NCBI RefSeq assembly: GCF_028446585.1
Contig: NZ_JAPFQL010000011.1
Location: 1 to 64,000 of the forward strand
Length of the DNA: 64,000 nucleotides
DNA from: Intrasporangium calvum
GTDB taxonomy: Bacteria; Actinomycetota; Actinomycetes; Actinomycetales; Dermatophilaceae
Direction: 5' to 3'
How positions within the stretch are numbered: the first letter of the stretch is position 1; the number at the start of each line of letters is the position of its first letter. The notes beneath the pieces were generated by a model, which worked only from the letters and a program-made list of their open reading frames with translations, ran no database searches and had not been told where the DNA came from. The position numbers were made by a program, and so were the translations under genes. Shown here piece after piece: positions 1-64,000 of this stretch.

Positions 1-435
1 GTGCAGCGCTTCATGCTCCACTCCAAGATCCACCGGGCGACGGTGACGCAGGCCGACCTGCACTACGTCGGCTCCCTCACCATCGACCGCGACCTGCTCG
101 ACGCGGCCGACCTCTGGCCCGGCCAGCAGGTCGACGTCGTCGACGTCGACAACGGCAACCGCCTGACCACCTACGCGATCGAGGGGGAGCGCGGCTCCGG
201 CATCGTCTGCATCAACGGCGCCGCCGCCCGGCTCATCTCGCCCGGCGACACGGTGATCATCATCGCCTACGCCTGCATGGACGACGCCGAGGCCCGCGCC
301 CACGAGCCGCAGGTCGTCTTCGTCGACCGGCAGAACCGCATCATCGAGGTGGGCCACGACGCCGGTGACGTGCCCGACGGCTTCGGGCTCAAGACGTCTG
401 CGGTGACCGAGCGGCACCACGACTACCAGGACTGA
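1..435 (+). CDS. panD: Aspartate 1-decarboxylase (pantothenate synthesis)
   Basis: Makes beta-alanine from L-aspartate for pantothenate and CoA. The 144-residue product has the family pattern: Lys9, Tyr22, the self-cleavage site Gly24-Ser25 (Ser25 becomes the pyruvoyl cofactor), Arg54, Tyr58 and Asn72. The frame opens with GTG at base 1, which matches the usual family start, but the upstream side is cut off by the window so the ribosome site cannot be checked. It is followed 69 bases later by nadB and nadC on the same strand, an order common in actinobacteria, and all three use or process aspartate. Confidence 0.96.
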
Positions 436-455
436 GCGGTCCGCGCGTGAGCCGG

Positions 456-469
456 CCCAGCGGCATACG
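456..469 (+). repeat. Dispersed CCCAGCGGCATACG element, spacer copy
   Basis: Exact copy of the window's 14-base dispersed motif in the panD-nadB spacer, within the longer shared context GAGCCGGCCCAGCGGCATAC. It ends 24 bases before the nadB ribosome site. Confidence 0.9.
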
Positions 470-504
470 GTATGCGTCGTGACGGACCACCGAAGGAGGG
501 CCGC

Positions 505-2274
505 GTGAGCGCGAGCGCCATCCACATCCCGCGTCGGCTGCGCGCCCCCGCGCCGGGCTGGACGACCACGGCCGACGTCATCGTCGTCGGCTCCGGCATC
601 GCCGGTCTCACCACGGCCCTGCGGCTGCGCCGCCGGGTCGACCGCGTCCTGCTCGTCACGAAGACCGTGCTCGACGAGGGGTCCACGGCCTGGGCCCAGG
701 GCGGCATCGCGGCCGTCATGTCCCCCGACGACAGTCCTGAGGAGCACATCCACGACACGCTCGTCGCAGGGGTCGGGCTCTGCGACGTCGACGCCGTCCG
801 CGCGCTCGTCAACGAGGGCCCCGACGCGGTCTGGGACCTGATCGCCATCGGCGCGGACTTCGACCGCGGGGAGACCGGCAAGATCGCGCTCACCCGTGAG
901 GGCGGGCACCACCGCGACCGGATCCTCCACGCCGGGGGCGACGCCACGGGACGCGAGATCAGCAGGGCGCTCATCGCGGCACTCGACCGGGTGCGGGACG
1001 ACCCCGGCATCGAGGTCATCGAGCACGCTCTCGTGGTGGACCTGCTGTCCGACGACGACGGCCGCGTGTCCGGGGTGACGCTCCACGTCATCGGCGAGGG
1101 CCAGGTCGACGGGGTCGGCGCCGCACAGGCGCGCGCGGTCGTCCTCGCCACGGGCGGGCTCGGACAGATCTACGCCTCCACGACCAACCCCGCCGTCGCG
1201 ACGGGTGACGGCATGGCGGCCGCCCTGCGCGCCGGCGCCGAGCTGACCGACCTCGAGTTCGTGCAGTTCCACCCGACGGTCCTCTATCTCGGCGAGGGCT
1301 CGACGGGCCAGCAGCCGCTCATCTCCGAAGCGGTGCGTGGAGAGGGCGCCTTCCTCGTCGACGCGGACGGCACGCGCTTCATGAAGGGCCGGCACCCGCT
1401 CGCCGACCTCGCGCCCCGCGACGTCGTGTCGCGCGCCATCATCGAGCGGATGCGGGCGACGGGCACCGACCACGTCTTCCTCGACTGCCGCCACCTGGGC
1501 GCGTCGTTCCTCGAGCAGCGGTTCCCCTCGATCGTGGAGCGCTGCCGCGAGCTGGGCTTCGACCCGGCGACCGAGCTGCTGCCCGTCGCCCCGGCCCAGC
1601 ACTACGCCAGCGGAGGGGTCCGCACGGACCTGCTCGGGCGGACCAGCCTCGAGGGCCTCTATGCGTGTGGGGAGACCTCGTGCACGGGTGTCCACGGGGC
1701 CAACCGCCTCGCGAGCAACTCGCTCCTCGAGGGCCTCGTCTTCGCCCGGCGGATCGCCGACGACCTGACGCGGCGGCTCGCCGCAGGTGAGCTGCCCGAG
1801 CCCACCCCAGTCTCGCCGGCCCCTGCGCCATCCGACCAGCCCGCCCTGGTCCGCGGCAAGCGCCGCCTCGCCGTCCAGCGCGCCATGACCGCCGGGGCCG
1901 GCTCGGTGCGCTCGCGGTCGTCGCTCGAGACCACCCTCGCCCGGCTGGGCGAGCTCGCCGGCGCCGACGACGGCAAGACGGGCAGCCCCAAGAGCTGGGA
2001 GACGACCAACCTCGTCCATCTCGGCCAGGCGCTCACCCTCGCGGCATCGCTGCGCGAGGAGACCCGCGGCGGGCATGTGCGCGAGGACTTCCCCGAGCGC
2101 GATGACGCGAACTTCCTGCACCACACGGTGATCCGACGCGAGGCCGACGGGCACCTCACGGTCACCGTCGACTCCGTGCCGGCAGCGAACCTCGTCGGCC
2201 TCGGTCTCGACGAGACGCACCCGGCCCCCGACACCCGGACCCATCCCAAGGAGCAGCATGAACGACTTCCCTGA
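505..2274 (+). CDS. nadB: L-aspartate oxidase
   Basis: Oxidises L-aspartate to iminoaspartate with FAD, the first step of de novo NAD synthesis. The N-terminus carries the dinucleotide-binding motif VVGSGIAGL, followed by the succinate dehydrogenase/fumarate reductase flavoprotein fold with the HxANRLASNSLLEGLVF stretch typical of NadB, then a helical C-terminal domain after a Pro/Ala-rich linker. I chose the GTG at 505 because AAGGAGGG lies six bases upstream; an in-frame ATG at 472 lacks such a site. Length is 589 residues. Its end overlaps nadC by 17 bases, so the two are probably translationally coupled. A nadA (quinolinate synthase) gene is not in the window. Confidence 0.94.
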   Translation: MSASAIHIPRRLRAPAPGWTTTADVIVVGSGIAGLTTALRLRRRVDRVLLVTKTVLDEGSTAWAQGGIAAVMSPDDSPEEHIHDTLVAGVGLCDVDAVRALVNEGPDAVWDLIAIGADFDRGETGKIALTREGGHHRDRILHAGGDATGREISRALIAALDRVRDDPGIEVIEHALVVDLLSDDDGRVSGVTLHVIGEGQVDGVGAAQARAVVLATGGLGQIYASTTNPAVATGDGMAAALRAGAELTDLEFVQFHPTVLYLGEGSTGQQPLISEAVRGEGAFLVDADGTRFMKGRHPLADLAPRDVVSRAIIERMRATGTDHVFLDCRHLGASFLEQRFPSIVERCRELGFDPATELLPVAPAQHYASGGVRTDLLGRTSLEGLYACGETSCTGVHGANRLASNSLLEGLVFARRIADDLTRRLAAGELPEPTPVSPAPAPSDQPALVRGKRRLAVQRAMTAGAGSVRSRSSLETTLARLGELAGADDGKTGSPKSWETTNLVHLGQALTLAASLREETRGGHVREDFPERDDANFLHHTVIRREADGHLTVTVDSVPAANLVGLGLDETHPAPDTRTHPKEQHERLP

Positions 2275-3127
2275 GGCAGCGGCGCGTGAGCTGGTCGCCA
2301 CCGCGCTGCGGGAGGACCTCGGGCCCGATGGCCTGGATGTGACGACACTCGCGACGATCCCTGCCGAGCAGGTGCGGGCGGGGCAGATCGTGGCGCGCCA
2401 GGCGGGTGTCGTCGCCGGTGGACCCGTCGTCGAGCTCGTGCTGCAGGCAGTGGCCGACCTCCACGGGGCAGCGGTGCCCTCGGTCGAGACCGTCGCGCCG
2501 GACGGCAGCCGCGTCGAGCGGGGGGACGTCATCGCGCGCATCAACGGCTCGACCCGGGTGATCCTCACGGCCGAGCGCACGATCCTCAACATCATGAGCC
2601 GGCTGACGGGGGTCGCCACCCACACGCGCCGCTGGGCCGATGCGCTCGAGGGCACGAGCACCATGGTCCTCGACACCCGGAAGACGACGCCGGGCCTGCG
2701 GTTGCTCGAGAAGTACGCGGTCCGCGCCGGCGGTGGCACCAACAAGCGGATGGGCCTCTATGACGTCGCGATGATCAAGGACAACCACAAGCTGGCTGCG
2801 GGGTCGGTGGCCGACGCCTACCGGCTCGTGCGGGAAGCCTTCCCCGACGTCACCATCGAAGTCGAGGTGGAGACGCCCGCAGAGGCACAGGAGGCTTACG
2901 ACGCGGGTGCGCGGTTCATCATGTGCGACAACATGACGATCCCGGTGCTCCGCGAGACCGTCGAGCTGCTCCGCGCCGCAGGCGAACCCGTCGAGATCGA
3001 GGCGACGGGTGGGCTGACGCTCGAGGTCGTCGCGGACCATGCCGCCACCGGCATCGACTTCGTCTCGGTGGGCGGCCTGACGCACAGCTCCCCGATCATC
3101 GATCTCGCTCTCGACCTCGAGGACTGA
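2258..3127 (+). CDS. nadC: Nicotinate-nucleotide diphosphorylase (quinolinate phosphoribosyltransferase)
   Basis: Converts quinolinate and PRPP to nicotinate mononucleotide, joining the aspartate route to NAD. The 289-residue protein shows the family signatures TRKTTPGLR, GGGTNKRMGLYD and the C-terminal barrel strand containing EATGG and VGGLTHS. The ATG lies inside the last codons of nadB. The gene ends 53 bases before the end of a convergent methyltransferase gene. Confidence 0.96.
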   Translation: MNDFPEAAARELVATALREDLGPDGLDVTTLATIPAEQVRAGQIVARQAGVVAGGPVVELVLQAVADLHGAAVPSVETVAPDGSRVERGDVIARINGSTRVILTAERTILNIMSRLTGVATHTRRWADALEGTSTMVLDTRKTTPGLRLLEKYAVRAGGGTNKRMGLYDVAMIKDNHKLAAGSVADAYRLVREAFPDVTIEVEVETPAEAQEAYDAGARFIMCDNMTIPVLRETVELLRAAGEPVEIEATGGLTLEVVADHAATGIDFVSVGGLTHSSPIIDLALDLED

Positions 3128-3146
3128 CCGGCACCCTCGACGATGC

Positions 3147-3160
3147 CGTATGCCGCTGGG
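3147..3160 (-). repeat. Dispersed CGTATGCCGCTGGG element, convergent spacer
   Basis: Exact reverse-orientation copy of the 14-base motif, in the 52-base gap between convergent nadC and the methyltransferase gene. No other structure is evident in this gap. Confidence 0.9.
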
Positions 3161-3179
3161 CTGACTCCCCGGGTCCGCG

Positions 3180-3869
3180 TCAGTAGCGGCGCCACCAGAG
3201 GTTGACGGCGTAGTCGACGCCGGTGGCCTCGGGATGCTCGGCGAGGATGAGGTCGGCGTGGTCGGGCGCGAACTCGATGCGCACGACCGACTCGAACTCC
3301 TCCCGCGTGTCGAAGTCCCAGCGGATGTCGAGTCGCTCGCGCGACCAGCCCTGACGCGTCCAGAACCGCTCGACGGCGCGAGGGTCGTAGGTCGGCAGGG
3401 CTCGTCGGAACCAGCTGCCGAACGTCGAGCGGGACGCGTCGTTGTCGATGACGAAGGCGGCGCCGCCCGGGCGCATGACCCGGTACAGCTCGGCGAGGCC
3501 CGGCTCGGCGCCGGGCCCGAAGAAGTAGGCCCAACGGGCATGGGCGACGTCGAAGGAGGCGTCGGGAACCCCGATCGAGGCGGCTCCGTCCTCGCGAACC
3601 GAGCAGTTCGGGAGGTCCGAGACGCGCTGTGCGGCAAGGACGGCCAGTGGTGGGTGCGGCTCGATGCCGAGGACCGAGCGGGCGGTCGCGGCGAACATCG
3701 GCAGGTGGTAACCCGTGCCGCAACCGATGTCGATCACGTCCCGGTCGGCCCAGTCGAGCACCTCCCGCATGGCCGTCCCGATGACGTCGTCGCGGTCGAC
3801 TCCGCGGTTCTCCACCTCGTAGACGTCCGGGGTGTCCCAGATGTTGGGGGAGGGGATGATGTCGCTCAT
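3180..3869 (-). CDS. Class I SAM-dependent methyltransferase
   Basis: A 229-residue protein with the SAM-binding motif [12 protein letters not shown] near residue 48 and a motif III-like [10 protein letters not shown], so a Rossmann-fold methyltransferase of the Methyltransf_11/25 type. Substrate is unknown. Its ATG overlaps the stop of the cysteine-rich gene upstream in an ATGA arrangement, so the two are co-translated and may act together. The end TAC-TGA is 53 bases from nadC. Confidence 0.8.
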
Positions 3870-4690
3870 GCCGTGGACCGCCTCGCTCGGGGTTTGTCGG
3901 CCTGTGCCTCGATCGTGGCCGGGTGGACGATGAGGGGCAGCAGCCGGTGCGCCCCGCGGGAGCGGACCGCCCGCACCTGGGCCAGGTGCGCCTCCGCGCG
4001 CAGCGCGAGCTCGTCGTAGGCAGCCTTGCCCATGAGCTCGATGAGCTCGGGGGCGTTGGAGCGGTAGACCGGCTCACGCCCCACGTGCGCCTCGGGATTG
4101 CCCGAGCAGTACCAGTCGAGGTCGTGGCCACCGGGACCCCAGCCGCGCCGGTCGTACTCGGTGATCGTCACCTCGAGGTAGCTCGTCTCGTCGGGCAGCT
4201 CGACGGTCCGGTAGGAGCGGCGGATCGGCAGCTGCCAGCAGACGTCGGGCTTGGCCGTGTGCGGCTGCACCCCGGTGAGGACCGCGTGCTGGTGCAGGGC
4301 ACAGCCGGCCCCGGCCGGGAAGCCCGGCCGGTTGAGGAAGATGCAGGCCCCGTCCACCACGCGGGTCTTGCGGGCCCCGTCCTCCTTCTCGGTCCAGTCC
4401 GCCCGGCGTCCGGTGGCCGTGCCGACGTCGCGGTACTGCCACTCGTCCTCACCGAGCTCGGCCGCCACCGCTGCCACTCGCTCCAGGTCGTCCTTGTCGG
4501 TGAAGTGAGCGCCCAGGGTGCAGCACCCGTCGTCAGGACGGTCGGCGTAGATGCCGTGGCAGCCGCTGCCGAAGATGCAGGTCCACGAGCTGGTCAGCCA
4601 GGTCAGGTCGCAGCGAAACCGCTGACCTGCATCAGCAGGGTCGGTGAACTCGACCCAGACGCGGGGCAGGTCAAGCGATGCTTCAGCCAC
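3866..4690 (-). CDS. Cysteine-rich conserved hypothetical protein (possible metal-cluster binder)
   Basis: 274 residues with a clustered cysteine array early in the protein ([18 protein letters not shown], then a CC pair about 14 residues later) and further cysteines in GAGCALHQH and VCWQLP. The pattern resembles YkgJ/DUF3109-type proteins thought to bind zinc or iron-sulfur clusters, but I cannot name the family with certainty. The C-terminal third is charged and helical. It is the first gene of a two-gene unit with a methyltransferase. Biochemical function is unknown. Confidence 0.7.
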
Positions 4691-4730
4691 CGCCTCACCT
4701 TACGTCCTGGCCCGACTCCTCGTGCTGGCA

Positions 4731-4761
4731 CGACTGCGCGTCGCGGCGCGGCGCGCAGTCG
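4731..4761. terminator. Hairpin after the SPW gene
   Basis: Perfect 10-bp stem CGACTGCGCG / CGCGCAGTCG with an 11-base loop, in the 83-base spacer downstream of the SPW-repeat gene. There is no U-run, so it is an actinobacterial-style terminator candidate only. Confidence 0.5.
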
Positions 4762-4773
4762 GGTTGGCGCGGT

Positions 4774-5133
4774 TCAGTGCTGAGCCGCCATGGTGTCCCG
4801 GTGGTGGACCCGGGTCAGCTGGAGGTCGGCTGCCCCGACGAGGAACGTCGCGGCGCCGATGATCCAGGCCGTCCAGGCCATCGGGGCGGTGCCGCTGAAG
4901 CCCATGACCCAGGGCGAGACGAAGAACGCCACGCCGAGGAGGACCAGGAGGCCCTCGAGCGGGATGGCGTCGGGACGCACCAGCTCCGCAATGGCGGCGA
5001 GGGCGGTGATGATGCCGAGGACGACCATGGTGATGGTCGCGCGGTCGGTCGTCGTCGTCCAGACGGGCGACAGGAAGGCGTAGACGCCGGCGATGAGAGG
5101 CAGCAGATCCTGGAGTTGCATCCGTCGCTTCAT
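4774..5133 (-). CDS. SPW repeat-containing membrane protein
   Basis: 119 residues with four hydrophobic segments and two SPW-type motifs (LSPVWTT near residue 21 and SPWVMGF near residue 73), which define the SPW repeat family of small actinobacterial membrane proteins of unknown role. Each motif opens a two-helix half, suggesting internal duplication. AAAGAGGG stands about 12 bases before the first ATG; an ATG four codons later is an alternative. It is divergent from an ABC transporter operon across a 118-base gap. Confidence 0.75.
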   Translation of the reverse strand: MKRRMQLQDLLPLIAGVYAFLSPVWTTTTDRATITMVVLGIITALAAIAELVRPDAIPLEGLLVLLGVAFFVSPWVMGFSGTAPMAWTAWIIGAATFLVGAADLQLTRVHHRDTMAAQH

Positions 5134-5251
5134 GGTGGGATCGACCCTCTTTCACATTGGGTCCGTCGATCCGTGGCGGACCGGACACTTCGATTGTCGA
5201 TCCGCGCGTGGGGGGCGTCAACGCGTCAGGGGGAGCGCTACATTCGGGGTC

Positions 5252-6004
5252 ATGATCGAGACCGAGGGAGGGCCCGCGGTCGTCGTCCGTGGTCTCAACG
5301 TCGTGCGTGGCAAGCGACGGGTCCTGCCCGATATCTCCCTGGTCGTGCCGTCAGGTCAGGTGGTCGGCCTGCTCGGCCCATCGGGGTCCGGCAAGACGAC
5401 CTTGATGCGCGCGATCGTCGGCGTGCAGATCGTCGAGTCCGGTTCGGTGACCGTCCTCGGCCATGCGGCCGGCTCCGCGCAGCTGCGCCGCGAGGTGGGC
5501 TATCTGACCCAGTCACCGAGCATCTACTCGGACCTCACGATCCGCGAGAACATCCGCTACTTCGGTCGAGCCCTCGGTCTGCGCGGAGCAGCCCTCACCG
5601 CGGCGGTCGATCGCACCATCACCGAGGTGGACCTGGACTCGCACGCGGACCAGCTGGTCCGCGACCTCTCCGGTGGGCAGGAGTCCCGGGTGTCGCTCGC
5701 CTGCGCCCTCGTCGGGCGCCCCACTCTCCTCGTCCTCGACGAGCCGACGGTGGGCCTCGACCCGGTCCTCCGGCGCGACCTGTGGAACCTCTTCCGCGAC
5801 CTGGCCGCCAACGGACACTCGCTCATCGTGTCGAGCCACGTCATGGACGAGGCAGCGCGGTGTGACCGTCTGGTGCTGCTGCGCGAGGGGCGGCTGCTGG
5901 CCGACGTGACGCCGGCGGAGCTGCTCGAGCGGACTGGCGAGAGCGACGCCGATGCGGCCTTCCTCAGCCTCGTGGAGTCCACCGGCGGAGAGGAGATCTG
6001 GTGA
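5252..6004 (+). CDS. ABC transporter ATP-binding protein (multidrug/ABC-2 type)
   Basis: A 250-residue ATPase with Walker A GPSGSGKTT, a Q-loop LTQSPS, signature LSGGQ and Walker B LLVLDEPT followed by the H-loop SSHVMDEA. It fits the DrrA/CcmA-like group that energises ABC-2 exporters. Start chosen at the ATG preceding the conserved VVVRGLNVVRG beta strand; the open frame runs farther upstream without homology-like sequence. The stop overlaps the GTG of the permease (GTGA), indicating a stoichiometric two-gene operon. Substrate unknown. Confidence 0.88.
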   Translation: MIETEGGPAVVVRGLNVVRGKRRVLPDISLVVPSGQVVGLLGPSGSGKTTLMRAIVGVQIVESGSVTVLGHAAGSAQLRREVGYLTQSPSIYSDLTIRENIRYFGRALGLRGAALTAAVDRTITEVDLDSHADQLVRDLSGGQESRVSLACALVGRPTLLVLDEPTVGLDPVLRRDLWNLFRDLAANGHSLIVSSHVMDEAARCDRLVLLREGRLLADVTPAELLERTGESDADAAFLSLVESTGGEEIW

Positions 6005-6735
6005 ACCCGGGACTGACGCTGGCCACGGCGGGGCGGGTGCTGCGGCAGATCCGCACGGACCACCGGACCATCGCGCTGATCATGGTGGTGCCGATGGTCT
6101 CCATCGGGCTGATCGCCTGGATCTACAACAACACGCCGATCTTCGACTCCATCGGACCGGCCCTCCTGGGCGTCTTCCCGATGATCGTCATGTTCGTCGT
6201 CACCTCGGTCGCGACGCTGCGTGAGCGACAGTCGGGCACCTTGGAGCGGCTGCTGACGACGCCGATGGGCAAGGCCGACTTCATGCTCGGCTATGCAGCC
6301 GCCTTCGGTCTGCTGGCCGTGGTGCAGGCGCTCCTCGCCACCTCCTTCGCGATCTGGGTCTGCGATCTCGACGTCGTCGGCCCGCTGTGGATGCTCGTGC
6401 TCGTCGCGGTTCTCGTCGCGGTGCTCGGCACGTCCCTCGGTCTGCTCGCGAGCGCCTTCGCCCGCACGGAGTTCCAGGCGGTCCAGTTCATGCCGGCCTT
6501 CATCACTCCCCAGTTCCTCCTGTGCGGCCTGCTCGTCGACCGGGACCGTCTGCCGGATGTGCTGAGCGCCGTCTCGGACGTGCTTCCGCTCTCCTACGCG
6601 GTCGACGCGATGAAGGAGGTCACGGCGCATCCGGAGGCGACCGGCGCGGGTCTCTGGTCGATGGCGATCGTCGTCGGCTTCATCGTGCTGGCGCTGGCGC
6701 TGGCCTCGCTCACGCTGAGCCGCCGGACACCCTGA
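6001..6735 (+). CDS. ABC-2 type permease
   Basis: A 244-residue membrane protein with about six hydrophobic segments. It contains the RERQSGTLERLLTTP stretch between the second and third segments, which is diagnostic of DrrB-like ABC-2 permeases. It begins with GTG overlapping the ATPase stop. Together with the ATPase it should form a homodimeric exporter for drugs or lipids in the cytoplasmic membrane. Confidence 0.86.
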   Translation: MNPGLTLATAGRVLRQIRTDHRTIALIMVVPMVSIGLIAWIYNNTPIFDSIGPALLGVFPMIVMFVVTSVATLRERQSGTLERLLTTPMGKADFMLGYAAAFGLLAVVQALLATSFAIWVCDLDVVGPLWMLVLVAVLVAVLGTSLGLLASAFARTEFQAVQFMPAFITPQFLLCGLLVDRDRLPDVLSAVSDVLPLSYAVDAMKEVTAHPEATGAGLWSMAIVVGFIVLALALASLTLSRRTP

Positions 6736-6784
6736 GCCGTCTTGAGACCCCGCCGGCGCACGGTGTGGCGGGTAGGTTGGACGC

Positions 6785-7717
6785 ATGCGCCTGGGCGTCA
6801 TCGACATCGGGTCCAACACCGTGCACCTGCTCGTGGTGGACGCCCACCCCGGTGCCCATCCGCTGCCGACGTTCTCGCACAAGATCGACCTGCGGCTCTC
6901 GGAGCACATCACCCCTGAGGGGCTGGTCAGCGAGGACACCGTGGAGCGCCTCGTCGACTTCCTGGGCGAGTGCCTGGAGATCGCCGAGGACCACGGCGTG
7001 CAGGACCTCTTCGCCTTCGCCACGTCGGCGCTGCGTGAGGCCCCGAACGGCGAGGAGATCATCGCCCGCGTCCGCCAGGCGACCGGCGTCGACCTCGAGG
7101 TGCTCAGCGGGGTCGACGAGTCCCGGATGACCTTCCTCGCGGTGCGCCGATGGTTCGGCTGGTCGAGCGGCCGGTTGCTCGTCATCGACATCGGTGGCGG
7201 GTCGCTCGAGCTGGCGACCGGTCTGGACGAGGAGCCCGACGTCGCGATCAGCCTGCCCCTCGGTGCCGGCCGGCTCACGCGCGAGCGCCTCCCGGGCGAC
7301 CCACCGACGCCGGAGGAGACCCGCGCCGTGCGGGCCCACATCCGCACCAGCCTGGCGCAGCAGGTGCGGCCCCTGCTCACGGCCGGCGCCCCCGACCGAG
7401 CCGTCGGCACCTCCAAGACGATGCGCTCGCTGGCCCGGATCGCCGGAGCGGCGCCCCGTGACGAGGGTCCCTTTGTCCCGCGCGCGCTCCTCCGGGCCGA
7501 CCTGGCCATGATCGTCGACAAGCTCAAGGGCCTCGACGTCACGGCGCGCACTGCTCTGCCCGGGGTCTCGACCGCCCGTGCCCACCAGCTGCTGGCGGGG
7601 GCGCTCGTGGCGCAGGCGGCGATGGACCTGCTCGGGGTGGACCGGCTCGACATCTGCCCGTGGGCGCTGCGCGAGGGGCTGATCCTGCGCCGCCTCGACC
7701 ACCTCGGCCCGGAGTGA
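6785..7717 (+). CDS. ppx: Ppx/GppA family exopolyphosphatase
   Basis: A 310-residue protein of the short actinobacterial Ppx1 type: phosphate-1 motif [13 protein letters not shown] at the start, the phosphate-2 motif [11 protein letters not shown] near residue 138, and the catalytic Glu region SGVDESR. Family members hydrolyse polyphosphate or (p)ppGpp. The following TIM-barrel gene keeps the Rv0496/Rv0498-type neighbourhood known from mycobacteria. Confidence 0.9.
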
Positions 7718-7763
7718 TCGCTACGCCGGTCCGGTCGTCGGTCCCCCAGGGTCGTGTCGCAGA

Positions 7764-8570
7764 ATGTTCCCCATGACCATCCGCATCGGGCTGTCCACGG
7801 CCGCGGTGTATCCCGACAACGCAGCGACGGCCTTCGCGACGGCTGCGCGCCTCGGCTACGAGGCGGTCGAGGTGATGGTCTGGACGGACCCGGTGACGCA
7901 GGAGCCGGGTGCGCTGCGCGCCCTCAGCGAGCACCACGGACTGCCGATCGCATCGGTCCACGCGCCGACCCTGCTGCTCACCCAGCGGGTGTGGGGCACC
8001 GATCCGTGGGGCAAGGTCGACCGCTCGATCGAGCTCGCCCTGGAGGTGGGCGCGTCGACGGTCGTGCTGCACCCGCCGTTTCGCTGGCAGCGGGACTACG
8101 CGGCGACCTTCGTCGACGGGATCGCCCTGCGTGAGCACGACACGGGGATCCGTCTGGCGGTGGAGAACATGTTTCCGTGGCGGACCGCGCGGCGCGAGAT
8201 GATGGCCTACCTGCCGCACTGGGACCCGGTCGACCAGCCCTATGACAACGTGACGATGGACCTGTCTCACACGGCAACGGCCGGCTCGGATGCGCTGCAC
8301 ATGGTGCGCGAGCTCGGCAGCCGGCTGGCGCACGTGCACCTGGCCGACGGCCTCGGGTCCTTCAAGGACGAGCACCTCGTGCCCGGCCGGGGCAGCCAGC
8401 CCTGCGGTGAGGTCCTCGAGCACCTGACTGCGACGGGCTGGTCGGGCGACGTGGTCGTCGAGGTCGGCACGCGCAAGATGGCCCCCGACCAGCGCGAGGC
8501 GGCGCTGGTCGAGGCGCTGGCGTTCGCTCAGTTCGCCATCGTCCCGACCCGAGGGGCCAGCCGGATCTGA
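7764..8570 (+). CDS. Sugar phosphate isomerase/epimerase-like TIM-barrel protein
   Basis: 268 residues with the xylose isomerase-like fold: GLSTAAVYP at the first strand, metal-ligand candidates in VENMFPW and HLADG, and an ending typical of the AP_endonuc_2 family. Its position after ppx matches the conserved actinobacterial arrangement. Substrate unknown. No clear ribosome site separates the two possible starts, ATG 7764 and ATG 7773. Confidence 0.78.
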   Translation: MFPMTIRIGLSTAAVYPDNAATAFATAARLGYEAVEVMVWTDPVTQEPGALRALSEHHGLPIASVHAPTLLLTQRVWGTDPWGKVDRSIELALEVGASTVVLHPPFRWQRDYAATFVDGIALREHDTGIRLAVENMFPWRTARREMMAYLPHWDPVDQPYDNVTMDLSHTATAGSDALHMVRELGSRLAHVHLADGLGSFKDEHLVPGRGSQPCGEVLEHLTATGWSGDVVVEVGTRKMAPDQREAALVEALAFAQFAIVPTRGASRI

Positions 8571-8589
8571 CCGGCGCGGAGCCGAGCAC

Positions 8590-9321
8590 TCAGACGCGGA
8601 ATCCACGCGGTCGCACACTCACCATGTCGATGCACGCCTCGTCGCTGGCGTCGACGGCGAGCCGCACCGCGCGGACCACGGACTCGACCTGCAGGTAGTC
8701 CTCCGGCTGGTAGGGGCCGCCCTCGAAGTCGTTCATCTCGTGCTGCATGTCGGTGTCGACGCGCCCCGGGTGGACCGAGGTCACCCGCACGCCGTTCTCA
8801 CGCTCCTCCTCGCGCAGCGCGTCGGTGAAGGCCCGCAGCGCGAACTTCGAGGCGCAGTATGGGCCCATCGTCGGCGTCGAGGTCAGTCCGGCTCCGGAGT
8901 TGATCGCCAGGACCAGTCCCTGCGCGGCTCGCAGGGCCGGCAACAGGGCTCGCGTGACCGCCGCCACGGCGACGACGTTCACCCGCATGGCCGCGTCCCA
9001 GTCCGTGGCCGGCAGGTCGGCGATGAGCCCGCGATGGAGGACCCCGGCGGAGTGGACGAGCACGTCGACCCGCGGCAGGCGGGGCACGAGGTCGGCGAGC
9101 GCCGTCTCCAGGGAGCCCCCGGGACCGCAGTCGACCAGGTCCGCGACGAAGCCCTCGGCGGACGGCAGCGCGCCCACGACCCGGGCCACCGACTCCTCGG
9201 TCCGCCCGCCGACCACGACGTGGTGCGTCGGGGCGAGGTCCTCGGCGATGGCCCGGCCGATCCCGCGGGTGCAGCCCGTGACGACAGCGACCGGCAGCTC
9301 GGGACGGGCGGGGCTGGTCAT
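8590..9321 (-). CDS. Short-chain dehydrogenase/reductase
   Basis: 243 residues with the classical SDR features: NAD(P)-binding TGCTRGIG near residue 15, NxAG-like HSAGVL, catalytic Ser in NSGAGLTS and the YCASK active-site motif. GGRTEE after the second strand suggests NADP preference. Substrate cannot be predicted. The gene ends 20 bases from the convergent TIM-barrel gene. Confidence 0.86.
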   Translation of the reverse strand: MTSPARPELPVAVVTGCTRGIGRAIAEDLAPTHHVVVGGRTEESVARVVGALPSAEGFVADLVDCGPGGSLETALADLVPRLPRVDVLVHSAGVLHRGLIADLPATDWDAAMRVNVVAVAAVTRALLPALRAAQGLVLAINSGAGLTSTPTMGPYCASKFALRAFTDALREEERENGVRVTSVHPGRVDTDMQHEMNDFEGGPYQPEDYLQVESVVRAVRLAVDASDEACIDMVSVRPRGFRV

Positions 9322-9356
9322 GCCCTCAGCGTACGACCCAGCCGGACGACGACGAT

Positions 9357-9388
9357 CGTATGCCGCTGAGCCGGCCCAGCGGCATACG
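9357..9388. repeat. Inverted pair of the dispersed element forming a hairpin
   Basis: Two head-to-head copies (9357-9370 with one G-to-A change, and 9375-9388 exact) form a perfect 12-bp stem with the 8-base loop AGCCGGCC. It lies between two minus-strand genes, just after the CoA-transferase stop, so it could also end transcription of that gene. No U-run follows. Confidence 0.88.
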
Positions 9389-9412
9389 CCCGCTTCTGGA
9401 CGTGGCTGGCAC

Positions 9413-10645
9413 TCAGGCGAGCCCGAGCGCTGCCGCCTCCTCCCAGAGCTCCGCGCGCACCCTTGGGTGGGCGCACTGGTCGATGAGGTCGCGGCACTGC
9501 TCGCGTTCGTCGTGTCCCCACAGTCTGGCGACGCCGTTCTCGGTGACGATGGCGCTCTGCTGGAAGCTCGTCACTGGCTCGTCCACGAGCGGCACGATCG
9601 TGGAGACGTCCGCCTTGGGGTGCCACGACCGGAGCGCGATGAAGGACTGGCCGCCGGGAGAGTGCAGCGCACCGACGATGAAGTCGGTCTGGCCGCCGAA
9701 ACCGGAGTGGATCCGCGCGTTGATCCGCGAGGCGTTGGCCTGCCCGAAGAGGTCGACCTCGAGGGCGGTGTTCACGGACGTCATCCGGCGCTGCTGGGCG
9801 ATGAGGCCGGGGTCGTTCGTCTTCTCCGTGCGCAGCATGCGCACCCACGGGTTGCCGTCGACCCAGTCGTAGAGGTCCTGGCTGCCGAAGACGAAGGACG
9901 TGACGAGCGGGTGGTCCCGGTCGAGGGCGCCGGCTGCGTCGAGCGCGAGCACCCCGTCGGAGAACATCTCGGTCCAGACGCGCAGGTCCTTGCGGTCGAT
10001 GATCGCGTTGAGCGTGGCGTCCGGCACGGCGCCGATGCCGAGCTGCATCGTGGAGCCGTCGAGGACCATGGAGGCGACCCGCTCGCCGATCGCGGCGCTC
10101 TCCTCGTCCGGCGTGCCCGGGATGTGAGCGGCCAGCGGGGTGTCGACCTCGAGCGCGAGGTCGACATGGTCGACCGGGACCTGGGCGTCACCGAAGGTGT
10201 AGGGCATCCGCTCGTTGACGACCGCGATGACCAGGCCGCCCCGGGCCCGGCACGCCTCGATCGCAGCGGGCAGGACGTTGACCTCGACGCCGAGGCTGAG
10301 CTGCCCGTCGCGGGGCGGCGCACAGTGGAGGAGGACCGCGTCGGGCAGCAAGGTCCGCGTGAAGAGGAGCGGCACCAGGGAGAGCCGGGACGGGACGTAA
10401 CGCAGGCGAGGGTGGCGGCGCATCCCGGCGCCGACGAAGCAGGTCTCGACCGTGACCCCCTCCCGGTCCGGCAGGCCGGGCGGCGCGTTGAGGGCGTTGA
10501 GGACGTAGGTGGGCAGCGCCTGGTCGATGACCGTGACGCCCTCCCACGGGATGGCCATGTTGCCGCTGCAGACGATGCGTGGGTTGGGCGGCAGCGACTG
10601 GAGCCTGGAGCTCAGTTCCTCGACGGAGACGGTCTGCATGGCCAC
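9413..10645 (-). CDS. Acetyl-CoA hydrolase/CoA-transferase family protein
   Basis: 410 residues related to the 4-hydroxybutyrate/acetate CoA-transferase group: N-terminal CSGNMAIPW, middle QLGIGAVPDATL, and C-terminal SGFGGQTDFIVGALHSPGG, which are conserved in the AcetylCoA_hydro domains. It should move CoA between acyl-CoA and a free carboxylate or hydrolyse acyl-CoA. It stands alone between the SDR gene and ku. Confidence 0.85.
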   Translation of the reverse strand: MAMQTVSVEELSSRLQSLPPNPRIVCSGNMAIPWEGVTVIDQALPTYVLNALNAPPGLPDREGVTVETCFVGAGMRRHPRLRYVPSRLSLVPLLFTRTLLPDAVLLHCAPPRDGQLSLGVEVNVLPAAIEACRARGGLVIAVVNERMPYTFGDAQVPVDHVDLALEVDTPLAAHIPGTPDEESAAIGERVASMVLDGSTMQLGIGAVPDATLNAIIDRKDLRVWTEMFSDGVLALDAAGALDRDHPLVTSFVFGSQDLYDWVDGNPWVRMLRTEKTNDPGLIAQQRRMTSVNTALEVDLFGQANASRINARIHSGFGGQTDFIVGALHSPGGQSFIALRSWHPKADVSTIVPLVDEPVTSFQQSAIVTENGVARLWGHDEREQCRDLIDQCAHPRVRAELWEEAAALGLA

Positions 10646-10705
10646 ATCCTTGCGGACCCGGATCGCGTTGCCGCGGCGACCCCCTGGGCGGCCTCCGCCG
10701 GTTGG

Positions 10706-11674
10706 TCAGCTCGCCTTGCGCTTCGTCGCAGCCTTCTTCGTCGTCGACGTGGCGGCCGCCTTCTTCGCGGTCGTCTTCTTGGCCGGAGCCTTCTTGGAGG
10801 GGGCCTTCTTGGCCGTCTTCTTCGCGCCCTGCTTGCCGGACGAGGCGGCCGGCTCGGCCGCCTCCTCGCGGATCTCGCTCGTCGACGTGCCGCCGGACTT
10901 CGCCGCCTTGGCCTTGTCGACGCTGCGCTGCAGGGCCGCCAGCAGGTCGACCACCTCGGTCTCCTCGGCCGGCGCGGCAGGCGCCTCCTTCACCTCCCCG
11001 CCCTCGATCTTGCTGGCGACGAGCGCCTCGACCGCCTCGGAGTAGTCGTCCTCGAACTCGTCCGGCTCGTAGTCGCCGGCGAGCGAGTCGACGAGGGACG
11101 AGGCCATCGCGAGCTCCTTGTCGGTGGCCTGCGTGTCCTCGGAGAGGAAGTCGAACTCCGGTTGACGCACCTCGTCCGCCCAGAGCAGCGTCTGGAGCAC
11201 GATGACGCCGTCGCGCACCCGAAGCACCGCCAGCGTCATCCGGGTGCGGATGGAAACGGTGACCAGGGCCATCCGATCGGCCTTCTCGAGGGCGTCCCGG
11301 AGCAGGACATATGGCTTGAGGCCGGTCTTGTCCGGCTCCAGGTAGTAGGAGCGGTCAAAGAGCAAGGGATCGATCTGGTCGGCCGGGACGAATTTCTCGA
11401 TCGAGATCTCCTTCGAGGACCGCGACGGCAGCGACTTCATCTCCTGGTCGGTCAGGACGACCATCTGCCCGTCGGCGGTCTCATAACCCTTGGCGATGTC
11501 CGAATAGGGGACCTCCTCGCCGTCGATCGAGCAGACCCGCTGGTACTTGATACGGCCTCCGTCCTTCACGTGAACCTGTCTGAACTGCACGTCATGGTTC
11601 TCCGTCGCGGAGAAGAGTCGGACCGGGACGTTGACCAGTCCGAAGGAGACGGCGCCTTTCCAGATGGCTCGCAT
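10706..11674 (-). CDS. ku: Non-homologous end-joining protein Ku
   Basis: Binds DNA double-strand ends and recruits LigD. The conserved bacterial Ku start MRAIWKGAVSFGLVNVPV fixes the ATG at 11674, and the beta-barrel core runs to about residue 250. The last 60 residues are a Lys/Ala/Pro-rich tail (KKAPSKKAPAKKTTAKKAA), known in other Ku proteins to bind DNA. Length is 322 residues; the much longer open frame upstream is an antisense shadow of the ligase gene. The start lies only 18 bases from the divergent ligase start, and no Shine-Dalgarno sequence is visible. Confidence 0.95.
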   Translation of the reverse strand: MRAIWKGAVSFGLVNVPVRLFSATENHDVQFRQVHVKDGGRIKYQRVCSIDGEEVPYSDIAKGYETADGQMVVLTDQEMKSLPSRSSKEISIEKFVPADQIDPLLFDRSYYLEPDKTGLKPYVLLRDALEKADRMALVTVSIRTRMTLAVLRVRDGVIVLQTLLWADEVRQPEFDFLSEDTQATDKELAMASSLVDSLAGDYEPDEFEDDYSEAVEALVASKIEGGEVKEAPAAPAEETEVVDLLAALQRSVDKAKAAKSGGTSTSEIREEAAEPAASSGKQGAKKTAKKAPSKKAPAKKTTAKKAAATSTTKKAATKRKAS

Positions 11675-11692
11675 GAGAACCAGAATGCACCC

Positions 11693-12643
11693 ATGCGCCC
11701 CATGCTCGCGACGTCGACACCGACCATTCCGTCGGGGGCGGCGTGGATTCACGAGGTGAAATGGGACGGGATGCGCATCCTCGCCGACGTCAATGGCGGC
11801 ACCCTGCGTCTGACCTCGCGCACGGAGCGCGACGTCACGGTGGCCTTTCCGGAGCTGTCCGGGCTGGTGGACGAGTACGCCGACATGCTGCTCGACGGCG
11901 AGATCGTCTGCCTGGACGCGGGCAAGCCGTCGTTCGGCCTGCTGGCCGAGCGGTTCCACGTCACGAGCGCGAGACGTGCCCTGCTCCTCGCCGAGCGCAG
12001 TCCAGCGACCCTGATGACGTTCGACCTCCTCCGCCTCTACGGCGTCGACCTGCTCGGACGGACCTGGAGCGACCGGCGCGCGACGCTGGAGCGACTGGAG
12101 CTGGACGGGCCTCGATGGCAGACGCCGCCCACCTTCGAGGACGGCCGGCTGCTCCACGCCGCCACGCGCGAGCAGGGCCTGGAGGGCATCGTCAGCAAGC
12201 GAACGAGCTCGCTCTACCGGCCCGGCGTCCGCTCGCCGGACTGGCTGAAGTCCCCGCACCGCGGCAGCACCTCGGTGGTGATCGGCGGATGGCGACCCGA
12301 GTCCACCGGAACCGTGCGGGACCGCCTCGGCGCGGTGCTCGTCGGCACGCCGGGTCCCGAGGGCCTGCGGTTCGTCGGCAGGGTGGGGGCGGGACTCGCC
12401 GGGCGGGCCGGTGACGCGCTGCGCCGGACGCTCGCGCCGCTGGAGCTCGCGGAGTCTCCGTTCGCGCAGCCGGTCCCGCGCGAGGACGCGGCCGGTGCCC
12501 GCTGGGTCCGTCCCGTGCTGGTGGCGGATGTCGAGTCCCTGGGCCTGGGGCACCAGGGCCGCCTGCGGCAACCGGCGTTCAAACGGCTGCGGGCAGACCT
12601 GACCCCCGACGACGTCGAGGACCTCTTCGGCGGGGGCGAGTGA
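11693..12643 (+). CDS. ligD: ATP-dependent DNA ligase, LigD ligase-domain type
   Basis: 316 residues covering nucleotidyltransferase motif I EVKWDGMR (Lys forms the AMP adduct), motif III LDGEIVCLD, motif IV GLEGIVSKR, motif V WLKSPHRG and an OB-fold end. This is the ligase part of LigD without the polymerase or phosphoesterase modules fused. The ATG at 11693 precedes MRPMLATSTP, the usual start of such ligases. The following polymerase gene overlaps in a TGATG arrangement, so the two halves are made together. It acts with the divergent Ku in end joining. Confidence 0.92.
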   Translation: MRPMLATSTPTIPSGAAWIHEVKWDGMRILADVNGGTLRLTSRTERDVTVAFPELSGLVDEYADMLLDGEIVCLDAGKPSFGLLAERFHVTSARRALLLAERSPATLMTFDLLRLYGVDLLGRTWSDRRATLERLELDGPRWQTPPTFEDGRLLHAATREQGLEGIVSKRTSSLYRPGVRSPDWLKSPHRGSTSVVIGGWRPESTGTVRDRLGAVLVGTPGPEGLRFVGRVGAGLAGRAGDALRRTLAPLELAESPFAQPVPREDAAGARWVRPVLVADVESLGLGHQGRLRQPAFKRLRADLTPDDVEDLFGGGE

Positions 12644-13554
12644 TGGTCGGGCCGCCGCGCAGCGTCCCCGGGCCGAAGGTCACCGTCGAGGTCGAGGGCC
12701 GGCGGCTGAAGCTGAGCAGCCTCGAGAAGGTGATGTATCCAGCCACGGGCACGACAAAGGCGCAGGTCATCGACTACTACGCCCGTATCGCGCCGGTCCT
12801 GCTGCCGCATCTGGCCGACCGGCCGGTGACCCGGATTCGCTATCCGCACGGTGTGGGCGACATGCAGTTCTTCGAGAAGAACGTGCCGCCCGGGACCCCC
12901 GAGTGGATTCGCCGGGCCGGCCGCGACCCGGTGTTTCCCTTCATCGACGACCTCGCCGCCCTCACCTTCTTCGCCAACCTCAACTCCCTGGAGCTGCACG
13001 TGCCGCAGTGGCGCTTCGAGGGAGACGGGCGCGACGCCGTGCCGCTCAACCCCGACCGGTTGGTCATCGACCTCGACCCGGGGCCGGGCACCGGGCTTCG
13101 CGAGGTCGCGGGGGTGGCCGTCATCGTCCGCGACCGGCTGGCCGGGATCGGGCTCGAGACGGTGCCGGTGACCAGTGGCAGCAAGGGGGTGCAGCTGTAT
13201 GCCGGCCTGCCCGGGGGCGCGCACACGAGCGACGAGATCCGGGACACCGTCCAGCAGCTGGCTCAGGAGCTGACGAAGAAGTATCCGGACCGGATCGTCT
13301 GGAAGATGGCGAAGGAGCTGCGGCCCGGCAAGATCTTCCTCGACTGGAGCCAGAACGTGGCGGCCAAGACGACGATCTGCCCCTACTCCTTGCGTGGTCG
13401 GGAGGCTCCGACGGTGGCGGCCCCCCGGACCTGGTCCGAGGTGGAGGCGGGCAGCGACGGGGAGGAGCTGCGCCAGCTGCGGTTCGAGGAGGTGCTCGAA
13501 CGGGTCGAGCGGGACGGAGACCTGGCGGCCGGCGTCGCCGGGCCGACGCCATGA
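12643..13554 (+). CDS. LigD-type polymerase domain protein (AEP primase/polymerase)
   Basis: 303 residues of the archaeo-eukaryotic primase superfamily found in LigD: N-terminal SSLEKVMYP, RYPHGVGDMQFFEKNVP, the catalytic acidic pair in IDLDPGPG, and TSGSKGVQLYAGLP. It fills gaps and adds nucleotides or ribonucleotides during end joining. ATG 12643 overlaps the ligase stop; a GTG one codon upstream is an alternative. No 3'-phosphoesterase (PE) domain gene is adjacent, so the system is split and lacks that module here. Confidence 0.9.
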   Translation: MVGPPRSVPGPKVTVEVEGRRLKLSSLEKVMYPATGTTKAQVIDYYARIAPVLLPHLADRPVTRIRYPHGVGDMQFFEKNVPPGTPEWIRRAGRDPVFPFIDDLAALTFFANLNSLELHVPQWRFEGDGRDAVPLNPDRLVIDLDPGPGTGLREVAGVAVIVRDRLAGIGLETVPVTSGSKGVQLYAGLPGGAHTSDEIRDTVQQLAQELTKKYPDRIVWKMAKELRPGKIFLDWSQNVAAKTTICPYSLRGREAPTVAAPRTWSEVEAGSDGEELRQLRFEEVLERVERDGDLAAGVAGPTP

Positions 13555-13583
13555 GACGACCCGGACGCAACGGCCCCGGACAG

Positions 13584-13627
13584 CGCTCGAGGGGCCACCG
13601 CCGGGAAGGCGGGTGACCCCTCGAGCG
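13584..13627. terminator. Bidirectional terminator hairpin
   Basis: Eleven-bp perfect stem CGCTCGAGGGG / CCCCTCGAGCG with an inner CACCGCC / GGCGGGTG extension, between the convergent polymerase and lsr2 genes. GC-rich, without a U-run. Confidence 0.7.
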
Positions 13628-13636
13628 AAGGTCCGG

Positions 13637-13969
13637 TCAGTGGGCCTTGTCGTAGGCGGCCTGGATCTCGGCGGAGATCCGGCCACGGTCCGAGACCTGG
13701 TGCCCGTTGGCGCGGGCCCACTCGCGGACGGCCGCGAGGTCGCCCCGCTTGGCGCCGCCCCCGGAGGAGCCGCGGCGACGGCCGCCGCGTGCGCCGCCGC
13801 TGCGACGGGCGTGGCCGGTCCAGGCAGCCAGGGCGTCGCGCAGCTTGCTTGCATTCTTGTCACTGAGGTCGATCTCGTAGGAGACCCCGTCGATCGCGAA
13901 GCTGACAGTTTCGTCGGCGGGACCGCCGTCAACATCGTCGATGAGGACGACTTCGACTCGCTGAGCCAT
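13637..13969 (-). CDS. lsr2: Lsr2 nucleoid-associated protein
   Basis: 110 residues: N-terminal dimerisation part starting MAQRVEVVLIDDVDGG, a basic Gly/Arg-rich linker, and a C-terminal DNA-binding domain with the RGR loop in SDRGRISAEI that inserts into the AT-rich minor groove. Lsr2 silences AT-rich and foreign DNA, as H-NS does in enterobacteria. The ATG at 13969 has GGAGA close upstream; the extra upstream codons in the open frame are non-conserved. The region upstream is unusually AT-rich for this genome. Confidence 0.95.
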   Translation of the reverse strand: MAQRVEVVLIDDVDGGPADETVSFAIDGVSYEIDLSDKNASKLRDALAAWTGHARRSGGARGGRRRGSSGGGAKRGDLAAVREWARANGHQVSDRGRISAEIQAAYDKAH

Positions 13970-14110
13970 GTTTCTCCATCTGGTGTCGTGATGGTAATTG
14001 AGGTGCCGTGAATGCATTGCATTCGCGTCACCCTTCAATTTACACGCAATTGGCATTCAGCGGGAATTCCTGGCGGCCATTTGTGGATGACGTGAATCGT
14101 CTGAGACTGG
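13970..14110 (-). promoter_or_regulatory. AT-rich lsr2 upstream region with a perfect palindrome
   Basis: Contrasts with the GC-rich surroundings by runs such as CAATTTACACGCAATTGGCA. It includes the 15-base perfect inverted repeat GAATGCA-T-TGCATTC at 14010-14024, about 41 bases before the lsr2 ATG. Lsr2 is known to bind AT-rich DNA, so self-regulation is plausible. The promoter elements themselves I cannot place with confidence. Confidence 0.45.
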
Positions 14111-14120
14111 GCTATGCTGC

Positions 14121-14297
14121 TCAGTTTTGTTCGGGTGAATTGCCGGCAGCCTCGGCATCGCGCTCGGCCTCCCACTTGGCCATCGCAATTCTCTCTCGCC
14201 GGTCGCCCTCGACAATGTTGCGGATGATGACGAAGAAGAGCCAGGTGACGCCCAGCGTCGGAAGCAGCGCAAGGACATAGGGCAGGACCGTTTCCAT
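14121..14297 (-). CDS. Small single-pass membrane protein
   Basis: 58 residues beginning METVLPYVLALLPTLGVTW: one hydrophobic helix (about residues 5-25), then a highly charged amphipathic segment EGDRRERIAMAKWEAERDAE. Similar tiny proteins occur next to lsr2/radA in actinobacteria, but no function is known to me. Start ATG 14297 is used because the extra codons upstream run into the radA promoter region and are not protein-like. Confidence 0.62.
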   Translation of the reverse strand: METVLPYVLALLPTLGVTWLFFVIIRNIVEGDRRERIAMAKWEAERDAEAAGNSPEQN

Positions 14298-14408
14298 GCG
14301 TTCATGATCCCACGGTGTGCGGCACGGCCCTGACGGCTCCTTGGACGTCCCGCTCGCGGTCGGCGTTGCTCGCGGGCGTTGTCGTCCCGCCCCTCTACGG
14401 TTGCGGGC

Positions 14409-15824
14409 ATGGCCACCAAGTCGACCAGCCGGCACTCACCTCGCTTCCGTTGTGCGGAGTGCGGCTGGGCGACCGTCAAGTGGGTGGGCCGCTGCGGTGA
14501 GTGCCAGGCCTGGGGCACGGTGGCGGAGGCCGGCGGCACGGCCGCTCCTCGCACGGCGCCCGCCCAGGTGCTGCGACCGGCCACACCCATCGCCGAGGTC
14601 GACCTCACCACGGCGGCCGCCCGGCCCACCGGCGTCGCAGAGTTCGACCGGGTCCTGGGCGGCGGACTGGTCCCCGGCGCGGTGGTGCTCGTGGCGGGGG
14701 AGCCCGGCATCGGCAAGTCCACGCTGTTGCTGGACGTCGCCGCCCGCGCCGCACGGCAGGGAGCCGCCACGCTCTACGTCAGTGGGGAGGAGAGCGCCGC
14801 GCAGGTCCGAGCGCGCGCAGACCGCATCGACGCCCTCGCGGACACGCTCTACCTGGCGGCCGAGACCGACCTCGCCACGGTCCTCGGCCACGTCGAGGGG
14901 ACGGCACCCGAGCTGCTCATCGTGGACTCCGTCCAGACCATTGCCAGCGCTGACGTCGAGGGCCAGGCGGGCAACGTCTCGCAGGTGCGCGAGGTCGCCG
15001 CGAGCCTGATCCGGATGGCCAAGGACCGGGGGATCGCGATGCTCCTCGTCGGCCACGTCACCAAGGACGGGTCCATCGCGGGGCCGCGGGTGCTCGAGCA
15101 CCTCGTCGACGTCGTCGTCCAGTTCGAGGGCGACCGTCACTCCCGGCTGCGGCTGGTCCGGGCCGTCAAGAACCGCTACGGACCGACCGACGAGGTCGGC
15201 TGCTTCGACCTCTCCGAGGCCGGCATCATCGGGCTCGCGGACCCCAGCGGGCTGTTCCTCTCGCACCGGGTGACGGCCGTGGCCGGGACCTGTGTGACCG
15301 TCACGCTCGAGGGCCGCCGGCCGCTCGTCACCGAGGTGCAGGCGCTCGTGGCTCCCTCGACGCTGCCCTCACCCCGCCGGACCTCCAGCGGTCTCGACGC
15401 ATCGCGGCTCGCCATGGTGATCGCCGTCCTCGACAAGCGGGCGGGTGCCCCGGTCGGGGCGCAGGACATCTTCGCGGCGACCGTCGGGGGCGTGCGACTG
15501 ACCGAGCCCGCCGCGGACCTGGCCCTCGTCTGTGCCCTCGCGTCGTCCGTGCTCGACCGGCCGTTGCCCGTCGACGTGGTGGCCATCGGGGAGGTGGGCC
15601 TCGCCGGGGAGGTCCGCAGGGCAACGGGAATCGGCCGGCGCCTCGCCGAAGCCGCCCGTCTCGGTTTCCGTCACGCCGTCGTCCCGAAAGGCAGCCGCGC
15701 CGACTCGCCCGTCCCCGACAACCTCGACGTCATCGAGGTGGGCAACGTCGCCGAGGCCATCGAGACGATGCGTCGCCTCGCCGTGGTGCAGGGGACACCA
15801 GCATTGGCCCGCGACAGCGCCTAG
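14409..15824 (+). CDS. radA: DNA repair protein RadA (Sms)
   Basis: Branch-migration helicase of recombinational repair. 471 residues: N-terminal zinc finger with Cys15, Cys18, Cys29 and Cys32, Walker A GEPGIGKST near residue 98, the RadA-specific KNRYGPTDEVG motif, and a C-terminal Lon-protease-like domain containing KAGVP-equivalent VVPKGS. ATG 14409 begins right before the zinc finger. disA follows 135 bases later, a neighbourhood conserved widely. Confidence 0.95.
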   Translation: MATKSTSRHSPRFRCAECGWATVKWVGRCGECQAWGTVAEAGGTAAPRTAPAQVLRPATPIAEVDLTTAAARPTGVAEFDRVLGGGLVPGAVVLVAGEPGIGKSTLLLDVAARAARQGAATLYVSGEESAAQVRARADRIDALADTLYLAAETDLATVLGHVEGTAPELLIVDSVQTIASADVEGQAGNVSQVREVAASLIRMAKDRGIAMLLVGHVTKDGSIAGPRVLEHLVDVVVQFEGDRHSRLRLVRAVKNRYGPTDEVGCFDLSEAGIIGLADPSGLFLSHRVTAVAGTCVTVTLEGRRPLVTEVQALVAPSTLPSPRRTSSGLDASRLAMVIAVLDKRAGAPVGAQDIFAATVGGVRLTEPAADLALVCALASSVLDRPLPVDVVAIGEVGLAGEVRRATGIGRRLAEAARLGFRHAVVPKGSRADSPVPDNLDVIEVGNVAEAIETMRRLAVVQGTPALARDSA

Positions 15825-15959
15825 ACTTCGGACCACCGACCCCGACGAACCTCGGCATCGAGGCGGGGACGCCGAACTCGACAAACTCACGACAACTCAC
15901 CGACGCCGACGAGACGGCCCCGAGCCGACCTGAGGCGCCCACCGGCTGAACGGGATGTG

Positions 15960-17039
15960 ATGGACAGGAACGACGACGAGCTGCTGCTCCGCGCGGCCCT
16001 CGCCGCGGTCGCTCCCGGCACGGAGCTGCGCGACGGTCTCGAGCGGATCCTGCGCGGGCGCACCGGAGCGCTGATCGTGCTCGGCCACGACCGTGTCGTC
16101 GAGACGATCTGCACGGGCGGTTTCCAGCTCGACGTGGAGTTCTCCGCCACCCGGGTGCGCGAGCTGTGCAAGATGGACGGGGCGGTCGTGCTCGACCGCG
16201 AGGGCACCCGCATCCTGCGGGCAGCCACCCAGCTCGTGCCCGACTCGAGCATCGAGACGTCCGAGTCCGGCACGCGACACCGGACCGCCGAGCGCGTCGC
16301 CAAGCAGACCGGCTTCCCGGTCATCTCGGTGAGCCAGTCGATGGGCGTCGTCGCGCTCTACGTGCGCAACAAGCGGCATGTCGTCGAGGGATCGCCCACG
16401 ACGCTGTCCCGGGCGGACCAGGCACTGCAGACCCTCGAGCGCTACAAGGCCCGACTCGACGAGGTGACGGGCACGCTCTCCGCGCTCGAGATCGAGGATC
16501 TCGTCACGATCCGCGATGTCACCTCGGTGCTCCAGCGCCTCGAGATGGTGCGCCGCATCTCCGCCGAGATCCAGGACTACGTCGTCGAGCTCGGCACCGA
16601 CGGCCGCCTGCTCAGCCTGCAGCTCGAGGAGCTCGTCGGCGGTCTCGGCAACGACCGGGAGCTCGTCATCCGCGACTACCTGCCCTCGACCAAGTCGGAC
16701 CTCACCGCCGACGACGCCCTGGCCAACCTCGAGGCGCTCAACTCCGTCGAGCTGCTCGACCTGTCGGCCGGGGCTCGGGCCGTGGGCTTCTCGATCGTCG
16801 GCGACAGCCTGGACGCGCCCGTCAGCCCGCAGGGCTATCGCCTCCTCACCAAGGTGCCCCGCCTGCCGACGGCCATCGTGGAGCGCCTCGTCAACCACTT
16901 CGAGTCCCTCCAGCGACTGCTTGCAGCCGGGATCGAGGACCTCATGCTCGTCGACGGTGTGGGCGAGGGGCGCGCCCGTGCGGTCCGGGAGGGCCTGTCA
17001 CGCCTCGCGGAGTCCTCGATCCTCGAGCGCTACGTCTGA
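15960..17039 (+). CDS. disA: Diadenylate cyclase DisA (c-di-AMP synthase, DNA integrity scanner)
   Basis: 359 residues: N-terminal DAC domain with the catalytic DGA (residues 73-75, in KMDGAVVLD) and GTRHR (104-108) motifs, a helical linker, and a C-terminal HhH DNA-binding domain ending with [15 protein letters not shown]. Produces c-di-AMP from two ATP and in other bacteria pauses at branched DNA. GTG 15957 is an alternative start immediately before the ATG. Its neighbours radA and mutY also act on DNA. Confidence 0.95.
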
Positions 17040-17047
17040 CCCAGCCG

Positions 17048-18004
17048 ATGACGTCCGCGGCCAGGGCGGGTGCTGCCTGCAGCGCTCCCCCCAGTGCGCC
17101 TGACGAGATGATGATGCGGGCCCTGCGCCGGCGCATCAACGCCTGGTACGCCCGCGCCGGACGCGCCCTGCCGTGGCGGGAGCCGGACTGCGGCCCGTGG
17201 GGCGTCTTCCTCTCCGAGGTGATGGCCCAGCAGACCCCGCTCGCCCGCGTCGAGCCGATCTGGCGTGACTGGATGCAGCGGTGGCCGACACCGGCCGCCC
17301 TGGCTGCCGCGGCGCCGGGCGATGCAGTCCGGGCCTGGGGGCGGCTCGGCTACCCGCGCCGGGCGCTGCGGCTCCACGAGGCAGCCACGGTCATGGTCGA
17401 GCGACATGGGGGAGACGTGCCGACCACGCCCGCCGAGCTGCTCGCCCTCCCGGGCGTCGGTGCCTACACCGCCGCAGCGGTCGCGTGCTTCGCCTTCGGC
17501 ATCCCCGAGGTCGTCGTCGACACGAACGTCCGCCGGGTGCTGGCCCGCACGGTCGAGGGCAAGGCGTTCCCTCATCTGACCCTCACCCGGGCCGAGACCG
17601 ACCTGGCGACGCGCGCGATGCCGGCCCAGCGGCATACGGAATCGTCGGCGCGAGACGAGGCCAACGTCTGGAACGTCGCCGTCATGGAGCTGGGCGCGCT
17701 CGTCTGCGTCGCACGCGGGCCCCGTTGCGAGGAGTGTCCGGTCGCCGACCTGTGCGCCTGGAACGTGGCGGGCCGGCCTGCCTACGAAGGGCCCCCGCGA
17801 CGTGGGCAGGCCTGGCACGGCACGGACCGACAGGTGCGCGGAGAGATCCTGCGCCGCCTGCGCGAGGAGCACCGGCCCGTGCCGCTCACCGCGCTCGACG
17901 GTGCCGGTCCCGAACGCGCCCAGGTGCTGCGCTGCCTCGACTCCCTCGTCGCTGACGGCCTGGTGGAACCGTTGGGACGCAACCGGTTCCGCCTCCCCGC
18001 CTGA
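17048..18004 (+). CDS. mutY: A/G-specific adenine glycosylase
   Basis: Removes adenine mispaired with 8-oxoguanine. Shows the helix-hairpin-helix LPGVGAYTAAAV, catalytic Asp in VVDTNVRR, catalytic-helix SEVMAQQT, and the [4Fe-4S] loop C-x6-C-x2-C-x5-C starting CVARGPRC. C-terminal HxGTDRQVRG is typical of actinobacterial MutY. Starts at 17048 (318 residues) and 17108 (298) are both possible. Residues AMPAQRHTESSAR before VWNVAVMELGA are encoded by a copy of the dispersed 14-base element at 17625-17638 and lengthen a loop compared with what I recall of mycobacterial MutY. Confidence 0.92.
   Translation: MTSAARAGAACSAPPSAPDEMMMRALRRRINAWYARAGRALPWREPDCGPWGVFLSEVMAQQTPLARVEPIWRDWMQRWPTPAALAAAAPGDAVRAWGRLGYPRRALRLHEAATVMVERHGGDVPTTPAELLALPGVGAYTAAAVACFAFGIPEVVVDTNVRRVLARTVEGKAFPHLTLTRAETDLATRAMPAQRHTESSARDEANVWNVAVMELGALVCVARGPRCEECPVADLCAWNVAGRPAYEGPPRRGQAWHGTDRQVRGEILRRLREEHRPVPLTALDGAGPERAQVLRCLDSLVADGLVEPLGRNRFRLPA
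17625..17638 (+). repeat. Dispersed element inside mutY
   Basis: Exact 14-base copy, read in frame as Ala-Gln-Arg-His-Thr, just before the conserved helix leading to the Fe-S loop. Confidence 0.9.
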
Positions 18005-18012
18005 GCAACGGG

Positions 18013-18243
18013 CTACGCGCGATCGCGGACGTAGAGCTCGAGGTGGCCGCAGAGGGTGCAGCGGATCGCGTCGACCACCCACCGAGGAGCCCCGAACCGG
18101 AAGGCCCCGCCGAACGGCCCGCGCTGCAACGGACCAGCGATCCAGCGCGCGAAGCCCTGCGAGCCCTGACCGTTGTCCTCGATGAAGCCGTCCTCGAACT
18201 CCACGCCACCGCACTGAGAGCAGTTGGCCTCGATCCGCGCCAT
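18013..18243 (-). CDS. Small zinc-ribbon protein
   Basis: 76 residues with two CxxC knuckles, CSQCGG near residue 8 and CTLCGH near residue 64, framing a hydrophobic middle, so a zinc ribbon. The ATG at 18243 begins MARIEANC right before the first knuckle; the longer frame upstream is rejected. It converges on mutY with an 8-base gap. Function unknown. Confidence 0.65.
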   Translation of the reverse strand: MARIEANCSQCGGVEFEDGFIEDNGQGSQGFARWIAGPLQRGPFGGAFRFGAPRWVVDAIRCTLCGHLELYVRDRA

Positions 18244-18403
18244 GCGCACGCCTCCTCGGGCTACCAGGGGTCCGGCGCCGCCGCCGGCCTTCCGTGATGT
18301 GACGCAGCGATGCCCACGTCGGCTCCGCCGTCGGTCGACCATCATGCACTTTGCGACCGGCGGGCCCGGCGGTAGGGTCGGCGGTCATGCTGGCGAGCCA
18401 TCG

Positions 18404-19198
18404 ATGAGGACCTTCCTCCTGCTCGTCCGTGCCGGGTTCCGCCGCCACTCGACGTACCGCCTCGCACTCCTGGCCGGGACCGCGACGAACTCGGTCTTCG
18501 GAGTCATCCGGGCGTCCGTGCTCCTCGGCGCGATCGGCTCGGCGGGCACTCACATCGCCGGCTATGACGGTCCCAGGGTGCTCGCCTTCGTCTGGTGGGG
18601 CCAGGCCCTGCTCGGCGTCGTCAACCTCTGGGGCTTCCAGGAGGTCGGGCAGCGGGTGCGGACCGGTGACATCGCCGTCGACTTCCTGCGCCCGGCTGGC
18701 CCGCAGCTCGTCTACCTCGCCGAGGACATCGGGCGCGCGGGAGTGAACTTCCTCGCGCGAGGGCTGCCGGCCCTGCTCATCGGCGCGCTGCTCTTCGACC
18801 TCGCCTGGCCGCCGGGCATCGGCTCCTGGATCCTTGGGCTGCTCTCGGTCGCTGTCGCTGTGGTCGTCGCGTTCTGCGGGAGCTTCATCGTCAACCTGTC
18901 GGCATTCTGGATCGTCGAGATCCGCGGCATCCGTCTCCTGTGGATGATCACGACCGGGTTCCTCTGTGGGCTCTATGTGCCAGTGCCGTGGTTCCCGGAC
19001 TGGCTCCGCACCTTCGCAGAGTGGACGCCGTTCCCCTCGATGCTCCAGCACCCCCTCGACATCCTGTCCGGTCGCGTCGACGGCGCCGCCGTCTGGGGGA
19101 CGCTGGCCACGCAGCTCGCTTGGGCCGTCGCCCTCGTCGTCATGGCGCAGGTCGTCCTGCAGTCCGGTCGACGCCGGTTGGAGGTGCAGGGTGGCTGA
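18404..19198 (+). CDS. ABC-2 family permease (ABC2_membrane_6 type), first subunit
   Basis: 264 residues with about six membrane segments; GYDGPRVLAFVWWGQALLG and the TGDIAVDFLRP motif are typical of the COG4587/PF06182 permeases encoded as unequal pairs with one ATPase. ATG 18404 gives MRTFLLLVRAGFRRHSTYR, the standard start. Its last codons overlap the second permease by 8 bases. Substrate unknown. Confidence 0.82.
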   Translation: MRTFLLLVRAGFRRHSTYRLALLAGTATNSVFGVIRASVLLGAIGSAGTHIAGYDGPRVLAFVWWGQALLGVVNLWGFQEVGQRVRTGDIAVDFLRPAGPQLVYLAEDIGRAGVNFLARGLPALLIGALLFDLAWPPGIGSWILGLLSVAVAVVVAFCGSFIVNLSAFWIVEIRGIRLLWMITTGFLCGLYVPVPWFPDWLRTFAEWTPFPSMLQHPLDILSGRVDGAAVWGTLATQLAWAVALVVMAQVVLQSGRRRLEVQGG

Positions 19199-19991
19199 CT
19201 TCACCCCTTACCGCGTCGTCCTCCGCTCGCGGATGCGGGCGCAGCTGCAGTATCGGACCTCCTTCGTCACCGATGTCGTCGGCACTCTCGGCGTGGGCCT
19301 CACCGAGCTGGCCGAGGTGTTGGTCATCTTCCACAACGTCGACGTGCTCGGCGGGCTCGACTTCTCCGCGGCCCTGCTCGTCTTCGCCCTGTCCAACGTG
19401 TGCTTCTCGGTGGCCGACATGCTCGTCGGCCACCTCGACCAGCTGCCGACCTACATCCGGGCCGGCACGATCGACGCCTTCTACGTCCGTCCCCTGCCGC
19501 TGCTGGCCCAGTTCATGGCGAGCGACATCTCGCTGCGCAGGATCGGGCGCCTGAGCGTCGCCCTCGGGGCCCTCGGAGTCGCTCTCTCGATCGGGGACAT
19601 CGCGTGGAGCGCGGCCACCGTCGCCATCATCGTCCTCACCCTGGTGAGCGGCACCGCCATCTTCGCCGCGCTGTTCACGGCAGCGGGCGGGCTGCAGTTC
19701 TACGTCGTCGACGGCGCCGAGCTCACCAACGCCTTCACCTACGGCGGCGCCTACGCAGCGCAGCAGCCGCAGCGGGTCTTCCCGGACCTGTTACGCATCT
19801 TCTGGACGTTCGTCGTGCCGACCGCGTTCATCGCCTACCTGCCGGCCGTTGCGATCCTCGACCTCCCCGGCGACCACCTGGCCCCGTCCTGGCTGGCCTG
19901 GTTCACCCCGCTTGCCGCCGTCCTCGCGTGGCTCCTTGCTGCAGGGTGCTGGCGAGCAGGCACCCGCCACTACCAAGGAGCAGGCGGATGA
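19191..19991 (+). CDS. ABC-2 family permease, second subunit
   Basis: 266 residues starting at GTG 19191 with GGAGG nine bases upstream. Paralogue of the first permease, with the matching RAGTIDAFYVRPL motif and about six membrane helices. It overlaps the ATPase gene by four bases (ATGA). Pairing of two different permeases with one ATPase implies a heterodimeric membrane core. Confidence 0.82.
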   Translation: MADFTPYRVVLRSRMRAQLQYRTSFVTDVVGTLGVGLTELAEVLVIFHNVDVLGGLDFSAALLVFALSNVCFSVADMLVGHLDQLPTYIRAGTIDAFYVRPLPLLAQFMASDISLRRIGRLSVALGALGVALSIGDIAWSAATVAIIVLTLVSGTAIFAALFTAAGGLQFYVVDGAELTNAFTYGGAYAAQQPQRVFPDLLRIFWTFVVPTAFIAYLPAVAILDLPGDHLAPSWLAWFTPLAAVLAWLLAAGCWRAGTRHYQGAGG

Positions 19992-20992
19992 CTCGTCCTG
20001 ACCACGACGCCCCGACCTCGCCGACCGGGCAGGCCGGTCCCATCATCGAGGTCACGAACCTGGTGCGTGACTATGGCGGCCTCGGCCGGAAGAGCCGGAG
20101 GGTCCGCGCCGTCGACCACATCTCGTTCGGCATCCAGCCCGGCGAAGCGGTCGGCTACATCGGCGCGAACGGAGCCGGCAAGTCCACGACGATCAAGCTG
20201 CTCATGGGCATCCTGCGGCCCACGGCCGGGCAGGTCCGCACCTGCGGACTCGACCCCATGCGTCGGCGGATCGACGTGGCTCGCCAGGTGGGCGTCGTCT
20301 TCGGGCAGCGCTCGCAGCTGTGGTGGGACCTCCCGCTCCGCGAGTCGTTCACCATCCTGGCCGCGATCCACCGCCTGGATCCCGCGGCAGCCCGCGACCG
20401 GACCGCCCGCCTCGTCGACGAGCTGGAGATGGGTGGGCAGCTCGCCACCCCGGTCCGTTCCCTCTCCCTGGGCCAGCGGATGCGCGCCGAGATCGCGGCC
20501 GCCCTGCTCCACTCACCCCGACTGCTGGTGCTCGACGAGCCGACCATCGGTCTCGACGTGCTCTCCAAGCAGCGGCTGCGCGAGTTCCTCGTCGAGGAGC
20601 GCCGCGAGCGCGGCACCACGCTGCTCCTGACGACGCACGACATGGGCGACGTCGAGCGACTCTGCAGCCGCGTCCTCGTCGTCGACCACGGCCGGCTCGC
20701 CTACGACGGCACCCTGCCGGGCCTCGCCGCGACGGTCGGCGCGGAGCGGCTCCTCGTCATCGACCTGGCCGAGCCCACGCGCCCACTCCAGGACGTCCCG
20801 GGTGCCCGTCTCGTCGCTGTGGAGTCGGACGGCCTGCGTCAACGCCTCGCCTTCGACGGCGCCCGGACGACCGCGGCGGCCGTGCTCACGGAAGTGTCCC
20901 GCCGGGCCACGATCCGTGACCTCGCCGTCGAGGAACCCGACATCGAGGACGTCGTTCGCCGCATCTACGCGAGCTCCGCCGGGCAGAGGTGA
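19988..20992 (+). CDS. ABC transporter ATPase of the three-gene exporter
   Basis: 334 residues: Walker A GANGAGKST, Q-loop VFGQRSQLWWDLP (the long WWDLP form is characteristic of this subfamily), signature LSLGQ and Walker B LLVLDEPT, then a C-terminal extension of about 90 residues that may be regulatory. Last gene of the operon; a strong hairpin built from two copies of the dispersed element follows seven bases after the stop. Confidence 0.88.
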   Translation: MTRPDHDAPTSPTGQAGPIIEVTNLVRDYGGLGRKSRRVRAVDHISFGIQPGEAVGYIGANGAGKSTTIKLLMGILRPTAGQVRTCGLDPMRRRIDVARQVGVVFGQRSQLWWDLPLRESFTILAAIHRLDPAAARDRTARLVDELEMGGQLATPVRSLSLGQRMRAEIAAALLHSPRLLVLDEPTIGLDVLSKQRLREFLVEERRERGTTLLLTTHDMGDVERLCSRVLVVDHGRLAYDGTLPGLAATVGAERLLVIDLAEPTRPLQDVPGARLVAVESDGLRQRLAFDGARTTAAAVLTEVSRRATIRDLAVEEPDIEDVVRRIYASSAGQR

Positions 20993-20998
20993 AGAGCC

Positions 20999-21047
20999 CG
21001 TATGCCGCTGGGTTCGTTGGCGCTGGAAGCGAGCCCAGCGGCATACG
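20999..21047. repeat. Inverted pair of the dispersed element, terminator-like hairpin
   Basis: Exact copies 20999-21012 and 21034-21047 face each other and pair over 14 bp, extendable by 4 more pairs (one G-T) to leave a 13-base loop. It fills the gap between the convergent ABC operon and the acetyltransferase gene, so it is well placed as a bidirectional terminator. Confidence 0.92.
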
Positions 21048-21049
21048 AG

Positions 21050-21565
21050 CTATTCGAGCGTGCGCAGCATGCGGGTGTTGCCCAACGTGTTGGGCTTGAC
21101 GCGCTCGAGGTCGAGGAACTCCGCGACGCCCTCGTCGTAGGAGCGCAGCAGCTCGGCGTAGACGTCCGCCGACACGGCCTGGCCCTCGATGGGGGCGAAG
21201 CCGTGCCGGGTGAAGAAGGGCACCTCGAAGGTGAGGCAGAAGAGCCGCCGCACGCCGAGCTCGCGGGCGTCCTCGACGAGGGCCTCGAGAATGCGGCCAC
21301 CGAGACCCGTGCCGAGCTGGGTGTCGGCCACGGCGAGGGTGCGGATCTCGGCCAGGTCCTCCCACATGACGTGCAGGGCCCCGCAGCCGACCAGCTCACC
21401 GTCGAGCTCGGCGACCCGGAACTCCTGCACCGCCTCGTAGTAGGTCACCGCCTCCTTGCTCACGAGGACCCGCCGCTCGGCGAGGGGGGCGACGAGGGCG
21501 CGGATGCCGCGGATGTCGGCGGTGCGGGCGCGACGCAGGACGGGCTCCGCAGACGGGGTGGTCAT
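21050..21565 (-). CDS. argA: Amino-acid N-acetyltransferase (short ArgA/NAGS type)
   Basis: 171-residue GNAT protein closely resembling the stand-alone mycobacterial N-acetylglutamate synthase: YYEAVQEFRVAE, GCGALHVMWEDLAEIRTLAV, the acetyl-CoA loop QLGTGLGG, and the tail DLERVKPNTLGNTRML. It would make N-acetylglutamate for arginine synthesis. The ATG overlaps the LCP stop (ATGA). Symbol assigned by resemblance from memory. Confidence 0.82.
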   Translation of the reverse strand: MTTPSAEPVLRRARTADIRGIRALVAPLAERRVLVSKEAVTYYEAVQEFRVAELDGELVGCGALHVMWEDLAEIRTLAVADTQLGTGLGGRILEALVEDARELGVRRLFCLTFEVPFFTRHGFAPIEGQAVSADVYAELLRSYDEGVAEFLDLERVKPNTLGNTRMLRTLE

Positions 21566-22764
21566 CGGAGGTTGCCGTCCTCGAACGAGGTGAAGAGGCG
21601 GCGCGCATCGTTGCCGAGCACGACGATCGACTGGGAGCCCGCCCAGCCGAAGGGCCCCGCTGCGACGTCCCGGCCGACCTTGGTCGGGTTGAGCCGGTAG
21701 AGGGCCGCCGCGAAGGTCAGCATCTCTGCTGCGCTCAGGTCGCTCTTGCCGACCTTGCTGAAGCTCGTCAGCGCGCCGGGGATGGCGAGGGGACCGGCGA
21801 GCTTGGCCTTGACCGCGGCGGCGAGGAGCAGCTCGCCCTGGTGACGCGAACGACCGAAGTCACCGTCCGGCAGGGTCTTTCGCTCACGGGCGTAGGCGAG
21901 GGCCTCCTTGCCGCTGAGGGTCTGCTCGCCCTTCTTGATCACGATGCGGGCGTGTGAGGCATCGACGGTCTCGGGCACGACGATGGGGATGCCCCCCTGG
22001 TCGTCGACCAGGTCGACGAACCCATAGAAGCCGATCAGGGCGTATCCCTCGATGGGCAGGCCGGTCGCCCCTCGCACCGTGCGCAGCTGCGCCTGCGGCC
22101 CGCCGAGCGACATGGCCGAGTTGATCTTGCCCTTGCCGCCCGTGCTGAGGGGCACCCACAGGTCGCGGGCGATCCCCATGACGCCTCCGCCGCCCTTGCC
22201 GTCGATGCCGACGACCTGCAGGGTGTCGGCGCGGGCCCGGTCGATCGCCTGGCCGCGACGGGCATCGGAGCCCAGGGCGAGCACCCACCGGGGGCCGCCT
22301 CCGACGACGGCGTCATCGAGGCCGAGCGAGGGCCACCAGCCACCGACGAGCTTCCACTTCGGACCGACGGCGAGGTGGACGTCGTCGCCCGCCGTGACGA
22401 CTGCGACCGGGGTGCCGAACCAGGACCCGATGGTCGCCTTCGCGCCCGCCGGCACCGCCTGGGTGCCCGCGGCCGTGCGCTCGGCGAGGGCCTTGGCGGT
22501 CGCGGCGTTGGCGTCCCGGCCGAGGTCGGAGCCGGCGTAGACCCGCTCGATGAGCTGTTGGAGCTCAGCCGGCGCGCCGCGGACGGCCGACGTCGGCTGA
22601 GGCGACGGAGCGGCGGGGGTGCTCGTCGAGGATGCCGATGGACTGGAGGGACCAGGGGCCGGCGGGTCGCTCGTGCAGCCGGTGAGCAGGAGGCCGGTCG
22701 CAGCCAGCGCACCGATGGCGGCGCGAGTGGCGTGGGGCCGGGGGCGGACGCGTCCGAGGGTCAC
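21562..22764 (-). CDS. LytR-CpsA-Psr family protein, exported
   Basis: 400 residues with an N-terminal export segment and lipobox-like LLLTGCTS (Cys about residue 28), a long Ser/Pro linker, and the LCP catalytic domain (ALGSDARRGQAIDRARADTLQVV, RDLWVPL, YALIGFYGFVDLVDDQGGI, LAYARERKTLPDGDFGRSRHQ). LCP enzymes attach glycopolymers to peptidoglycan. I prefer GTG 22764 because it precedes the signal segment; the frame opens at 22821. Uniquely lipoprotein-like for this family if the Cys is lipidated. Confidence 0.83.
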   Translation of the reverse strand: MTLGRVRPRPHATRAAIGALAATGLLLTGCTSDPPAPGPSSPSASSTSTPAAPSPQPTSAVRGAPAELQQLIERVYAGSDLGRDANAATAKALAERTAAGTQAVPAGAKATIGSWFGTPVAVVTAGDDVHLAVGPKWKLVGGWWPSLGLDDAVVGGGPRWVLALGSDARRGQAIDRARADTLQVVGIDGKGGGGVMGIARDLWVPLSTGGKGKINSAMSLGGPQAQLRTVRGATGLPIEGYALIGFYGFVDLVDDQGGIPIVVPETVDASHARIVIKKGEQTLSGKEALAYARERKTLPDGDFGRSRHQGELLLAAAVKAKLAGPLAIPGALTSFSKVGKSDLSAAEMLTFAAALYRLNPTKVGRDVAAGPFGWAGSQSIVVLGNDARRLFTSFEDGNLR

Positions 22765-23103
22765 AGGGCCACGGTAGACGAACCTCTCAGCAGACCGGCC
22801 ATGGCGTCTCCGTCGCCGCACGCTCGACGGGACGGCGCGAGGCCAGCACCTACGTCAGCACCGACGCCAGCACCGACACCAGCACAGCCCTCGGGCCACG
22901 AGGCGACCGTCGAGGGCTGGGAGGGAGGGGGCGTGCGCGTGCGAGCCCAGCGGCATACGGCTCGATGATGTTTCTGTGTGCGTCATGATCCAAGGCGGGG
23001 CCCGCACCGCGGGCGGGCGAATCGGACGACGGTCGGGGACGCGTTACGACGAGGTCGGCCCCGGGTATGACACGTGGGGGAGTGGTCAGGGGTGATCCAG
23101 GGG
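22765..23103. other. Gene-poor spacer between LCP and clpC genes
   Basis: No protein-like frame. It holds an imprecise CAGCACCGA/CAGCACCGACAC-type short repeat near 22857-22888, one copy of the dispersed element (22946-22959), and GC-rich sequence before the clpC terminator. The LCP promoter must lie in its left part but I cannot assign it. Confidence 0.6.
22946..22959 (+). repeat. Dispersed element, spacer copy
   Basis: Exact 14-base copy in the context GCGAGCCCAGCGGCATACGG, the shorter of the two flank types seen in the window. Confidence 0.9.
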
Positions 23104-23143
23104 AGACGAAGGGGCCGAGGAGTTGTCCTCGGCCCCTTCGTCT
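23104..23143. terminator. Strong terminator of clpC
   Basis: An 18-bp perfect stem (arms 23104-23121 and 23126-23143, AGACGAAGGGGCCGAGGA and its complement) with a GTTG loop, 25 bases past the clpC stop. Confidence 0.85.
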
Positions 23144-23168
23144 GTGTCCGTCTGGTCGGCTCGCGACC

Positions 23169-25793
23169 TCAGGCCGTCTCAGTGCCCGACGGCGCGGACG
23201 GTCCCGCGCTGCCGGTGACGTCGCGGGTCGGGTCAGGCACGCCGACGAACTCGGCCCCGAGGGCCTCGTCCAGGGCGGGCCCGTCCGGCAGCTCCGGCAG
23301 GTCGTCGGCCGGCCGGTGACCGGGCCGAGCCATGTCGGAGAAGGTGAACTTCTCCTCCTTGCCCTCGCCCTCGGTGTCGACCTTGACGTACTGGCCGGAA
23401 GTGAACTCCGCGTAGAGGATCTTCTCGGACAGGGCGTCCTCGATCTCGCGCTGGATGGTGCGGCGCAGCGGCCGGGCGCCCAGCACGTGGTCGTAGCCCT
23501 TCTTGGCGAGCAGGTCCTTCGCTGCCTGCGTGAGCTCGATGCCCATGTCCTTGTCCTTGAGCCGCTTGTCGAGCTTGGCGATCTCGAGGTCGACGATCTG
23601 GGTGATCTCCTCGCGGGTCAGGTGCGGGAAGACGATCGTGTCGTCGACACGGTTGAGGAACTCGGGCCGGAAGTGCTGCTTGAGCTCGTCCGTGACCTTC
23701 GCCTTCATCCGCTCGTAGTCCGAGCGGCTGTCGGGTCCGGCGCTGAAGCCCATGCTCGCCTTGGAGATGTCCCGCGTGCCGAGGTTGGTCGTCATGATGA
23801 TGACGGTGTTCTTGAAGTCGACCATCCGACCCTGCGAGTCGGTCAGGCGGCCGTCCTCGAGGACCTGCAGCAGGCTGTTGAAGATCTCCGGGTGGGCCTT
23901 CTCCACCTCGTCGAAGAGCACGACGGAGAACGGCTTGCGGCGGACCTTCTCGGTCAGCTGGCCGCCCTCCTCGTAGCCGACGTAGCCGGGCGGGGAGCCG
24001 AAGAGTCGGCTCACCGTGTGCTTCTCGGAGAACTCGGACATGTCGAGGCTGATCAGCGCGTCCTCGCTGCCGAAGAGGAACTCGGCGAGCGTCTTGGCCA
24101 GCTCGGTCTTGCCGACACCGGTCGGGCCGGCGAAGATGAACGACCCACCGGGGCGCCGCGGGTCCTTGAGGCCGGCCCGGGTGCGCCGGATGGCCTGGGA
24201 CAGCGCCTTGACGGCGTCGTTCATGCCGACGATCCGCTTGTGCAGCTCGTCCTCCATGTGGAGCAGTCGGCTCGACTCCTCCTCGGTCAGCTTGAAGACG
24301 GGGATGCCCGTGCTGGCTGCGAGGACCTCGGCGATGAGCTCGTCATCGACCTCGGCCACGACGTCCATGTCGCCGGACTTCCACTGCGCCTCGCGCTCGG
24401 CCTTCTCGGCGCGCAGCTTCTTCTCCTCGTCGCGGACGCGGGCCGCGCGCTCGAAGTCCTGCCCGTCGATCGCGGACTCCTTCTCGCGCACCAGGTGGGC
24501 GATCCGCTCGTCGAACTCGCGCAGGTCCGGCGGAGCCGTCATCCGGCGGATGCGCAGGCGCGCTCCCGCCTCGTCGATGAGGTCGATCGCCTTGTCCGGG
24601 AGGAACCGGTCGTTGATGTAGCGGTCGGCCATGTTGGCGGCCGCGACGAGAGCGCTGTCGGTGATGGTGACCCGGTGGTGCGCCTCGTAGCGGTCCCGCA
24701 GGCCCTTGAGGATCTCGATGGTGTGGGGGAGCGTCGGCTCCTGCACCTGGATCGGCTGGAACCGGCGCTCGAGGGCCGAGTCCTTCTCGATGTGCTTGCG
24801 GTACTCGTCGAGCGTCGTCGCGCCGATCGTCTGCAGCTCACCGCGGGCGAGCATCGGCTTGAGGATGCTCGCGGCGTCGATGGCGCCCTCGGCCGCACCG
24901 GCACCGACGAGCGTGTGGATCTCGTCGATGAAGATGATGATGTCGCCGCGGGTGCGGATCTCCTTGAGCACCTTCTTGAGGCGCTCCTCGAAGTCGCCGC
25001 GGTAGCGGCTGCCGGCCACGAGAGAGCCGAGGTCGAGGGTGTAGAGCTGCTTGTCCTTGAGCGTCTCGGGCACCTCGCCCTTGACGATGTCCTGGGCCAG
25101 GCCCTCGACGACGGCGGTCTTGCCGACGCCGGGCTCGCCGATGAGGACGGGGTTGTTCTTGGTGCGGCGGGACAGCACCTGCATGACCCGCTCGATCTCC
25201 TTCTCGCGCCCGATGACCGGGTCGAGCTTGCCCTCGCGGGCGGCCTGCGTCAGGTTGCGGCCGAACTGGTCGAGGACGAGGGAGCCCGCCGGGGTGCCCT
25301 CACCGGTCGCCTGGCCGACGCCCGCGCCGGTCTTCTCGCCCTGGCCGCCCTGGCCCTGGTAGCCGGAGAGCAGCTGGATGACCTGCTGGCGCACCTTGTT
25401 GAGCTCCGCGCCGAGCTTTACGAGGACCTGGGCGGCGACGCCCTCGCCCTCGCGGATCAGGCCGAGGAGGATGTGCTCGGTGCCGATGTAGCTGTGGCCG
25501 AGCTGCAGCGCCTCGCGGAGGGAGTACTCGAGGACCTTCTTCGCGCGCGGCGTGAAGGGGATGTGACCGGTCGGGGCCTGCTGTCCCTGGCCGATGATCT
25601 CCTGGACCTGCGCCCGCACGGCCTCGAGCGAGATGTCGAGGCTCTCGAGAGCCTTGGCGGCCACGCCCTCACCTTCGTGGATCAGACCCAGGAGGATGTG
25701 CTCGGTGCCGATGTAGTTGTGGTTGAGCAGGCGTGCTTCCTCCTGCGCCAGGACCACCACCCGTCGGGCCCGATCGGTGAACCGTTCAAACAT
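23169..25793 (-). CDS. clpC: ATP-dependent Clp protease ATP-binding subunit ClpC
   Basis: AAA+ unfoldase that feeds ClpP. 874 residues: two N-terminal Clp repeats (about 4-65 and 80-140), Walker A1 GEPGVGKT near 217, a UVR coiled segment [24 protein letters not shown] near 440, Walker A2 GPTGVGKT near 552 and a C-terminal D2-small domain. ATG 25793 begins [11 protein letters not shown], the invariant start, with AGGAGA eight bases before it. The upstream DNA carries SigR/SigH-type promoter and ClgR-type operator matches. A large antisense frame here is a codon-bias shadow. Confidence 0.97.
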
Positions 25794-25859
25794 GTCTTCT
25801 CCTGCCTGATCGAGATACCTCGATGCTATCTGCGCCCGCTGTGAGCAGGCACCCCGCAC

Positions 25860-25886
25860 AACGCGGGCCCGTGCGTGAGTGTTCCC
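25860..25886 (-). promoter_or_regulatory. Candidate SigR/SigH-type promoter of clpC
   Basis: On the minus strand GGGAAC, exactly 18 bases, then GTT, matching the GGAAY-N18-GTT pattern of the thiol-stress sigma factors SigR/SigH. It would start transcription about 60 bases before the clpC ATG. clpC is a known member of this regulon in related bacteria. Confidence 0.65.
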
Positions 25887-25920
25887 ATCCTGAGCGTGTG
25901 CCACGCACGTTCGGCCTCCT

Positions 25921-25938
25921 GTTCGCCGTCAGCGGAAC
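25921..25938. promoter_or_regulatory. Candidate ClgR operator upstream of clpC
   Basis: GTTCGC-CGTCA-GCGGAAC contains the CGC-N5-GCG core of the ClgR activator site. It lies about 35 bases upstream of the candidate -35 element, a suitable place for an activator. Confidence 0.6.
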
Positions 25939-25969
25939 GCCCCTCCTGTACCCAAACCACCCTCCCCGC

Positions 25970-25983
25970 CGTATGCCGCTGAG
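25970..25983 (-). repeat. Dispersed element, spacer copy (variant)
   Basis: CGTATGCCGCTGAG: the 12-base core is perfect and the variable position is A rather than G. It lies in the clpC-deaminase spacer. Confidence 0.85.
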
Positions 25984-26025
25984 CTCGCTCCCAGCCCCGG
26001 AGTCACTGGCGCTCCTCCCGCCCCT

Positions 26026-26110
26026 CCGCCATTCGGGGACCAGGGCCCCCAAATGGCGGCCGCGCGGGCCGGCATCCCGCCATTCGGGGACCAGGGTCCG
26101 CACATGGCGG
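26026..26110. repeat. Two tandem hairpin-forming repeats
   Basis: Two copies, 26026-26059 and 26077-26110 (period 51), of CCGCCATTCGGGGACCAGGG...ATGGCGG. In each, the ends CCGCCAT(T) and (A)ATGGCGG pair, with GGGG/CCCC inside the first. They lie just downstream of the deaminase stop and may end that transcript. The remaining bases of the 333-base spacer contain only the clpC control region and one dispersed element. Confidence 0.75.
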
Positions 26111-26126
26111 CCGGGCGACCCGGGCC

Positions 26127-26609
26127 TCAGGACCGCCGCGCCCACGCCTCGTGCAGCGCCCTGACCTCGGCCTCCAGCTCGGGCGCCGGCCCGTCCACGA
26201 CCGCGTCCGGCACGACCTCCCGGATCGCCAGGCCACGCACCGGCCCGGCCGGCAGTCCCCACGCCGCTCGCCACTGCCCGAGCTGCGCCGAGCTGGCGGC
26301 GTAGACGATCCGCCCCAACCCGACCCATCCGTGCGCCGCAGAGCACATGGGGCAGTGCTCGCCGGACGTGTAGACGCAGGCCAGCGCCCGCTCGGCCGGC
26401 TCGAGGTGTGCTCCGGCCCAGCGGGCGATCGCGAACTCCGGATGCTGCGTCCCCTCCAGCGCGACGACGTGGTTGTGGTCCTCGAAGAGCACCTCGCCCT
26501 CGCCCGAGACGAGCACGGAGCCGAAGGGCTCGTCGCCGCGTTCGAGTGCGAGCCGGGCCAGCTCGACCGCTCGCCGCAGGAAGCCCAGATCCCGCTCGTC
26601 GACGCTCAT
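26127..26609 (-). CDS. Nucleoside/guanine deaminase family protein
   Basis: 160 residues of the cytidine deaminase-like fold: zinc motif HPEFA (His and catalytic Glu) near residue 56 and CPMC near residue 86, plus the GDEPFGSVLV opening of the guanine deaminase/TadA branch. The proton-shuttle motif is HPE rather than the common HAE. Start ATG 26609 overlaps the methyltransferase stop (ATGA). Exact base substrate unknown. Confidence 0.82.
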   Translation of the reverse strand: MSVDERDLGFLRRAVELARLALERGDEPFGSVLVSGEGEVLFEDHNHVVALEGTQHPEFAIARWAGAHLEPAERALACVYTSGEHCPMCSAAHGWVGLGRIVYAASSAQLGQWRAAWGLPAGPVRGLAIREVVPDAVVDGPAPELEAEVRALHEAWARRS

Positions 26610-27358
26610 GTCACTCGCCCGGTCACGAGGGCGAAGGTCACGAAGGCGCCGCCGTCGGCCTCGAGCATCTGCTGCACGGGCGAGGTCATGCGTCCCTTGA
26701 GCTCCATGACGGCCCGCTCCCAGAGCAGCCAGTTGGCGCACGCATCGACCTGTTCGCGAGCGGTGACCGATGCGAAGGCCCGGGAGAACTCCCACTGGCT
26801 GCGCAGCCAGGCCGCGGTGTGCCAGGCGGCCGTCTCGGCCCCGACGACCTTGTCGATGTGCTCGGGGATCTCGCCGAGCTCGCGGACCTCGGTCGTGAGG
26901 GCCGGAGTGGCGACCCCCAGCTGGCCTCCGGGCTTGAGGAATCTCGCGAGGTAGGGCGGGTAGTGGTCACCGGTCCCGAAGTACTCCCACGCGTCGATGC
27001 TGACGATGGCATCGAACGCGCGTGCCCCGAAGGGCAGCTGGCCGGCGTCGACGCGCATGGGGAGCACGCGATCGTCGACTCCCTCCTTCCGGAAGACCTC
27101 GGTTGCCTCCGTCGGGTCGACCCAGAGGTCGGCCGCCACGACGCGCACGCCGTACTCCTTCGCGAGGAACACGGAGGTGGCGCCGAGCCCGGACCCGAGG
27201 TCGAGGACGCGCATCCCGGGTCGCAGGTCGAGGTCGGTCGCGAGGTCCTCGAGGAGCCAGAGCGGGTGTGGACCCATGTCGAGGTCGACGAGCCACTTGG
27301 CGTCGTACTTCGTCGAGCGTGGGTAGGCCTCCTTGACGAGGTGGTCGAGTGCGGGCAT
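26606..27358 (-). CDS. SAM-dependent methyltransferase
   Basis: 250 residues with motif I VLDLGSGLGATSVFLA, acidic ribose ligand VAADLW, and FDAIVSIDAWEYFG, resembling UbiE/Coq5-like enzymes with a helical C-terminal lid. Coupled with the deaminase downstream and six bases after the mycothiol-type isomerase gene, so the three form one unit. Substrate unknown. Confidence 0.8.
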   Translation of the reverse strand: MPALDHLVKEAYPRSTKYDAKWLVDLDMGPHPLWLLEDLATDLDLRPGMRVLDLGSGLGATSVFLAKEYGVRVVAADLWVDPTEATEVFRKEGVDDRVLPMRVDAGQLPFGARAFDAIVSIDAWEYFGTGDHYPPYLARFLKPGGQLGVATPALTTEVRELGEIPEHIDKVVGAETAAWHTAAWLRSQWEFSRAFASVTAREQVDACANWLLWERAVMELKGRMTSPVQQMLEADGGAFVTFALVTGRVT

Positions 27359-27364
27359 CGGGGC

Positions 27365-28129
27365 TCACTTCCAGGTGATGGTGACGAGCTCGTGCCACCA
27401 CGGGTCGATGTCGGCGCTCCGGTTCCACAGTCGCAGGTAGAGGTCCACCGGGTGCCCCGCGAGCGTTCGGTCGATGCTGCCGTATGCCGCTGGGCTCGGT
27501 CCGTCGTCGACGGTGACCTCGACGGGGTGGTCGGGTCCCATGCCGAGCCGCCAGGAGACGGGGGAGTCATCGGGGCTGACGAGCACGGTGGTCTCGGTGG
27601 GCGGGTGGATGCCCTGGCTCCGGCGCGGGACGAAGCCGCGGAGCAGCTCGTCGAGGCCGTCGAGCGCGAGGGAGGGGCGGATCCAGACCTCGCTGCGGTG
27701 TGGGGGCCGACCGAGCCGCGCGGCGAGGGCGTCGACGGCGTGGATGGTGGTCTCGTGGCACTGTCGCCGGGCCCAGAAGACCTTCGCCGGCGGCGCGTTC
27801 TTGAGGAAGACGAAGGCCGTGAGGTCGTCGGGGGCGTCGACGATGGCCTGCAGCAGTGCCGTGGCACCGTCGTCGAACCACCCGAGCAGGTCCCGCTGCG
27901 ACAGGGCGGCCTCCTCCAGGCCCTCCGGGTCGTCGACGGGTGATCCTGCGAGGTGTGCCGCGGCCCAGCGATGGGCCATGCCGACGTGCGCGACCATGCG
28001 AGCGACGGTCCAGCCGGGACAGGTGGGCACGGGCGTGTCGAGACCGGCGGCCATGGCGTTGGCGCGGAGTACCGTCGCGGCCTCCCCGAGGCCTGCGCCG
28101 AGGTCGTCAAGCGGGAGCCGTACGTCCAT
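27365..28129 (-). CDS. Maleylpyruvate isomerase family, mycothiol-dependent type
   Basis: 254 residues with the MDMPI N-terminal four-helix domain: CPGWTVARMVAHVGMAHRW and the metal-ligand helix CHETTIHAVDAL, then a C-terminal domain. Family members use mycothiol or are related DinB-like metalloproteins. ATG 28129 (MDVRLPLDDL) is chosen over GTG 28147. A dispersed-element copy (27481-27494) encodes SPAAYG near the C-terminus. Confidence 0.78.
   Translation of the reverse strand: MDVRLPLDDLGAGLGEAATVLRANAMAAGLDTPVPTCPGWTVARMVAHVGMAHRWAAAHLAGSPVDDPEGLEEAALSQRDLLGWFDDGATALLQAIVDAPDDLTAFVFLKNAPPAKVFWARRQCHETTIHAVDALAARLGRPPHRSEVWIRPSLALDGLDELLRGFVPRRSQGIHPPTETTVLVSPDDSPVSWRLGMGPDHPVEVTVDDGPSPAAYGSIDRTLAGHPVDLYLRLWNRSADIDPWWHELVTITWK
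27481..27494 (-). repeat. Dispersed element inside the isomerase-family gene
   Basis: Exact 14-base copy in the C-terminal part of the gene, read in a different frame from the mutY copy (Pro-Ala-Ala-Tyr). Confidence 0.9.
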
Positions 28130-28206
28130 GTGGTGAGTCTGCCGCACGGCGGTAGATTTGCGGCAGCCACCACGGTGACGGTGGCCAAGACCGATCGGAG
28201 GTCCCA

Positions 28207-29157
28207 GTGGACGCCAGCGACCTGCTGCGCAACTCGCTCCTTCAGCTCTCCAAGCAGGAGGCCATTCGCGACGTCATCCAGAAGGCGCCGGTCTCTCGCT
28301 CCGTCGTCAAGCGGTTCGTGCCGGGCGCCGCGCACGCCGACGCGGTGCGCGCTGCCTCGGAGATGGCGGCCACGGGCCGGATGGCGACGATCGACTACCT
28401 GGGCGAGGACACGACGGATCTGACCCTGGCGAAGCAGACCAAGGACGCCTACCTCGAGCTGCTCACCGCACTCCGGGACGGGGGACTCACCGAGAACGGC
28501 TCGGTCGAGGTCTCGCTCAAGCTGAGTGCGCTCGGGCAGGCACTCCCCGGCGACGGCGACCGGATCGCCCTCGAGCACGCCCGGGAGATCTGCACGTTGG
28601 CCGACCTGGCGGGCACGACCGTCACCCTCGACATGGAGGACCACACGACGACGGACGCCACCCTCGAGGCCCTGCGCGAGCTGCGGGCCGACTTCCCCAG
28701 CGTCGGGGCGGTGCTCCAGTCCTATCTGTACCGGACCGAGGCGGACTGCCGGGACCTGGCGACAGCCGGTTCACGGGTCCGGCTCTGCAAGGGCGCCTAC
28801 AAGGAGCCCGAGTCGGTCGCCTTCCAGTCGGGCGCAGAGGTGGACAAGGCGTATGTCCGTTGCCTGAAGATCCTCATGCAGGGGGACGGCTATCCGATGG
28901 TCGCCACGCACGACCCTCGGCTCGTCGAGATCGCGGGAGCCTTGGCAGCGCAGGCGGGACGCGCCGCGACGTCGTTCGAGTACCAGATGCTCTACGGCAT
29001 CCGGCCCGACGAGCAGCGACGCATCTCGGACCGCGGCGACCAGATGCGGGTCTACATCCCCTACGGCCAGGAGTGGTACGGCTATCTGATGCGCCGGATG
29101 GCGGAGAAGCCGGCCAACGTCATGTTCTTCGTCCGCGGACTGGCAACGAGAGGCTGA
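28207..29157 (+). CDS. putB: Proline dehydrogenase
   Basis: FAD-dependent oxidation of proline to pyrroline-5-carboxylate. The 316-residue monofunctional form ends with the signature YGQEWYGYLMRRMAEKPAN and has SLKLSALG and VRLCKGAYKEP along the barrel. Start GTG 28207 has GGAGG nine bases upstream. It lies three bases before proC, an enzyme that runs the opposite reaction direction. Confidence 0.94.
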   Translation: MDASDLLRNSLLQLSKQEAIRDVIQKAPVSRSVVKRFVPGAAHADAVRAASEMAATGRMATIDYLGEDTTDLTLAKQTKDAYLELLTALRDGGLTENGSVEVSLKLSALGQALPGDGDRIALEHAREICTLADLAGTTVTLDMEDHTTTDATLEALRELRADFPSVGAVLQSYLYRTEADCRDLATAGSRVRLCKGAYKEPESVAFQSGAEVDKAYVRCLKILMQGDGYPMVATHDPRLVEIAGALAAQAGRAATSFEYQMLYGIRPDEQRRISDRGDQMRVYIPYGQEWYGYLMRRMAEKPANVMFFVRGLATRG

Positions 29158-29160
29158 CCC

Positions 29161-29967
29161 ATGGGAACCACTGCGATCTTCGGCGCCGGTGTGATGGGCG
29201 AGACGCTGCTGTCGGGGCTGCTGCGCTCGGGCCGTGACGCCGGGGACCTCGTCATCACGGAGCGCAACCCGGAGCGGGCGGCACTGCTGGCGGAGAAGTA
29301 CGCCGTGCGCGCGCTCTCAAACGCCGAGGCGGCCGACCTGGCCGACACTCTCGTCCTGGTGGTCAAGCCGCAGGACATGGAGGGGCTGCTCGACGAGATC
29401 CGGGACCACGTCCGCGAGGGCAACACCGTGGTCTCCCTGGCGGCCGGCATCACGACGGAGTTCCTCGAGGCGAGGTTGCCGGAGGGCTCCTCGGTCGTCC
29501 GCGTGATGCCGAACACTCCGGCCCTCGTCGACCAGGGGATGGCCGGCATCTCGCCAGGCCGTCACTGCACGGACGCCCACCTCTCGGAGGCGGAAGCCCT
29601 CCTGTCCTCCTGCGGCAAGGTCGTGCGCCTCGAGGAGAAGCACCTGGACGCGGTCACCGCGATCTCCGGCAGCGGCCCGGCCTACATCTTCTATGTCGTC
29701 GAGGCGATGATCGAGGCTGGTGTCGTGCTGGGGCTGCCCCGGGCGACGGCCACCGAGCTCGTCGTCCAGACGCTCTACGGCGCCGCCACGATGCTCAAGG
29801 AGACGCACGAGCACCCGACGGTGCTGCGCGAGCAGGTCAGCTCGCCGGGCGGCACGACGGTGGCGGCGCTGCGCCAGCTCGACGACCACAAGGTGCGAGC
29901 CGCCTTCGTCAATGCCATGGAGGCCGCGGCGGCCCGGTCCCGGCAGCTCGCGTCCGGCCACGTCTGA
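29161..29967 (+). CDS. proC: Pyrroline-5-carboxylate reductase
   Basis: Last step of proline synthesis, NAD(P)H-dependent. 268 residues: N-terminal AIFGAGVMGETLLSGLL, VKPQDM, RVMPNTPALV, and the C-terminal ISGSGPAYIFYVVEAM and SPGGTTVAAL stretches. ATG lies 3 bases after putB, so both come from one transcript. A bidirectional terminator follows. Confidence 0.96.
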   Translation: MGTTAIFGAGVMGETLLSGLLRSGRDAGDLVITERNPERAALLAEKYAVRALSNAEAADLADTLVLVVKPQDMEGLLDEIRDHVREGNTVVSLAAGITTEFLEARLPEGSSVVRVMPNTPALVDQGMAGISPGRHCTDAHLSEAEALLSSCGKVVRLEEKHLDAVTAISGSGPAYIFYVVEAMIEAGVVLGLPRATATELVVQTLYGAATMLKETHEHPTVLREQVSSPGGTTVAALRQLDDHKVRAAFVNAMEAAAARSRQLASGHV

Positions 29968-29984
29968 CCCCATTCACCAGGCAG

Positions 29985-30025
29985 GGGCGCGGTTCGGGCA
30001 GGCAGCACCTGCACGAACCGCGCCC
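29985..30025. terminator. Bidirectional terminator between proC and subtilase
   Basis: Twelve-bp perfect stem GGGCGCGGTTCG / CGAACCGCGCCC with an inner GCAGG / CCTGC stem, between convergent genes. Confidence 0.8.
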
Positions 30026-30041
30026 GCGTCTGGTCTCCCCG

Positions 30042-31532
30042 CTACTTGACGGCCGCGAAGGCGTTGACCTCGCCGGCGCCGTAGAACGAGGTGCGCAACC
30101 CGCCCGAGCAGGTTGCCTGGTAGTCCGAGCCATGACCATTGGGCAGCAGGGGCACCGGGTCGTAGACGCCCTCCGGGCAGGAGAGCGGCGTGGCAGTCCG
30201 CTCCAGGTGCGAGGCGAGCGAGCCCGGCTTCAGCCCCGGGTGTGCGGAGATCGCCAGGGCGGCGACGCCCGCGGCGTGCGGGCCGGACATCGACGTGCCC
30301 TGCTTGTAGCCCCAGCCGTTCGCGCCGGTGGTCTTGTTCCACGTCGTCGACAGGATCGCGTCTGCCGCGATCACGGACGCGCCCTGGGTGCGGAACCGGG
30401 CGTCACCACCGGGTGCCGTCACGTCGACGACACCTTGGCCGTAGGACGAGAAGTACGACTTCTGGTGCGTCGGACCGGTCGAGGAGACGGTGACGACGCC
30501 GGGGGCCTCACCCGGCAGGACCAGGCACGCCGAGTTGACGACACGGTCCTCGACCGGGGCGCTCCCGTCGTTGGGACTGCCGCTGTCGTGGTTCTTCTTC
30601 TGCAGGTCGTAGTTGGAGTTGCCTGCCGATGCGACGTTGAGCACGCCCTTGCTCTGGGAGTAGCGAATGGCGCGCTGGACCGCGAGCCACACCGGCCGCT
30701 GCCGCTCGTCGTCCCGGCAGTTCAGCTCCCACGGGTCGATGTAGTAGCTGTTGTTGGTGATCTCCATGCCGTTCTCGGCAGCCCACATGAACCCGCAGAC
30801 GGCAGCCTCGGGGAAGATGTAGCCGGCGTCGCTGACGACCTTGACCGAGGCCACCTTGACGCCGGGAGCGACACCCGTGACGCCGACGCCGTTGATGGCC
30901 GCAGCGATGGTGCCGGCGACGTGCGTGCCGTGGTCGGAGGTCGTGGGGTTCCAGGCGGCCTCGCTCGTGTCGGCGACACCACCGAGGCACGAGGCGCTCT
31001 TGTCCTTGGCGATCTGGGTCGCGAGGTCGGGGTGGGTGCTCGAGATGCCGCTGTCGAGGACCCCGACGACGACGTCGGACGAGCCGGTCGTCACCGCATG
31101 CGCCTCGGGGAGGTCGATCTGCGGCATGTCCCACTGGAGGTCCCACAACGGCTCTCCGCTCGGGTCGCCGGCCGAAGTCGCGTCCTCGACCGAGACCTCG
31201 CCGAGGGTCTCGGCCTCCTCGAGCATCGAGCCGAGCCCCTCCGTGGAGGCGACCGACTCGACGCCCTGACCCTGCACGTCGGTCGCGAACCCGGGGTTGG
31301 TCGACCGCGCGACGAGGACGCCGATCTTGGCGTAGTCGGCGACGACCGTGCCTCCCGCCGCGGCGATCCGCGCGGACGCCTCGGCGGTGGACGCGCCCTC
31401 CGGGGCCAGGACGAGGTAGCTGGTGTCGGGACCTGCCGGGGCGGCGGTGGCCATCCCCGCCGCGACTGACGCGGTCAGGCTCAGGGCTGCCGCGGCCGCG
31501 ATAACCAAGGTCCGGGTTGCTGCTGGTTTCAC
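30042..31532 (-). CDS. Secreted S8 (subtilisin-like) serine protease
   Basis: 496 residues with a signal peptide (MKPAATRTLVIAAAAALSLT, cleavage likely after ATAAPA), a propeptide, and the peptidase S8 domain: Asp160 in VLDSGIS, His201 in DHGTHVAGT, oxyanion Asn305 in ASAGNSN, and Ser414 in GTSMSGPHAAG. GTG 31532 has AGGAG about seven bases upstream; the long frame beyond is not protein-like. Exported, substrate unknown. Four or more cysteines in the mature part suggest disulfides. Confidence 0.92.
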   Translation of the reverse strand: MKPAATRTLVIAAAAALSLTASVAAGMATAAPAGPDTSYLVLAPEGASTAEASARIAAAGGTVVADYAKIGVLVARSTNPGFATDVQGQGVESVASTEGLGSMLEEAETLGEVSVEDATSAGDPSGEPLWDLQWDMPQIDLPEAHAVTTGSSDVVVGVLDSGISSTHPDLATQIAKDKSASCLGGVADTSEAAWNPTTSDHGTHVAGTIAAAINGVGVTGVAPGVKVASVKVVSDAGYIFPEAAVCGFMWAAENGMEITNNSYYIDPWELNCRDDERQRPVWLAVQRAIRYSQSKGVLNVASAGNSNYDLQKKNHDSGSPNDGSAPVEDRVVNSACLVLPGEAPGVVTVSSTGPTHQKSYFSSYGQGVVDVTAPGGDARFRTQGASVIAADAILSTTWNKTTGANGWGYKQGTSMSGPHAAGVAALAISAHPGLKPGSLASHLERTATPLSCPEGVYDPVPLLPNGHGSDYQATCSGGLRTSFYGAGEVNAFAAVK

Positions 31533-31649
31533 AGTGCTCCTATCGGGAGGCTGGGTGACTGCACGGCGACCGGTCGGGTCGCACGGTCGCGAACCTACTG
31601 GGGGAGTGTGACGGTCGCCACTCGAAATGGCCCGTGGCAGGCTGGGGGC

Positions 31650-32156
31650 ATGAGCGGTTCTCTCCCTCCACGAATCCATCTGCACGAGGTCCGCCCGGAC
31701 GACTGGGAAGGCCACCGCGACATCCGGCTCGAGATGCTCCGGGACGCTCCCGACGCCTTCTGGTTCACCTACGCCGACGAGGCCGTCTACGACGAGGCCG
31801 ACTGGCGGGAGCGGATCGAGGGCGCCTGGCTCCTCCATGCCCGCGACGAGCAGGGGACCATCGGCAGCGCCGGGCTGGGATCGCACTGGGAGCCCGAGCG
31901 GGCCACGACCGCGACCTTGTTCGGGCTCTACGTCGCCCCGCGCGCTCGTGGCCGAGGCGTGGGTGAGGCGCTGGTCAACGCCGTGCTCCAGGAGGCACGG
32001 CGGCTCGGCAAGACCGAGGTGGTGCTCGAGGTCGGCAGCCACAATGTCGGGGCGTTGGCGCTCTACGAGCGGTGCGGTTTCGTCCGGACGGGTGGGACGG
32101 AGCCCCATCCTCGGCGCGAGGACATCCACGAGATCGAGATGGTCCACCGCTTCTGA
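31650..32156 (+). CDS. GNAT family N-acetyltransferase
   Basis: 168 residues with the acetyl-CoA loop RARGRGVGEAL and a closing NVGALALYERCGF strand-helix pair. The N-terminal third (VRPDDWEGHRDIRLEMLRDAPDAFWFTYADE) matches the next gene, so the two are paralogues from a tandem duplication. Substrate unknown. Confidence 0.8.
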   Translation: MSGSLPPRIHLHEVRPDDWEGHRDIRLEMLRDAPDAFWFTYADEAVYDEADWRERIEGAWLLHARDEQGTIGSAGLGSHWEPERATTATLFGLYVAPRARGRGVGEALVNAVLQEARRLGKTEVVLEVGSHNVGALALYERCGFVRTGGTEPHPRREDIHEIEMVHRF

Positions 32157-32247
32157 TCCACCGTGCACGAGGGCCGGCCCGTGCGGGTCACCGTGAGTTC
32201 ACCGACCCTCAGGTGCAGGGCCACGGGCCCCATGCCAAGGTGGTGCC

Positions 32248-32775
32248 ATGAGCGAGATCACCGTGCGCCCCCTGGGCGAGGAGGAGTGGCAGGACTATCG
32301 GGAGGTGCGGCTCGAGGCCCTTCGCGAGTCACCCGAGGCCTTCGCCTCCACCCTCGAGCAAGAAGCAGCCTTCGACGAAGACTTCTGGCGCACCCGGATG
32401 ACGCGCTCAGCCCGGCTCATCGCGGAGCGTGACGGCGCCGCTGTGGGCGTGGTCAGTGTGGGCACGGCCGAGACCGACGACGGGGCCGACGCCGGCGAGC
32501 TCTTCGGGCTGTGGGTCAAGCCAGAGCTGCGCGGCACGGGCGTGGCCACCACCCTCGTGAAGAACGGCGCGGCGCTCGCCCAGCGCCGCGGCCAGAGCCA
32601 CCTCTACTACTGGGTCGGGACGGAGAACGGCCGAGCGGTCGCCTTCGCCAGCGGCATGGGCTTCCGGCCGACGGATGAGCGCCGCCCGATGGGGGTCGCG
32701 TCGGCGGAGGACGGCGAAGAGGAGATCGCGATGGTCCTGCCGCTCGGGCAGGACCCCGGAGTGGTCGGGCCCTGA
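32248..32775 (+). CDS. GNAT family N-acetyltransferase, tandem paralogue
   Basis: 175 residues; VRPLGEEEWQDYREVRLEALRESPEAF aligns with the preceding gene, and the CoA-binding loop reads ELRGTGVATTLV. It diverges in the C-terminal half (YYWVGTENGRAVAFASGMGF), suggesting a different substrate. A 91-base spacer separates the two genes. Confidence 0.8.
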   Translation: MSEITVRPLGEEEWQDYREVRLEALRESPEAFASTLEQEAAFDEDFWRTRMTRSARLIAERDGAAVGVVSVGTAETDDGADAGELFGLWVKPELRGTGVATTLVKNGAALAQRRGQSHLYYWVGTENGRAVAFASGMGFRPTDERRPMGVASAEDGEEEIAMVLPLGQDPGVVGP

Positions 32776-32789
32776 GCCGATCCCGCGCT

Positions 32790-32814
32790 CCTGAGCCCGC
32801 CAGGCGGCCTCAGG
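32790..32814. terminator. Hairpin between convergent GNAT and TrkA-like genes
   Basis: CCTGAG-c-CCGCC-a-GGCGG-c-CTCAGG: nested stems with one symmetric mismatch. It reaches into the last codons of the TrkA-like gene. Confidence 0.55.
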
Positions 32815-33478
32815 GGCGCGCCGCGAACCGTTCGATCAGTTCCGTCGGGCCGCTGACGATGAGCATGTGGTGCTGCGACACCTTGGTCTGGGGCACCGCG
32901 TAGGTGAAGTCCTCGCCCGGCGCCTTGACCCCCACCACGGTCACGCCGTACTTCCGGCGGATCTGGCTCTGCTCCAGCGTGAAGCCGATCGTCTCCGACG
33001 GCGGCTTGATCTTGACGATGGCGAAGCCGTCGTCGAACTCGATGTAGTCCAGCAGCCGGCCGTTGACGAGGTGGGCCACTCGCCGGCCAGCGTCGGACTC
33101 GGGCGAGATGACGTGGTGCACGCCGATGCGGTCGAGGATGCGCTTGTGCTCCTGGGAGAGGGCCTTGGCCCAGATCGACGGGACGCCCGCGTCGACGAGG
33201 TTGGCGGAGGCGAGCACGGAGGACTCGACGGAGGAGCCGATGCCGACGACGGCGATCTTCGGCTCAGCCGCCCGGATCATGTCGATGGCCGAGGCCTGAG
33301 CCATGTCGGCGTGCACGACCTTGGCGAACTTGTTGACATACGACTCGGCCAGCGCGTTGTTGCGCTCGACGGCGATGACCCGATGCCCGAGCTTGGTCAG
33401 CTCCATGGCGACGGCGGAGCCGAAACGTCCGAGGCCGATGACGAGCACGTCGTCCTCGAACAACTTGTTCCGCGCCAT
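32810..33478 (-). CDS. TrkA-family potassium uptake regulatory protein
   Basis: 222 residues: RCK_N domain with VLVIGLGRFGSAVAMEL and ribose-binding Glu in VIAVERN, then an RCK_C domain from about residue 140. It gates potassium channels by binding NAD(H) or c-di-AMP in related proteins; a diadenylate cyclase is encoded elsewhere in this window. ATG 33478 has GAAGGGA upstream. No channel gene is adjacent, so the partner is elsewhere. Confidence 0.88.
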   Translation of the reverse strand: MARNKLFEDDVLVIGLGRFGSAVAMELTKLGHRVIAVERNNALAESYVNKFAKVVHADMAQASAIDMIRAAEPKIAVVGIGSSVESSVLASANLVDAGVPSIWAKALSQEHKRILDRIGVHHVISPESDAGRRVAHLVNGRLLDYIEFDDGFAIVKIKPPSETIGFTLEQSQIRRKYGVTVVGVKAPGEDFTYAVPQTKVSQHHMLIVSGPTELIERFAARP

Positions 33479-33533
33479 GGGATTCCCTTCGTCCACAGTC
33501 CGCGCCCTGCAGGGACGCGATAGCGTCTCAATC

Positions 33534-34730
33534 ATGCCAAGTCAGGCCCGCGTCGTTTGGGACCCCTCGTTCACGAAGTACAACTTCGGGCCGACCCACC
33601 CCATGGCGCCCATCCGGCTGGACCTGACGGCTCGACTGTGCGAGGCCCTCGGCCTGTTCGACGCTCCCGGTGTCGAGGTGTGTGGGGCCGAGCCGGCGAG
33701 CGACGAACTGCTCGAGACGATCCACGATACGGAGTACGTCGCGGCGGTCAAGGCGGCGTCCGCCGACCCGGACGAGGCGGACCCCGCCCGCGGCATCGGC
33801 ACCGAGGACGACCCGGCGTTCGAGGGCATGCACGAGTCGAGTGCCCGGATCGTGACCGGCACCGTCGACTCGGTTCGCGCGGTCTGGGAGGGGGAGACCA
33901 GCCATGCCGTGAACTTCACCGGTGGCCTGCATCACGCGATGCCTGACCGGGCCAGTGGCTTCTGCATCTACAACGACATCGCGGTCGGCATCAAGTGGCT
34001 CCTCGACCACGGCGCCGAGAGGGTCGCCTACGTCGACGTCGACGTGCATCACGGCGACGGCGTCGAGCGGATCTTCTGGGACGACCCGCGTGTCCTGACG
34101 ATCTCGCTGCACGAGACGGGTCGCGCCCTCTTTCCGGGGACGGGGTGGCCGACGGACATCGGCGGCCCGGACGCGCAGGGCATGGCCGTCAACGTGTCAC
34201 TGCCGCCGGGGCTCTCGGATGCGGGCTGGTTGCGGGCCATCCACGCCACGGTGATGCCGATCGTCCGGTCCTTCAAGCCGGACCTGCTCATCACCCAGCA
34301 CGGCTGTGACACCCATGCCGAGGATCCCTTGGCGCACTTCGCGATGACCGTCGATGCGCAGCGCTCGGCCGCGGACTCGCTCCACCGGCTCGCGCACGAG
34401 GTGTGCGAGGGCAAGTGGGTCGCGCTCGGTGGTGGTGGCTACGAGGTGGTGGGCGTCGTGCCTCGCACGTGGACGCACCTCACGGCGATCGCCGCGCACC
34501 GTCCGATCCCGACGGCCACGGAGATCCCGGAGGACTGGCGCGAGCACGTCGAGCAGGTGACGGGCCGACCGGCGCCGCGCCGCATGGGTGACCTGACGAC
34601 TCAGGATGGGCCGCTGTGGTGGCGCTCGTGGGACCTCGGCTACGACCCGGGCAGCGAGGTGGACCGGGCCATCATGGCGACGCGGTCGGCGGTGTTCCCG
34701 CACCACGGCCTGGACGTGCACTTCGACTGA
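33534..34730 (+). CDS. acuC: Histone deacetylase superfamily protein, AcuC-like
   Basis: 398 residues with the arginase/deacetylase fold: GGLHHAMPDRASGFCIYNDIA (catalytic His pair and Asp), zinc ligands in DVDVHHGDGVE and the LITQHGCDTHAEDPL loop, and GGGGY near the end. AcuC proteins deacetylate acetyl-CoA synthetase in Bacillus. Divergent from trkA over 55 bases. Its stop codon lies within the first unit of an 80-bp duplication. Confidence 0.9.
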   Translation: MPSQARVVWDPSFTKYNFGPTHPMAPIRLDLTARLCEALGLFDAPGVEVCGAEPASDELLETIHDTEYVAAVKAASADPDEADPARGIGTEDDPAFEGMHESSARIVTGTVDSVRAVWEGETSHAVNFTGGLHHAMPDRASGFCIYNDIAVGIKWLLDHGAERVAYVDVDVHHGDGVERIFWDDPRVLTISLHETGRALFPGTGWPTDIGGPDAQGMAVNVSLPPGLSDAGWLRAIHATVMPIVRSFKPDLLITQHGCDTHAEDPLAHFAMTVDAQRSAADSLHRLAHEVCEGKWVALGGGGYEVVGVVPRTWTHLTAIAAHRPIPTATEIPEDWREHVEQVTGRPAPRRMGDLTTQDGPLWWRSWDLGYDPGSEVDRAIMATRSAVFPHHGLDVHFD

Positions 34731-34890
34731 CGACGACGGCGTGAGAATCGACCGAGCGCCAGCGAGGGAGGATCGGAGCGCCGAGGAGTCGGTCGGAAAG
34801 GTTCGACTGACGACGACGGCGTGAGAATCGACCGAGCGCCAGCGAGGGAGGATCGGAGCGCCGAGGAGTCGGTCGCAAGGGTTCGACTGA
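34722..34890. repeat. 80-bp direct duplication at the acuC 3' end
   Basis: Two units (34722-34801 and 34802-34881) differ at 2 of 80 bases, followed by a third partial TTCGACTGA. The first unit contains the last codons and stop of acuC, so the duplication copied the gene's end into the spacer. Inside each unit is the purine-rich GCGAGGGAGGATCGGAGCG. No coding sense in the second unit. Confidence 0.92.
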
Positions 34891-34940
34891 ACGTCGACTG
34901 ACGTCTGATGCCGGACGCCATGCACCCTGTAAAAGTGGCG

Positions 34941-35107
34941 AGAGGGTGCGCTCGGATCTGGCACCATGGATGTACGGCGTTGACGGGCCTGACGATCCTG
35001 AGCCGAGCGTGACCAAGAGGCCGACCGCGATCATGCGGCGGCGAAGGTGTGGTGGCACAGCGACTCTCCCCATCGCCCGCACCTCCGGGGCAACATCCCA
35101 GGAGGTG
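34941..35107 (+). promoter_or_regulatory. Candidate translational T-box riboswitch for the AspRS gene
   Basis: Four elements in T-box order. Stem I candidate: CGCTCGG 34949-34955 with CCGAGCG 35003-35009; in an alternative fold (GGATC/GATCC) a 3' bulge TGAC at 34990-34993 offers an Asp codon GAC as specifier. Stem III candidate: 35021-35041. Anti-sequestrator: AGGTGTGG 35045-35052 pairs fully with CCGCACCT 35077-35084 (one G-U), with the 7-base bulge UGGCACA 35053-35059 and GCG/CGC above; UGGC suits a tRNA with G73, as in tRNA-Asp. Sequestrator: CACCTCC 35080-35086 instead pairs perfectly with the Shine-Dalgarno GGAGGTG 35101-35107. Uncharged tRNA would free the ribosome site. Confidence 0.72.
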
Positions 35108-35112
35108 AAGGA

Positions 35113-36483
35113 ATGCAACCGACCCATCAACCGACCGACATCCATCAGCGAGTCCTCGCACGCGACCTCGCATCCCTGCCCGACGGCTCCCCGGCGTGCA
35201 TCGCGGGCTGGGTGCACCGGCGCCGCACGCTCGCGTCGGTGACGTTCGTCGTGGTGCGGGACCGGACGGGTCTGACCCAGGTCGTCGTCAAGGACGCAGA
35301 GACGATCAGCCGGCTCAGCGGCATACCTGAGGAGACGACGGTCGAGGTCACGGGCACCGTGTCGCTCAACCCCGCGGCCCCTGGAGGGGCGGAGCTGGTG
35401 GAGCCGACGTTCACTGCGCTGACGGAGCCTGCCGTCGCGCCTCCGGTCGAGCTGTGGCGACCGACGTTCGGGGCCGGGCTGGCGACGCATCTCGACCATG
35501 CGGCCGTGACGCTCCGGCATCCACGGCACCGAGCGGCGTGGGAGATCGCGAGTGCCTCGTTGCGCGGCTTCCGCTCGGCGCTCACCGCTCTCGACTTCAC
35601 GGAGATCGCGACGCCGAAGCTCGTCGGCGGCGCCACCGAGTCGGGGGCCAACGTCTTCGAGGTCGACTACTTCGGCCGCCCGGCCTACCTCGCCCAGTCG
35701 CCGCAGCTCTACAAGCAGATGCTGGTCGGAGTGTTCGAGCGGGTCTTCGAGGTGGGTCCGGTCTTCCGGGCGGAGCCGCACGACACCGTTCGTCACCTGG
35801 CGCAGTACACCTCGCTCGACGCGGAGCTCGGTTTCATCCGGGACCACCGCGACGTGCTCGTCATCCTCCGGGCTGCCCTCGCCGGGATGGTGGAGGCCAT
35901 CGAGTCGTATGCCGCTGAGGCCGCTTCGCTCCTTCACGTGGACCTGCCCCGGGTGCCGGAGGAGTTCCCCGTGATCCACTTCGCGGACGCCTTGGAGCTC
36001 GTGGGCGCCGACCCGGCCGAGCCCGACCTCAGCCCGGCGCACGAGAGGGCGCTGGGCGAGTGGGCCCTGACCACCCACGGCTCGGACTTCCTTGCCGTGG
36101 AGGGCTACCCGATGGCGAAGCGGCCCTTCTACACGCACCCATGGGCGGCTTCGTCCCCCATGCACCCCCGTCAGGCCCGTCTGGCTGAGCCGGGTGGCGA
36201 TGGTTTCGAGGGGTCGAACTCCTTCGACCTGCTGTTCCGAGGCCTGGAGCTGACGACCGGAGGCCAGCGGCTCCATCGTCCGAGCGACTACCGGGCCGCC
36301 CTCGAGCGGGCCGGCCAGGACCCTGCGACGCTCGCCGGCTACCTCGCCGCGTTCGAGCACGGGATGCCACCGCACGGCGGCTTCGCGATCGGCCTGGAGC
36401 GTTGGGTGGCTCGTCTCACCGGGGCGAAGAACGTCCGGGAGGTTGCGCTGTTCCCGCGGGACCTGCACCGGATCATGCCGTGA
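35113..36483 (+). CDS. Aspartate-tRNA ligase, archaeal/non-discriminating type (AspS2)
   Basis: 456 residues: N-terminal OB anticodon-binding fold, class II motif 2 FRAEPHDTVRHLAQYTSLDAE and motif 3 GFAIGLERWVARLTG with the tail REVALFPRD. The RAE.H.T.RHL and FPRD pattern is of the archaeal/eukaryal AspRS, and the roughly 150-residue GAD insertion of bacterial AspRS is absent. Such enzymes often charge both tRNA-Asp and tRNA-Asn. The strong AGGAGGTGAAGGA site fixes ATG 35113 and is the target of the upstream T-box. A dispersed-element copy (35906-35919) encodes SYAAEA. Confidence 0.88.
   Translation: MQPTHQPTDIHQRVLARDLASLPDGSPACIAGWVHRRRTLASVTFVVVRDRTGLTQVVVKDAETISRLSGIPEETTVEVTGTVSLNPAAPGGAELVEPTFTALTEPAVAPPVELWRPTFGAGLATHLDHAAVTLRHPRHRAAWEIASASLRGFRSALTALDFTEIATPKLVGGATESGANVFEVDYFGRPAYLAQSPQLYKQMLVGVFERVFEVGPVFRAEPHDTVRHLAQYTSLDAELGFIRDHRDVLVILRAALAGMVEAIESYAAEAASLLHVDLPRVPEEFPVIHFADALELVGADPAEPDLSPAHERALGEWALTTHGSDFLAVEGYPMAKRPFYTHPWAASSPMHPRQARLAEPGGDGFEGSNSFDLLFRGLELTTGGQRLHRPSDYRAALERAGQDPATLAGYLAAFEHGMPPHGGFAIGLERWVARLTGAKNVREVALFPRDLHRIMP
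35906..35919 (-). repeat. Dispersed element inside the AspRS gene (variant)
   Basis: CGTATGCCGCTGAG, perfect over the 12-base core, in frame as Tyr-Ala-Ala-Glu. A weaker 12-of-14 match lies at 35314-35327 in the same gene. Confidence 0.8.
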
Positions 36484-36560
36484 CCCTTTGTGTCCCAAGG
36501 CAGCTCGTGGCGCGCGGGGCAGTGGTGTGACGCGGGCCCGCGCGTCTGCGCGGGCCTGCG

Positions 36561-36574
36561 CCCAGCGGCATACG
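36561..36574 (+). repeat. Dispersed element, spacer copy before bldC
   Basis: Exact 14-base copy in the 264-base spacer between the AspRS gene and bldC. The rest of the spacer holds the bldC leader with its hairpin, and I see no gene. Confidence 0.9.
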
Positions 36575-36694
36575 GCCATCTTTGTCTGCAGTGGACACGG
36601 CGTGTCGACTTGCGCCGGGACGACGAGGCGCTCTTCACTCTTCCCCTCCAGTCACAGGAGCCTCTAATGTTGCTTTCTGCACCCGTGTGATGTT

Positions 36695-36716
36695 TCGCCG
36701 GAGGGGAAGCCGGCGA
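36695..36716 (+). other. Leader hairpin upstream of bldC
   Basis: Seven-bp stem TCGCCGG / CCGGCGA with loop AGGGGAAG, about 30 bases before the bldC ATG. It might shape mRNA stability or serve as an operator; its role is unknown. Confidence 0.4.
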
Positions 36717-36747
36717 CATGCGTGTGTCGGAGAGATCGAGGTATCAC

Positions 36748-36948
36748 ATGTCGAATGAGCGTCAGCTCGCCGAGGTGCGGTTCCTGACCGTTGCCGAGGT
36801 CGCCTCGATCATGCGCGTGTCAAAGATGACGGTGTATCGGCTCGTCCACGGCGGCGAGCTGCCCGCCGTCCGGGTCGGGCGCTCCTTCCGGGTCCCGGAG
36901 GATGCTGTGCACAAGTACCTGCAGCAGTCGTTCATCGACACCGCGTGA
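36748..36948 (+). CDS. bldC: BldC-type MerR/excisionase-fold transcription regulator
   Basis: 66 residues consisting of one winged helix-turn-helix (FLTVAEVASIMRVSKMTVYRLVHGGELPAVRVGRSFRVPEDAVHKYL), nearly the whole of BldC, which binds direct repeats cooperatively and controls development in Streptomyces. ATG 36748 has GAGG six bases upstream. In mycobacteria and streptomycetes the same gene sits near proC and the bS22 gene, as here. Confidence 0.92.
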   Translation: MSNERQLAEVRFLTVAEVASIMRVSKMTVYRLVHGGELPAVRVGRSFRVPEDAVHKYLQQSFIDTA

Positions 36949-36958
36949 CAGGTTGAAG

Positions 36959-37017
36959 GAGCAGTTTCTCCCTCTCGGGCTCGGGTCGACCCCGACCCCC
37001 ATGGGGAGAAACTGCTC
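36959..37017 (+). terminator. Terminator of bldC
   Basis: Fourteen-bp stem with arms 36959-36972 (GAGCAGTTTCTCCC) and 37004-37017, an inner CGGGTCGACCCCG stem, and a short TTT run after it. The best intrinsic terminator in the window. Confidence 0.85.
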
Positions 37018-37034
37018 TTTCGAGGCCGCTCCTT

Positions 37035-37063
37035 TTGGGTCAGCCCCGCCGACACGCTACGCT
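37035..37063 (+). promoter_or_regulatory. Candidate housekeeping promoter of the bS22 gene
   Basis: TTGGGT, a 17-base spacer, and TACGCT, placed about 95 bases before the start of the small ribosomal protein gene and after the bldC terminator. Confidence 0.5.
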
Positions 37064-37157
37064 TGGCCCTCGGCTCGGCTCGAGGAGTCGACTTTCCTGA
37101 TTGACGGGTGGTCGGCGCAGGTCGGCACACAGCACCGTCAACGGATCAAGGACAACC

Positions 37158-37256
37158 ATGGGCTCTGTCATCAAGAAGCGCCGGAAGCGGATGGCGAAGA
37201 AGAAGCACCGCAAGCTGCTTCGCAAGACGCGTCACCAGCGTCGTAACAAGAAGTGA
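37158..37256 (+). CDS. Small ribosomal protein bS22 (AURKAIP1/COX24-domain)
   Basis: Encodes 32 residues beginning MGSVIKKRRKRMAKKKH and ending RRNKK, matching the very short basic protein known as bS22 on actinobacterial 30S subunits, related to the mitochondrial AURKAIP1/COX24 C-terminus. 'AAGGA' lies seven bases before the ATG. Own promoter candidate and terminator flank it. Location after bldC is conserved in mycobacteria. Too short for usual gene finders. Confidence 0.92.
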   Translation: MGSVIKKRRKRMAKKKHRKLLRKTRHQRRNKK

Positions 37257-37293
37257 CCTGACTCGCACAGGTAGCGGGCCTGGCCCGCACGTC

Positions 37294-37322
37294 TCGACCC
37301 TCGCCTCTCAGGCGGGGGTCGA
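37294..37322 (+). terminator. Terminator of the bS22 gene
   Basis: Thirteen-bp stem TCGACCCTCGCCT / AGGCGGGGGTCGA (one G-U) with a CTC loop, 37 bases after the stop. The following 178 bases to the epimerase gene hold no other gene. Confidence 0.8.
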
Positions 37323-37500
37323 CTGCTGTCCGGCGCCGGCTGCCTGACCCGCCGGCTCGCCCCCGCGCGTCACCGACATCACGGACCGGAGTCCGCAACG
37401 CGGCCTGCGCGTGGATAGGGTGGTGTCGAAGTCCACGCAATGACCGCCGGGGGGCTGGTCGGCCCCCGTCCGCCATGACGCGCGCAGACAGGAGGAGCCG

Positions 37501-38559
37501 ATGGCCAGGATCGTGCTCGTCACCGGCGTGTCCCGCTATCTCGGGGGTCTCTACGCGCGCCGCCTGAGCGCCGACCCCGGCATCGAGCGGATCCTCGGGG
37601 TCGACGTGATCCCCCCGAGGCACTCGATCGGCCGAGCCGAGTTCGTCCGCGCCGACATCCGCAACCCGATGATCGGGCGGATCATGAACCAGGCCGAGGT
37701 CGACACGGTCGTCCACATGAACGTCATCGCGACTCCGAAGGACACGGGCGGGCGGGTGACGCAGAAGGAGATCAACGTCATCGGCACCATGCAGCTGCTC
37801 GCCGCGTGCCAGAAGGCGCCCTCGGTCCAGCGCCTCGTCGTCAAGTCGTCGGCCGCCATCTATGGGTCCTCGCCGCGGGACCCCGCGATGTTCGCCGAGG
37901 ACATGAATGCCAAGTCGACCCCCCGCAGCGGGTTCGGCAAGGACTCCATCGAGGTCGAGGGCTACGTCCGAGGGTTCTCGCGGCGCCGCCCCGACGTCGA
38001 GATCACCATGCTCCGGCTGGCCAACGTCATCGGCCCCCAGATCCGCACCGCCGTGACCGACTACTTCACGCTCCCGCTCATCCCGGTGCCGCTGGGCTAC
38101 GACGCCAGGCTCCAGTTCCTCCACGAGGACGACGCCATCGCTGCTCTCGTCACGGCCACGACTGGGCCTTCCGTCGGCATCGTCAACGTGGCCGGGGACG
38201 GCTTCCTCACGCTCCTCCAGTGCCTCGCGATGGTGCGCCGCCCGGTCCTCCCGGTTCCGCTCGCGACCGCAGGCCTGATCGGCAACATCGTCAAACGCAG
38301 CGGCCTTGCGGACTTCTCGCCCGATCAGGTGGCGTTCCTCGCCTTCGGCCGGGGGCTGGACACGACCCGGATGCGCCACGTGCTCGAGTTCGAGCCGCGC
38401 TACTCCACGCGCGCGGCCTTCGAGGCCTTCGCCGCCGGCGTCCACTCCGTCGTCGCGGACGTCGAGGGCGTCGGCGAGGCCGTGACCGGGGCGGTCACCG
38501 GCGCGGCCGGTGGCGGCGCGGCAGCCCTGGCGCGCGTCTTCGAGAGGCTCTCCCAGTGA
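37501..38559 (+). CDS. NAD-dependent epimerase/dehydratase family protein
   Basis: 352 residues of the extended SDR fold, homologous in context to mycobacterial Rv0501. Two active-site features look altered: the glycine motif reads TGVSRYLGG, and the usual YxxxK position reads FGKDS, lacking the tyrosine. NAD-sugar epimerase activity is therefore uncertain. A strong AGGAGG precedes ATG 37501. The stop overlaps the acyltransferase GTG (GTGA). The last 35 residues are Ala/Gly/Val-rich. Confidence 0.82.
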   Translation: MARIVLVTGVSRYLGGLYARRLSADPGIERILGVDVIPPRHSIGRAEFVRADIRNPMIGRIMNQAEVDTVVHMNVIATPKDTGGRVTQKEINVIGTMQLLAACQKAPSVQRLVVKSSAAIYGSSPRDPAMFAEDMNAKSTPRSGFGKDSIEVEGYVRGFSRRRPDVEITMLRLANVIGPQIRTAVTDYFTLPLIPVPLGYDARLQFLHEDDAIAALVTATTGPSVGIVNVAGDGFLTLLQCLAMVRRPVLPVPLATAGLIGNIVKRSGLADFSPDQVAFLAFGRGLDTTRMRHVLEFEPRYSTRAAFEAFAAGVHSVVADVEGVGEAVTGAVTGAAGGGAAALARVFERLSQ

Positions 38560-40139
38560 CGGCCGCGAAGCAGTCCCCGAAGAAGGCCGCCGGGCCGAAG
38601 AAGGCGGCTGCACCGAAGAGGGCGGCTGCACCGAAGAGGGCGGCTGCACCGAAGAGGGCGGCTGCTCCGAAGAAGACCCCCGGGGCGAAGAAGGCGGCTG
38701 CCCCCACGAAGGCCGCCGGCACGCAGGCCGCGGAGGCCGAGGCCGCCGTTCGACCAGTGCCGGCCTCGCGCTCCGCCTTCGCGGCCGGAGCCGCTCGGGC
38801 CACCGGCGAGCGGCGCCGACGGTCCGGCACCCCCTTGATCACCAGTGCAACGCCGCTGGAGGTCAGTGCGGCGCGGCGCGACGCCACGGCCGCCCTGCCG
38901 GAGGACGCCAGCCTTCCGGTCGCCGGCGACGCAACAGCCGAAAAGGACCGGTCTGCGGGCACCCCGACCCGGAAGCGACCACCGCGCAGGGCGATCCGGG
39001 ATCGGCGCGAGCAACGGGCTCGGGAGCGAGCCTTGCGTCCGGTGCCGTCGCTACCTGCCCCCGACGAGAAGGTGGCGCTGCTCGCGGAGCCGGCCCAGCG
39101 GCATACGGACTCGGCGCCGGAGCCCGCCACAGGACCGGCGGGCCTCGCGGAAGGGCTGCAACACACGGCGGAGCGGATCGTCGGTGCCGTGCTCGAGGCC
39201 GCCGAGTTCTCCTCCGAGGCCCGACCCGGGCCGGCGGAGCTCGTGGAGCTCGCGGTCAACCTGCTCCGTGCCGCGGCGACGGCCGCCGGCGTCCCCGCGG
39301 AAGAGGTCGAGCGCCAGGTGGCCGAGACCCTCGCCTACGTGCGCAGGAGGCTGACGGGCGACTACACGGTCGACGAGTTCGGCTTCGACGAGGACTACAC
39401 CACGCACGTCCACCTGCCCATCCTGCGGCCGCTCTACAAGTCGTGGTTCCGCGTCGAGGTGAAGGGCATCGACAACATTCCCGACACCGGTGGTGCCCTC
39501 GTCGTGGCGAACCACTCCGGCACGGTCGCCATGGACTCGCTGATGACCCAGGTCGCCGTCTACGACGAGCACCCGCGCCACCGCCACCTGCGGATGCTGG
39601 GTGCGGACCTCGTCTTCCAGACCCCGTTCGTCGGGCCGATCGCCCGGCGCTCCGGATCGACGCTCGCCGCCAACACGGACGCCGAGCGGCTGCTCGCTGG
39701 CGGGCACCTCGTCGGCGTCTGGCCCGAGGGGTTCAAGGGCGTCGGCAAGCCGTTCAGCGATCGCTACAAGCTCCAGAGGTTCGGGCGAGGCGGCTTCGTC
39801 GCCGCAGCCCTGCGCGCGGGCGTGCCGATCGTGCCCTGCTCCATCGTGGGCGCCGAGGAGATCTACCCGATGATCGGCAACATGCCGACGCTCGCCCGTC
39901 TCCTCGGCCTGCCCTACGTGCCGATCACTCCGACCTTCCCCTGGCTGGGGCCCCTCGGTGCCATCCCGCTGCCGAGCAAGTGGCTCATCGAGTTCGGCCC
40001 GCCAATCGACACCACGGCCTTCGGCCCGGAGGCGGCGGACGACCCGATGCTCGTCTTCGACCTCACCGACCAGGTGCGCGAGACGATCCAGCAGACGCTC
40101 TACAGCCTGCTCATGCAGCGACGGTCCGTCTTCATCTGA
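38556..40139 (+). CDS. 1-acylglycerol-3-phosphate acyltransferase-like protein with Lys/Ala-rich tail
   Basis: 527 residues. The C-terminal 270 are a PlsC domain: NHSGTVAMD (variant of NHxSxxD, lacking the exact spacing), the block around RSGSTLAANTDAERLL, and EG motif VWPEGFKG. The N-terminal 55 residues are a repetitive tail of AAAPKR units encoded by four 18-bp DNA repeats, then a disordered Arg/Pro region and a helical segment. Such tails bind DNA or acidic membranes; here the role is unknown. A dispersed-element copy at 39094-39107 encodes PAQRHT in the disordered part. Confidence 0.85.
   Translation: MTAAKQSPKKAAGPKKAAAPKRAAAPKRAAAPKRAAAPKKTPGAKKAAAPTKAAGTQAAEAEAAVRPVPASRSAFAAGAARATGERRRRSGTPLITSATPLEVSAARRDATAALPEDASLPVAGDATAEKDRSAGTPTRKRPPRRAIRDRREQRARERALRPVPSLPAPDEKVALLAEPAQRHTDSAPEPATGPAGLAEGLQHTAERIVGAVLEAAEFSSEARPGPAELVELAVNLLRAAATAAGVPAEEVERQVAETLAYVRRRLTGDYTVDEFGFDEDYTTHVHLPILRPLYKSWFRVEVKGIDNIPDTGGALVVANHSGTVAMDSLMTQVAVYDEHPRHRHLRMLGADLVFQTPFVGPIARRSGSTLAANTDAERLLAGGHLVGVWPEGFKGVGKPFSDRYKLQRFGRGGFVAAALRAGVPIVPCSIVGAEEIYPMIGNMPTLARLLGLPYVPITPTFPWLGPLGAIPLPSKWLIEFGPPIDTTAFGPEAADDPMLVFDLTDQVRETIQQTLYSLLMQRRSVFI
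38603..38674 (+). repeat. Four 18-bp tandem repeats in the acyltransferase gene
   Basis: GGCGGCTGCACCGAAGAG repeated three times and a fourth with three changes; each encodes Lys/Arg-Ala-Ala-Ala-Pro-Lys. Likely to vary in copy number by slippage without shifting the frame. Confidence 0.9.
39094..39107 (+). repeat. Dispersed element inside the acyltransferase gene
   Basis: Exact 14-base copy in the long-flank context (GAGCCGGCCCAGC...), in frame as Ala-Gln-Arg-His-Thr, within a predicted disordered segment. Confidence 0.9.
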
Positions 40140-40141
40140 CG

Positions 40142-40164
40142 GCCGCGTCGCGCTCGATCGCGGC
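40142..40164. terminator. Small hairpin between convergent genes
   Basis: GCCGCG / CGCGGC, six bp with an 11-base loop, in the 25-base gap between the acyltransferase and DUF5667 genes. Weak. Confidence 0.4.
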
Positions 40165-41418
40165 TCAGGGGAGCGTGGGATCGAGGTCCACGGACAGGCT
40201 CGGAGCGGTGAGGGTGGTGTCGGAGAGGGTGGTGTCGGAGAGGGTCACGCCGCCACCCCCGACCGCCACGGTCGAGGACAGCCCGATCGTCGGCAGGCTG
40301 ATGGTCGCGCTGGGCAGTGTGACCCCGCCCCCACCCACGGTCGCGTCGCTCGTCGTGATGCCGACCCCGGGCAGGCTCACGGTGGCCGAGCCGATCGTGG
40401 CTGGTGGCGGGGCGACGCTCACTCCGGGGAGCGGCGTCCCCTCGGTCGGCAGCGGCGCCGGGACGGTGGCTTCCGGTGCGCCGGGGAGCCCGGCGGCCGG
40501 AGGAACCACGGGACCGACCGTCAGGCCGGGAGTCGCGACGCCGGAGCCACCGAGCAGCAGCTCGAGCTGAAGCTCGGCCGCGGCCGCCCGCTCACCGCAC
40601 GCTGAGCAGGCGGTGAGCTCGCGCAGGGACTCCAGCTGGGTCTGGGCGAGCAGCCCGTGGAGCCGCTCCCACGCGGGAACGGCGCCGGCCGGGACGGCGG
40701 GGCGCATCGCCTCGACCTGCGGCAGCGTGCGCGCGACGAAGTCGGCCAGCGAGGTCAGCGCCTCGGGCCGTCCCTCGGTGCGGTAGACCTCGAGGAGAAG
40801 CGCCCGCGCCGACGTCGTCGACTGTGCGGCGGCGTCGAAGGCCACCGACAGGTCCTCGGCGACCACGTCGCCGCGGTCGATCAGCTCGCGGGCCTCGGCG
40901 ACATGCTGCTCGGCCTGCGCGACGTGGGTCAGCCCGGCGTCGAGCGTGCTGCCAGCGAGCTGGACCGCAGCCCGGTCGAGAACCTGCTTGATCGGATAGA
41001 GCAGGTCGCCGGGGGCCGCCTGCCGCGACATGACGCCGAGGCCGCCTGCCAGCAGGATGACGGCGGCAGCCGCAGCCGCGAGGTGACGCAGCGGGCGCGA
41101 CACCCGCAGGACGGAGACGGAGGCGCCCTCAGGAGTGGTCCGCAGGTCGGGGACATCCACGGCGGTGTCCACGGTGGTGTCCACGGTGGTGTCCACGGCG
41201 GTGTCCGCGGTGGAAGTGGCCGCGATGGGGTGCGCCTCGGAGAGCAGACGCTCCCGCAGGTTCGAGACGAACTCCGCGCGCGGCGCCAGCCGCGTCTGGT
41301 CGACCGCCTCGATGGCGTGGAGCACGGTGACCAGCTCGACGATGCCCGGGCGCTCGACCGGCTCGCCGTCGAGGGCACGCTGGAGGAGGTCGGCGTCCGT
41401 GCCGGGGCCGAGGTCCAT
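40165..41418 (-). CDS. DUF5667-containing membrane protein, probable anti-sigma partner of the BldN-like factor
   Basis: 417 residues: cytoplasmic N-terminal part (1-115), one membrane helix (about 116-135, RHLAAAAAAVILLAGGLGV), the DUF5667 segment (PGDLLYPIKQVLDRAAVQLAG), a CxxC pair (TACSACGE), and a long low-complexity extracellular tail of TVGGGGVTLPSATISLP-like repeats. The layout fits a single-pass anti-sigma such as streptomycete RsbN, whose gene also follows bldN. DNA repeats of 12 bp encode TVDT units near residues 70-85. No HATPase or ZAS motif is evident, so anti-sigma activity is inferred. Confidence 0.8.
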   Translation of the reverse strand: MDLGPGTDADLLQRALDGEPVERPGIVELVTVLHAIEAVDQTRLAPRAEFVSNLRERLLSEAHPIAATSTADTAVDTTVDTTVDTAVDVPDLRTTPEGASVSVLRVSRPLRHLAAAAAAVILLAGGLGVMSRQAAPGDLLYPIKQVLDRAAVQLAGSTLDAGLTHVAQAEQHVAEARELIDRGDVVAEDLSVAFDAAAQSTTSARALLLEVYRTEGRPEALTSLADFVARTLPQVEAMRPAVPAGAVPAWERLHGLLAQTQLESLRELTACSACGERAAAAELQLELLLGGSGVATPGLTVGPVVPPAAGLPGAPEATVPAPLPTEGTPLPGVSVAPPPATIGSATVSLPGVGITTSDATVGGGGVTLPSATISLPTIGLSSTVAVGGGGVTLSDTTLSDTTLTAPSLSVDLDPTLP

Positions 41419-41429
41419 GCGCTGCTCCA

Positions 41430-41483
41430 GGTCTGGTGGGTGGTCTGGTGGGTGGGTTTGGTGGGTGGTCTGGTGAGTGGTCC
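41430..41483 (+). repeat. G/T-rich low-complexity run between sigma factor and DUF5667 genes
   Basis: A 54-base block of GGTGGGTGGTCTGGTG-type units on the plus strand, with several GG/GGG tracts that could form a quadruplex. It lies in the 135-base spacer ahead of the DUF5667 start and may influence its translation or transcription. Confidence 0.6.
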
Positions 41484-41553
41484 GTCGAGGGGTGCGGTGG
41501 TCGGGGACGCCCGGCGTGCGGCAAACGACGAGGGGTGGGCCGGGGTTACGCGG

Positions 41554-42414
41554 TCAGAGCTCCACTCCCTCCAGCGACTTGCGCAGGGCTCGCGTGGCGC
41601 GCAGCTGGAGCTGCTTGACCGCCCCTTCGGACTTGCCGAGAACCCTCGCTGTCTCGGCCAGGCTGAGTCCCTGGAGGAAGCGCAGGGTGATGCACTCCGC
41701 CTGCTCGGGACCGAGCTGGCGGATGGCTGAGACCAGGCGCTCGTCCCGCAGCCGCGCGAGGACCTCGGCCTCGGGTGCGTCGACCTGCTCGTCGGCGTCA
41801 CGCATGTCGGCCGTCGTCACCTCGAAGCGGAACCGGGCGGACTTGACGTGGTCGGCGATGAGGTTACGCGCGATGGTGACGAACCAGGCGGCGATGTCGC
41901 GGCCCTGCCACGTGAAGCTGTCGATGCGACGCATGGCGCGGATGAAGGTCTCCGAGGTGAGGTCCTCGGCCAGGGGGCGGTTGCCCACGCGGACGAGCAC
42001 GTAGCGGAAGACCGTGTCGACGTAGGCGTCGTAGAGCTGGGCGAAGGCCTCGCGGTCACCCTCCTGGGCAAGGCGGACGAGCGCCTCGATGCGCGTCTGC
42101 GCGGCTTCGTCGCGGGCACTCCGCGGCGCAGGGCCAGGCACACTCCGTTGGCCGGGGATCGACCCGGCGCCGGCATCGGGGCCGTGGCGCTGGGCGCCCC
42201 AGTCGGCCCCGACGGTCGCGCTGCTGGTGTCGCCCCCCTCGACGGCCGCCCAGAGCGCGTCGAGGGCGGTGCGCCAGGACGGCGCAGACCTCGGCGGCCA
42301 CGCAGGGGCCACTCCCGGATGGGCGACGGCTCCCGACACAGCAAACAGCGGCGCCGGAGGTCCGGCGGCCGCTGTGCTGGGACGGCTGAACTGCGCCGTC
42401 AAGGGGCCGTGCAT
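41554..42414 (-). CDS. bldN: ECF sigma factor, BldN-like with long N-terminal extension
   Basis: 286 residues. Region 2 (AFAQLYDAYVDTVFRYVL ... SETFIRAMRRIDSF) begins only near residue 115, and region 4 (LGPEQAECITLRFLQGLSLAETARVLGKSEGAVKQL) is at the end. The roughly 105-residue Pro/Ala-rich extension recalls Streptomyces pro-BldN, whose extension is removed proteolytically. Gene order (sigma factor, glutaredoxin, rex, hemA) is the streptomycete order around bldN. Symbol given by context and architecture. An internal start closer to region 2 is possible. Confidence 0.75.
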   Translation of the reverse strand: MHGPLTAQFSRPSTAAAGPPAPLFAVSGAVAHPGVAPAWPPRSAPSWRTALDALWAAVEGGDTSSATVGADWGAQRHGPDAGAGSIPGQRSVPGPAPRSARDEAAQTRIEALVRLAQEGDREAFAQLYDAYVDTVFRYVLVRVGNRPLAEDLTSETFIRAMRRIDSFTWQGRDIAAWFVTIARNLIADHVKSARFRFEVTTADMRDADEQVDAPEAEVLARLRDERLVSAIRQLGPEQAECITLRFLQGLSLAETARVLGKSEGAVKQLQLRATRALRKSLEGVEL

Positions 42415-42669
42415 CCCGCCAGTGTCGCTGACGTGTCAACCCCTTGGGTGGGTCACGGCGTCCCGAGCCGTGGTCGCGCGCGGGTGCGGACGGAGCAGGA
42501 AGACGATGGAGACGGCCTTGGCGACGGTCCGGACCGTGGTGTGGTCGTGGACCCCGTCGACGGTTCGGTGGGCACCCGCCGGCCGGGAGGGGTAGCGTTT
42601 TGAGGAGATGCTCGAGGAGACGAGCCCGAGACCACTCGTGACGATTCGTGACGACTCTTGGAGGCACCG
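42415..42669. other. Divergent promoter region bldN / release-factor-like gene
   Basis: 255 bases with no protein-like frame. It holds the short direct repeat GTGACGATTCGTGACGA near 42639-42656 immediately before the ribosome site of the plus-strand gene. Promoters not assigned. Confidence 0.5.
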
Positions 42670-43734
42670 ATGCAACTCGACTGGCTCAAACCCCTGGTGG
42701 ACCTCGAGGGGCCCTTCGCCTGCGCGACGCTCGACGCGAGCAACATCGATCCGACCAGTCGCAGCCATCGACTCGCCTCGTGGGGCTCTGCCCGCAGGGA
42801 CCTCGAGCGATCCGGTGCCGACGACGCCACCCTCGATGCCCTCGACGCGGCCCTGATGGGAGACGCGAACGGTGTGGGGGAGCGCACGCACGTCGCCTGC
42901 GCCAGCAACGGCAGCCTCCTGCTCGACATCGGCATCGAGGGTCGTCCACGTCGCGAGGGTGCGTCCTTCGGCCCCGTCCCGCGGCTCATGGACGTCGTCC
43001 GGGGCCTCGACGGCAAGGAGACGTATGCCGTGGTCAAGCTGGACCGGGAGGGTGCCGACATCGAGGTGATCGACCCGACCGGAGCCCTCGTCAGCGCGAC
43101 GGACGTCACCGGTGACCATGACGAGCTTCGCAAGGTGGCTGCCGGGGGAGCGTCCCAGCGGCGGTTCCAGGCTCGGGCGGAGGACTCCTGGAAGCGCAAC
43201 GCCACGCAGGTGGCCGCCGAGCTGGACCGGCTGGTCCGGAGGATCCGGCCCGGTGTGGTGTTCCTCGAGGGGGAGGACCACATGACCTCCTACCTCGTGG
43301 AGCAGGCGCCGGGCGCGCTGGCCGACCGCATCGTGCGGCTGGACACCGGGGGCCGGGCGGCCGGCACGTCCGAGGCCGCTGAGGTCACGGCGCGCGACCG
43401 GGAGCTGGCTCGGCTGCGCGCGGAGCGGGATGCTCGCCTCATCGAACGGTTCGGCGACGCGACGGGTGCGGGGTCGGCCGTCGAGGGCTGGGACGCCGTG
43501 CAGGCGGCGATCGCAAAGGCCCAGGTCGCCCACGTGCTGCTCCACCCGGACGTCTGGGAGCGGCCGGACTCCGCGGCCACGCGGGACGGCGGGAGCAACC
43601 ATGACGAGGACGCGCTGCTCTGGGCGCTCGCCCCGGTCGGTGCCGAGCTGTCGCTGGTGGCCCAGCCCTTCGAGGCCAAGGACGGCATCGGGGCCATCCT
43701 GCGCTGGAACGACGCGTCGACGCCGCAGGCCTAG
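42670..43734 (+). CDS. Bacterial eRF1-like protein (baeRF/Vms1 family, Rv2629 type)
   Basis: 354 residues related to the mycobacterial Rv2629 group of peptide-release-factor 1-like proteins: a middle domain with VVFLEGEDHMTSYLVEQ and a C-terminal segment with HDEDALLWALAPVGAEL. Relatives such as Vms1 release peptides from stalled ribosomes or protect against stress. ATG 42670 has GGAGG seven bases upstream. The glutaredoxin gene starts 9 bases after its stop. Confidence 0.75.
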   Translation: MQLDWLKPLVDLEGPFACATLDASNIDPTSRSHRLASWGSARRDLERSGADDATLDALDAALMGDANGVGERTHVACASNGSLLLDIGIEGRPRREGASFGPVPRLMDVVRGLDGKETYAVVKLDREGADIEVIDPTGALVSATDVTGDHDELRKVAAGGASQRRFQARAEDSWKRNATQVAAELDRLVRRIRPGVVFLEGEDHMTSYLVEQAPGALADRIVRLDTGGRAAGTSEAAEVTARDRELARLRAERDARLIERFGDATGAGSAVEGWDAVQAAIAKAQVAHVLLHPDVWERPDSAATRDGGSNHDEDALLWALAPVGAELSLVAQPFEAKDGIGAILRWNDASTPQA

Positions 43735-43743
43735 CATGGGCCC

Positions 43744-44001
43744 ATGCGTGCAGGCGAGCCTCGAGTCACCCTGGTCGGCCGACCCGGCTGTCACCTCTGC
43801 GACGAGGCGAAGCTCGTCATCGAGCGGGTGACCCGCGAGCTCGGTGAGTCGTGGGAGGAGCGCTCGATCGACGACAACGACGAGCTGCGCGCCAAGTACG
43901 CCGATCAGATCCCCGTGACGCTGGTCGACGGGCAGCGGCATGACTTCTGGCGGGTCGACGAGGCCAGGCTGCGCGCCGCGTTGCAGTCCCCACGACGCTG
44001 A
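43744..44001 (+). CDS. Glutaredoxin family protein
   Basis: 85 residues with an N-terminal CHLC redox motif and DUF836-type thioredoxin fold; QIPVTLVDGQRHDFWRVD is the cis-Pro region. Its place before rex and hemA is the same in streptomycetes and mycobacteria, so a role in redox control or haem synthesis has been suggested, not proven. Confidence 0.85.
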   Translation: MRAGEPRVTLVGRPGCHLCDEAKLVIERVTRELGESWEERSIDDNDELRAKYADQIPVTLVDGQRHDFWRVDEARLRAALQSPRR

Positions 44002-44058
44002 GCCAGGCAGCACATGGTGGCAGCAATGTCCATGTGGTGGAGGTAATGCTCGCTCACT

Positions 44059-44087
44059 TTGTGCATAGGTTCACAAACGTCTAGCCT
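44059..44087 (+). promoter_or_regulatory. rex promoter with Rex operator
   Basis: TTGTGCA-TAGG-TTCACAA (44059-44076) differs by one base from the Rex operator TTGTGAA-N4-TTCACAA. The same stretch forms the promoter: TTGTGC, a 17-base spacer, TAGCCT (44082-44087). Rex bound here would cover the -35 and spacer, giving repression of rex-hemACD when NADH is low. Confidence 0.85.
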
Positions 44088-44178
44088 GAATGGGTACCCA
44101 CGTGCTCCGCGTTCGTGGCCTTCCGGGCGAACCCGCGAGGGCCCGACCGCCTCAGATGAGAGGAGCCGGTGACCAAGC

Positions 44179-44907
44179 GTGTCGGCCGACCCAGCAGTGC
44201 GTCGCGAGATCCCCGACGCGACCGTCGCGCGGCTCCCTGAGTACCTTCGATCCCTCTCGCGGCTCGCGGAGCAGGGTGTGCTGTCCGTCTCGTCAGAGGA
44301 GCTGTCGGCGGCCGTTGGGGTGCGCTCGGCCCAGCTGCGCAAGGACTTGAGCCACTTGGGGTCCTACGGTGTCCGCGGCGTCGGCTACGAGGTGGACACC
44401 CTCGCCTTCGAGATCTCCCGCGCTCTCGGGTTGACCCAGGACTGGCCCGTGGCCATCGTCGGGATGGGCAACCTCGGCCACGCGCTCGCCTCCTACTCCG
44501 GTTTCGTCACCAAGGGGTTCCGCATCGTCGCCCTCTTCGACGACGACCCTGCCTTGCGGGGCGAGACGGTCGCAGGGGTGGCGATCCAGCCCTTTCGCGA
44601 GCTGCGCTCCCGGCATGGGGCCGATCCCATCGCCATCGGCGTGATCGCGACCCCGGCCGCTGCCGCGCAGACGGTGTGTGACGAGCTCGTGGAGGTCGGC
44701 GTCCGGTCGATCCTCAACTTCGCTCCAGCGGTCCTCTCCGTGCCCGAGGACGTCGACGTCCGGCGCGTCGACCTCTCGACGGAGCTGCAGATCCTTGCCT
44801 TCCATGCACAGCAGAAGGCCCTGGCGGGGCTCCAGCCGGTCGGGGCGGCCCACGCCCTCGACGGCTGCGTGGCCCACGCTGCAGACCCCGAGGCGGTGGC
44901 GACATGA
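44179..44907 (+). CDS. rex: Redox-sensing transcriptional repressor Rex
   Basis: 242 residues: N-terminal winged helix (SSEELSAAVGVRSAQLRKDLSHLGSYG) and Rossmann domain with VAIVGMGNLGHALASY, sensing NADH/NAD+. GTG 44179 lies 13 bases after AGGAG, rather long. The stop overlaps hemA by ATGA. It should bind the operator upstream of itself and control haem and respiratory genes, as in Streptomyces coelicolor. Confidence 0.95.
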   Translation: MSADPAVRREIPDATVARLPEYLRSLSRLAEQGVLSVSSEELSAAVGVRSAQLRKDLSHLGSYGVRGVGYEVDTLAFEISRALGLTQDWPVAIVGMGNLGHALASYSGFVTKGFRIVALFDDDPALRGETVAGVAIQPFRELRSRHGADPIAIGVIATPAAAAQTVCDELVEVGVRSILNFAPAVLSVPEDVDVRRVDLSTELQILAFHAQQKALAGLQPVGAAHALDGCVAHAADPEAVAT

Positions 44908-46283
44908 GCCTGCTGGTGATCGGACTGTCCCACCACACGGCGCCGCTCGCCGTCCTCGAAGGGCTGGCGGAGTCGCCGGACCGGGCGGCCAACATCGCGT
45001 CGACAGTTCTCTCCTCGGCCACGGCGACCGAGGTCGTCGTCGTGTCGACGTGCAACCGGCTCGAGGTCTACGCCGAGGTCCCCGCCTTCCACCCGGCGGT
45101 GGCGGCCATCGGTGAGGCGCTCGCCACCGCGGCCGGCACGCGGCCCGAAGGGCTGCCCTGCGGCCTCGACGTCCGGCCGGCCGACCCGGCAGAGGAACTC
45201 GCCGTCCGGGCCGAGGGCATCGCCGACCACCTCTACGTCCGCTTCGACGACAGCGCCGTGGCGCACACCTTCACCGTCGCCTGCGGCCTCGACTCGATGG
45301 CTGTCGGAGAGGCCCAGATCCTCGGTCAGATGCGGGACGCGCTCGCCGTGGCCCAGCAGACCGGCCGCGCCGGGGAGTCGCTCAACTCCCTCTTCCAGCA
45401 CGCGCTGCGGGTGGGCAAGCGGGCCCACTCCGAGACGGACATCGACCAGCACTCCCTGTCGCTCGTCCAGATGGGGCTCGAGGAAGCGGAGAAGGTCCTC
45501 GGCGACCTCTCGGGCTGCCGCGCCGCCGTCGTCGGCGCTGGCGCGATGAGCGGCCTCGCCGTGGCCACCGCGGCACGCTCCGGAATCAACGACCTGACCG
45601 TCGTCAACCGGACGCCCTCTCGCGCCGAGCGTCTCGCGGCGTCGGTCGGCGGCACGGCCCGCCCCTGGGGCGAGCTGGAGCACGTCATCCTGGCGAGCGA
45701 CCTGGTCATCACGTGCACGGGAGCGGTCGGTCACGTCATCCCCGCGGAGCTCGTGGCTCGCAGCGCAGCTGCTCGGGACGGGCGACCGCAGGTGTTCATC
45801 GACCTCGCGTTGCCCCGGGACGTCGCCCCGGCGGACAGCTGGGCCGAGCCGGTGGCCACCGCGCGGGTGATCGACCTCGAGGAGCTCGGGGTGCTCCTCG
45901 CCGGCCGCGCGGATCTCCAGCAGGTCGACCGCGTCGGTGAGCTCGTGACCGCCGAGGTCGCCGACTACCTGACCCGTCGGATCGAGAAGAAGGTGGCCCC
46001 CACCGTGGCGGCCCTCCGGTCTCGGGCGGCCGCCGTCGTGGCCACCGAGCTCGACCGGCTCCACCAGAAGGTGCCCGACCTCGACGACGGGACCCGTGCC
46101 GAGATCGGCCGCGCCGTGCACCGCATCGTCGAGAAGCTGCTCCACACGCCGACGGCGCGCATCAAGGAGTTCGCGGTCGACCCCAACCGTCCGGACTACG
46201 CGGCTGCGCTGCGTGAGCTGTTCGACCTCGAGCCCAAGGATGTGGCCAACGTGTCCTCACCACCCAAGCGAGGAGTCTCATGA
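44904..46283 (+). CDS. hemA: Glutamyl-tRNA reductase
   Basis: First committed step of the C5 tetrapyrrole pathway: reduces glutamyl-tRNA to glutamate-1-semialdehyde. 459 residues with nucleophile Cys50 in [22 protein letters not shown], and NADPH site [11 protein letters not shown], followed by the helical dimerisation domain. Coupled by ATGA overlaps to both rex and hemC. Confidence 0.97.
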
Positions 46284-47230
46284 CGGTCCTCCGTCTCGGC
46301 ACCCGGCGCTCTGCCCTGGCGACGACCCAGTCCGGCTGGGTCGCCGACCAGCTTCGCGCGGCCGGCCACGAGGTCGAGCTGGTCGAGATCACCACGGAGG
46401 GTGACGTCTCCGGCGGGTTGCTGACCACCATCGGCGGCACGGGTGTCTTCGCCGCAGCGATCCGCCAGGCCCTGGCCGACGGCCGCGTCGACGTGGCCGT
46501 CCACTCGCTCAAGGACCTGCCCACCGCCCCCGAGCCCGGCCTCGTCGTGGCTGCCGTGCCACCCCGCGAGGACAGCCGCGACGTCCTCGTCGCCCGCGAC
46601 GGGTTGACCCTCGGCGAGCTGCCGCCCGGGTCCGTCATCGGCACCGGCTCGCCGCGCCGCACGTCTCAGCTCGCCGCCCTCGGACTCGGCGTGGAGATCC
46701 GCCCGATCCGCGGCAACGTCGACACGCGGCTGCGCCTGGTCAGCTCCGGTGAGCTCGACGCCGTCATCCTCGCCCGCGCCGGCCTGGCCCGCCTCGGCCG
46801 GCTCGACGTCGTCACCGAGGTGCTCGACCCGATCCAGGTCCTGCCCGCTCCCGGCCAGGGTGCGCTCGCGGTCGAGTGCCGCGCGGACCGCCCTGACGTC
46901 ATCGCTGCCGTCGGCATCCTCGAGGACGCGGACACCCGCGCGAGCATCACGGCCGAGCGGGCCCTGCTCGCCGCCCTCGAGGCCGGCTGCACGGCCCCGG
47001 TGGGCGCTCTGGCCGAGGTCGTCGACGGCGAGGAGGGGCTCGAGCTGTCGCTGCGCGCCTTCGCCGGGACCGAGGACGGCCGAATTGACTTGCGTCGGTC
47101 CCTCACGGGTCGGTATGACGATCCAGAGGCGCTCGGCCGACGACTCGCACAGATCCTGCTCGAGGACGGCGCCGCCGACCTCGACCGGCCCTCCACCCCC
47201 GCATCCCGACCCTCGGAGCCAGTTTCGTGA
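46280..47230 (+). CDS. hemC: Hydroxymethylbilane synthase (porphobilinogen deaminase)
   Basis: Polymerises four porphobilinogens. 316 residues: start [11 protein letters not shown], catalytic Asp in HSLKDLP, GTGSPRR, and the cofactor-attachment cysteine in [10 protein letters not shown] near residue 237. Overlaps the hemD fusion with GTGA. Confidence 0.97.
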
Positions 47231-48873
47231 CTCGCACACGCCAGCCGTCAGAGCAGACGGCGACGACCCCCACGGTCCCGACGATGCCGGCGCGAGTCGC
47301 CTTCGTCGGGTCCGGCCCAGGCGACCCGGGGCTGCTGACCGTGCGGGCGCGCGACCTGCTCGCAGCGGCGGACGTCGTCGTGCTCGACGGCCTGATGCGC
47401 GAGGACCTCGTGCTGCAGCACACCCGCGAGGACGTGCAGATCGTCGACGCGGCCCACGGCGAGAACGGCCAGGAGCTGACCCACGCCGTCCGGGCCAAGC
47501 TCGTCGTCAAGGCCGCCAAGTCCGTGGTCAACGGCGGCATCGTCGTGCGTCTCATGGATGGCGACCCCGCCACGTTCAACGGACTCGTCGAGGAGGTGCG
47601 CGCCTGTCGCAAGGCCGGCATCACCTTCGACGTCGTCCCGGGTGTCTCCGCCGCGACCGCCGTGGCCACGTATGCCGGGGTGCCCCTCACGTCCAAGGGC
47701 ACGTCGTCGGTGCACGTCCTCAACGCCGACCAGTCCGGCCACGACCTGACCCGCTACTGCACCGACGACGACACGCTCGTCATCCTCGGGTCCCCGGAGG
47801 CCATCGGTGCGGCCCTGACCGGCCTGCTCGAGTGCGGCCGACCGGCCGAGTCGCAGGTCGCCCTCGTCGAGCAGGGCACCACGGTGCGCCAGACCTCGTG
47901 GACGACCACGCTCGCCGACGCCGAGGGAACCCTCGGCCGCCTCACCGGTGAGATCTCCGCTGCTGTGGTCTCGCCGAACGTCGCGATGCGTGACGAGTTC
48001 TCGTGGTTCGAGACCAAGCCGCTCTTCGGCTGGAAGGTCCTCGTCCCGCGCACCCAGGCGCAGGCCGGCCCGATGATCGACCGGCTGGCCGGCTACGGCG
48101 CGGTGGCCGACGTCGTGCCGACCATCTCCGTCGAGCCGCCGCGCACGCCGCAGCAGATGGAGAAGGCGATCCGTGGCCTCGTCACCGGGCGCTACGAGTG
48201 GATCGGCTTCACCTCGACCAACGCGGTGCGCGCGGTTCGCGAGCGCTTCGAGGAGCTCGGCCTCGACGCCCGGGCCTTCGCCGGCCTGAAGGTCGCCGCC
48301 GTCGGTGGCGTCACCGCGGACGCCCTCCGCGACTGGGGCATCAACCCGGATCTCGTGCCGAGCGGCGAGCAGTCGGCCGCCGGGCTCCTCGAGGTGTGGC
48401 CGGAGTTCGACGAGGTGCTCGACCCGATCAACCGGGTCCTGCTCCCGCGGGCGGACATCGCCACCGAGACCCTCGTCGCCGGGCTGCGGGACATGGGTTG
48501 GGAGGTTGACGACGTCACCGCCTACCGGACGGTGCGTGCGGCACCCCCCGCCCAGCACGTTCGTGACGCGATCAAGGGCGGCGACTACGACGCGGTCCTC
48601 TTCACGTCGAGCTCGACGGTGCGCAACCTCGTCGGCATCGCGGGCAAGCCCCACGCGGCCACCGTGGTGGCCTGCATCGGCCCGGCGACGGCCAAGACCG
48701 CCGAGGAGCACGGCCTGAGCGTCGACGTTCTCGCCCCCGAGGCATCGGCGATCAGCCTGGTCGATGCCCTGGCGGGCCACGGTGTCGGCCTGGCGGTGGC
48801 GGCGGCGGAGTCGGGTCAGCCCCTCCAGCGACCGAGCGACAAGCGGCCCGCCTCGCGGCGCCGAGCCCGCTGA
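47227..48873 (+). CDS. hemD: Fused uroporphyrinogen-III C-methyltransferase / uroporphyrinogen-III synthase
   Basis: 548 residues in two parts. The first (about 20-265) is a SAM-dependent CobA/SUMT methylase with [15 protein letters not shown] and [18 protein letters not shown]. The second (about 270-520) is uroporphyrinogen-III synthase, starting [14 protein letters not shown]. The fusion is usual in actinobacteria and links haem to sirohaem/cobalamin synthesis. GTG 47227 overlaps the hemC stop. A low-complexity tail follows. Confidence 0.95.
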
Positions 48874-48890
48874 CCCAAGGACCTCACCCG

Positions 48891-49856
48891 ATGATCGAAC
48901 GACCGCGCCGGCTGCGTCAGAACCCCGCCCTCCGGGCCCTCGTCGCGGAGACGCGCCTGCACCCCAAGGACCTCGTCCTGCCGGCCTTCGTCGCCGAGGG
49001 CGCCGACTCGCCCCGGCCGATCCAGAGCATGCCCGGGGTCGTCCAGCACACGCTCGACACCCTCGCTGCCGAGGCCCGGCGCGCGGTCGACCTCGGGGTC
49101 GGCGGCATCATGCTCTTCGGGGTCCCGACCACGAAGGATGCGCGCGGCTCGGGCGGGACCGAGCCCAGCGGCATACTCAATGTTGCGTTGGAGCGGGTCC
49201 GGGCAGAGGTCGGGGACGATCTCGTCGTCATGGCCGACACGTGCCTCGACGAGTTCACCGACCACGGTCACTGCGGCGTGCTCGACGACCGCGGGCGCGT
49301 CGACAACGACGCGACGCTCGAGATCTACGGCGAGATGGCGGTCGCCCAGGCGCGCGCGGGAGCGCACGTCGTCGGCCCGTCGGGGATGATGGATGGCCAG
49401 GTGGCCGCGATCCGCGAGGCGCTCGACGACGCGGGCTTCACCGACACCGTCGTGCTCGCCTACGCCGCCAAGTACGCCTCGGCCTTCTACGGGCCGTTCC
49501 GCGACGCCGTCCAGTCGAGCCTCGAGGGCGACCGGCGCACCTACCAGCAGGACCCGGCCAACATCGTCGAGTCGCTCCGCGAGATCGACCTCGACCTCGC
49601 CGAGGGAGCCGACCTGGTGATGGTCAAGCCCGCGATGGCCTACCTCGACGTCGTCTCGGCTGCCGCGGAGCGATCCTCGGTGCCGGTCGCGGCCTACCAG
49701 GTGTCGGGCGAGTACTCGATGATCTCGGCCGCGGCGGCGAACGGCTGGATCGACCGAAGGGCCGCCGCCCTGGAGTCGCTCCTGTCGATCCGGCGGGCCG
49801 GCGCCCACGTCGTCCTCACGTACTTCGCCCTGGAAGCAGCCGACTGGCTCGGCTGA
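48891..49856 (+). CDS. hemB: Porphobilinogen synthase (delta-aminolevulinate dehydratase)
   Basis: Condenses two 5-aminolevulinate. 321 residues: catalytic Lys in [13 protein letters not shown] and VMVKPAM. The metal loop reads [14 protein letters not shown]; an Asp replaces one of the three zinc cysteines, marking the form that does not need catalytic zinc. A near copy of the dispersed element (13 of 14 bases) at 49164-49177 encodes PSGIL in a conserved loop. 17 bases after hemD. Confidence 0.96.
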
Positions 49857-49979
49857 GCCGGCGATTCGATAGCCTCCTTACCGCACGTCATGACCTGCGC
49901 GAGCGTCCGAGCCAACTAGGATCTGGTCAGCCGCGGGGATTGAGCGCGCTCCAACCGGTCGAAGGGGGTGGTCGAGGTG

Positions 49980-50459
49980 ATGTCCGTGATTGACGACGTG
50001 AAGTGGCTCAGCGAGTCCGAGCAGCGGTCCTGGCGGGCCATCCTGCGGGGGACGCGACTGCTCGAGACGGCACTCGACAACGCGCTGCACGAGTCGGGCC
50101 TCCAGCTGAGCGAGTACGAGATCATCTCGATGCTCTCCGAGCACCCCTCCCAGCGCCTGCGGATGTCCGAGCTCGCCGCGATGGTGGTCCAGTCGCGCAG
50201 CCGGCTGACGCACACGGCCAAGCGCCTCGAGGCGCGCGGCTGGGTCGCGCGGGAGCAGTGCCTCGGTGACCGTCGCGGGGTCGAGCTGGTGCTCACGCCG
50301 AGCGGCCGGCAGGCGGTCGAGGACATCGCCAAGGTGCACGTGCAGAGCGTTCGCGACAACATCGTCGACATCATGACTGCCGAGCAGTTCAAGGCCATCG
50401 GTGATGCCATGGGCATCGTCCGTGACCACCTCGACCCCCAGGGGCTGACCGACGCCTGA
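49980..50459 (+). CDS. MarR family transcriptional regulator
   Basis: 159 residues with a winged helix (LRMSELAAMVVQSRSRLTHTAKRLEARGWV, wing GDRRGVELVLTPSG). ATG 49980 lies 11 bases after GAAGGGGG; GTG 49968 and 49977 are alternatives. Between hemB and hemL, possibly regulating the latter or itself. Ligand unknown. Confidence 0.85.
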   Translation: MSVIDDVKWLSESEQRSWRAILRGTRLLETALDNALHESGLQLSEYEIISMLSEHPSQRLRMSELAAMVVQSRSRLTHTAKRLEARGWVAREQCLGDRRGVELVLTPSGRQAVEDIAKVHVQSVRDNIVDIMTAEQFKAIGDAMGIVRDHLDPQGLTDA

Positions 50460-50501
50460 CCCGCCCGCTGCCCACCGGGTGGCCGCTGGGACAATGGCCC
50501 C

Positions 50502-51842
50502 ATGACTTCAGGTGCGCTCTCTGGATCGACTGCAGGCGACGGCTTCCGGGGATCGGAGGGCCTCCTGACCCGGGCGAGCGCCGTGATCCCGGGGGGTGTC
50601 AACTCGCCCGTCCGAGCCTTCCGGGCCGTCGGCGGGACCCCGCGCTTCATGGCCTCCGGCAAGGGTGCGTGGCTCACCGACGTGGACGGCAACCGCTACG
50701 TCGACCTGATCTGTTCGTGGGGGCCGATGATCCTCGGGCACGCCCACCCCGACGTCCTCCGGGCGGTCGAGGAGACGGCCGCCCGCGGCTTCTCCTTCGG
50801 CACGCCCTCGGAGAACGAGGTCGCCCTGGCGGAGGAGATCGTCGCCCGCATCGAGCCGGTCGACCAGGTGCGCCTCGTCAACAGCGGCACCGAGGCGACG
50901 ATGTCGGCGATCCGCTTGGCGCGCGGCTACACCCAGCGCGACGTCATCGTGAAGTTCTCCGGCTGCTATCACGGGCACGTCGACGCGCTGCTCGCCTCGG
51001 CCGGTTCCGGGGTGGCGACCTTCGCACTTCCCGACTCCGCGGGCGTGCCGCGGTCGAGCGCGGGCGAGACGATCGTGCTCCCCTACAACGACCTCGATGC
51101 GGTCGAGGCGGCGTTCGCCGAGCGGGGCCATGAGATCGCAGCGGTCATCACCGAGGCAGCCCCGGGCAACATGGGCGTCGTGCCTCCGGATCCCGGCTTC
51201 ACCGAGGGCCTGCGGCGGATCACGCGGGAGCACGGCGCCCTGCTCATCAGCGACGAGGTGATGACCGGCTTCCGCTGCTCGCGTGCCGGTTTCTACGGCG
51301 TCGAGGGGCCGTATGCCGCTGGGCCGGCTGACCTGTTCACCTTCGGGAAGGTGATGGGTGGCGGTTTCCCCACCGCCGCCTTCGGCGGCCGCGCCGACGT
51401 CATGGCGCTGCTCGCCCCCGCGGGCCCGGTCTACCAGGCGGGAACCCTGTCGGGAAACCCGGTCGCCTCCGCGGCCGGCCTGGCGACGCTGCGTGGGTGC
51501 ACCGACGAGGTCTACGCGCGGCTCGACGTGGCAGCCCGGGCGATCGCCGACGCGGCCTCGGAGGCCCTCACCGCCGCGTCCGTGCCGCACACGGTGCAGT
51601 GGGCGGGGTCGATGTTCTCGATCTTCTTCCGGGAGGGTCCGGTGCGGAACTACGACGAGGCCAAGACGCAGGACGTCGACGCCTTCCGTCGGTTCTTCCA
51701 CTCGATGCTCGAGCAGGGCGTGCACCTGCCGCCGAGCTCGTTCGAGAGCTGGTTCGTCTCCGCTGCCCACGACGACGCCGCCGTCGCGCACGTGGTCGAC
51801 GCCCTGCCGGCTGCGGCGCGCGCCGCGGCGGCGGGGGACTGA
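50502..51842 (+). CDS. hemL: Glutamate-1-semialdehyde 2,1-aminomutase
   Basis: PLP enzyme making 5-aminolevulinate. 446 residues: [36 protein letters not shown], catalytic Lys283 in TFGKVMGGG, and AGTLSGNP. Just before the Lys, the loop [14 protein letters not shown] is four residues longer than what I recall for mycobacterial HemL; the extra codons coincide with a dispersed-element copy (51310-51323). Confidence 0.96.
51310..51323 (-). repeat. Dispersed element inside hemL
   Basis: Exact copy read in frame as Tyr-Ala-Ala-Gly in a surface loop just before the active-site lysine strand. Confidence 0.9.
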
Positions 51843-51909
51843 GGGCGCGGCGTCGCGCCATCCGAACGCCGATTCGGACGTGGGCACGACGTTTGAGAGA
51901 CTGGGAGCC

Positions 51910-52578
51910 ATGACCGCCTGGCCCGCAGACTCGAGACCGCACGTGCCGACGCGCACGGTCGTGCACCTGATGCGGCACGGCGAGGTGCACAACCCGACCG
52001 GCGTCCTCTACGGACGGCTGGAGGGCTACCACCTCTCGGACCTGGGCCGCGAGATGGCCGAGCTCGTCGCGCGGCACCTGGCGCCCAACGACATCACGGT
52101 CGTCATCGCCTCCCCGCTGGAGCGGGCCCAGCAGACGGCGGCTCCGATCGCTGCGTCCCACGGGGTGGAGATCCGCACGGATCCGCGGGTTCTGGAGTCG
52201 ACCAACTACTTCGAGGGCAGGCAGGTCGGGCTGAAGGACCTGCTGCACCCGAGCCACTGGCCCCAGCTGCTCAACCCGGTCAAGCCGTCGTGGGGGGAGG
52301 CCTACGAGGAGATCGCGACGCGCATGCTCGCCGCCATCGAGGACGCCCGACAGGCCGCCGAGGGCCACGAGGCCGTCATCGTCTCCCACCAGCTCCCGGT
52401 CTGGACGGTGCGCAACAAGCTCGAGGGCCGGCGGCTCTGGCACGACCCCCGCAAGCGTGAGTGCACCCTGGCCTCCCTCACCTCCCTCACCTACGAGGAC
52501 GGCGAGCTCGAGTCGGTCGCCTACTCGGAGCCCGCCGCCTCGCTGCTGGCCCGGGCCAGCAAGAGCGTGGGCGCCTGA
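51910..52578 (+). CDS. Histidine phosphatase family protein (phosphoglycerate mutase-like)
   Basis: 222 residues with phosphohistidine motif LMRHGEVHNP and second His in VIVSHQLPV. Mycobacterial relatives stand at the same place between hemL and the thioredoxin gene of the cytochrome c maturation cluster. Substrate unknown. Overlaps the TlpA gene by TGATG. Confidence 0.84.
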   Translation: MTAWPADSRPHVPTRTVVHLMRHGEVHNPTGVLYGRLEGYHLSDLGREMAELVARHLAPNDITVVIASPLERAQQTAAPIAASHGVEIRTDPRVLESTNYFEGRQVGLKDLLHPSHWPQLLNPVKPSWGEAYEEIATRMLAAIEDARQAAEGHEAVIVSHQLPVWTVRNKLEGRRLWHDPRKRECTLASLTSLTYEDGELESVAYSEPAASLLARASKSVGA

Positions 52579-53195
52579 TGGGCGAGCTGGACCGGCGTTC
52601 GGCCCTGCGCTGGGGAGCCGTGGCGATCGCGGGCGGGCTCGTCACGACGCTTGCCGCCTGCTCCGAGGACCCGAACTCCGTGGCCGCCCAGGCCAAGGCC
52701 GGTGACCGCAAGAACTACGTCTCCGGCGACGGCACCATCGAGCGGCTCGCCCCCGACAACCGCGGCCCCGCGGTGCGCCTCGAGGGCACGACGCTCGAGG
52801 GTGAGCCCTGGTCGACGGAGGGCAAGACCGGCACGGTCTTCGTCGTCAACGTATGGGGTTCGTGGTGCCCGCCCTGCATCGAGGAGACCCCCGACCTGCA
52901 GAAGGCGTGGGAGCAGGTGCAGGCCGACGGGCTGGACGTGCAGTTCATCGGGCTCGACAAGATGGAGAGCCCGGAGACGGGGTTGGCCTTCCAGAAAGCC
53001 AACAGGGTCACCTACCCGTCCCTCGCCTACGACGGGGGCGTGCCGATCCTGGCGCTCCAGGGCAAGGCCACCGCCACCCCGACCACACTCGTCCTCGACC
53101 GGGCGGGCCGGATCGCCGCGCGGGTCTCCGGACCCGTCACGACGAGCACGGTGATCGCCCTCGTCGACGACGTGCTCGCCGAGCCCCAGGCATGA
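52578..53195 (+). CDS. TlpA/ResA-like thioredoxin lipoprotein
   Basis: 205 residues: a twin-Arg-free signal region ending in lipobox LAAC (Cys about 28), then a thioredoxin fold with the redox motif WCPPC and GKATATPTTLVLD. Anchored outside the membrane, it would reduce apocytochrome c cysteines using electrons from CcdA. First of four genes of system II. Confidence 0.9.
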   Translation: MGELDRRSALRWGAVAIAGGLVTTLAACSEDPNSVAAQAKAGDRKNYVSGDGTIERLAPDNRGPAVRLEGTTLEGEPWSTEGKTGTVFVVNVWGSWCPPCIEETPDLQKAWEQVQADGLDVQFIGLDKMESPETGLAFQKANRVTYPSLAYDGGVPILALQGKATATPTTLVLDRAGRIAARVSGPVTTSTVIALVDDVLAEPQA

Positions 53196-53208
53196 GCAGC
53201 CGCCGCCC

Positions 53209-53952
53209 GTGAACGTCGACCTCGCGACCGGATCCCTCGTCCTCGCCTCCCTCGTCGCGCTGCTTGCGGGGTTGGTCTCGTTCGCCTCGCCCTGCGTCCT
53301 TCCGCTGGTCCCCGGGTTCCTCGGCTACGTCACCGGGCTGTCCGACGAGTCGCTCGAGCAGCGCTCCCGCGGCCGGCTCGTGCTCGGCGCGCTGCTCTTC
53401 GTGGCCGGCTTCACGGTGGTCTTCCTCATTGCGGCGGCCGCCCTGTCGGCCATCGGCGTGGCCTTCCGGGAGCACCAGAGCCTGCTGCTGCGCATCGGTG
53501 GCGCCCTCGTCATCGTCATGGGTGTCCTCTTCCTCGGCGCCGGCAAGTCGTATGCTGCTCAGCTCGGTTGGCGTCCCCGTGCCGGTCTGCTCGGGGCCCC
53601 GTTGCTCGGTGCGGCCTTCGCCGTCGGATGGTCCCCGTGCTGGGGGCCGACGCTCGGGGCGATCCAGGCCATGGCCGCGCCCATCTCCGCAGAGACCGGC
53701 TCGATCGGCCGAGGCCTCATCCTCGCAACCATCTACTCCGTCGGCCTCGGCCTGCCGTTCGTCCTCATGGCGGCGCTGTGGGAGCGGGCCGGTCGGGCGA
53801 GCGACTGGCTGCGCCGGCACCGCGGAGTCATCCAGACCTTCGGCGGCGTCATGCTCATCATCGTCGGCCTCCTCATGGTGACCGGGCTGTGGGAGAACGT
53901 CATCGTCTGGCTCCAGATCAACTTCATCGCAACGTTCCAGGTGGCGATCTGA
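53209..53952 (+). CDS. ccdA: Cytochrome c biogenesis protein CcdA
   Basis: 247-residue, six-helix membrane protein that passes electrons from cytoplasmic thioredoxin to the TlpA-like protein. Redox cysteines sit in SFASPCVLPLVPG and GWSPCWGPTLG. GTG start 13 bases after the TlpA gene. Stop overlaps resB (TGATG). Confidence 0.93.
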   Translation: MNVDLATGSLVLASLVALLAGLVSFASPCVLPLVPGFLGYVTGLSDESLEQRSRGRLVLGALLFVAGFTVVFLIAAAALSAIGVAFREHQSLLLRIGGALVIVMGVLFLGAGKSYAAQLGWRPRAGLLGAPLLGAAFAVGWSPCWGPTLGAIQAMAAPISAETGSIGRGLILATIYSVGLGLPFVLMAALWERAGRASDWLRRHRGVIQTFGGVMLIIVGLLMVTGLWENVIVWLQINFIATFQVAI

Positions 53953-55598
53953 TGACCGAGCCCACCACCCGGGCCACCCGCGACGCGGAGCCGGCCCAGC
54001 GGCATACGTCGTTGTCCACGGCTCCCCGCGAGCCCCAGCTGCCCCAGCTCGGACCGCTCGGCCTGGCCCGGTGGGCCTGGCGCCAGCTGACCAGCATGCG
54101 CACGGCGCTCTTCCTGCTGCTCCTGCTCTCCGTGGCCGCCGTGCCGGGCTCGGTGTTCCCGCAGCGCAACATCGATGCGGGCCGGGTCTCCGACTACCTC
54201 GCCCAGAACCCCACGACCGGGCCGTGGCTCGACCGCCTCGGCTTCTTCGACGTGTATGCGTCGCCGTGGTTCTCCGCCATCTACCTGCTGCTGTTCGTGT
54301 CCCTCATCGGCTGCATCCTGCCCCGGACGCGACAGCACGTGAAGGCGCTGCGCTCCACCCCGCCGAGGGCCCCTGCGCGGCTCGCCCGCCTCGACGAGCA
54401 CGTCGAGGTCACCACCACGCTGCCTCCGGACGAGGCTCTGGCGGCGGCCCGGGCTGCCCTGCGCGGCAAGCGGTTCCGCGTGCACAGCCACGACACGACC
54501 ACCGTGAGCGGTGAGTCCGGCTACCTCCGCGAGAGCGGCAACCTGCTGTTCCACCTCGCCCTGACCGGCATCATCGTCGGCATGGCGGTCGGCCACCTCT
54601 TCGGGTGGCGCGGGGACCTCATCCTCCCCGAGGGGGACGACTTCGCCTCGAGCGCCACGACCTACAACACCTTCTCGCCCGGGCCCCTCGTCGGCGAGGA
54701 CGCGGTGCCTGGCTTCGTGATGACCCTCGACGACCTCGACGTGGACTTCATCGAGACACCAGGCCGGTCCTTCGGCACGCCGCGAGAGTTCACCGCACAC
54801 GTCACGGTGGCCGACGAGCCGGGCGGGCCGACCCGCGAGGCGGACATCGCCGTCAACCACCCCCTCGTCATCAAGGGGGCCGACGTCTTCCTGCTCGGCA
54901 ACGGCTACACCCCGGTGATCACGGTGCGCGACGCCGCCGGTGAGGTCCTCTACCGCGAGGCGACTCCCTTCCTCGCGCAGGACGGCAACTACCGGTCCGT
55001 CGGCGTCGTCAAGGTCCCGTCGGCCAGCCCCAAGCAGCTCGGCTTCACCGGGTTCTTCCTGCCCACGGCCGAGCCGAGCTTCGCCAACGGGCCGGTGTCC
55101 ATCTTCCCGGACGCCCAGAACCCCGAGCTCGCGCTCTCCGTGTGGGAGGGCACCCTCTTCCCCGGCGGCGCGCCGCAGTCCGTCTACACCCTCAACACCG
55201 AGCAGATGACCCAGGTGCCGGGCGACGACGGCCAGCCCACGCTGGTGCGGCTCAAGCCGGGGGAGACCTTCGAGCTGCCCGGTGGGCGCGGCTCGATCAC
55301 CTTCGACGAGGTCAAGCGGTTCGCGGGACTCTCGATCCGCACCGACCCCGGGGCGCCGATCAGCCTGGTGAGCGCGCTCCTCGCCACGCTCGGGCTGATC
55401 CTCGGGCTGACCGTCAAGCGCCGTCGAGTCTTCGTGCGCGTGCGCCCGGCAGAGGCGACGGGGGACACAGGCGCACCCGCTACCGTGGTCACCGTCGGTG
55501 GCCTCTCCAAGGACGCCGATCCCGGCCTTGCCGCCATCGTGCGCGCGATCGGCGCAGCCGCGCAGGACCCCCACGCAGAACGGACGGACCGCTCGTGA
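53952..55598 (+). CDS. resB: Cytochrome c biogenesis protein ResB (Ccs1)
   Basis: 548 residues: cytoplasmic N-terminus, three membrane helices near residues 40-215, a large extracytoplasmic beta domain (about 230-460) and a last helix near 475. Works with CcsB to attach haem to apocytochrome c. The N-terminal stretch EPAQRHTSL is encoded by a dispersed-element copy at 53995-54008. GTGA overlap with ccsB. Confidence 0.93.
   Translation: MTEPTTRATRDAEPAQRHTSLSTAPREPQLPQLGPLGLARWAWRQLTSMRTALFLLLLLSVAAVPGSVFPQRNIDAGRVSDYLAQNPTTGPWLDRLGFFDVYASPWFSAIYLLLFVSLIGCILPRTRQHVKALRSTPPRAPARLARLDEHVEVTTTLPPDEALAAARAALRGKRFRVHSHDTTTVSGESGYLRESGNLLFHLALTGIIVGMAVGHLFGWRGDLILPEGDDFASSATTYNTFSPGPLVGEDAVPGFVMTLDDLDVDFIETPGRSFGTPREFTAHVTVADEPGGPTREADIAVNHPLVIKGADVFLLGNGYTPVITVRDAAGEVLYREATPFLAQDGNYRSVGVVKVPSASPKQLGFTGFFLPTAEPSFANGPVSIFPDAQNPELALSVWEGTLFPGGAPQSVYTLNTEQMTQVPGDDGQPTLVRLKPGETFELPGGRGSITFDEVKRFAGLSIRTDPGAPISLVSALLATLGLILGLTVKRRRVFVRVRPAEATGDTGAPATVVTVGGLSKDADPGLAAIVRAIGAAAQDPHAERTDRS
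53995..54008 (+). repeat. Dispersed element inside resB
   Basis: Exact 14-base copy in the long-flank context, in frame as Ala-Gln-Arg-His-Thr within the unstructured cytoplasmic N-terminus. Confidence 0.9.
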
Positions 55599-56653
55599 CA
55601 CCCAGCATCGCCACGATCCTGGCCCCTCAGCTGACCCCCACCGTCGACGAGGCGAGCCTCGCGCTCGCCAGCAACGCCAACATGGCGCTCTACGCGTCGA
55701 TGATCGCCTACACACTGGCCATGCTCATGTTCGCCTGGCACCTCGCCGCCCGTTCGGCGCAGGTCGCCGCGACCGAGACAGCCGACCGCGAGGAAGTCCT
55801 CGTCGGCTCCGCGGGGACCACGGGGGCAGGGTCGTCGTCTGCGGGTGGACCGGTGTCGTCCGCGGCCGGCCTGACCGAGAGCGGCCAGGAGAGCGAGGCG
55901 TCGCGGCAGCGAGGCAACATCGCCCTGATGCTCACGTACCTCGCCACGGCGCTGCTCGTGGGTTCCGTGGTGCTGCGCGGTTTCGCGGTCGCCCGCCCGC
56001 CGTGGGGCAACATGTTCGAGTTCGCGACGGCGTCTGCGGCTGCCGTGGGCCTGACCTACTCGGTGCTCGCGAAGCGCAACCGCTGGCAGTGGCTCGGCGT
56101 CTTCATCGTGTCGCCCGTGCTGCTGACCCTCGGCCTGTCCCTGGCCGTGCTCTACACCGAGGCCGGCGAGCTGATGCCGGCCCTCAAGTCGTACTGGCTG
56201 GCCATCCACGTCGGCGTGGCCTTCATCTCCGTGGGGTTCTTCACCATCGCCGCCGCCATCGGGATGGTCTACCTCGTCCGGCTGCGCCGTGAGGAGAAGC
56301 CGCCGGCGAAACGCAGCTTCATCGAGTCGCTGCCCTCGTCGGCCGCCCTCGAGCGGACGGCCTACAGCCTCAACATGGTGGCCTTCATCCTCTGGACGTT
56401 CACCCTGATCGCCGGCTCCATCTGGGCCAAGCAGGCCTGGGGTGCCTACTGGCAGTGGGACCCCAAGGAGGTCTGGACCTTCGTCATCTGGACCGTCTAC
56501 GCCGCCTACATGCACGGGCGGGCGACCGCTGGCGTCGACCTGCGGCGGTCCATGTACATCGCACTGGTCGGCTTCGTGTGCGTCATCATCAACTTCACGC
56601 TTGTCAACCTCGTGTCGACGTTCGTCGGCATGCACAACTACTCCGGGATGTGA
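55595..56653 (+). CDS. ccsB: Cytochrome c biogenesis protein CcsB/CcsA (haem handling)
   Basis: 352 residues with eight or so membrane helices and the WWD-type haem-binding domain GAYWQWDPKEVW; ligand His in SYWLAIHVG and YMHGRA. A Ser/Gly-rich loop of about 50 residues separates helices 1 and 2. Ends system II with ResB, CcdA and the TlpA-like protein. Confidence 0.93.
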   Translation: MTPSIATILAPQLTPTVDEASLALASNANMALYASMIAYTLAMLMFAWHLAARSAQVAATETADREEVLVGSAGTTGAGSSSAGGPVSSAAGLTESGQESEASRQRGNIALMLTYLATALLVGSVVLRGFAVARPPWGNMFEFATASAAAVGLTYSVLAKRNRWQWLGVFIVSPVLLTLGLSLAVLYTEAGELMPALKSYWLAIHVGVAFISVGFFTIAAAIGMVYLVRLRREEKPPAKRSFIESLPSSAALERTAYSLNMVAFILWTFTLIAGSIWAKQAWGAYWQWDPKEVWTFVIWTVYAAYMHGRATAGVDLRRSMYIALVGFVCVIINFTLVNLVSTFVGMHNYSGM

Positions 56654-56656
56654 CCC

Positions 56657-56968
56657 GTGGTCCGCTACACCCTGCTCCGACTGCTCATCTTCTTCGGGGT
56701 CCTGCTCACCCTGTCGCTGTTCGGTCTGCGCGACAATCCGGTCCTGCTCATCGGTCTCTCGGCCTTGATCTCGGCCGCCATCGCCTATGCGTTGCTGCGC
56801 GGCATGCGCGACGAGATGACCACGAAGCTGATGGAGCGCCACGAGGCGAAGCTGCGTGCCAAGGAGGCCGGTCGGCCCGGCCCGAGCGCCTTCGCCGAGG
56901 ACGAGGCTGCTGAGGACGCCGAGGTGGACCAGGCGGGTCGGACCGACGGGACCGACCCCGCGCGCTGA
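56657..56968 (+). CDS. DUF4229 membrane protein
   Basis: 103 residues: two membrane helices, then RGMRDEMTTKLMERHEAKLRAKE and an acidic tail, typical of the DUF4229 family common next to ccs genes in actinobacteria. GTG 56657 lies three bases after ccsB. Function unknown. Confidence 0.78.
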   Translation: MVRYTLLRLLIFFGVLLTLSLFGLRDNPVLLIGLSALISAAIAYALLRGMRDEMTTKLMERHEAKLRAKEAGRPGPSAFAEDEAAEDAEVDQAGRTDGTDPAR

Positions 56969-56980
56969 CCCCCCGCGCAC

Positions 56981-57159
56981 CCACTCGAGTGGCCCGGGAA
57001 TCCCCAGGGACGGGCCACCCACTCATTCGAGTGGCCCTGTTGTCCCCACGAAGCCTGTGGAGGACGGGGCCACTCGAGCAAGAACCTCAAGGGCACCGAT
57101 TGGGACTCGAGTGGCCCTGTTGTCCCCACCAAGCCTGTGGAGGACGGGGCCACTCGAGT
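56981..57159. repeat. Three related inverted repeats built on CTCGAGTGGCCC
   Basis: Hairpin 1: GTGGCCCG 56989-56996 with CGGGCCAC 57011-57018. Hairpin 2: arms 57027-57037 and 57067-57077 (11 bp). Hairpin 3: arms 57105-57117 and 57147-57159 (13 bp). Hairpins 2 and 3 are direct copies 80 bases apart, sharing TGTTGTCCCCAC and AAGCCTGTGGAGGACGGG. They fill the 208-base gap between the convergent DUF4229 and menA genes. Confidence 0.88.
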
Positions 57160-57176
57160 TGGCGCGGGCGCGTCGG

Positions 57177-58055
57177 TCAGGCGTGGTAGCCGAGCGCGAG
57201 ACCGAGGGCGAGCAGCGCCGCCCAGGCGAGCTCGAAGATCCCGGTGCCAGCGAGGGCCGGAATCAGATCGCGGCCGATGGCTCCGCCGGCGACGGCTCGG
57301 ACCGGACGCACGGCGAGTGGCGCAGAGAGCAGCGCCAGCAGAGCGAACGGCGTGGTCAGGGCCGCCAGGCCAGCCATCAGGAAGGCCACCGCGATGAGGG
57401 AGACATAGAGCGTGCGCGTGCCGCGGTCACCCAGCCGAACCGCCAGCGTCCGCTTGCCGGTCACCGAGTCCGTCGGGATGTCGCGCAGGTTGTTGGCCAC
57501 GAGGATCGCAGACGCCACGGAGCCGACGCCGATGGCACCCCACCAGCCGGCGGCGGTCAAGGAGGTCATCGTCGCCATCGTGCCCAAGGTGGCGACGAGG
57601 CCGAAGAAGACGAAGACGAAGACCTCGCCCAGGCCGAGGTAGCCGTAGGGCCGGGAGCCACCGGTGTAGTACCACGCCGCGAGGACGGCGACCGCCCCGA
57701 CGGGCAGCATGACCCACAGCCCCGAGAGCACGACGAGGGCCAGCCCGAGAACCGCGGCGACCGCGAAGGCCGCGAACGCCGCGGTCCGGACCGACCGGGG
57801 CGCGGCGAGCCGCTGGCCCACCAGACGGATCGGGCCGACGCGGACCTCGTCGGTGCCGCGGACTCCGTCGCTGTAGTCGTTGGCGTAGTTGACCCCGATC
57901 TGCAGGGCCAGGGCGACGAGTGCGGCGAGCGCGACGTAGCCCCAGACGATGTCACCTTGCTGGTAGGCGGCACCGGCGCCGACGAGGATGGGGGCGATGG
58001 CGGCAGGAAGAGTGCGTGGGCGCGCACCTTCGATCCACTGGGCGAGCGTGGCCAT
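57177..58055 (-). CDS. menA: 1,4-dihydroxy-2-naphthoate polyprenyltransferase
   Basis: UbiA-family membrane enzyme adding the prenyl tail in menaquinone synthesis. 292 residues, about eight helices, with the two Asp-rich motifs NYANDYSDGVRGTD and NNLRDIPTD. A gap of 17 bases separates the end from the hairpin array. Confidence 0.94.
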   Translation of the reverse strand: MATLAQWIEGARPRTLPAAIAPILVGAGAAYQQGDIVWGYVALAALVALALQIGVNYANDYSDGVRGTDEVRVGPIRLVGQRLAAPRSVRTAAFAAFAVAAVLGLALVVLSGLWVMLPVGAVAVLAAWYYTGGSRPYGYLGLGEVFVFVFFGLVATLGTMATMTSLTAAGWWGAIGVGSVASAILVANNLRDIPTDSVTGKRTLAVRLGDRGTRTLYVSLIAVAFLMAGLAALTTPFALLALLSAPLAVRPVRAVAGGAIGRDLIPALAGTGIFELAWAALLALGLALGYHA

Positions 58056-58084
58056 GGGTCCTTGTGGGTCGTGCGGTGCGGTGG

Positions 58085-58396
58085 TCAGGGCTTGGGCTTG
58101 CGCAGGCGGCGCAGGAAGTCCGGGTCGTCATCCGGGCCGAGGGGACCGGGGGCCGGGCGCCTCTGCGGGCGCTGGGCCCCGCCGCCCCTGGGCCCGAGTC
58201 CGAGCGCGCGCGACCCCGGAGCGTCGGACCGGCCGGCAGCCAGCCACATGAGGGGCCCGAGGACGGGAATCAGGCACACCAGCAGCCACACGGGCTTGGG
58301 CATGATCCGCATCAGCCGCCCGTCGGTCTGGATGCAGTCGACGAGGGCGTAGATCGTCGCGAAGACCACGAGAGCGACGAGAATGACGCGAGGCAC
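58085..58396 (-). CDS. PLD nuclease N-terminal domain (PLDc_N) membrane protein
   Basis: 103 residues: two membrane helices enclosing LVDCIQTDGRLMRIMPKPVW, the PLDc_N family pattern, and an Arg/Pro-rich tail. GTG 58396 is chosen because AGGAGAAGGAG precedes it; the upstream codons are not protein-like. Lies between menA and menE. Function unknown. Confidence 0.78.
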   Translation of the reverse strand: MPRVILVALVVFATIYALVDCIQTDGRLMRIMPKPVWLLVCLIPVLGPLMWLAAGRSDAPGSRALGLGPRGGGAQRPQRRPAPGPLGPDDDPDFLRRLRKPKP

Positions 58397-58453
58397 GGTG
58401 GGGCTCCTTCTCCTGTAACCCCTCCATAGTGCCACCGCAGGGTCACCAAACCA

Positions 58454-59632
58454 TCACGCGTGCTCCTCGGCCGCGAGACGGATGGCCGCTCGGTCCGGTT
58501 TGCCGGGGCCGCGGAGCGGGATCGTCGGCAGGATGACGACCCGCCTCGGCAGCGCAGCATCGGGGAGTATGCCGCTGAGCCGGGACCGCAGGTCGGTGGC
58601 TGTGAGGTGGGTGGTGGGGTCGAGGAGGGTCAGTGCCGCGCACACCGCCTCACCCCACTCAGGGTCGGGCAGGCCGAGGACCACGACGTCACCGACCTCG
58701 TGGACGTGTCGAGCGATGGCGTCCTCGACGACACCGGGGGTCACCTTGATGCCACCCGTGATGATGACGTCGTCGGCGCGGCCGTCGACGACCAGCCGGC
58801 CGTCGTCGTCGATGTGGCCGAGGTCGTCGGTCCGGAACCACCTCATCCCGTCGGCGTCGGTGGAGAACGCGTTCGCAGTGAGCTCCGGCTCGCCGAGGTA
58901 GCCGTGCGCGACGGTGTCGCCGCCGAGGACGACGTGTCGGTCGTTGTCGATGTGCATCCTCGTCACCGGCAGGGGGACCCCGTCATAGACGCAGCCGCCG
59001 GCTGTCTCGCTCATGCCGTAGGTCAGGTTGAGGGGCACACCGGCGGCGCGGGCCCGCTCCTCGAGCGCCAGGGGTGTCGCCGCACCGCCGACGAGGACAC
59101 CATCGAAGGTCAGGAGAGCCTCGAGTCCGGCCGGGTCGTCGAGCAGCCGTCCGAGCTGGGTCGGCACCAGCGAGGTGTAGCGGCGCGAGCCACCGGCCGG
59201 CGCGGCCAGGCAGCCGGCCGCCCGCGCGAAGGCCGCTGCGGTGAAGCCGCCCCGCAGGTCCATCACCGTCGGCACCGTCCCGGCGACGAGTGACCGGGTC
59301 AGCACCTGGAGTCCGGCGATGTGGTGCGCCGGCAGGGCGAGCAACCAGCCGCCGCTGCCCCCGAGGACGTGGTGAGTCGCGGTCGCCGAGGCGGTCACCG
59401 CGTCGGCCGTGAGGAGCGCGCGCTTGGGGCGCCCTGTCGAGCCGGAGGTGCCGACGGCCAGGGCCAACCCGTCGGGGAGGTCGGCAGGGTCGTGAGGGGG
59501 GATGACCGGGGGAGCGAGCTCAGCGGCATACGGGATGACGGGGGAGCGGCCGGTCAGCGCGGCCTCGAGCGCCGGCAGGATGCTCAGGGCGTCCGGGCCT
59601 GCGGGGACGGGCAGGGGACGCGGCGCTGTCAT
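58454..59632 (-). CDS. menE: o-succinylbenzoate-CoA ligase
   Basis: 392-residue adenylate-forming enzyme of menaquinone synthesis: P-loop TSGSTGRPKRALL, YGMSETAGG, hinge DDLGHIDDDGRL and catalytic Lys in PGKPDRAAIR. Shorter than typical acyl-CoA ligases, as MenE is. Start ATG 59632 or GTG 59638. It carries a dispersed-element copy (59519-59532, PYAAEL) and a 12-of-14 match (58566-58579). Confidence 0.92.
   Translation of the reverse strand: MTAPRPLPVPAGPDALSILPALEAALTGRSPVIPYAAELAPPVIPPHDPADLPDGLALAVGTSGSTGRPKRALLTADAVTASATATHHVLGGSGGWLLALPAHHIAGLQVLTRSLVAGTVPTVMDLRGGFTAAAFARAAGCLAAPAGGSRRYTSLVPTQLGRLLDDPAGLEALLTFDGVLVGGAATPLALEERARAAGVPLNLTYGMSETAGGCVYDGVPLPVTRMHIDNDRHVVLGGDTVAHGYLGEPELTANAFSTDADGMRWFRTDDLGHIDDDGRLVVDGRADDVIITGGIKVTPGVVEDAIARHVHEVGDVVVLGLPDPEWGEAVCAALTLLDPTTHLTATDLRSRLSGILPDAALPRRVVILPTIPLRGPGKPDRAAIRLAAEEHA
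59519..59532 (+). repeat. Dispersed element inside menE (variant)
   Basis: CTCAGCGGCATACG, perfect over the 12-base core, in the N-terminal region of MenE, before the P-loop; read on the minus strand as Pro-Tyr-Ala-Ala-Glu. Confidence 0.85.
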
Positions 59633-59666
59633 GGCCACATTCTGCCGGTGCGCCGGCGCCGTTCGG

Positions 59667-59897
59667 TCAGCGGTCGGCGCGATGGGTGTGCACCCGGACG
59701 GCGTGGACGGCCACCGCCGTCAGGTCGGTGAGCAGCCAGAGACCGGTGACCAAGGCCATCTGGGTGGCCGGAGCGGCAGGGTTGTATGCCGACGGGGGCT
59801 CGTTGATGCTCGCGATGAGAAGGAACACGACAAAGGCGCCCTGCAGGACGAGGAAGTTGCGGAGGAAGCCGTTCGGCGGCTCGGGTCGGTTGTTCAT
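59667..59897 (-). CDS. Small two-helix membrane protein
   Basis: 76 residues: NFLVLQGAFVVFLLIASI and MALVTGLWLLTDLTAVAVHAV are membrane helices, with a cytoplasmic-looking basic end. GGAGGGGAACCCCG precedes the ATG. No family recognised; conserved small membrane proteins of this sort are common near men genes. Confidence 0.6.
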   Translation of the reverse strand: MNNRPEPPNGFLRNFLVLQGAFVVFLLIASINEPPSAYNPAAPATQMALVTGLWLLTDLTAVAVHAVRVHTHRADR

Positions 59898-59975
59898 CGG
59901 GGTTCCCCTCCCTCGGATGTTGAGCGGACTGTCCCGCGCTCCGGCCCGGGGCCGACAGAGTCGAAGGTCCCGCCG

Positions 59976-61529
59976 TCAGCGGTCCCGACGCGCCGCACGG
60001 CGGGCCGGGCGGGGCGCGCCTGACCCGATCGTGCGCTGGCGAGCCGCCATGAGGACGGTCCACACGAGCATGGCGGCGCACACCGGGAACCCGACGTAGG
60101 GGTTGAGGGGCAGCAGGATGCCGAGGCCGCCGCCGAGCACCCAGAGCATCTGGAGCATCGTCTCGGACCAGGCGAAGACCGACGCGCGCACGTTCTCGGC
60201 GACCTCGCGCTGGACCAGGGCGTCGAAGCACAGCTTGGCCAGCTGTGCCGTCAGACCCTGGACGAGGCCGAGCGCGACGAGGGTCCACACGCCGTACCAG
60301 ACCGCGGTGGCGATGCAGACGAGCGTCGCGACGAGCACCGAGACCATCGCAACGCGCTCCGGGCGGTGCTCGCGGAGCTGGTTGCCGAGGAGGCTGCCGA
60401 GCGCGTTGCCGACTCCGATCGCGCCGACGGTGAGCGCCAGGACGAGCTCGCCGCGCATCCCGCTGATCGGGTGCTCCTTGGCGAGGAACGCCATGAACAT
60501 GATGAGGAAGCCGGTGAGCAGCCGCGTCCCACCGGTGGTCCACATGGCGTGCCGGACCGGCCACGGGATGGCGTGCAGCTTGCGGAGGAAGCGCCCCATC
60601 ACTCCCGCTGAGTCGATCTCGAGCGCGGCGCCCTCGGGAGTGGACCCTGAAGCGGTCGTATGCCGCTGGGCTCGCTCGCGCGGTCTCGCTCCGTCCTCGA
60701 CGGGCTGGGTGTCGCCGACGGAGACCTCGCCGGCGGGGCTGTCGACCTGCTCGGGGAGACGGATCGACTGCACCGTGCCGATGACGAAGAGGACGAAGCC
60801 GACGCGGAGGGCCCATTCGGGGCCGAACGTCAGGGCGGCGGCGGCCAGGCCTCCGCCGATGACGGCCCCGATGACCCCGGCGATCGAGACCCTGGAGTTC
60901 GCCTTGACGAGGGAGATGCCGGGCGGCAGCAACCGGGGGACCGCGGCTGAGCGGCTGATGTTGTAGGCCTTCGACGCGACGAGGACGCCCAGGGCGGACG
61001 GGTAGAGCCAGCTGCTGTCGTTGTTGATGGCCTCCGCGAGGACCCAGCAGAGGAAGGCACGCGTCGCCATCGTCGTGCCGATCGCCCACCGGCGCCCGTG
61101 GTTGAACCGGTCGAGCAACGGCCCGATGAGCGGCGCGACGAGGGTGTAGGGAACCATCGTCAGGGCGAGGAAGAGCGCGACCTGGCTGCGCACCTCCGCC
61201 GTCTGCGGGTCGAAGAAGAGCGTCCCGGCCAGGGCCAGCATCATCGCCGCGTCGCCGGCCGTGTGGCTGGCGTGCAGTTCGGTGACGCGCGCGAGCCCGG
61301 TCTCCCCGGCGCCGCCGGAGTGGGTGAAGGCGTGGAACCGCCCCGTGGCGTAGCGCGACGTCGCCGCCGTCGCCCGCGCGCTCGCCACGGCAACCCGGCC
61401 GATCCCTCGTCCCACGGTCCTGGTCGCATTGAGCGCGGTGGTCCGGGCCGGCTGGCGGTGGTCCGCGGGGTGCCCGCCCGCCGGCACGTCAGGGTGGTCC
61501 CGCTGGCGGCCGTCGTGATGGGTGGTCAC
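59976..61529 (-). CDS. Major facilitator superfamily transporter
   Basis: 517 residues with an N-terminal cytoplasmic extension of about 75 residues, then two six-helix halves separated by a long loop. The motif PLIGPLLDRFNHGRRWAIG between helices 2 and 3 is the MFS signature. GTG 61529 is the first start giving a sensible protein. The central loop contains RERAQRHTTASG, encoded by a dispersed-element copy at 60657-60670. Substrate unknown. Confidence 0.83.
   Translation of the reverse strand: MTTHHDGRQRDHPDVPAGGHPADHRQPARTTALNATRTVGRGIGRVAVASARATAATSRYATGRFHAFTHSGGAGETGLARVTELHASHTAGDAAMMLALAGTLFFDPQTAEVRSQVALFLALTMVPYTLVAPLIGPLLDRFNHGRRWAIGTTMATRAFLCWVLAEAINNDSSWLYPSALGVLVASKAYNISRSAAVPRLLPPGISLVKANSRVSIAGVIGAVIGGGLAAAALTFGPEWALRVGFVLFVIGTVQSIRLPEQVDSPAGEVSVGDTQPVEDGARPRERAQRHTTASGSTPEGAALEIDSAGVMGRFLRKLHAIPWPVRHAMWTTGGTRLLTGFLIMFMAFLAKEHPISGMRGELVLALTVGAIGVGNALGSLLGNQLREHRPERVAMVSVLVATLVCIATAVWYGVWTLVALGLVQGLTAQLAKLCFDALVQREVAENVRASVFAWSETMLQMLWVLGGGLGILLPLNPYVGFPVCAAMLVWTVLMAARQRTIGSGAPRPARRAARRDR
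60657..60670 (-). repeat. Dispersed element inside the MFS gene
   Basis: Exact copy in the interdomain loop, in frame as Ala-Gln-Arg-His-Thr. Confidence 0.9.
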
Positions 61530-61599
61530 CCTGCCATCTTGCCTGTTCGCCGGGTCGGTTCGTGCGACACACTCGTGGCCTCGGACGACATGAGAGGGC

Positions 61600-62175
61600 A
61601 TGAGCATTCACGAGACTGGACCGCCCGGCCGCGAGGAGCGGTTCGCCCGGTTGTTCGACCACGCGTACGCCCCGGTGCTGCGCTTCGTCGAGCGCCGCGT
61701 GCACCCCAGCCACGCCGAGGACATCGTCGCTGACGTCTTCCTCGTCGCGTGGCGCCGGCTGGACGAGCTGCCGCCCGACCTCGATGATGCCCGCGCCTGG
61801 CTCTTCGGTGTGGCGCGGCGCACGCTGCTGGCGGGGCTCCGTGGTCAGCAGCGGCAGCAGGCGCTCGCGGTCCGCATCGCCGAGAACTCCTTCGGAGACC
61901 GGACGGCCGAGCTCGACGTCGAGTTCCTCGCGCGCCGGATGGACGTCGCCCAGGCCTGGCAGCGCCTGTCGGCCGTCCACCAGGAAGCCCTCGCGCTCGC
62001 TGTGTGGGACGGCCTCGACGCGCCGCGAGCCGCGCGCGTCCTCGGCATCTCGCCGGTGGCCTACCGGTTGCGCCTCAGCCGGGCGCGCAAGGCGCTGCGC
62101 GCGCACACCCAGTCCCTTCCCGACCGGACGCCGGTCCGTGCGGCCGAAGCCGCAGCCCCCAGGAGCACCTCATGA
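61600..62175 (+). CDS. ECF-type RNA polymerase sigma factor
   Basis: 191 residues: region 2 (FDHAYAPVLRFVERRVHPSHAEDIVADVFLVAWRRLDEL) and region 4 (LSAVHQEALALAVWDGLDAPRAARVLGISPVAYRLRLSRARKAL). Its stop overlaps the next gene (ATGA), so the next product is probably its partner. Divergent from the MFS gene over 70 bases. Unrelated in length and extension to the BldN-like factor. Confidence 0.88.
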   Translation: MSIHETGPPGREERFARLFDHAYAPVLRFVERRVHPSHAEDIVADVFLVAWRRLDELPPDLDDARAWLFGVARRTLLAGLRGQQRQQALAVRIAENSFGDRTAELDVEFLARRMDVAQAWQRLSAVHQEALALAVWDGLDAPRAARVLGISPVAYRLRLSRARKALRAHTQSLPDRTPVRAAEAAAPRSTS

Positions 62176-63140
62176 ACCAGACCCAGTCGAACGAGTCGAT
62201 GGACGTTGTCCTGCGCGATCTCGATGCAGCGCAGTCCCCGCCTGCCGGCCCCGAGAACGGCGAGCGGGCTCGCGCACTGTTCGCGCGCCTGGTCGCGACC
62301 CCGGAGGAGGCAGCTGAACCGGCTGCCTGGGGCAGTTCGGCCCGTGGAACCAGCGGGCAGCGGGACAGTCGGGGGTCTGGCCGGCCGTCCGTGGCGCGGC
62401 GCGCCGCGGCGGTCGGCGCCGTGGCCGCTGCCCTGGCCGCCGGGTCCGTCGTGGCGCCGAACTTCTTCGGGGCCAGTACGGCCCTGGCCTGGTCGGCCCG
62501 GCCGCAGTCCCTGACGGCGGAGCAGGCACAGGAGGCGCAGAAAGCCTGTGACGCCAGCATCCGCGACTCGCAGGAACGCTGGGCCGGGCTCGATCTCCAA
62601 ACCGACGAGCGCCCGGTCCGGACAGCGCTGCGCCCGGTCATCACCGAGCTGCGCGGGTCGCTGGTCCTCGTCTACGCCACCGACTCGAAGCCTGCCCCGA
62701 CCCACGTGACCTGCTACGTCATGGACGGCAAGGTCGTCGCAACAGGTGGCTCGGCGGCGACGCCCACGAGCGAGCCACTGCCCGCGCTCGCGGCTGACTC
62801 GTTGCACGGCGACCTCGGTGCCGTCTTCAGCACCTCGGGCGGAAGCATCCGCGGCGTCACGGGCAACGTGGGCTCGGACGTCGTCGGGGTGGTGCTCGAC
62901 AGCGTGGCCAAGGGCCCGGTCACGGCCACCGTGAGGGATGGGCACTTCGCGGCGTGGTGGCCCGACGCTCCCACGACGGAGGCCAAGGAGAACGCCGCCA
63001 CGGCTCCCGAGATCACCGGTGCCACCGTGACGCTGCGCGACGGGACGACCCGCAAGGTGTCGGTCGAGGAGTTGAGCGGCCGTACGGCCGAGGAGCTGGC
63101 CCGGCCCGACACCGGGGGCGGCGTGGCCCCCCAAACGTAG
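62172..63140 (+). CDS. Membrane-anchored protein, probable regulator of the adjacent ECF sigma factor
   Basis: 322 residues: a cytoplasmic N-terminal part (1-75, MDVVLRDLDAAQSPP), one membrane helix (about 76-100, VARRAAAVGAVAAALAAGSVV), and an extracytoplasmic domain of about 210 residues that looks all-beta. The topology is that of an anti-sigma factor, but no zinc (HxxxCxxC) motif is present. Translationally coupled to the sigma gene. Confidence 0.68.
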   Translation: MNQTQSNESMDVVLRDLDAAQSPPAGPENGERARALFARLVATPEEAAEPAAWGSSARGTSGQRDSRGSGRPSVARRAAAVGAVAAALAAGSVVAPNFFGASTALAWSARPQSLTAEQAQEAQKACDASIRDSQERWAGLDLQTDERPVRTALRPVITELRGSLVLVYATDSKPAPTHVTCYVMDGKVVATGGSAATPTSEPLPALAADSLHGDLGAVFSTSGGSIRGVTGNVGSDVVGVVLDSVAKGPVTATVRDGHFAAWWPDAPTTEAKENAATAPEITGATVTLRDGTTRKVSVEELSGRTAEELARPDTGGGVAPQT

Positions 63141-63186
63141 GCCCCGTGCCGGTGGGAGTCCTCCGGAGGCATCCCGCGGACGGGAC

Positions 63187-63277
63187 CGTGGGTCGTGGGT
63201 CGTGGGTCGTGGGTCGTGGGTCGTGGGTCGTGGGTCGTGGATCGTGGGCCGTGGGCCGTGGGCCGTGGATCGTGGGT
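63187..63277. repeat. Thirteen tandem heptads CGTGGGT/CGTGGGC/CGTGGAT
   Basis: Seven exact CGTGGGT, one CGTGGAT, three CGTGGGC, one CGTGGAT, one CGTGGGT, end to end over 91 bases in the spacer after the sigma/anti-sigma pair. The spacer (63141-63365) is otherwise featureless. Confidence 0.95.
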
Positions 63278-63365
63278 CGCGGCGCCCGACCGGAGACTGT
63301 GCCCAGGTTCGTGCACCGGGCCACAGGCAAGGGCTCAGCCAGGGGGCGGTCCCGAATCCAGTGGC

Positions 63366-64000
63366 CTACTCCCGCCAGGTGGCGCTGGTGGTGGTCACGG
63401 TGGCGCTCAGGTCGTGGCGGTGCACGTGAGTGTGGTGTCGGCGGCACAGCAGGGCCAGGTTGAGCAGGCTGGTCCGCCCGCCCGCGGACCAGTGCTGCAC
63501 GTGGTGCGCGTCGGTCCATTGCGGCGCGATGGTGCACCCGGGGAAGCTGCATCCACCGTCGCGTTGCCACAGCGCCAACCGCAGGCCCTTGGTCACCAGG
63601 CGCCGTTCCCGGCCCACGTCCAACGGCTCACCCCTCGTGCCCAGGACCATCGGGATGATCGCGGCGTCGCAGGCCAGCCGGCGCACCGTCGAGCTGGACA
63701 GCACGTCGCCGGACATGGCCAGGCCCGCGCCCCGGACGGTCCCGGCCAGCACGTCGTGGTCGATGGTGACGACCACCTTCGCCTTGTCCGTGGTGGGCAG
63801 GTGCTCGCCTGCGGTCACGCCGCGCTCGATGACCTGCAGCAACGCGTCGGCGCGGCGTTTGGCCGGGGTGCGCGGGTCCGCGGCCACGGTGCGCCCGTAG
63901 CCGTCCGTGCTCGGACACGGCGTGGCCAGCGGGTCGAGCGCGGACTTGATGACCGCGGCGGCCTCGGGGTCGAGCACCGCACGCATCGGGACCATCCCGC
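63366..64000 (-). CDS. DUF222/HNH endonuclease family protein, 5' part outside the window
   Basis: At least 211 C-terminal residues are visible. They contain the DUF222 end (DPLATPCPSTDGYG ... RRADALLQVIERGV) and a HNH nuclease: CSFPGCTIAPQWTDAHHVQHWSAGGRTSLLNLALLCRRHHTHVH. This is the 13E12-repeat type, multi-copy in many actinobacteria and sometimes linked to mobile DNA. The frame runs past base 64000, so the start is not seen. Confidence 0.85.
   Translation of the reverse strand, partial: GMVPMRAVLDPEAAAVIKSALDPLATPCPSTDGYGRTVAADPRTPAKRRADALLQVIERGVTAGEHLPTTDKAKVVVTIDHDVLAGTVRGAGLAMSGDVLSSSTVRRLACDAAIIPMVLGTRGEPLDVGRERRLVTKGLRLALWQRDGGCSFPGCTIAPQWTDAHHVQHWSAGGRTSLLNLALLCRRHHTHVHRHDLSATVTTTSATWRE

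Follow-up and report, generated by a model that had tools for sequence, protein, structure and literature searches.

A probable tRNA-Asp-specific translational T-box with an ultrashort Stem I and no apparent Stem II, ahead of a second, archaeal-type AspRS gene in Intrasporangium calvum

Introduction

A published scheme recognises at least four classes of T-box, and in every one of them a long Stem I or a Stem II, or the two together, is present (PMC10482949). In this scheme the first class combines a long Stem I with Stem II, the second has a long Stem I without Stem II and is glycine-specific, the third has a short Stem I and requires Stem II, and the fourth has a Stem I of intermediate length and is otherwise like the third. 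tRNA binding is augmented by the elbow motif of Stem I, the S-turn of Stem II, or both, and deletion of the IIA/B pseudoknot from an ileS T-box reduced tRNA binding more than 1000-fold (PMC10482949); IIA/B and the S-turn are described as essential in ileS T-boxes (PMC10651847). Most translational T-boxes have an intermediate or ultrashort Stem I, and the paper that reports this also explains how glycine T-boxes can do without Stem II and states, from published structures, that the G-U pair at the base of helix A2 in canonical T-boxes is the primary steric sensor (PMC7583486).

In 2005 actinobacterial T-boxes were reported at ileS only (PMC1262725), and another account put the number of T-boxes at 32, spread over 12 of 19 genomes, Symbiobacterium apparently accounting for 18 (PMC2494555). 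Within the literature searched, most of it available in part, no T-box for Asp in Actinobacteria was found. TBDB has scanned Actinobacteria (PMC7778990) and may list some, so that what is claimed here is an architecture undescribed in the literature examined, not a set of unlisted sites.

Two described systems come closest to the leader studied here. The class III ileS T-boxes of Nocardia farcinica and Mycobacterium share its short Stem I, the specifier in the apical loop, the K-turn and the sequestration of the Shine-Dalgarno sequence (PMC10482949, PMC10651847, PMC1262725, PMC7583486). They differ in being specific for Ile rather than Asp, in requiring a Stem II domain with IIA/B where our leader has a 14-nt linker only, in the size of the Stem I loop (5–6 nt in the published accounts available, against 9 nt in 27 of 43 short Asp leaders), and in the pair at the base of A2, which is G-U in class III and G-C in the Asp leaders. 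Sherwood 2015 is drawn on here by way of the review PMC7583486. The class II glyQS T-boxes, like our leader, have a single-stranded linker in place of Stem II, but they are glycine-specific and have a long Stem I with an elbow-binding IDTM, in contrast to the 31-nt Stem I and GAC codon found here (PMC10482949).

Results

An earlier note on the window (the whole 64,000-nt stretch analysed here) had described the parts of a translational T-box at 34941–35107, ahead of an AspRS gene, and had proposed a search with RF00230 and a check of the two competing helices in relatives. The observation that the parts are present was confirmed, and the interpretation is partly supported. The parts, their conservation, their covariation and their association with the gene are given by the sequence itself, and the last three strongly support the prediction that an AspRS gene is here preceded by a translational T-box for tRNA-Asp. 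A genuine RNA switch is very probable in this stretch, one by which uncharged tRNA-Asp would turn on the gene. The parts of the leader and the gene described below lie on the forward strand.

A likely -10 region (CACCAT, 34962–34967) and start-site region can be placed at 34958–34972, directly 5' of Stem I; of 16 close leaders, 13 carry the motif TANNNT at 8–16 nt 5' of Stem I, against a mean of 0.58 after shuffling. The window itself has CACCAT, and a sigma-70 consensus scan found no promoter. The RNA probably begins near 34973, so that 34941 lies too far 5' to be its start. No coordinates had been given for the proposed upstream stem bearing GAC in a 3' bulge; its 5' arm, assumed here to be GCTCGGATC near 34950–34958, lies above the likely transcription start, and an upstream Watson-Crick match at least as long as the window's 7 bases was found in just one of the 15 other close leaders (L015, 8 bases). 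It was rejected on promoter position and poor conservation. Just 5' of the promoter there is also a tandem duplication of 80 nt (34722–34801 and 34802–34881, 98% identical) that was not seen by eye at the matching place of the same-genus locus L003.

Stem I is ultrashort (34975–35005, 31 nt) and consists of two helices separated by a GA/GA internal loop, which by its sequence is K-turn-like and which is invariant in all 15 close leaders. The lower helix is CGGC 34975–34978 with GCCG 35002–35005, and the hairpin is GGG 34985–34987 with UCC 34996–34998, a register shifted by one base (CGGG/CCUG) being also possible. Within the loop UGACG the specifier GAC (34991–34993) presents an Asp codon ahead of an AspRS gene; it is found in 15/15 close leaders, and AAC is absent from the loop. 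The hairpin was compared in 61 short leaders (43 distinct), with positions chosen by hand from the UGAC motif, so that all 61 carry UGAC by selection; a 62nd, L048, has AGAC, and long leaders were recognised by AAGAC. Counting G-U pairs, 42 of the 43 distinct leaders have a helix of 3 bp or more. Own pairing averaged 4.53 against 4.09 with swapped strands (sd 0.14), and because the highest of 2000 swaps (4.58) exceeds the own value, support for the hairpin is moderate. Covariation of Stem I (helices 1 and 2) taken from the R1-based alignments A5 and A6 was withdrawn, as other bases occupy the Stem I place there: 31 of 48 rows (A5) and 21 of 27 (A6) have no GAC beyond its first 6 nt. From A5 and A6 only helices 3–6 are used, and Stem I rests on the alignment of close leaders and the hairpin swap test.

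Stem I is followed by a 14-nt linker with a purine-rich 3' end, AGCGUGACCAAGAG (35006–35019), in the place taken in most other T-boxes by Stem II and the IIA/B pseudoknot, and then by Stem III (35020–35028 with 35035–35042). All seven modelled pairs of Stem III change on both sides in relatives, in alignments fitted to the structure and with kinship ignored. By eye, its flanks in the window are AAGAG before and GAA after, fitting the pattern RRRxG-Stem III-AA, and some relatives have ACGAG in place of AAGAG. GAC and Stem III lie 26 nt apart in the window and 25–27 nt apart across the 15 close leaders (some by eye), which leaves no room for a Stem II domain; judged in this way, the leader appears to be without both a long Stem I, with its elbow-binding end, and the Stem II/IIA-B domain.

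The antisequestrator (35045–35084) is present as the earlier note had drawn it, with every pair of A1 (35045–35052/35077–35084), the 7-base bulge UGGCACA (35053–35059) and the upper helix A2, described as GCG/CGC and extending to GCGA/UCGC (35060–35063/35073–35076). The bulge reads UGGCACC in 83 of 105 leaders, UGGCACA in 21 and UGGUACC in one, the window's version departing from UGGNACC at the last position. In an alignment of 78 distinct relatives, both sides change in 9 of the 17 pairs (reached in 7 of 500 shuffles). Cells with such changes number 100, against 38.5 in shuffled alignments (0/500), and covariation scores 0.194, shuffled alignments giving 0.090 (0/500), kinship being ignored; the 17 pairs include five CCCC/GGGG pairs, whose register varies and 70% of whose cells pair. 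Among the 15 closest leaders, where the helices hardly vary, covariation is slight (0.056 against 0.040; 5/500). At the A2 pair beside the bulge, 77 of 78 leaders have G-C and not the canonical G-U, which is treated here as a mechanistic detail rather than a defining feature of T-boxes. The genome also carries an ileS T-box (L001, C76:102842–103009, minus strand), whose gene matches ileS over its first 483 residues (468 bits) and in which the strand CGU gives, by eye, a G-U pair at the base of A2.

Overlapping the 3' strand of A1, CACCUCC (35080–35086) can instead pair with the Shine-Dalgarno sequence GGAGGUG (35101–35107), an alternative that had also been recognised before. This sequestrator (35080–35107) and the antisequestrator make up the mutually exclusive expression platform of a T-box. 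As expected, the minimum-energy fold is the sequestrator (OFF) state, at -57.8 kcal/mol; forcing the antisequestrator raises the energy to -51.6 kcal/mol. The competing pairing is at least 6 bp long in 80 of 105 leaders and averages 6.37 bp, against 5.66 bp with swapped strands (sd 0.09; highest of 300 swaps 5.90; kinship ignored), the test taking the longest match within 44 nt downstream, G-U allowed and not always at the Shine-Dalgarno sequence. Next to it, CCCC in the A2 loop (35068–35071) could pair with GGGG (35087–35090), and we propose that the C bases of this loop and the G bases beside the sequestrator form part of an OFF-state pseudoknot spanning 35068–35090. When the A2 loop is compared with the 16 nt that follow A1, the longest Watson-Crick match averages 4.41 against 3.97 when swapped (105 leaders; sd 0.07; highest of 1000 swaps 4.25), although in some leaders this match is not of C and G. 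The same pairing as an ON-state pseudoknot was rejected, since 2–3 nt would need to span about 11 bp. In L133 (2908–2939), a leader with a Chloroflexi name, a different competitor is seen by eye: a perfect 14-bp hairpin that downstream bases can form with the loop of A2 and with the 3' strands of both A2 and A1.

Independent support came from R3, a covariance model whose 27 training leaders all belong to other families, the window's own being left out. In a search of the 64-kb window it matched 34973–35110 with 91.3 bits (E 4.3e-18), the second-best match scoring 13.8 bits. The 27 leaders had been aligned by way of R1, which included the window, although the sequences themselves are independent; and as R2 and R3 carry the Stem I misplacement of the R1-based alignments, the R3 match rests mainly on the Stem I base, Stem III, the antisequestrator and the Shine-Dalgarno sequence. 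R3 gave no match at E ≤1 in the genome's own aspS locus (L022), its ileS locus (L001), L055, L096 or L102, and chance-like matches on the opposite strand in L020 (19.6 bits, over its T-box), L091 (13.6) and L016 (11). Rfam 15 reported no T-box in the stretch at gathering or relaxed thresholds, and RF00230 at its gathering score matched neither the window nor any of 20 relatives, although the core T-box sequence is, by eye, common to the model and the window leader. With a gathering score of 93, the same model rates the ileS T-box of this genome at just 16.6 bits, and is therefore a poor test in this group. The folding energy of the leader as a whole is unremarkable (z -0.47) and neither supports nor opposes the assignment, and a terminator scan found no intrinsic terminator in the leader.

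The gene downstream (35113–36483) does encode a synthetase, as the note had it, but not the only AspRS of the genome: it is a second one, of archaeal type. Against its 456-aa product, NF003483 (aspartate--tRNA(Asn) ligase) scores 498 bits (cut-off 353) and TIGR00458 (aspS_nondisc) 317 bits, below the cut-off of 368. No GAD match was found in it, whereas the genome's other AspRS has one in the part compared; these two, the second AspRS and the bacterial AspRS, are the only PF00152 matches in the genome. The nearest PDB sequence is the archaeal-type AspRS-2 1n9w (335 bits), presumably a Thermus thermophilus entry.

The second gene is patchily distributed, occurring in 20 of 119 genomes sampled from the family, 14 of 297 from the order and 21 of 394 from the class, each sample including the window's genome. 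The leader was found at 128 of 132 loci examined, counting the window and with the named loci being the best 80 among the matches listed, and these gave 105 distinct leaders. A T-box lies upstream of the gene at 20/20 family loci, 13/13 new order loci, 18/19 new class loci and 77 of the best 80 named loci among the matches listed, which come partly from the same genomes. The loci without a leader are L091, L096, L102 and L055. The last of these is one part of a split gene in genome G398 (contig C895), in which a T-box precedes the 5' part (L296 276–539, residues 12–100) and L055 (1516–2520), about 3.2 kb apart from it, is the 3' part (residues 110–456). Genome G231 has two copies of the gene (L027 and L036) with near-identical leaders, one copy having an in-frame TAG. 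A phylum search with R2, in which only 8 candidates were scored per genome and which therefore says little, matched 3 of 396 genomes. A pattern search of the class gave 52 matches in 49 of 394 genomes, a reversed control pattern also matching often; of 30 loci inspected, 12 have T-box structure by eye, all preceding AspRS genes, and the other 18 look like chance.

Leader architecture varies within this gene family. After correction by eye, the distance from GAC to Stem III is at least 42 nt in 79 of the 105 leaders, four of which have a long Stem I with 42–45 nt, the remaining 75 having 43 nt or more. A short Stem I with 25–31 nt is found in 17, namely the 15 of the window's family together with L119 (28 nt) and L113 (31 nt), which belong to other lineages (distances by eye). 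The other nine have a long Stem I with AAGAC kept, only 23–27 nt, and no Stem II; they resemble glyQS leaders but for their Asp specifier. About 20 of the 105 rows had been misparsed, and classes were set by eye before a quick tree was made of 103 proteins, its root unknown, L027 and L052 being left out for their short translated proteins. On this tree the five architectures require 14 changes against a shuffled mean of 50.8, with 9 for Stem I length and 6 for the Stem II state, the branch support being of the weaker kind; the short minimal form requires 4, of which 3 are forced by starred branches.

T-boxes of the Asp type also occur ahead of the housekeeping aspS, as at L158–L161, L163–L169 and others in 21 genomes of the family. 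R1 matched in 50 of the 119 family genomes (E ≤0.1): 20 with the second gene, 21 upstream of bacterial aspS, and nine with weak matches (E 0.002–0.09) adjoining neither aspS gene (G078, G002, G064, G020, G065, G082, G085, G035 and G111), possibly other T-boxes or chance. Leaders of bacterial aspS were read in 113 of the 119 genomes (five gave no match and one was cut off), three of the 20 second-gene genomes not being among those read. The T-box stands on bacterial aspS in 21/96 genomes without the second gene and in 0/17 with it (Fisher p 0.039, kinship ignored). Within one genus, aspS lacks a T-box in G027, which carries the second gene, and G069, G096 and G113 show the reverse. This is weak evidence for a shift of regulation to the spare gene.

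Discussion

The leader is, with a high degree of confidence, a tRNA-Asp-specific translational T-box that controls a second, archaeal-type AspRS and whose architecture lies beyond the four described classes. From its sequence we infer that it binds tRNA, senses charging and switches, and the following course of events can be proposed. By default CACCUCC would pair with the Shine-Dalgarno sequence and translation would be off. When tRNA-Asp is uncharged, its anticodon GUC would pair with GAC in the loop of the tiny Stem I, and UGGC of the antisequestrator bulge would pair with its unoccupied 3' end, GCCA; the antisequestrator thus stabilised would take CACCUCC away, leaving the Shine-Dalgarno sequence free and allowing the spare synthetase to be made. 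The genome's own tRNA-Asp has the anticodon GTC and, by eye, G at base 73, so that both pairings are possible and the C of UGGC, as the earlier note had expected, stands opposite the discriminator. The U before GAC and the G or A after it could in addition pair with A37 and U33, lengthening the contact: U-GAC-G could form a five-pair kissing interaction with A37, GUC and U33 (by wobble), or six pairs where G precedes U (with C38), the base before UGAC being G in 31, C in 29 and A in one of the 61 short leaders.

A short Stem I without Stem II would be a combination missing from the four classes as published in the sources available. A leader without IIA/B may bind tRNA poorly, given the effect of the IIA/B deletion in ileS. 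Since the domains it lacks are essential in ileS T-boxes (PMC10651847, PMC10482949), the leader might be a degenerate T-box that keeps its parts and lost tRNA binding along with Stem II, a reading we consider improbable because specifier, UGGC, A1/A2, Stem III flanks and Shine-Dalgarno competitor are all kept across the 15 close leaders, and the reduced form recurs on the (quick) gene tree. It might otherwise be a class III T-box whose Stem II has gone unrecognised, formed for example by the linker and distant bases. Class III leaders do carry the specifier in the apical loop as here (PMC10482949), and relatives in other families have the same hairpin followed by a longer segment that could be Stem II/IIA-B; yet the 14 nt between Stem I and Stem III are too few for Stem II, S-turn and IIA/B, and comparable shortness occurs in other lineages (L119 and L113, by eye); this reading too is improbable.

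The choice of tRNA has also to be weighed, the earlier note having allowed either tRNA-Asp or tRNA-Asn. The enzyme model is named for tRNA(Asn), base 73 of the genome's tRNA-Asn also reads G (by eye), and a two-codon T-box binding two tRNAs appears in the reference list of PMC4206432. Sensing of tRNA-Asn, or of both tRNAs, is nevertheless the least probable of these alternatives and very unlikely: GAC, without AAC, is constant in the close leaders and recurs in long and short relatives, even though their recognition partly used that codon, and it points to tRNA-Asp. The reading of the leader as a reduced T-box for tRNA-Asp is thus preferred. More tentatively, and as a proposal that we ourselves think doubtful, it may represent a fifth class in which the hairpin loop pairs beyond the anticodon, replacing the elbow contact and Stem II, and which with its pseudoknotted OFF state makes up a switch some 140 nt long, replacing the T-box of the housekeeping aspS once a second AspRS has been acquired.

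Among its relatives, the long-Stem I Asp T-boxes of Nonomuraea, Streptosporangium and others share the gene family, GAC, the UGGC bulge and A1/A2, and differ in having kept the long Stem I and a segment of Stem II/IIA-B length. Within this single gene family both long and short forms of Stem I occur, each with and without the Stem II segment, a series of four that is natural material for work on structure and evolution. The leaders of this group escape Rfam at the loci scanned, and a conserved natural leader with neither elbow motif nor Stem II would offer a direct test of the smallest tRNA decoder. For the Actinobacteria that carry it, it could be conjectured that the spare archaeal-type AspRS is made in response to failing tRNA-Asp charging, such as an AspRS inhibitor might cause, and, equally as conjecture, that it may serve as an immunity to microcin C.
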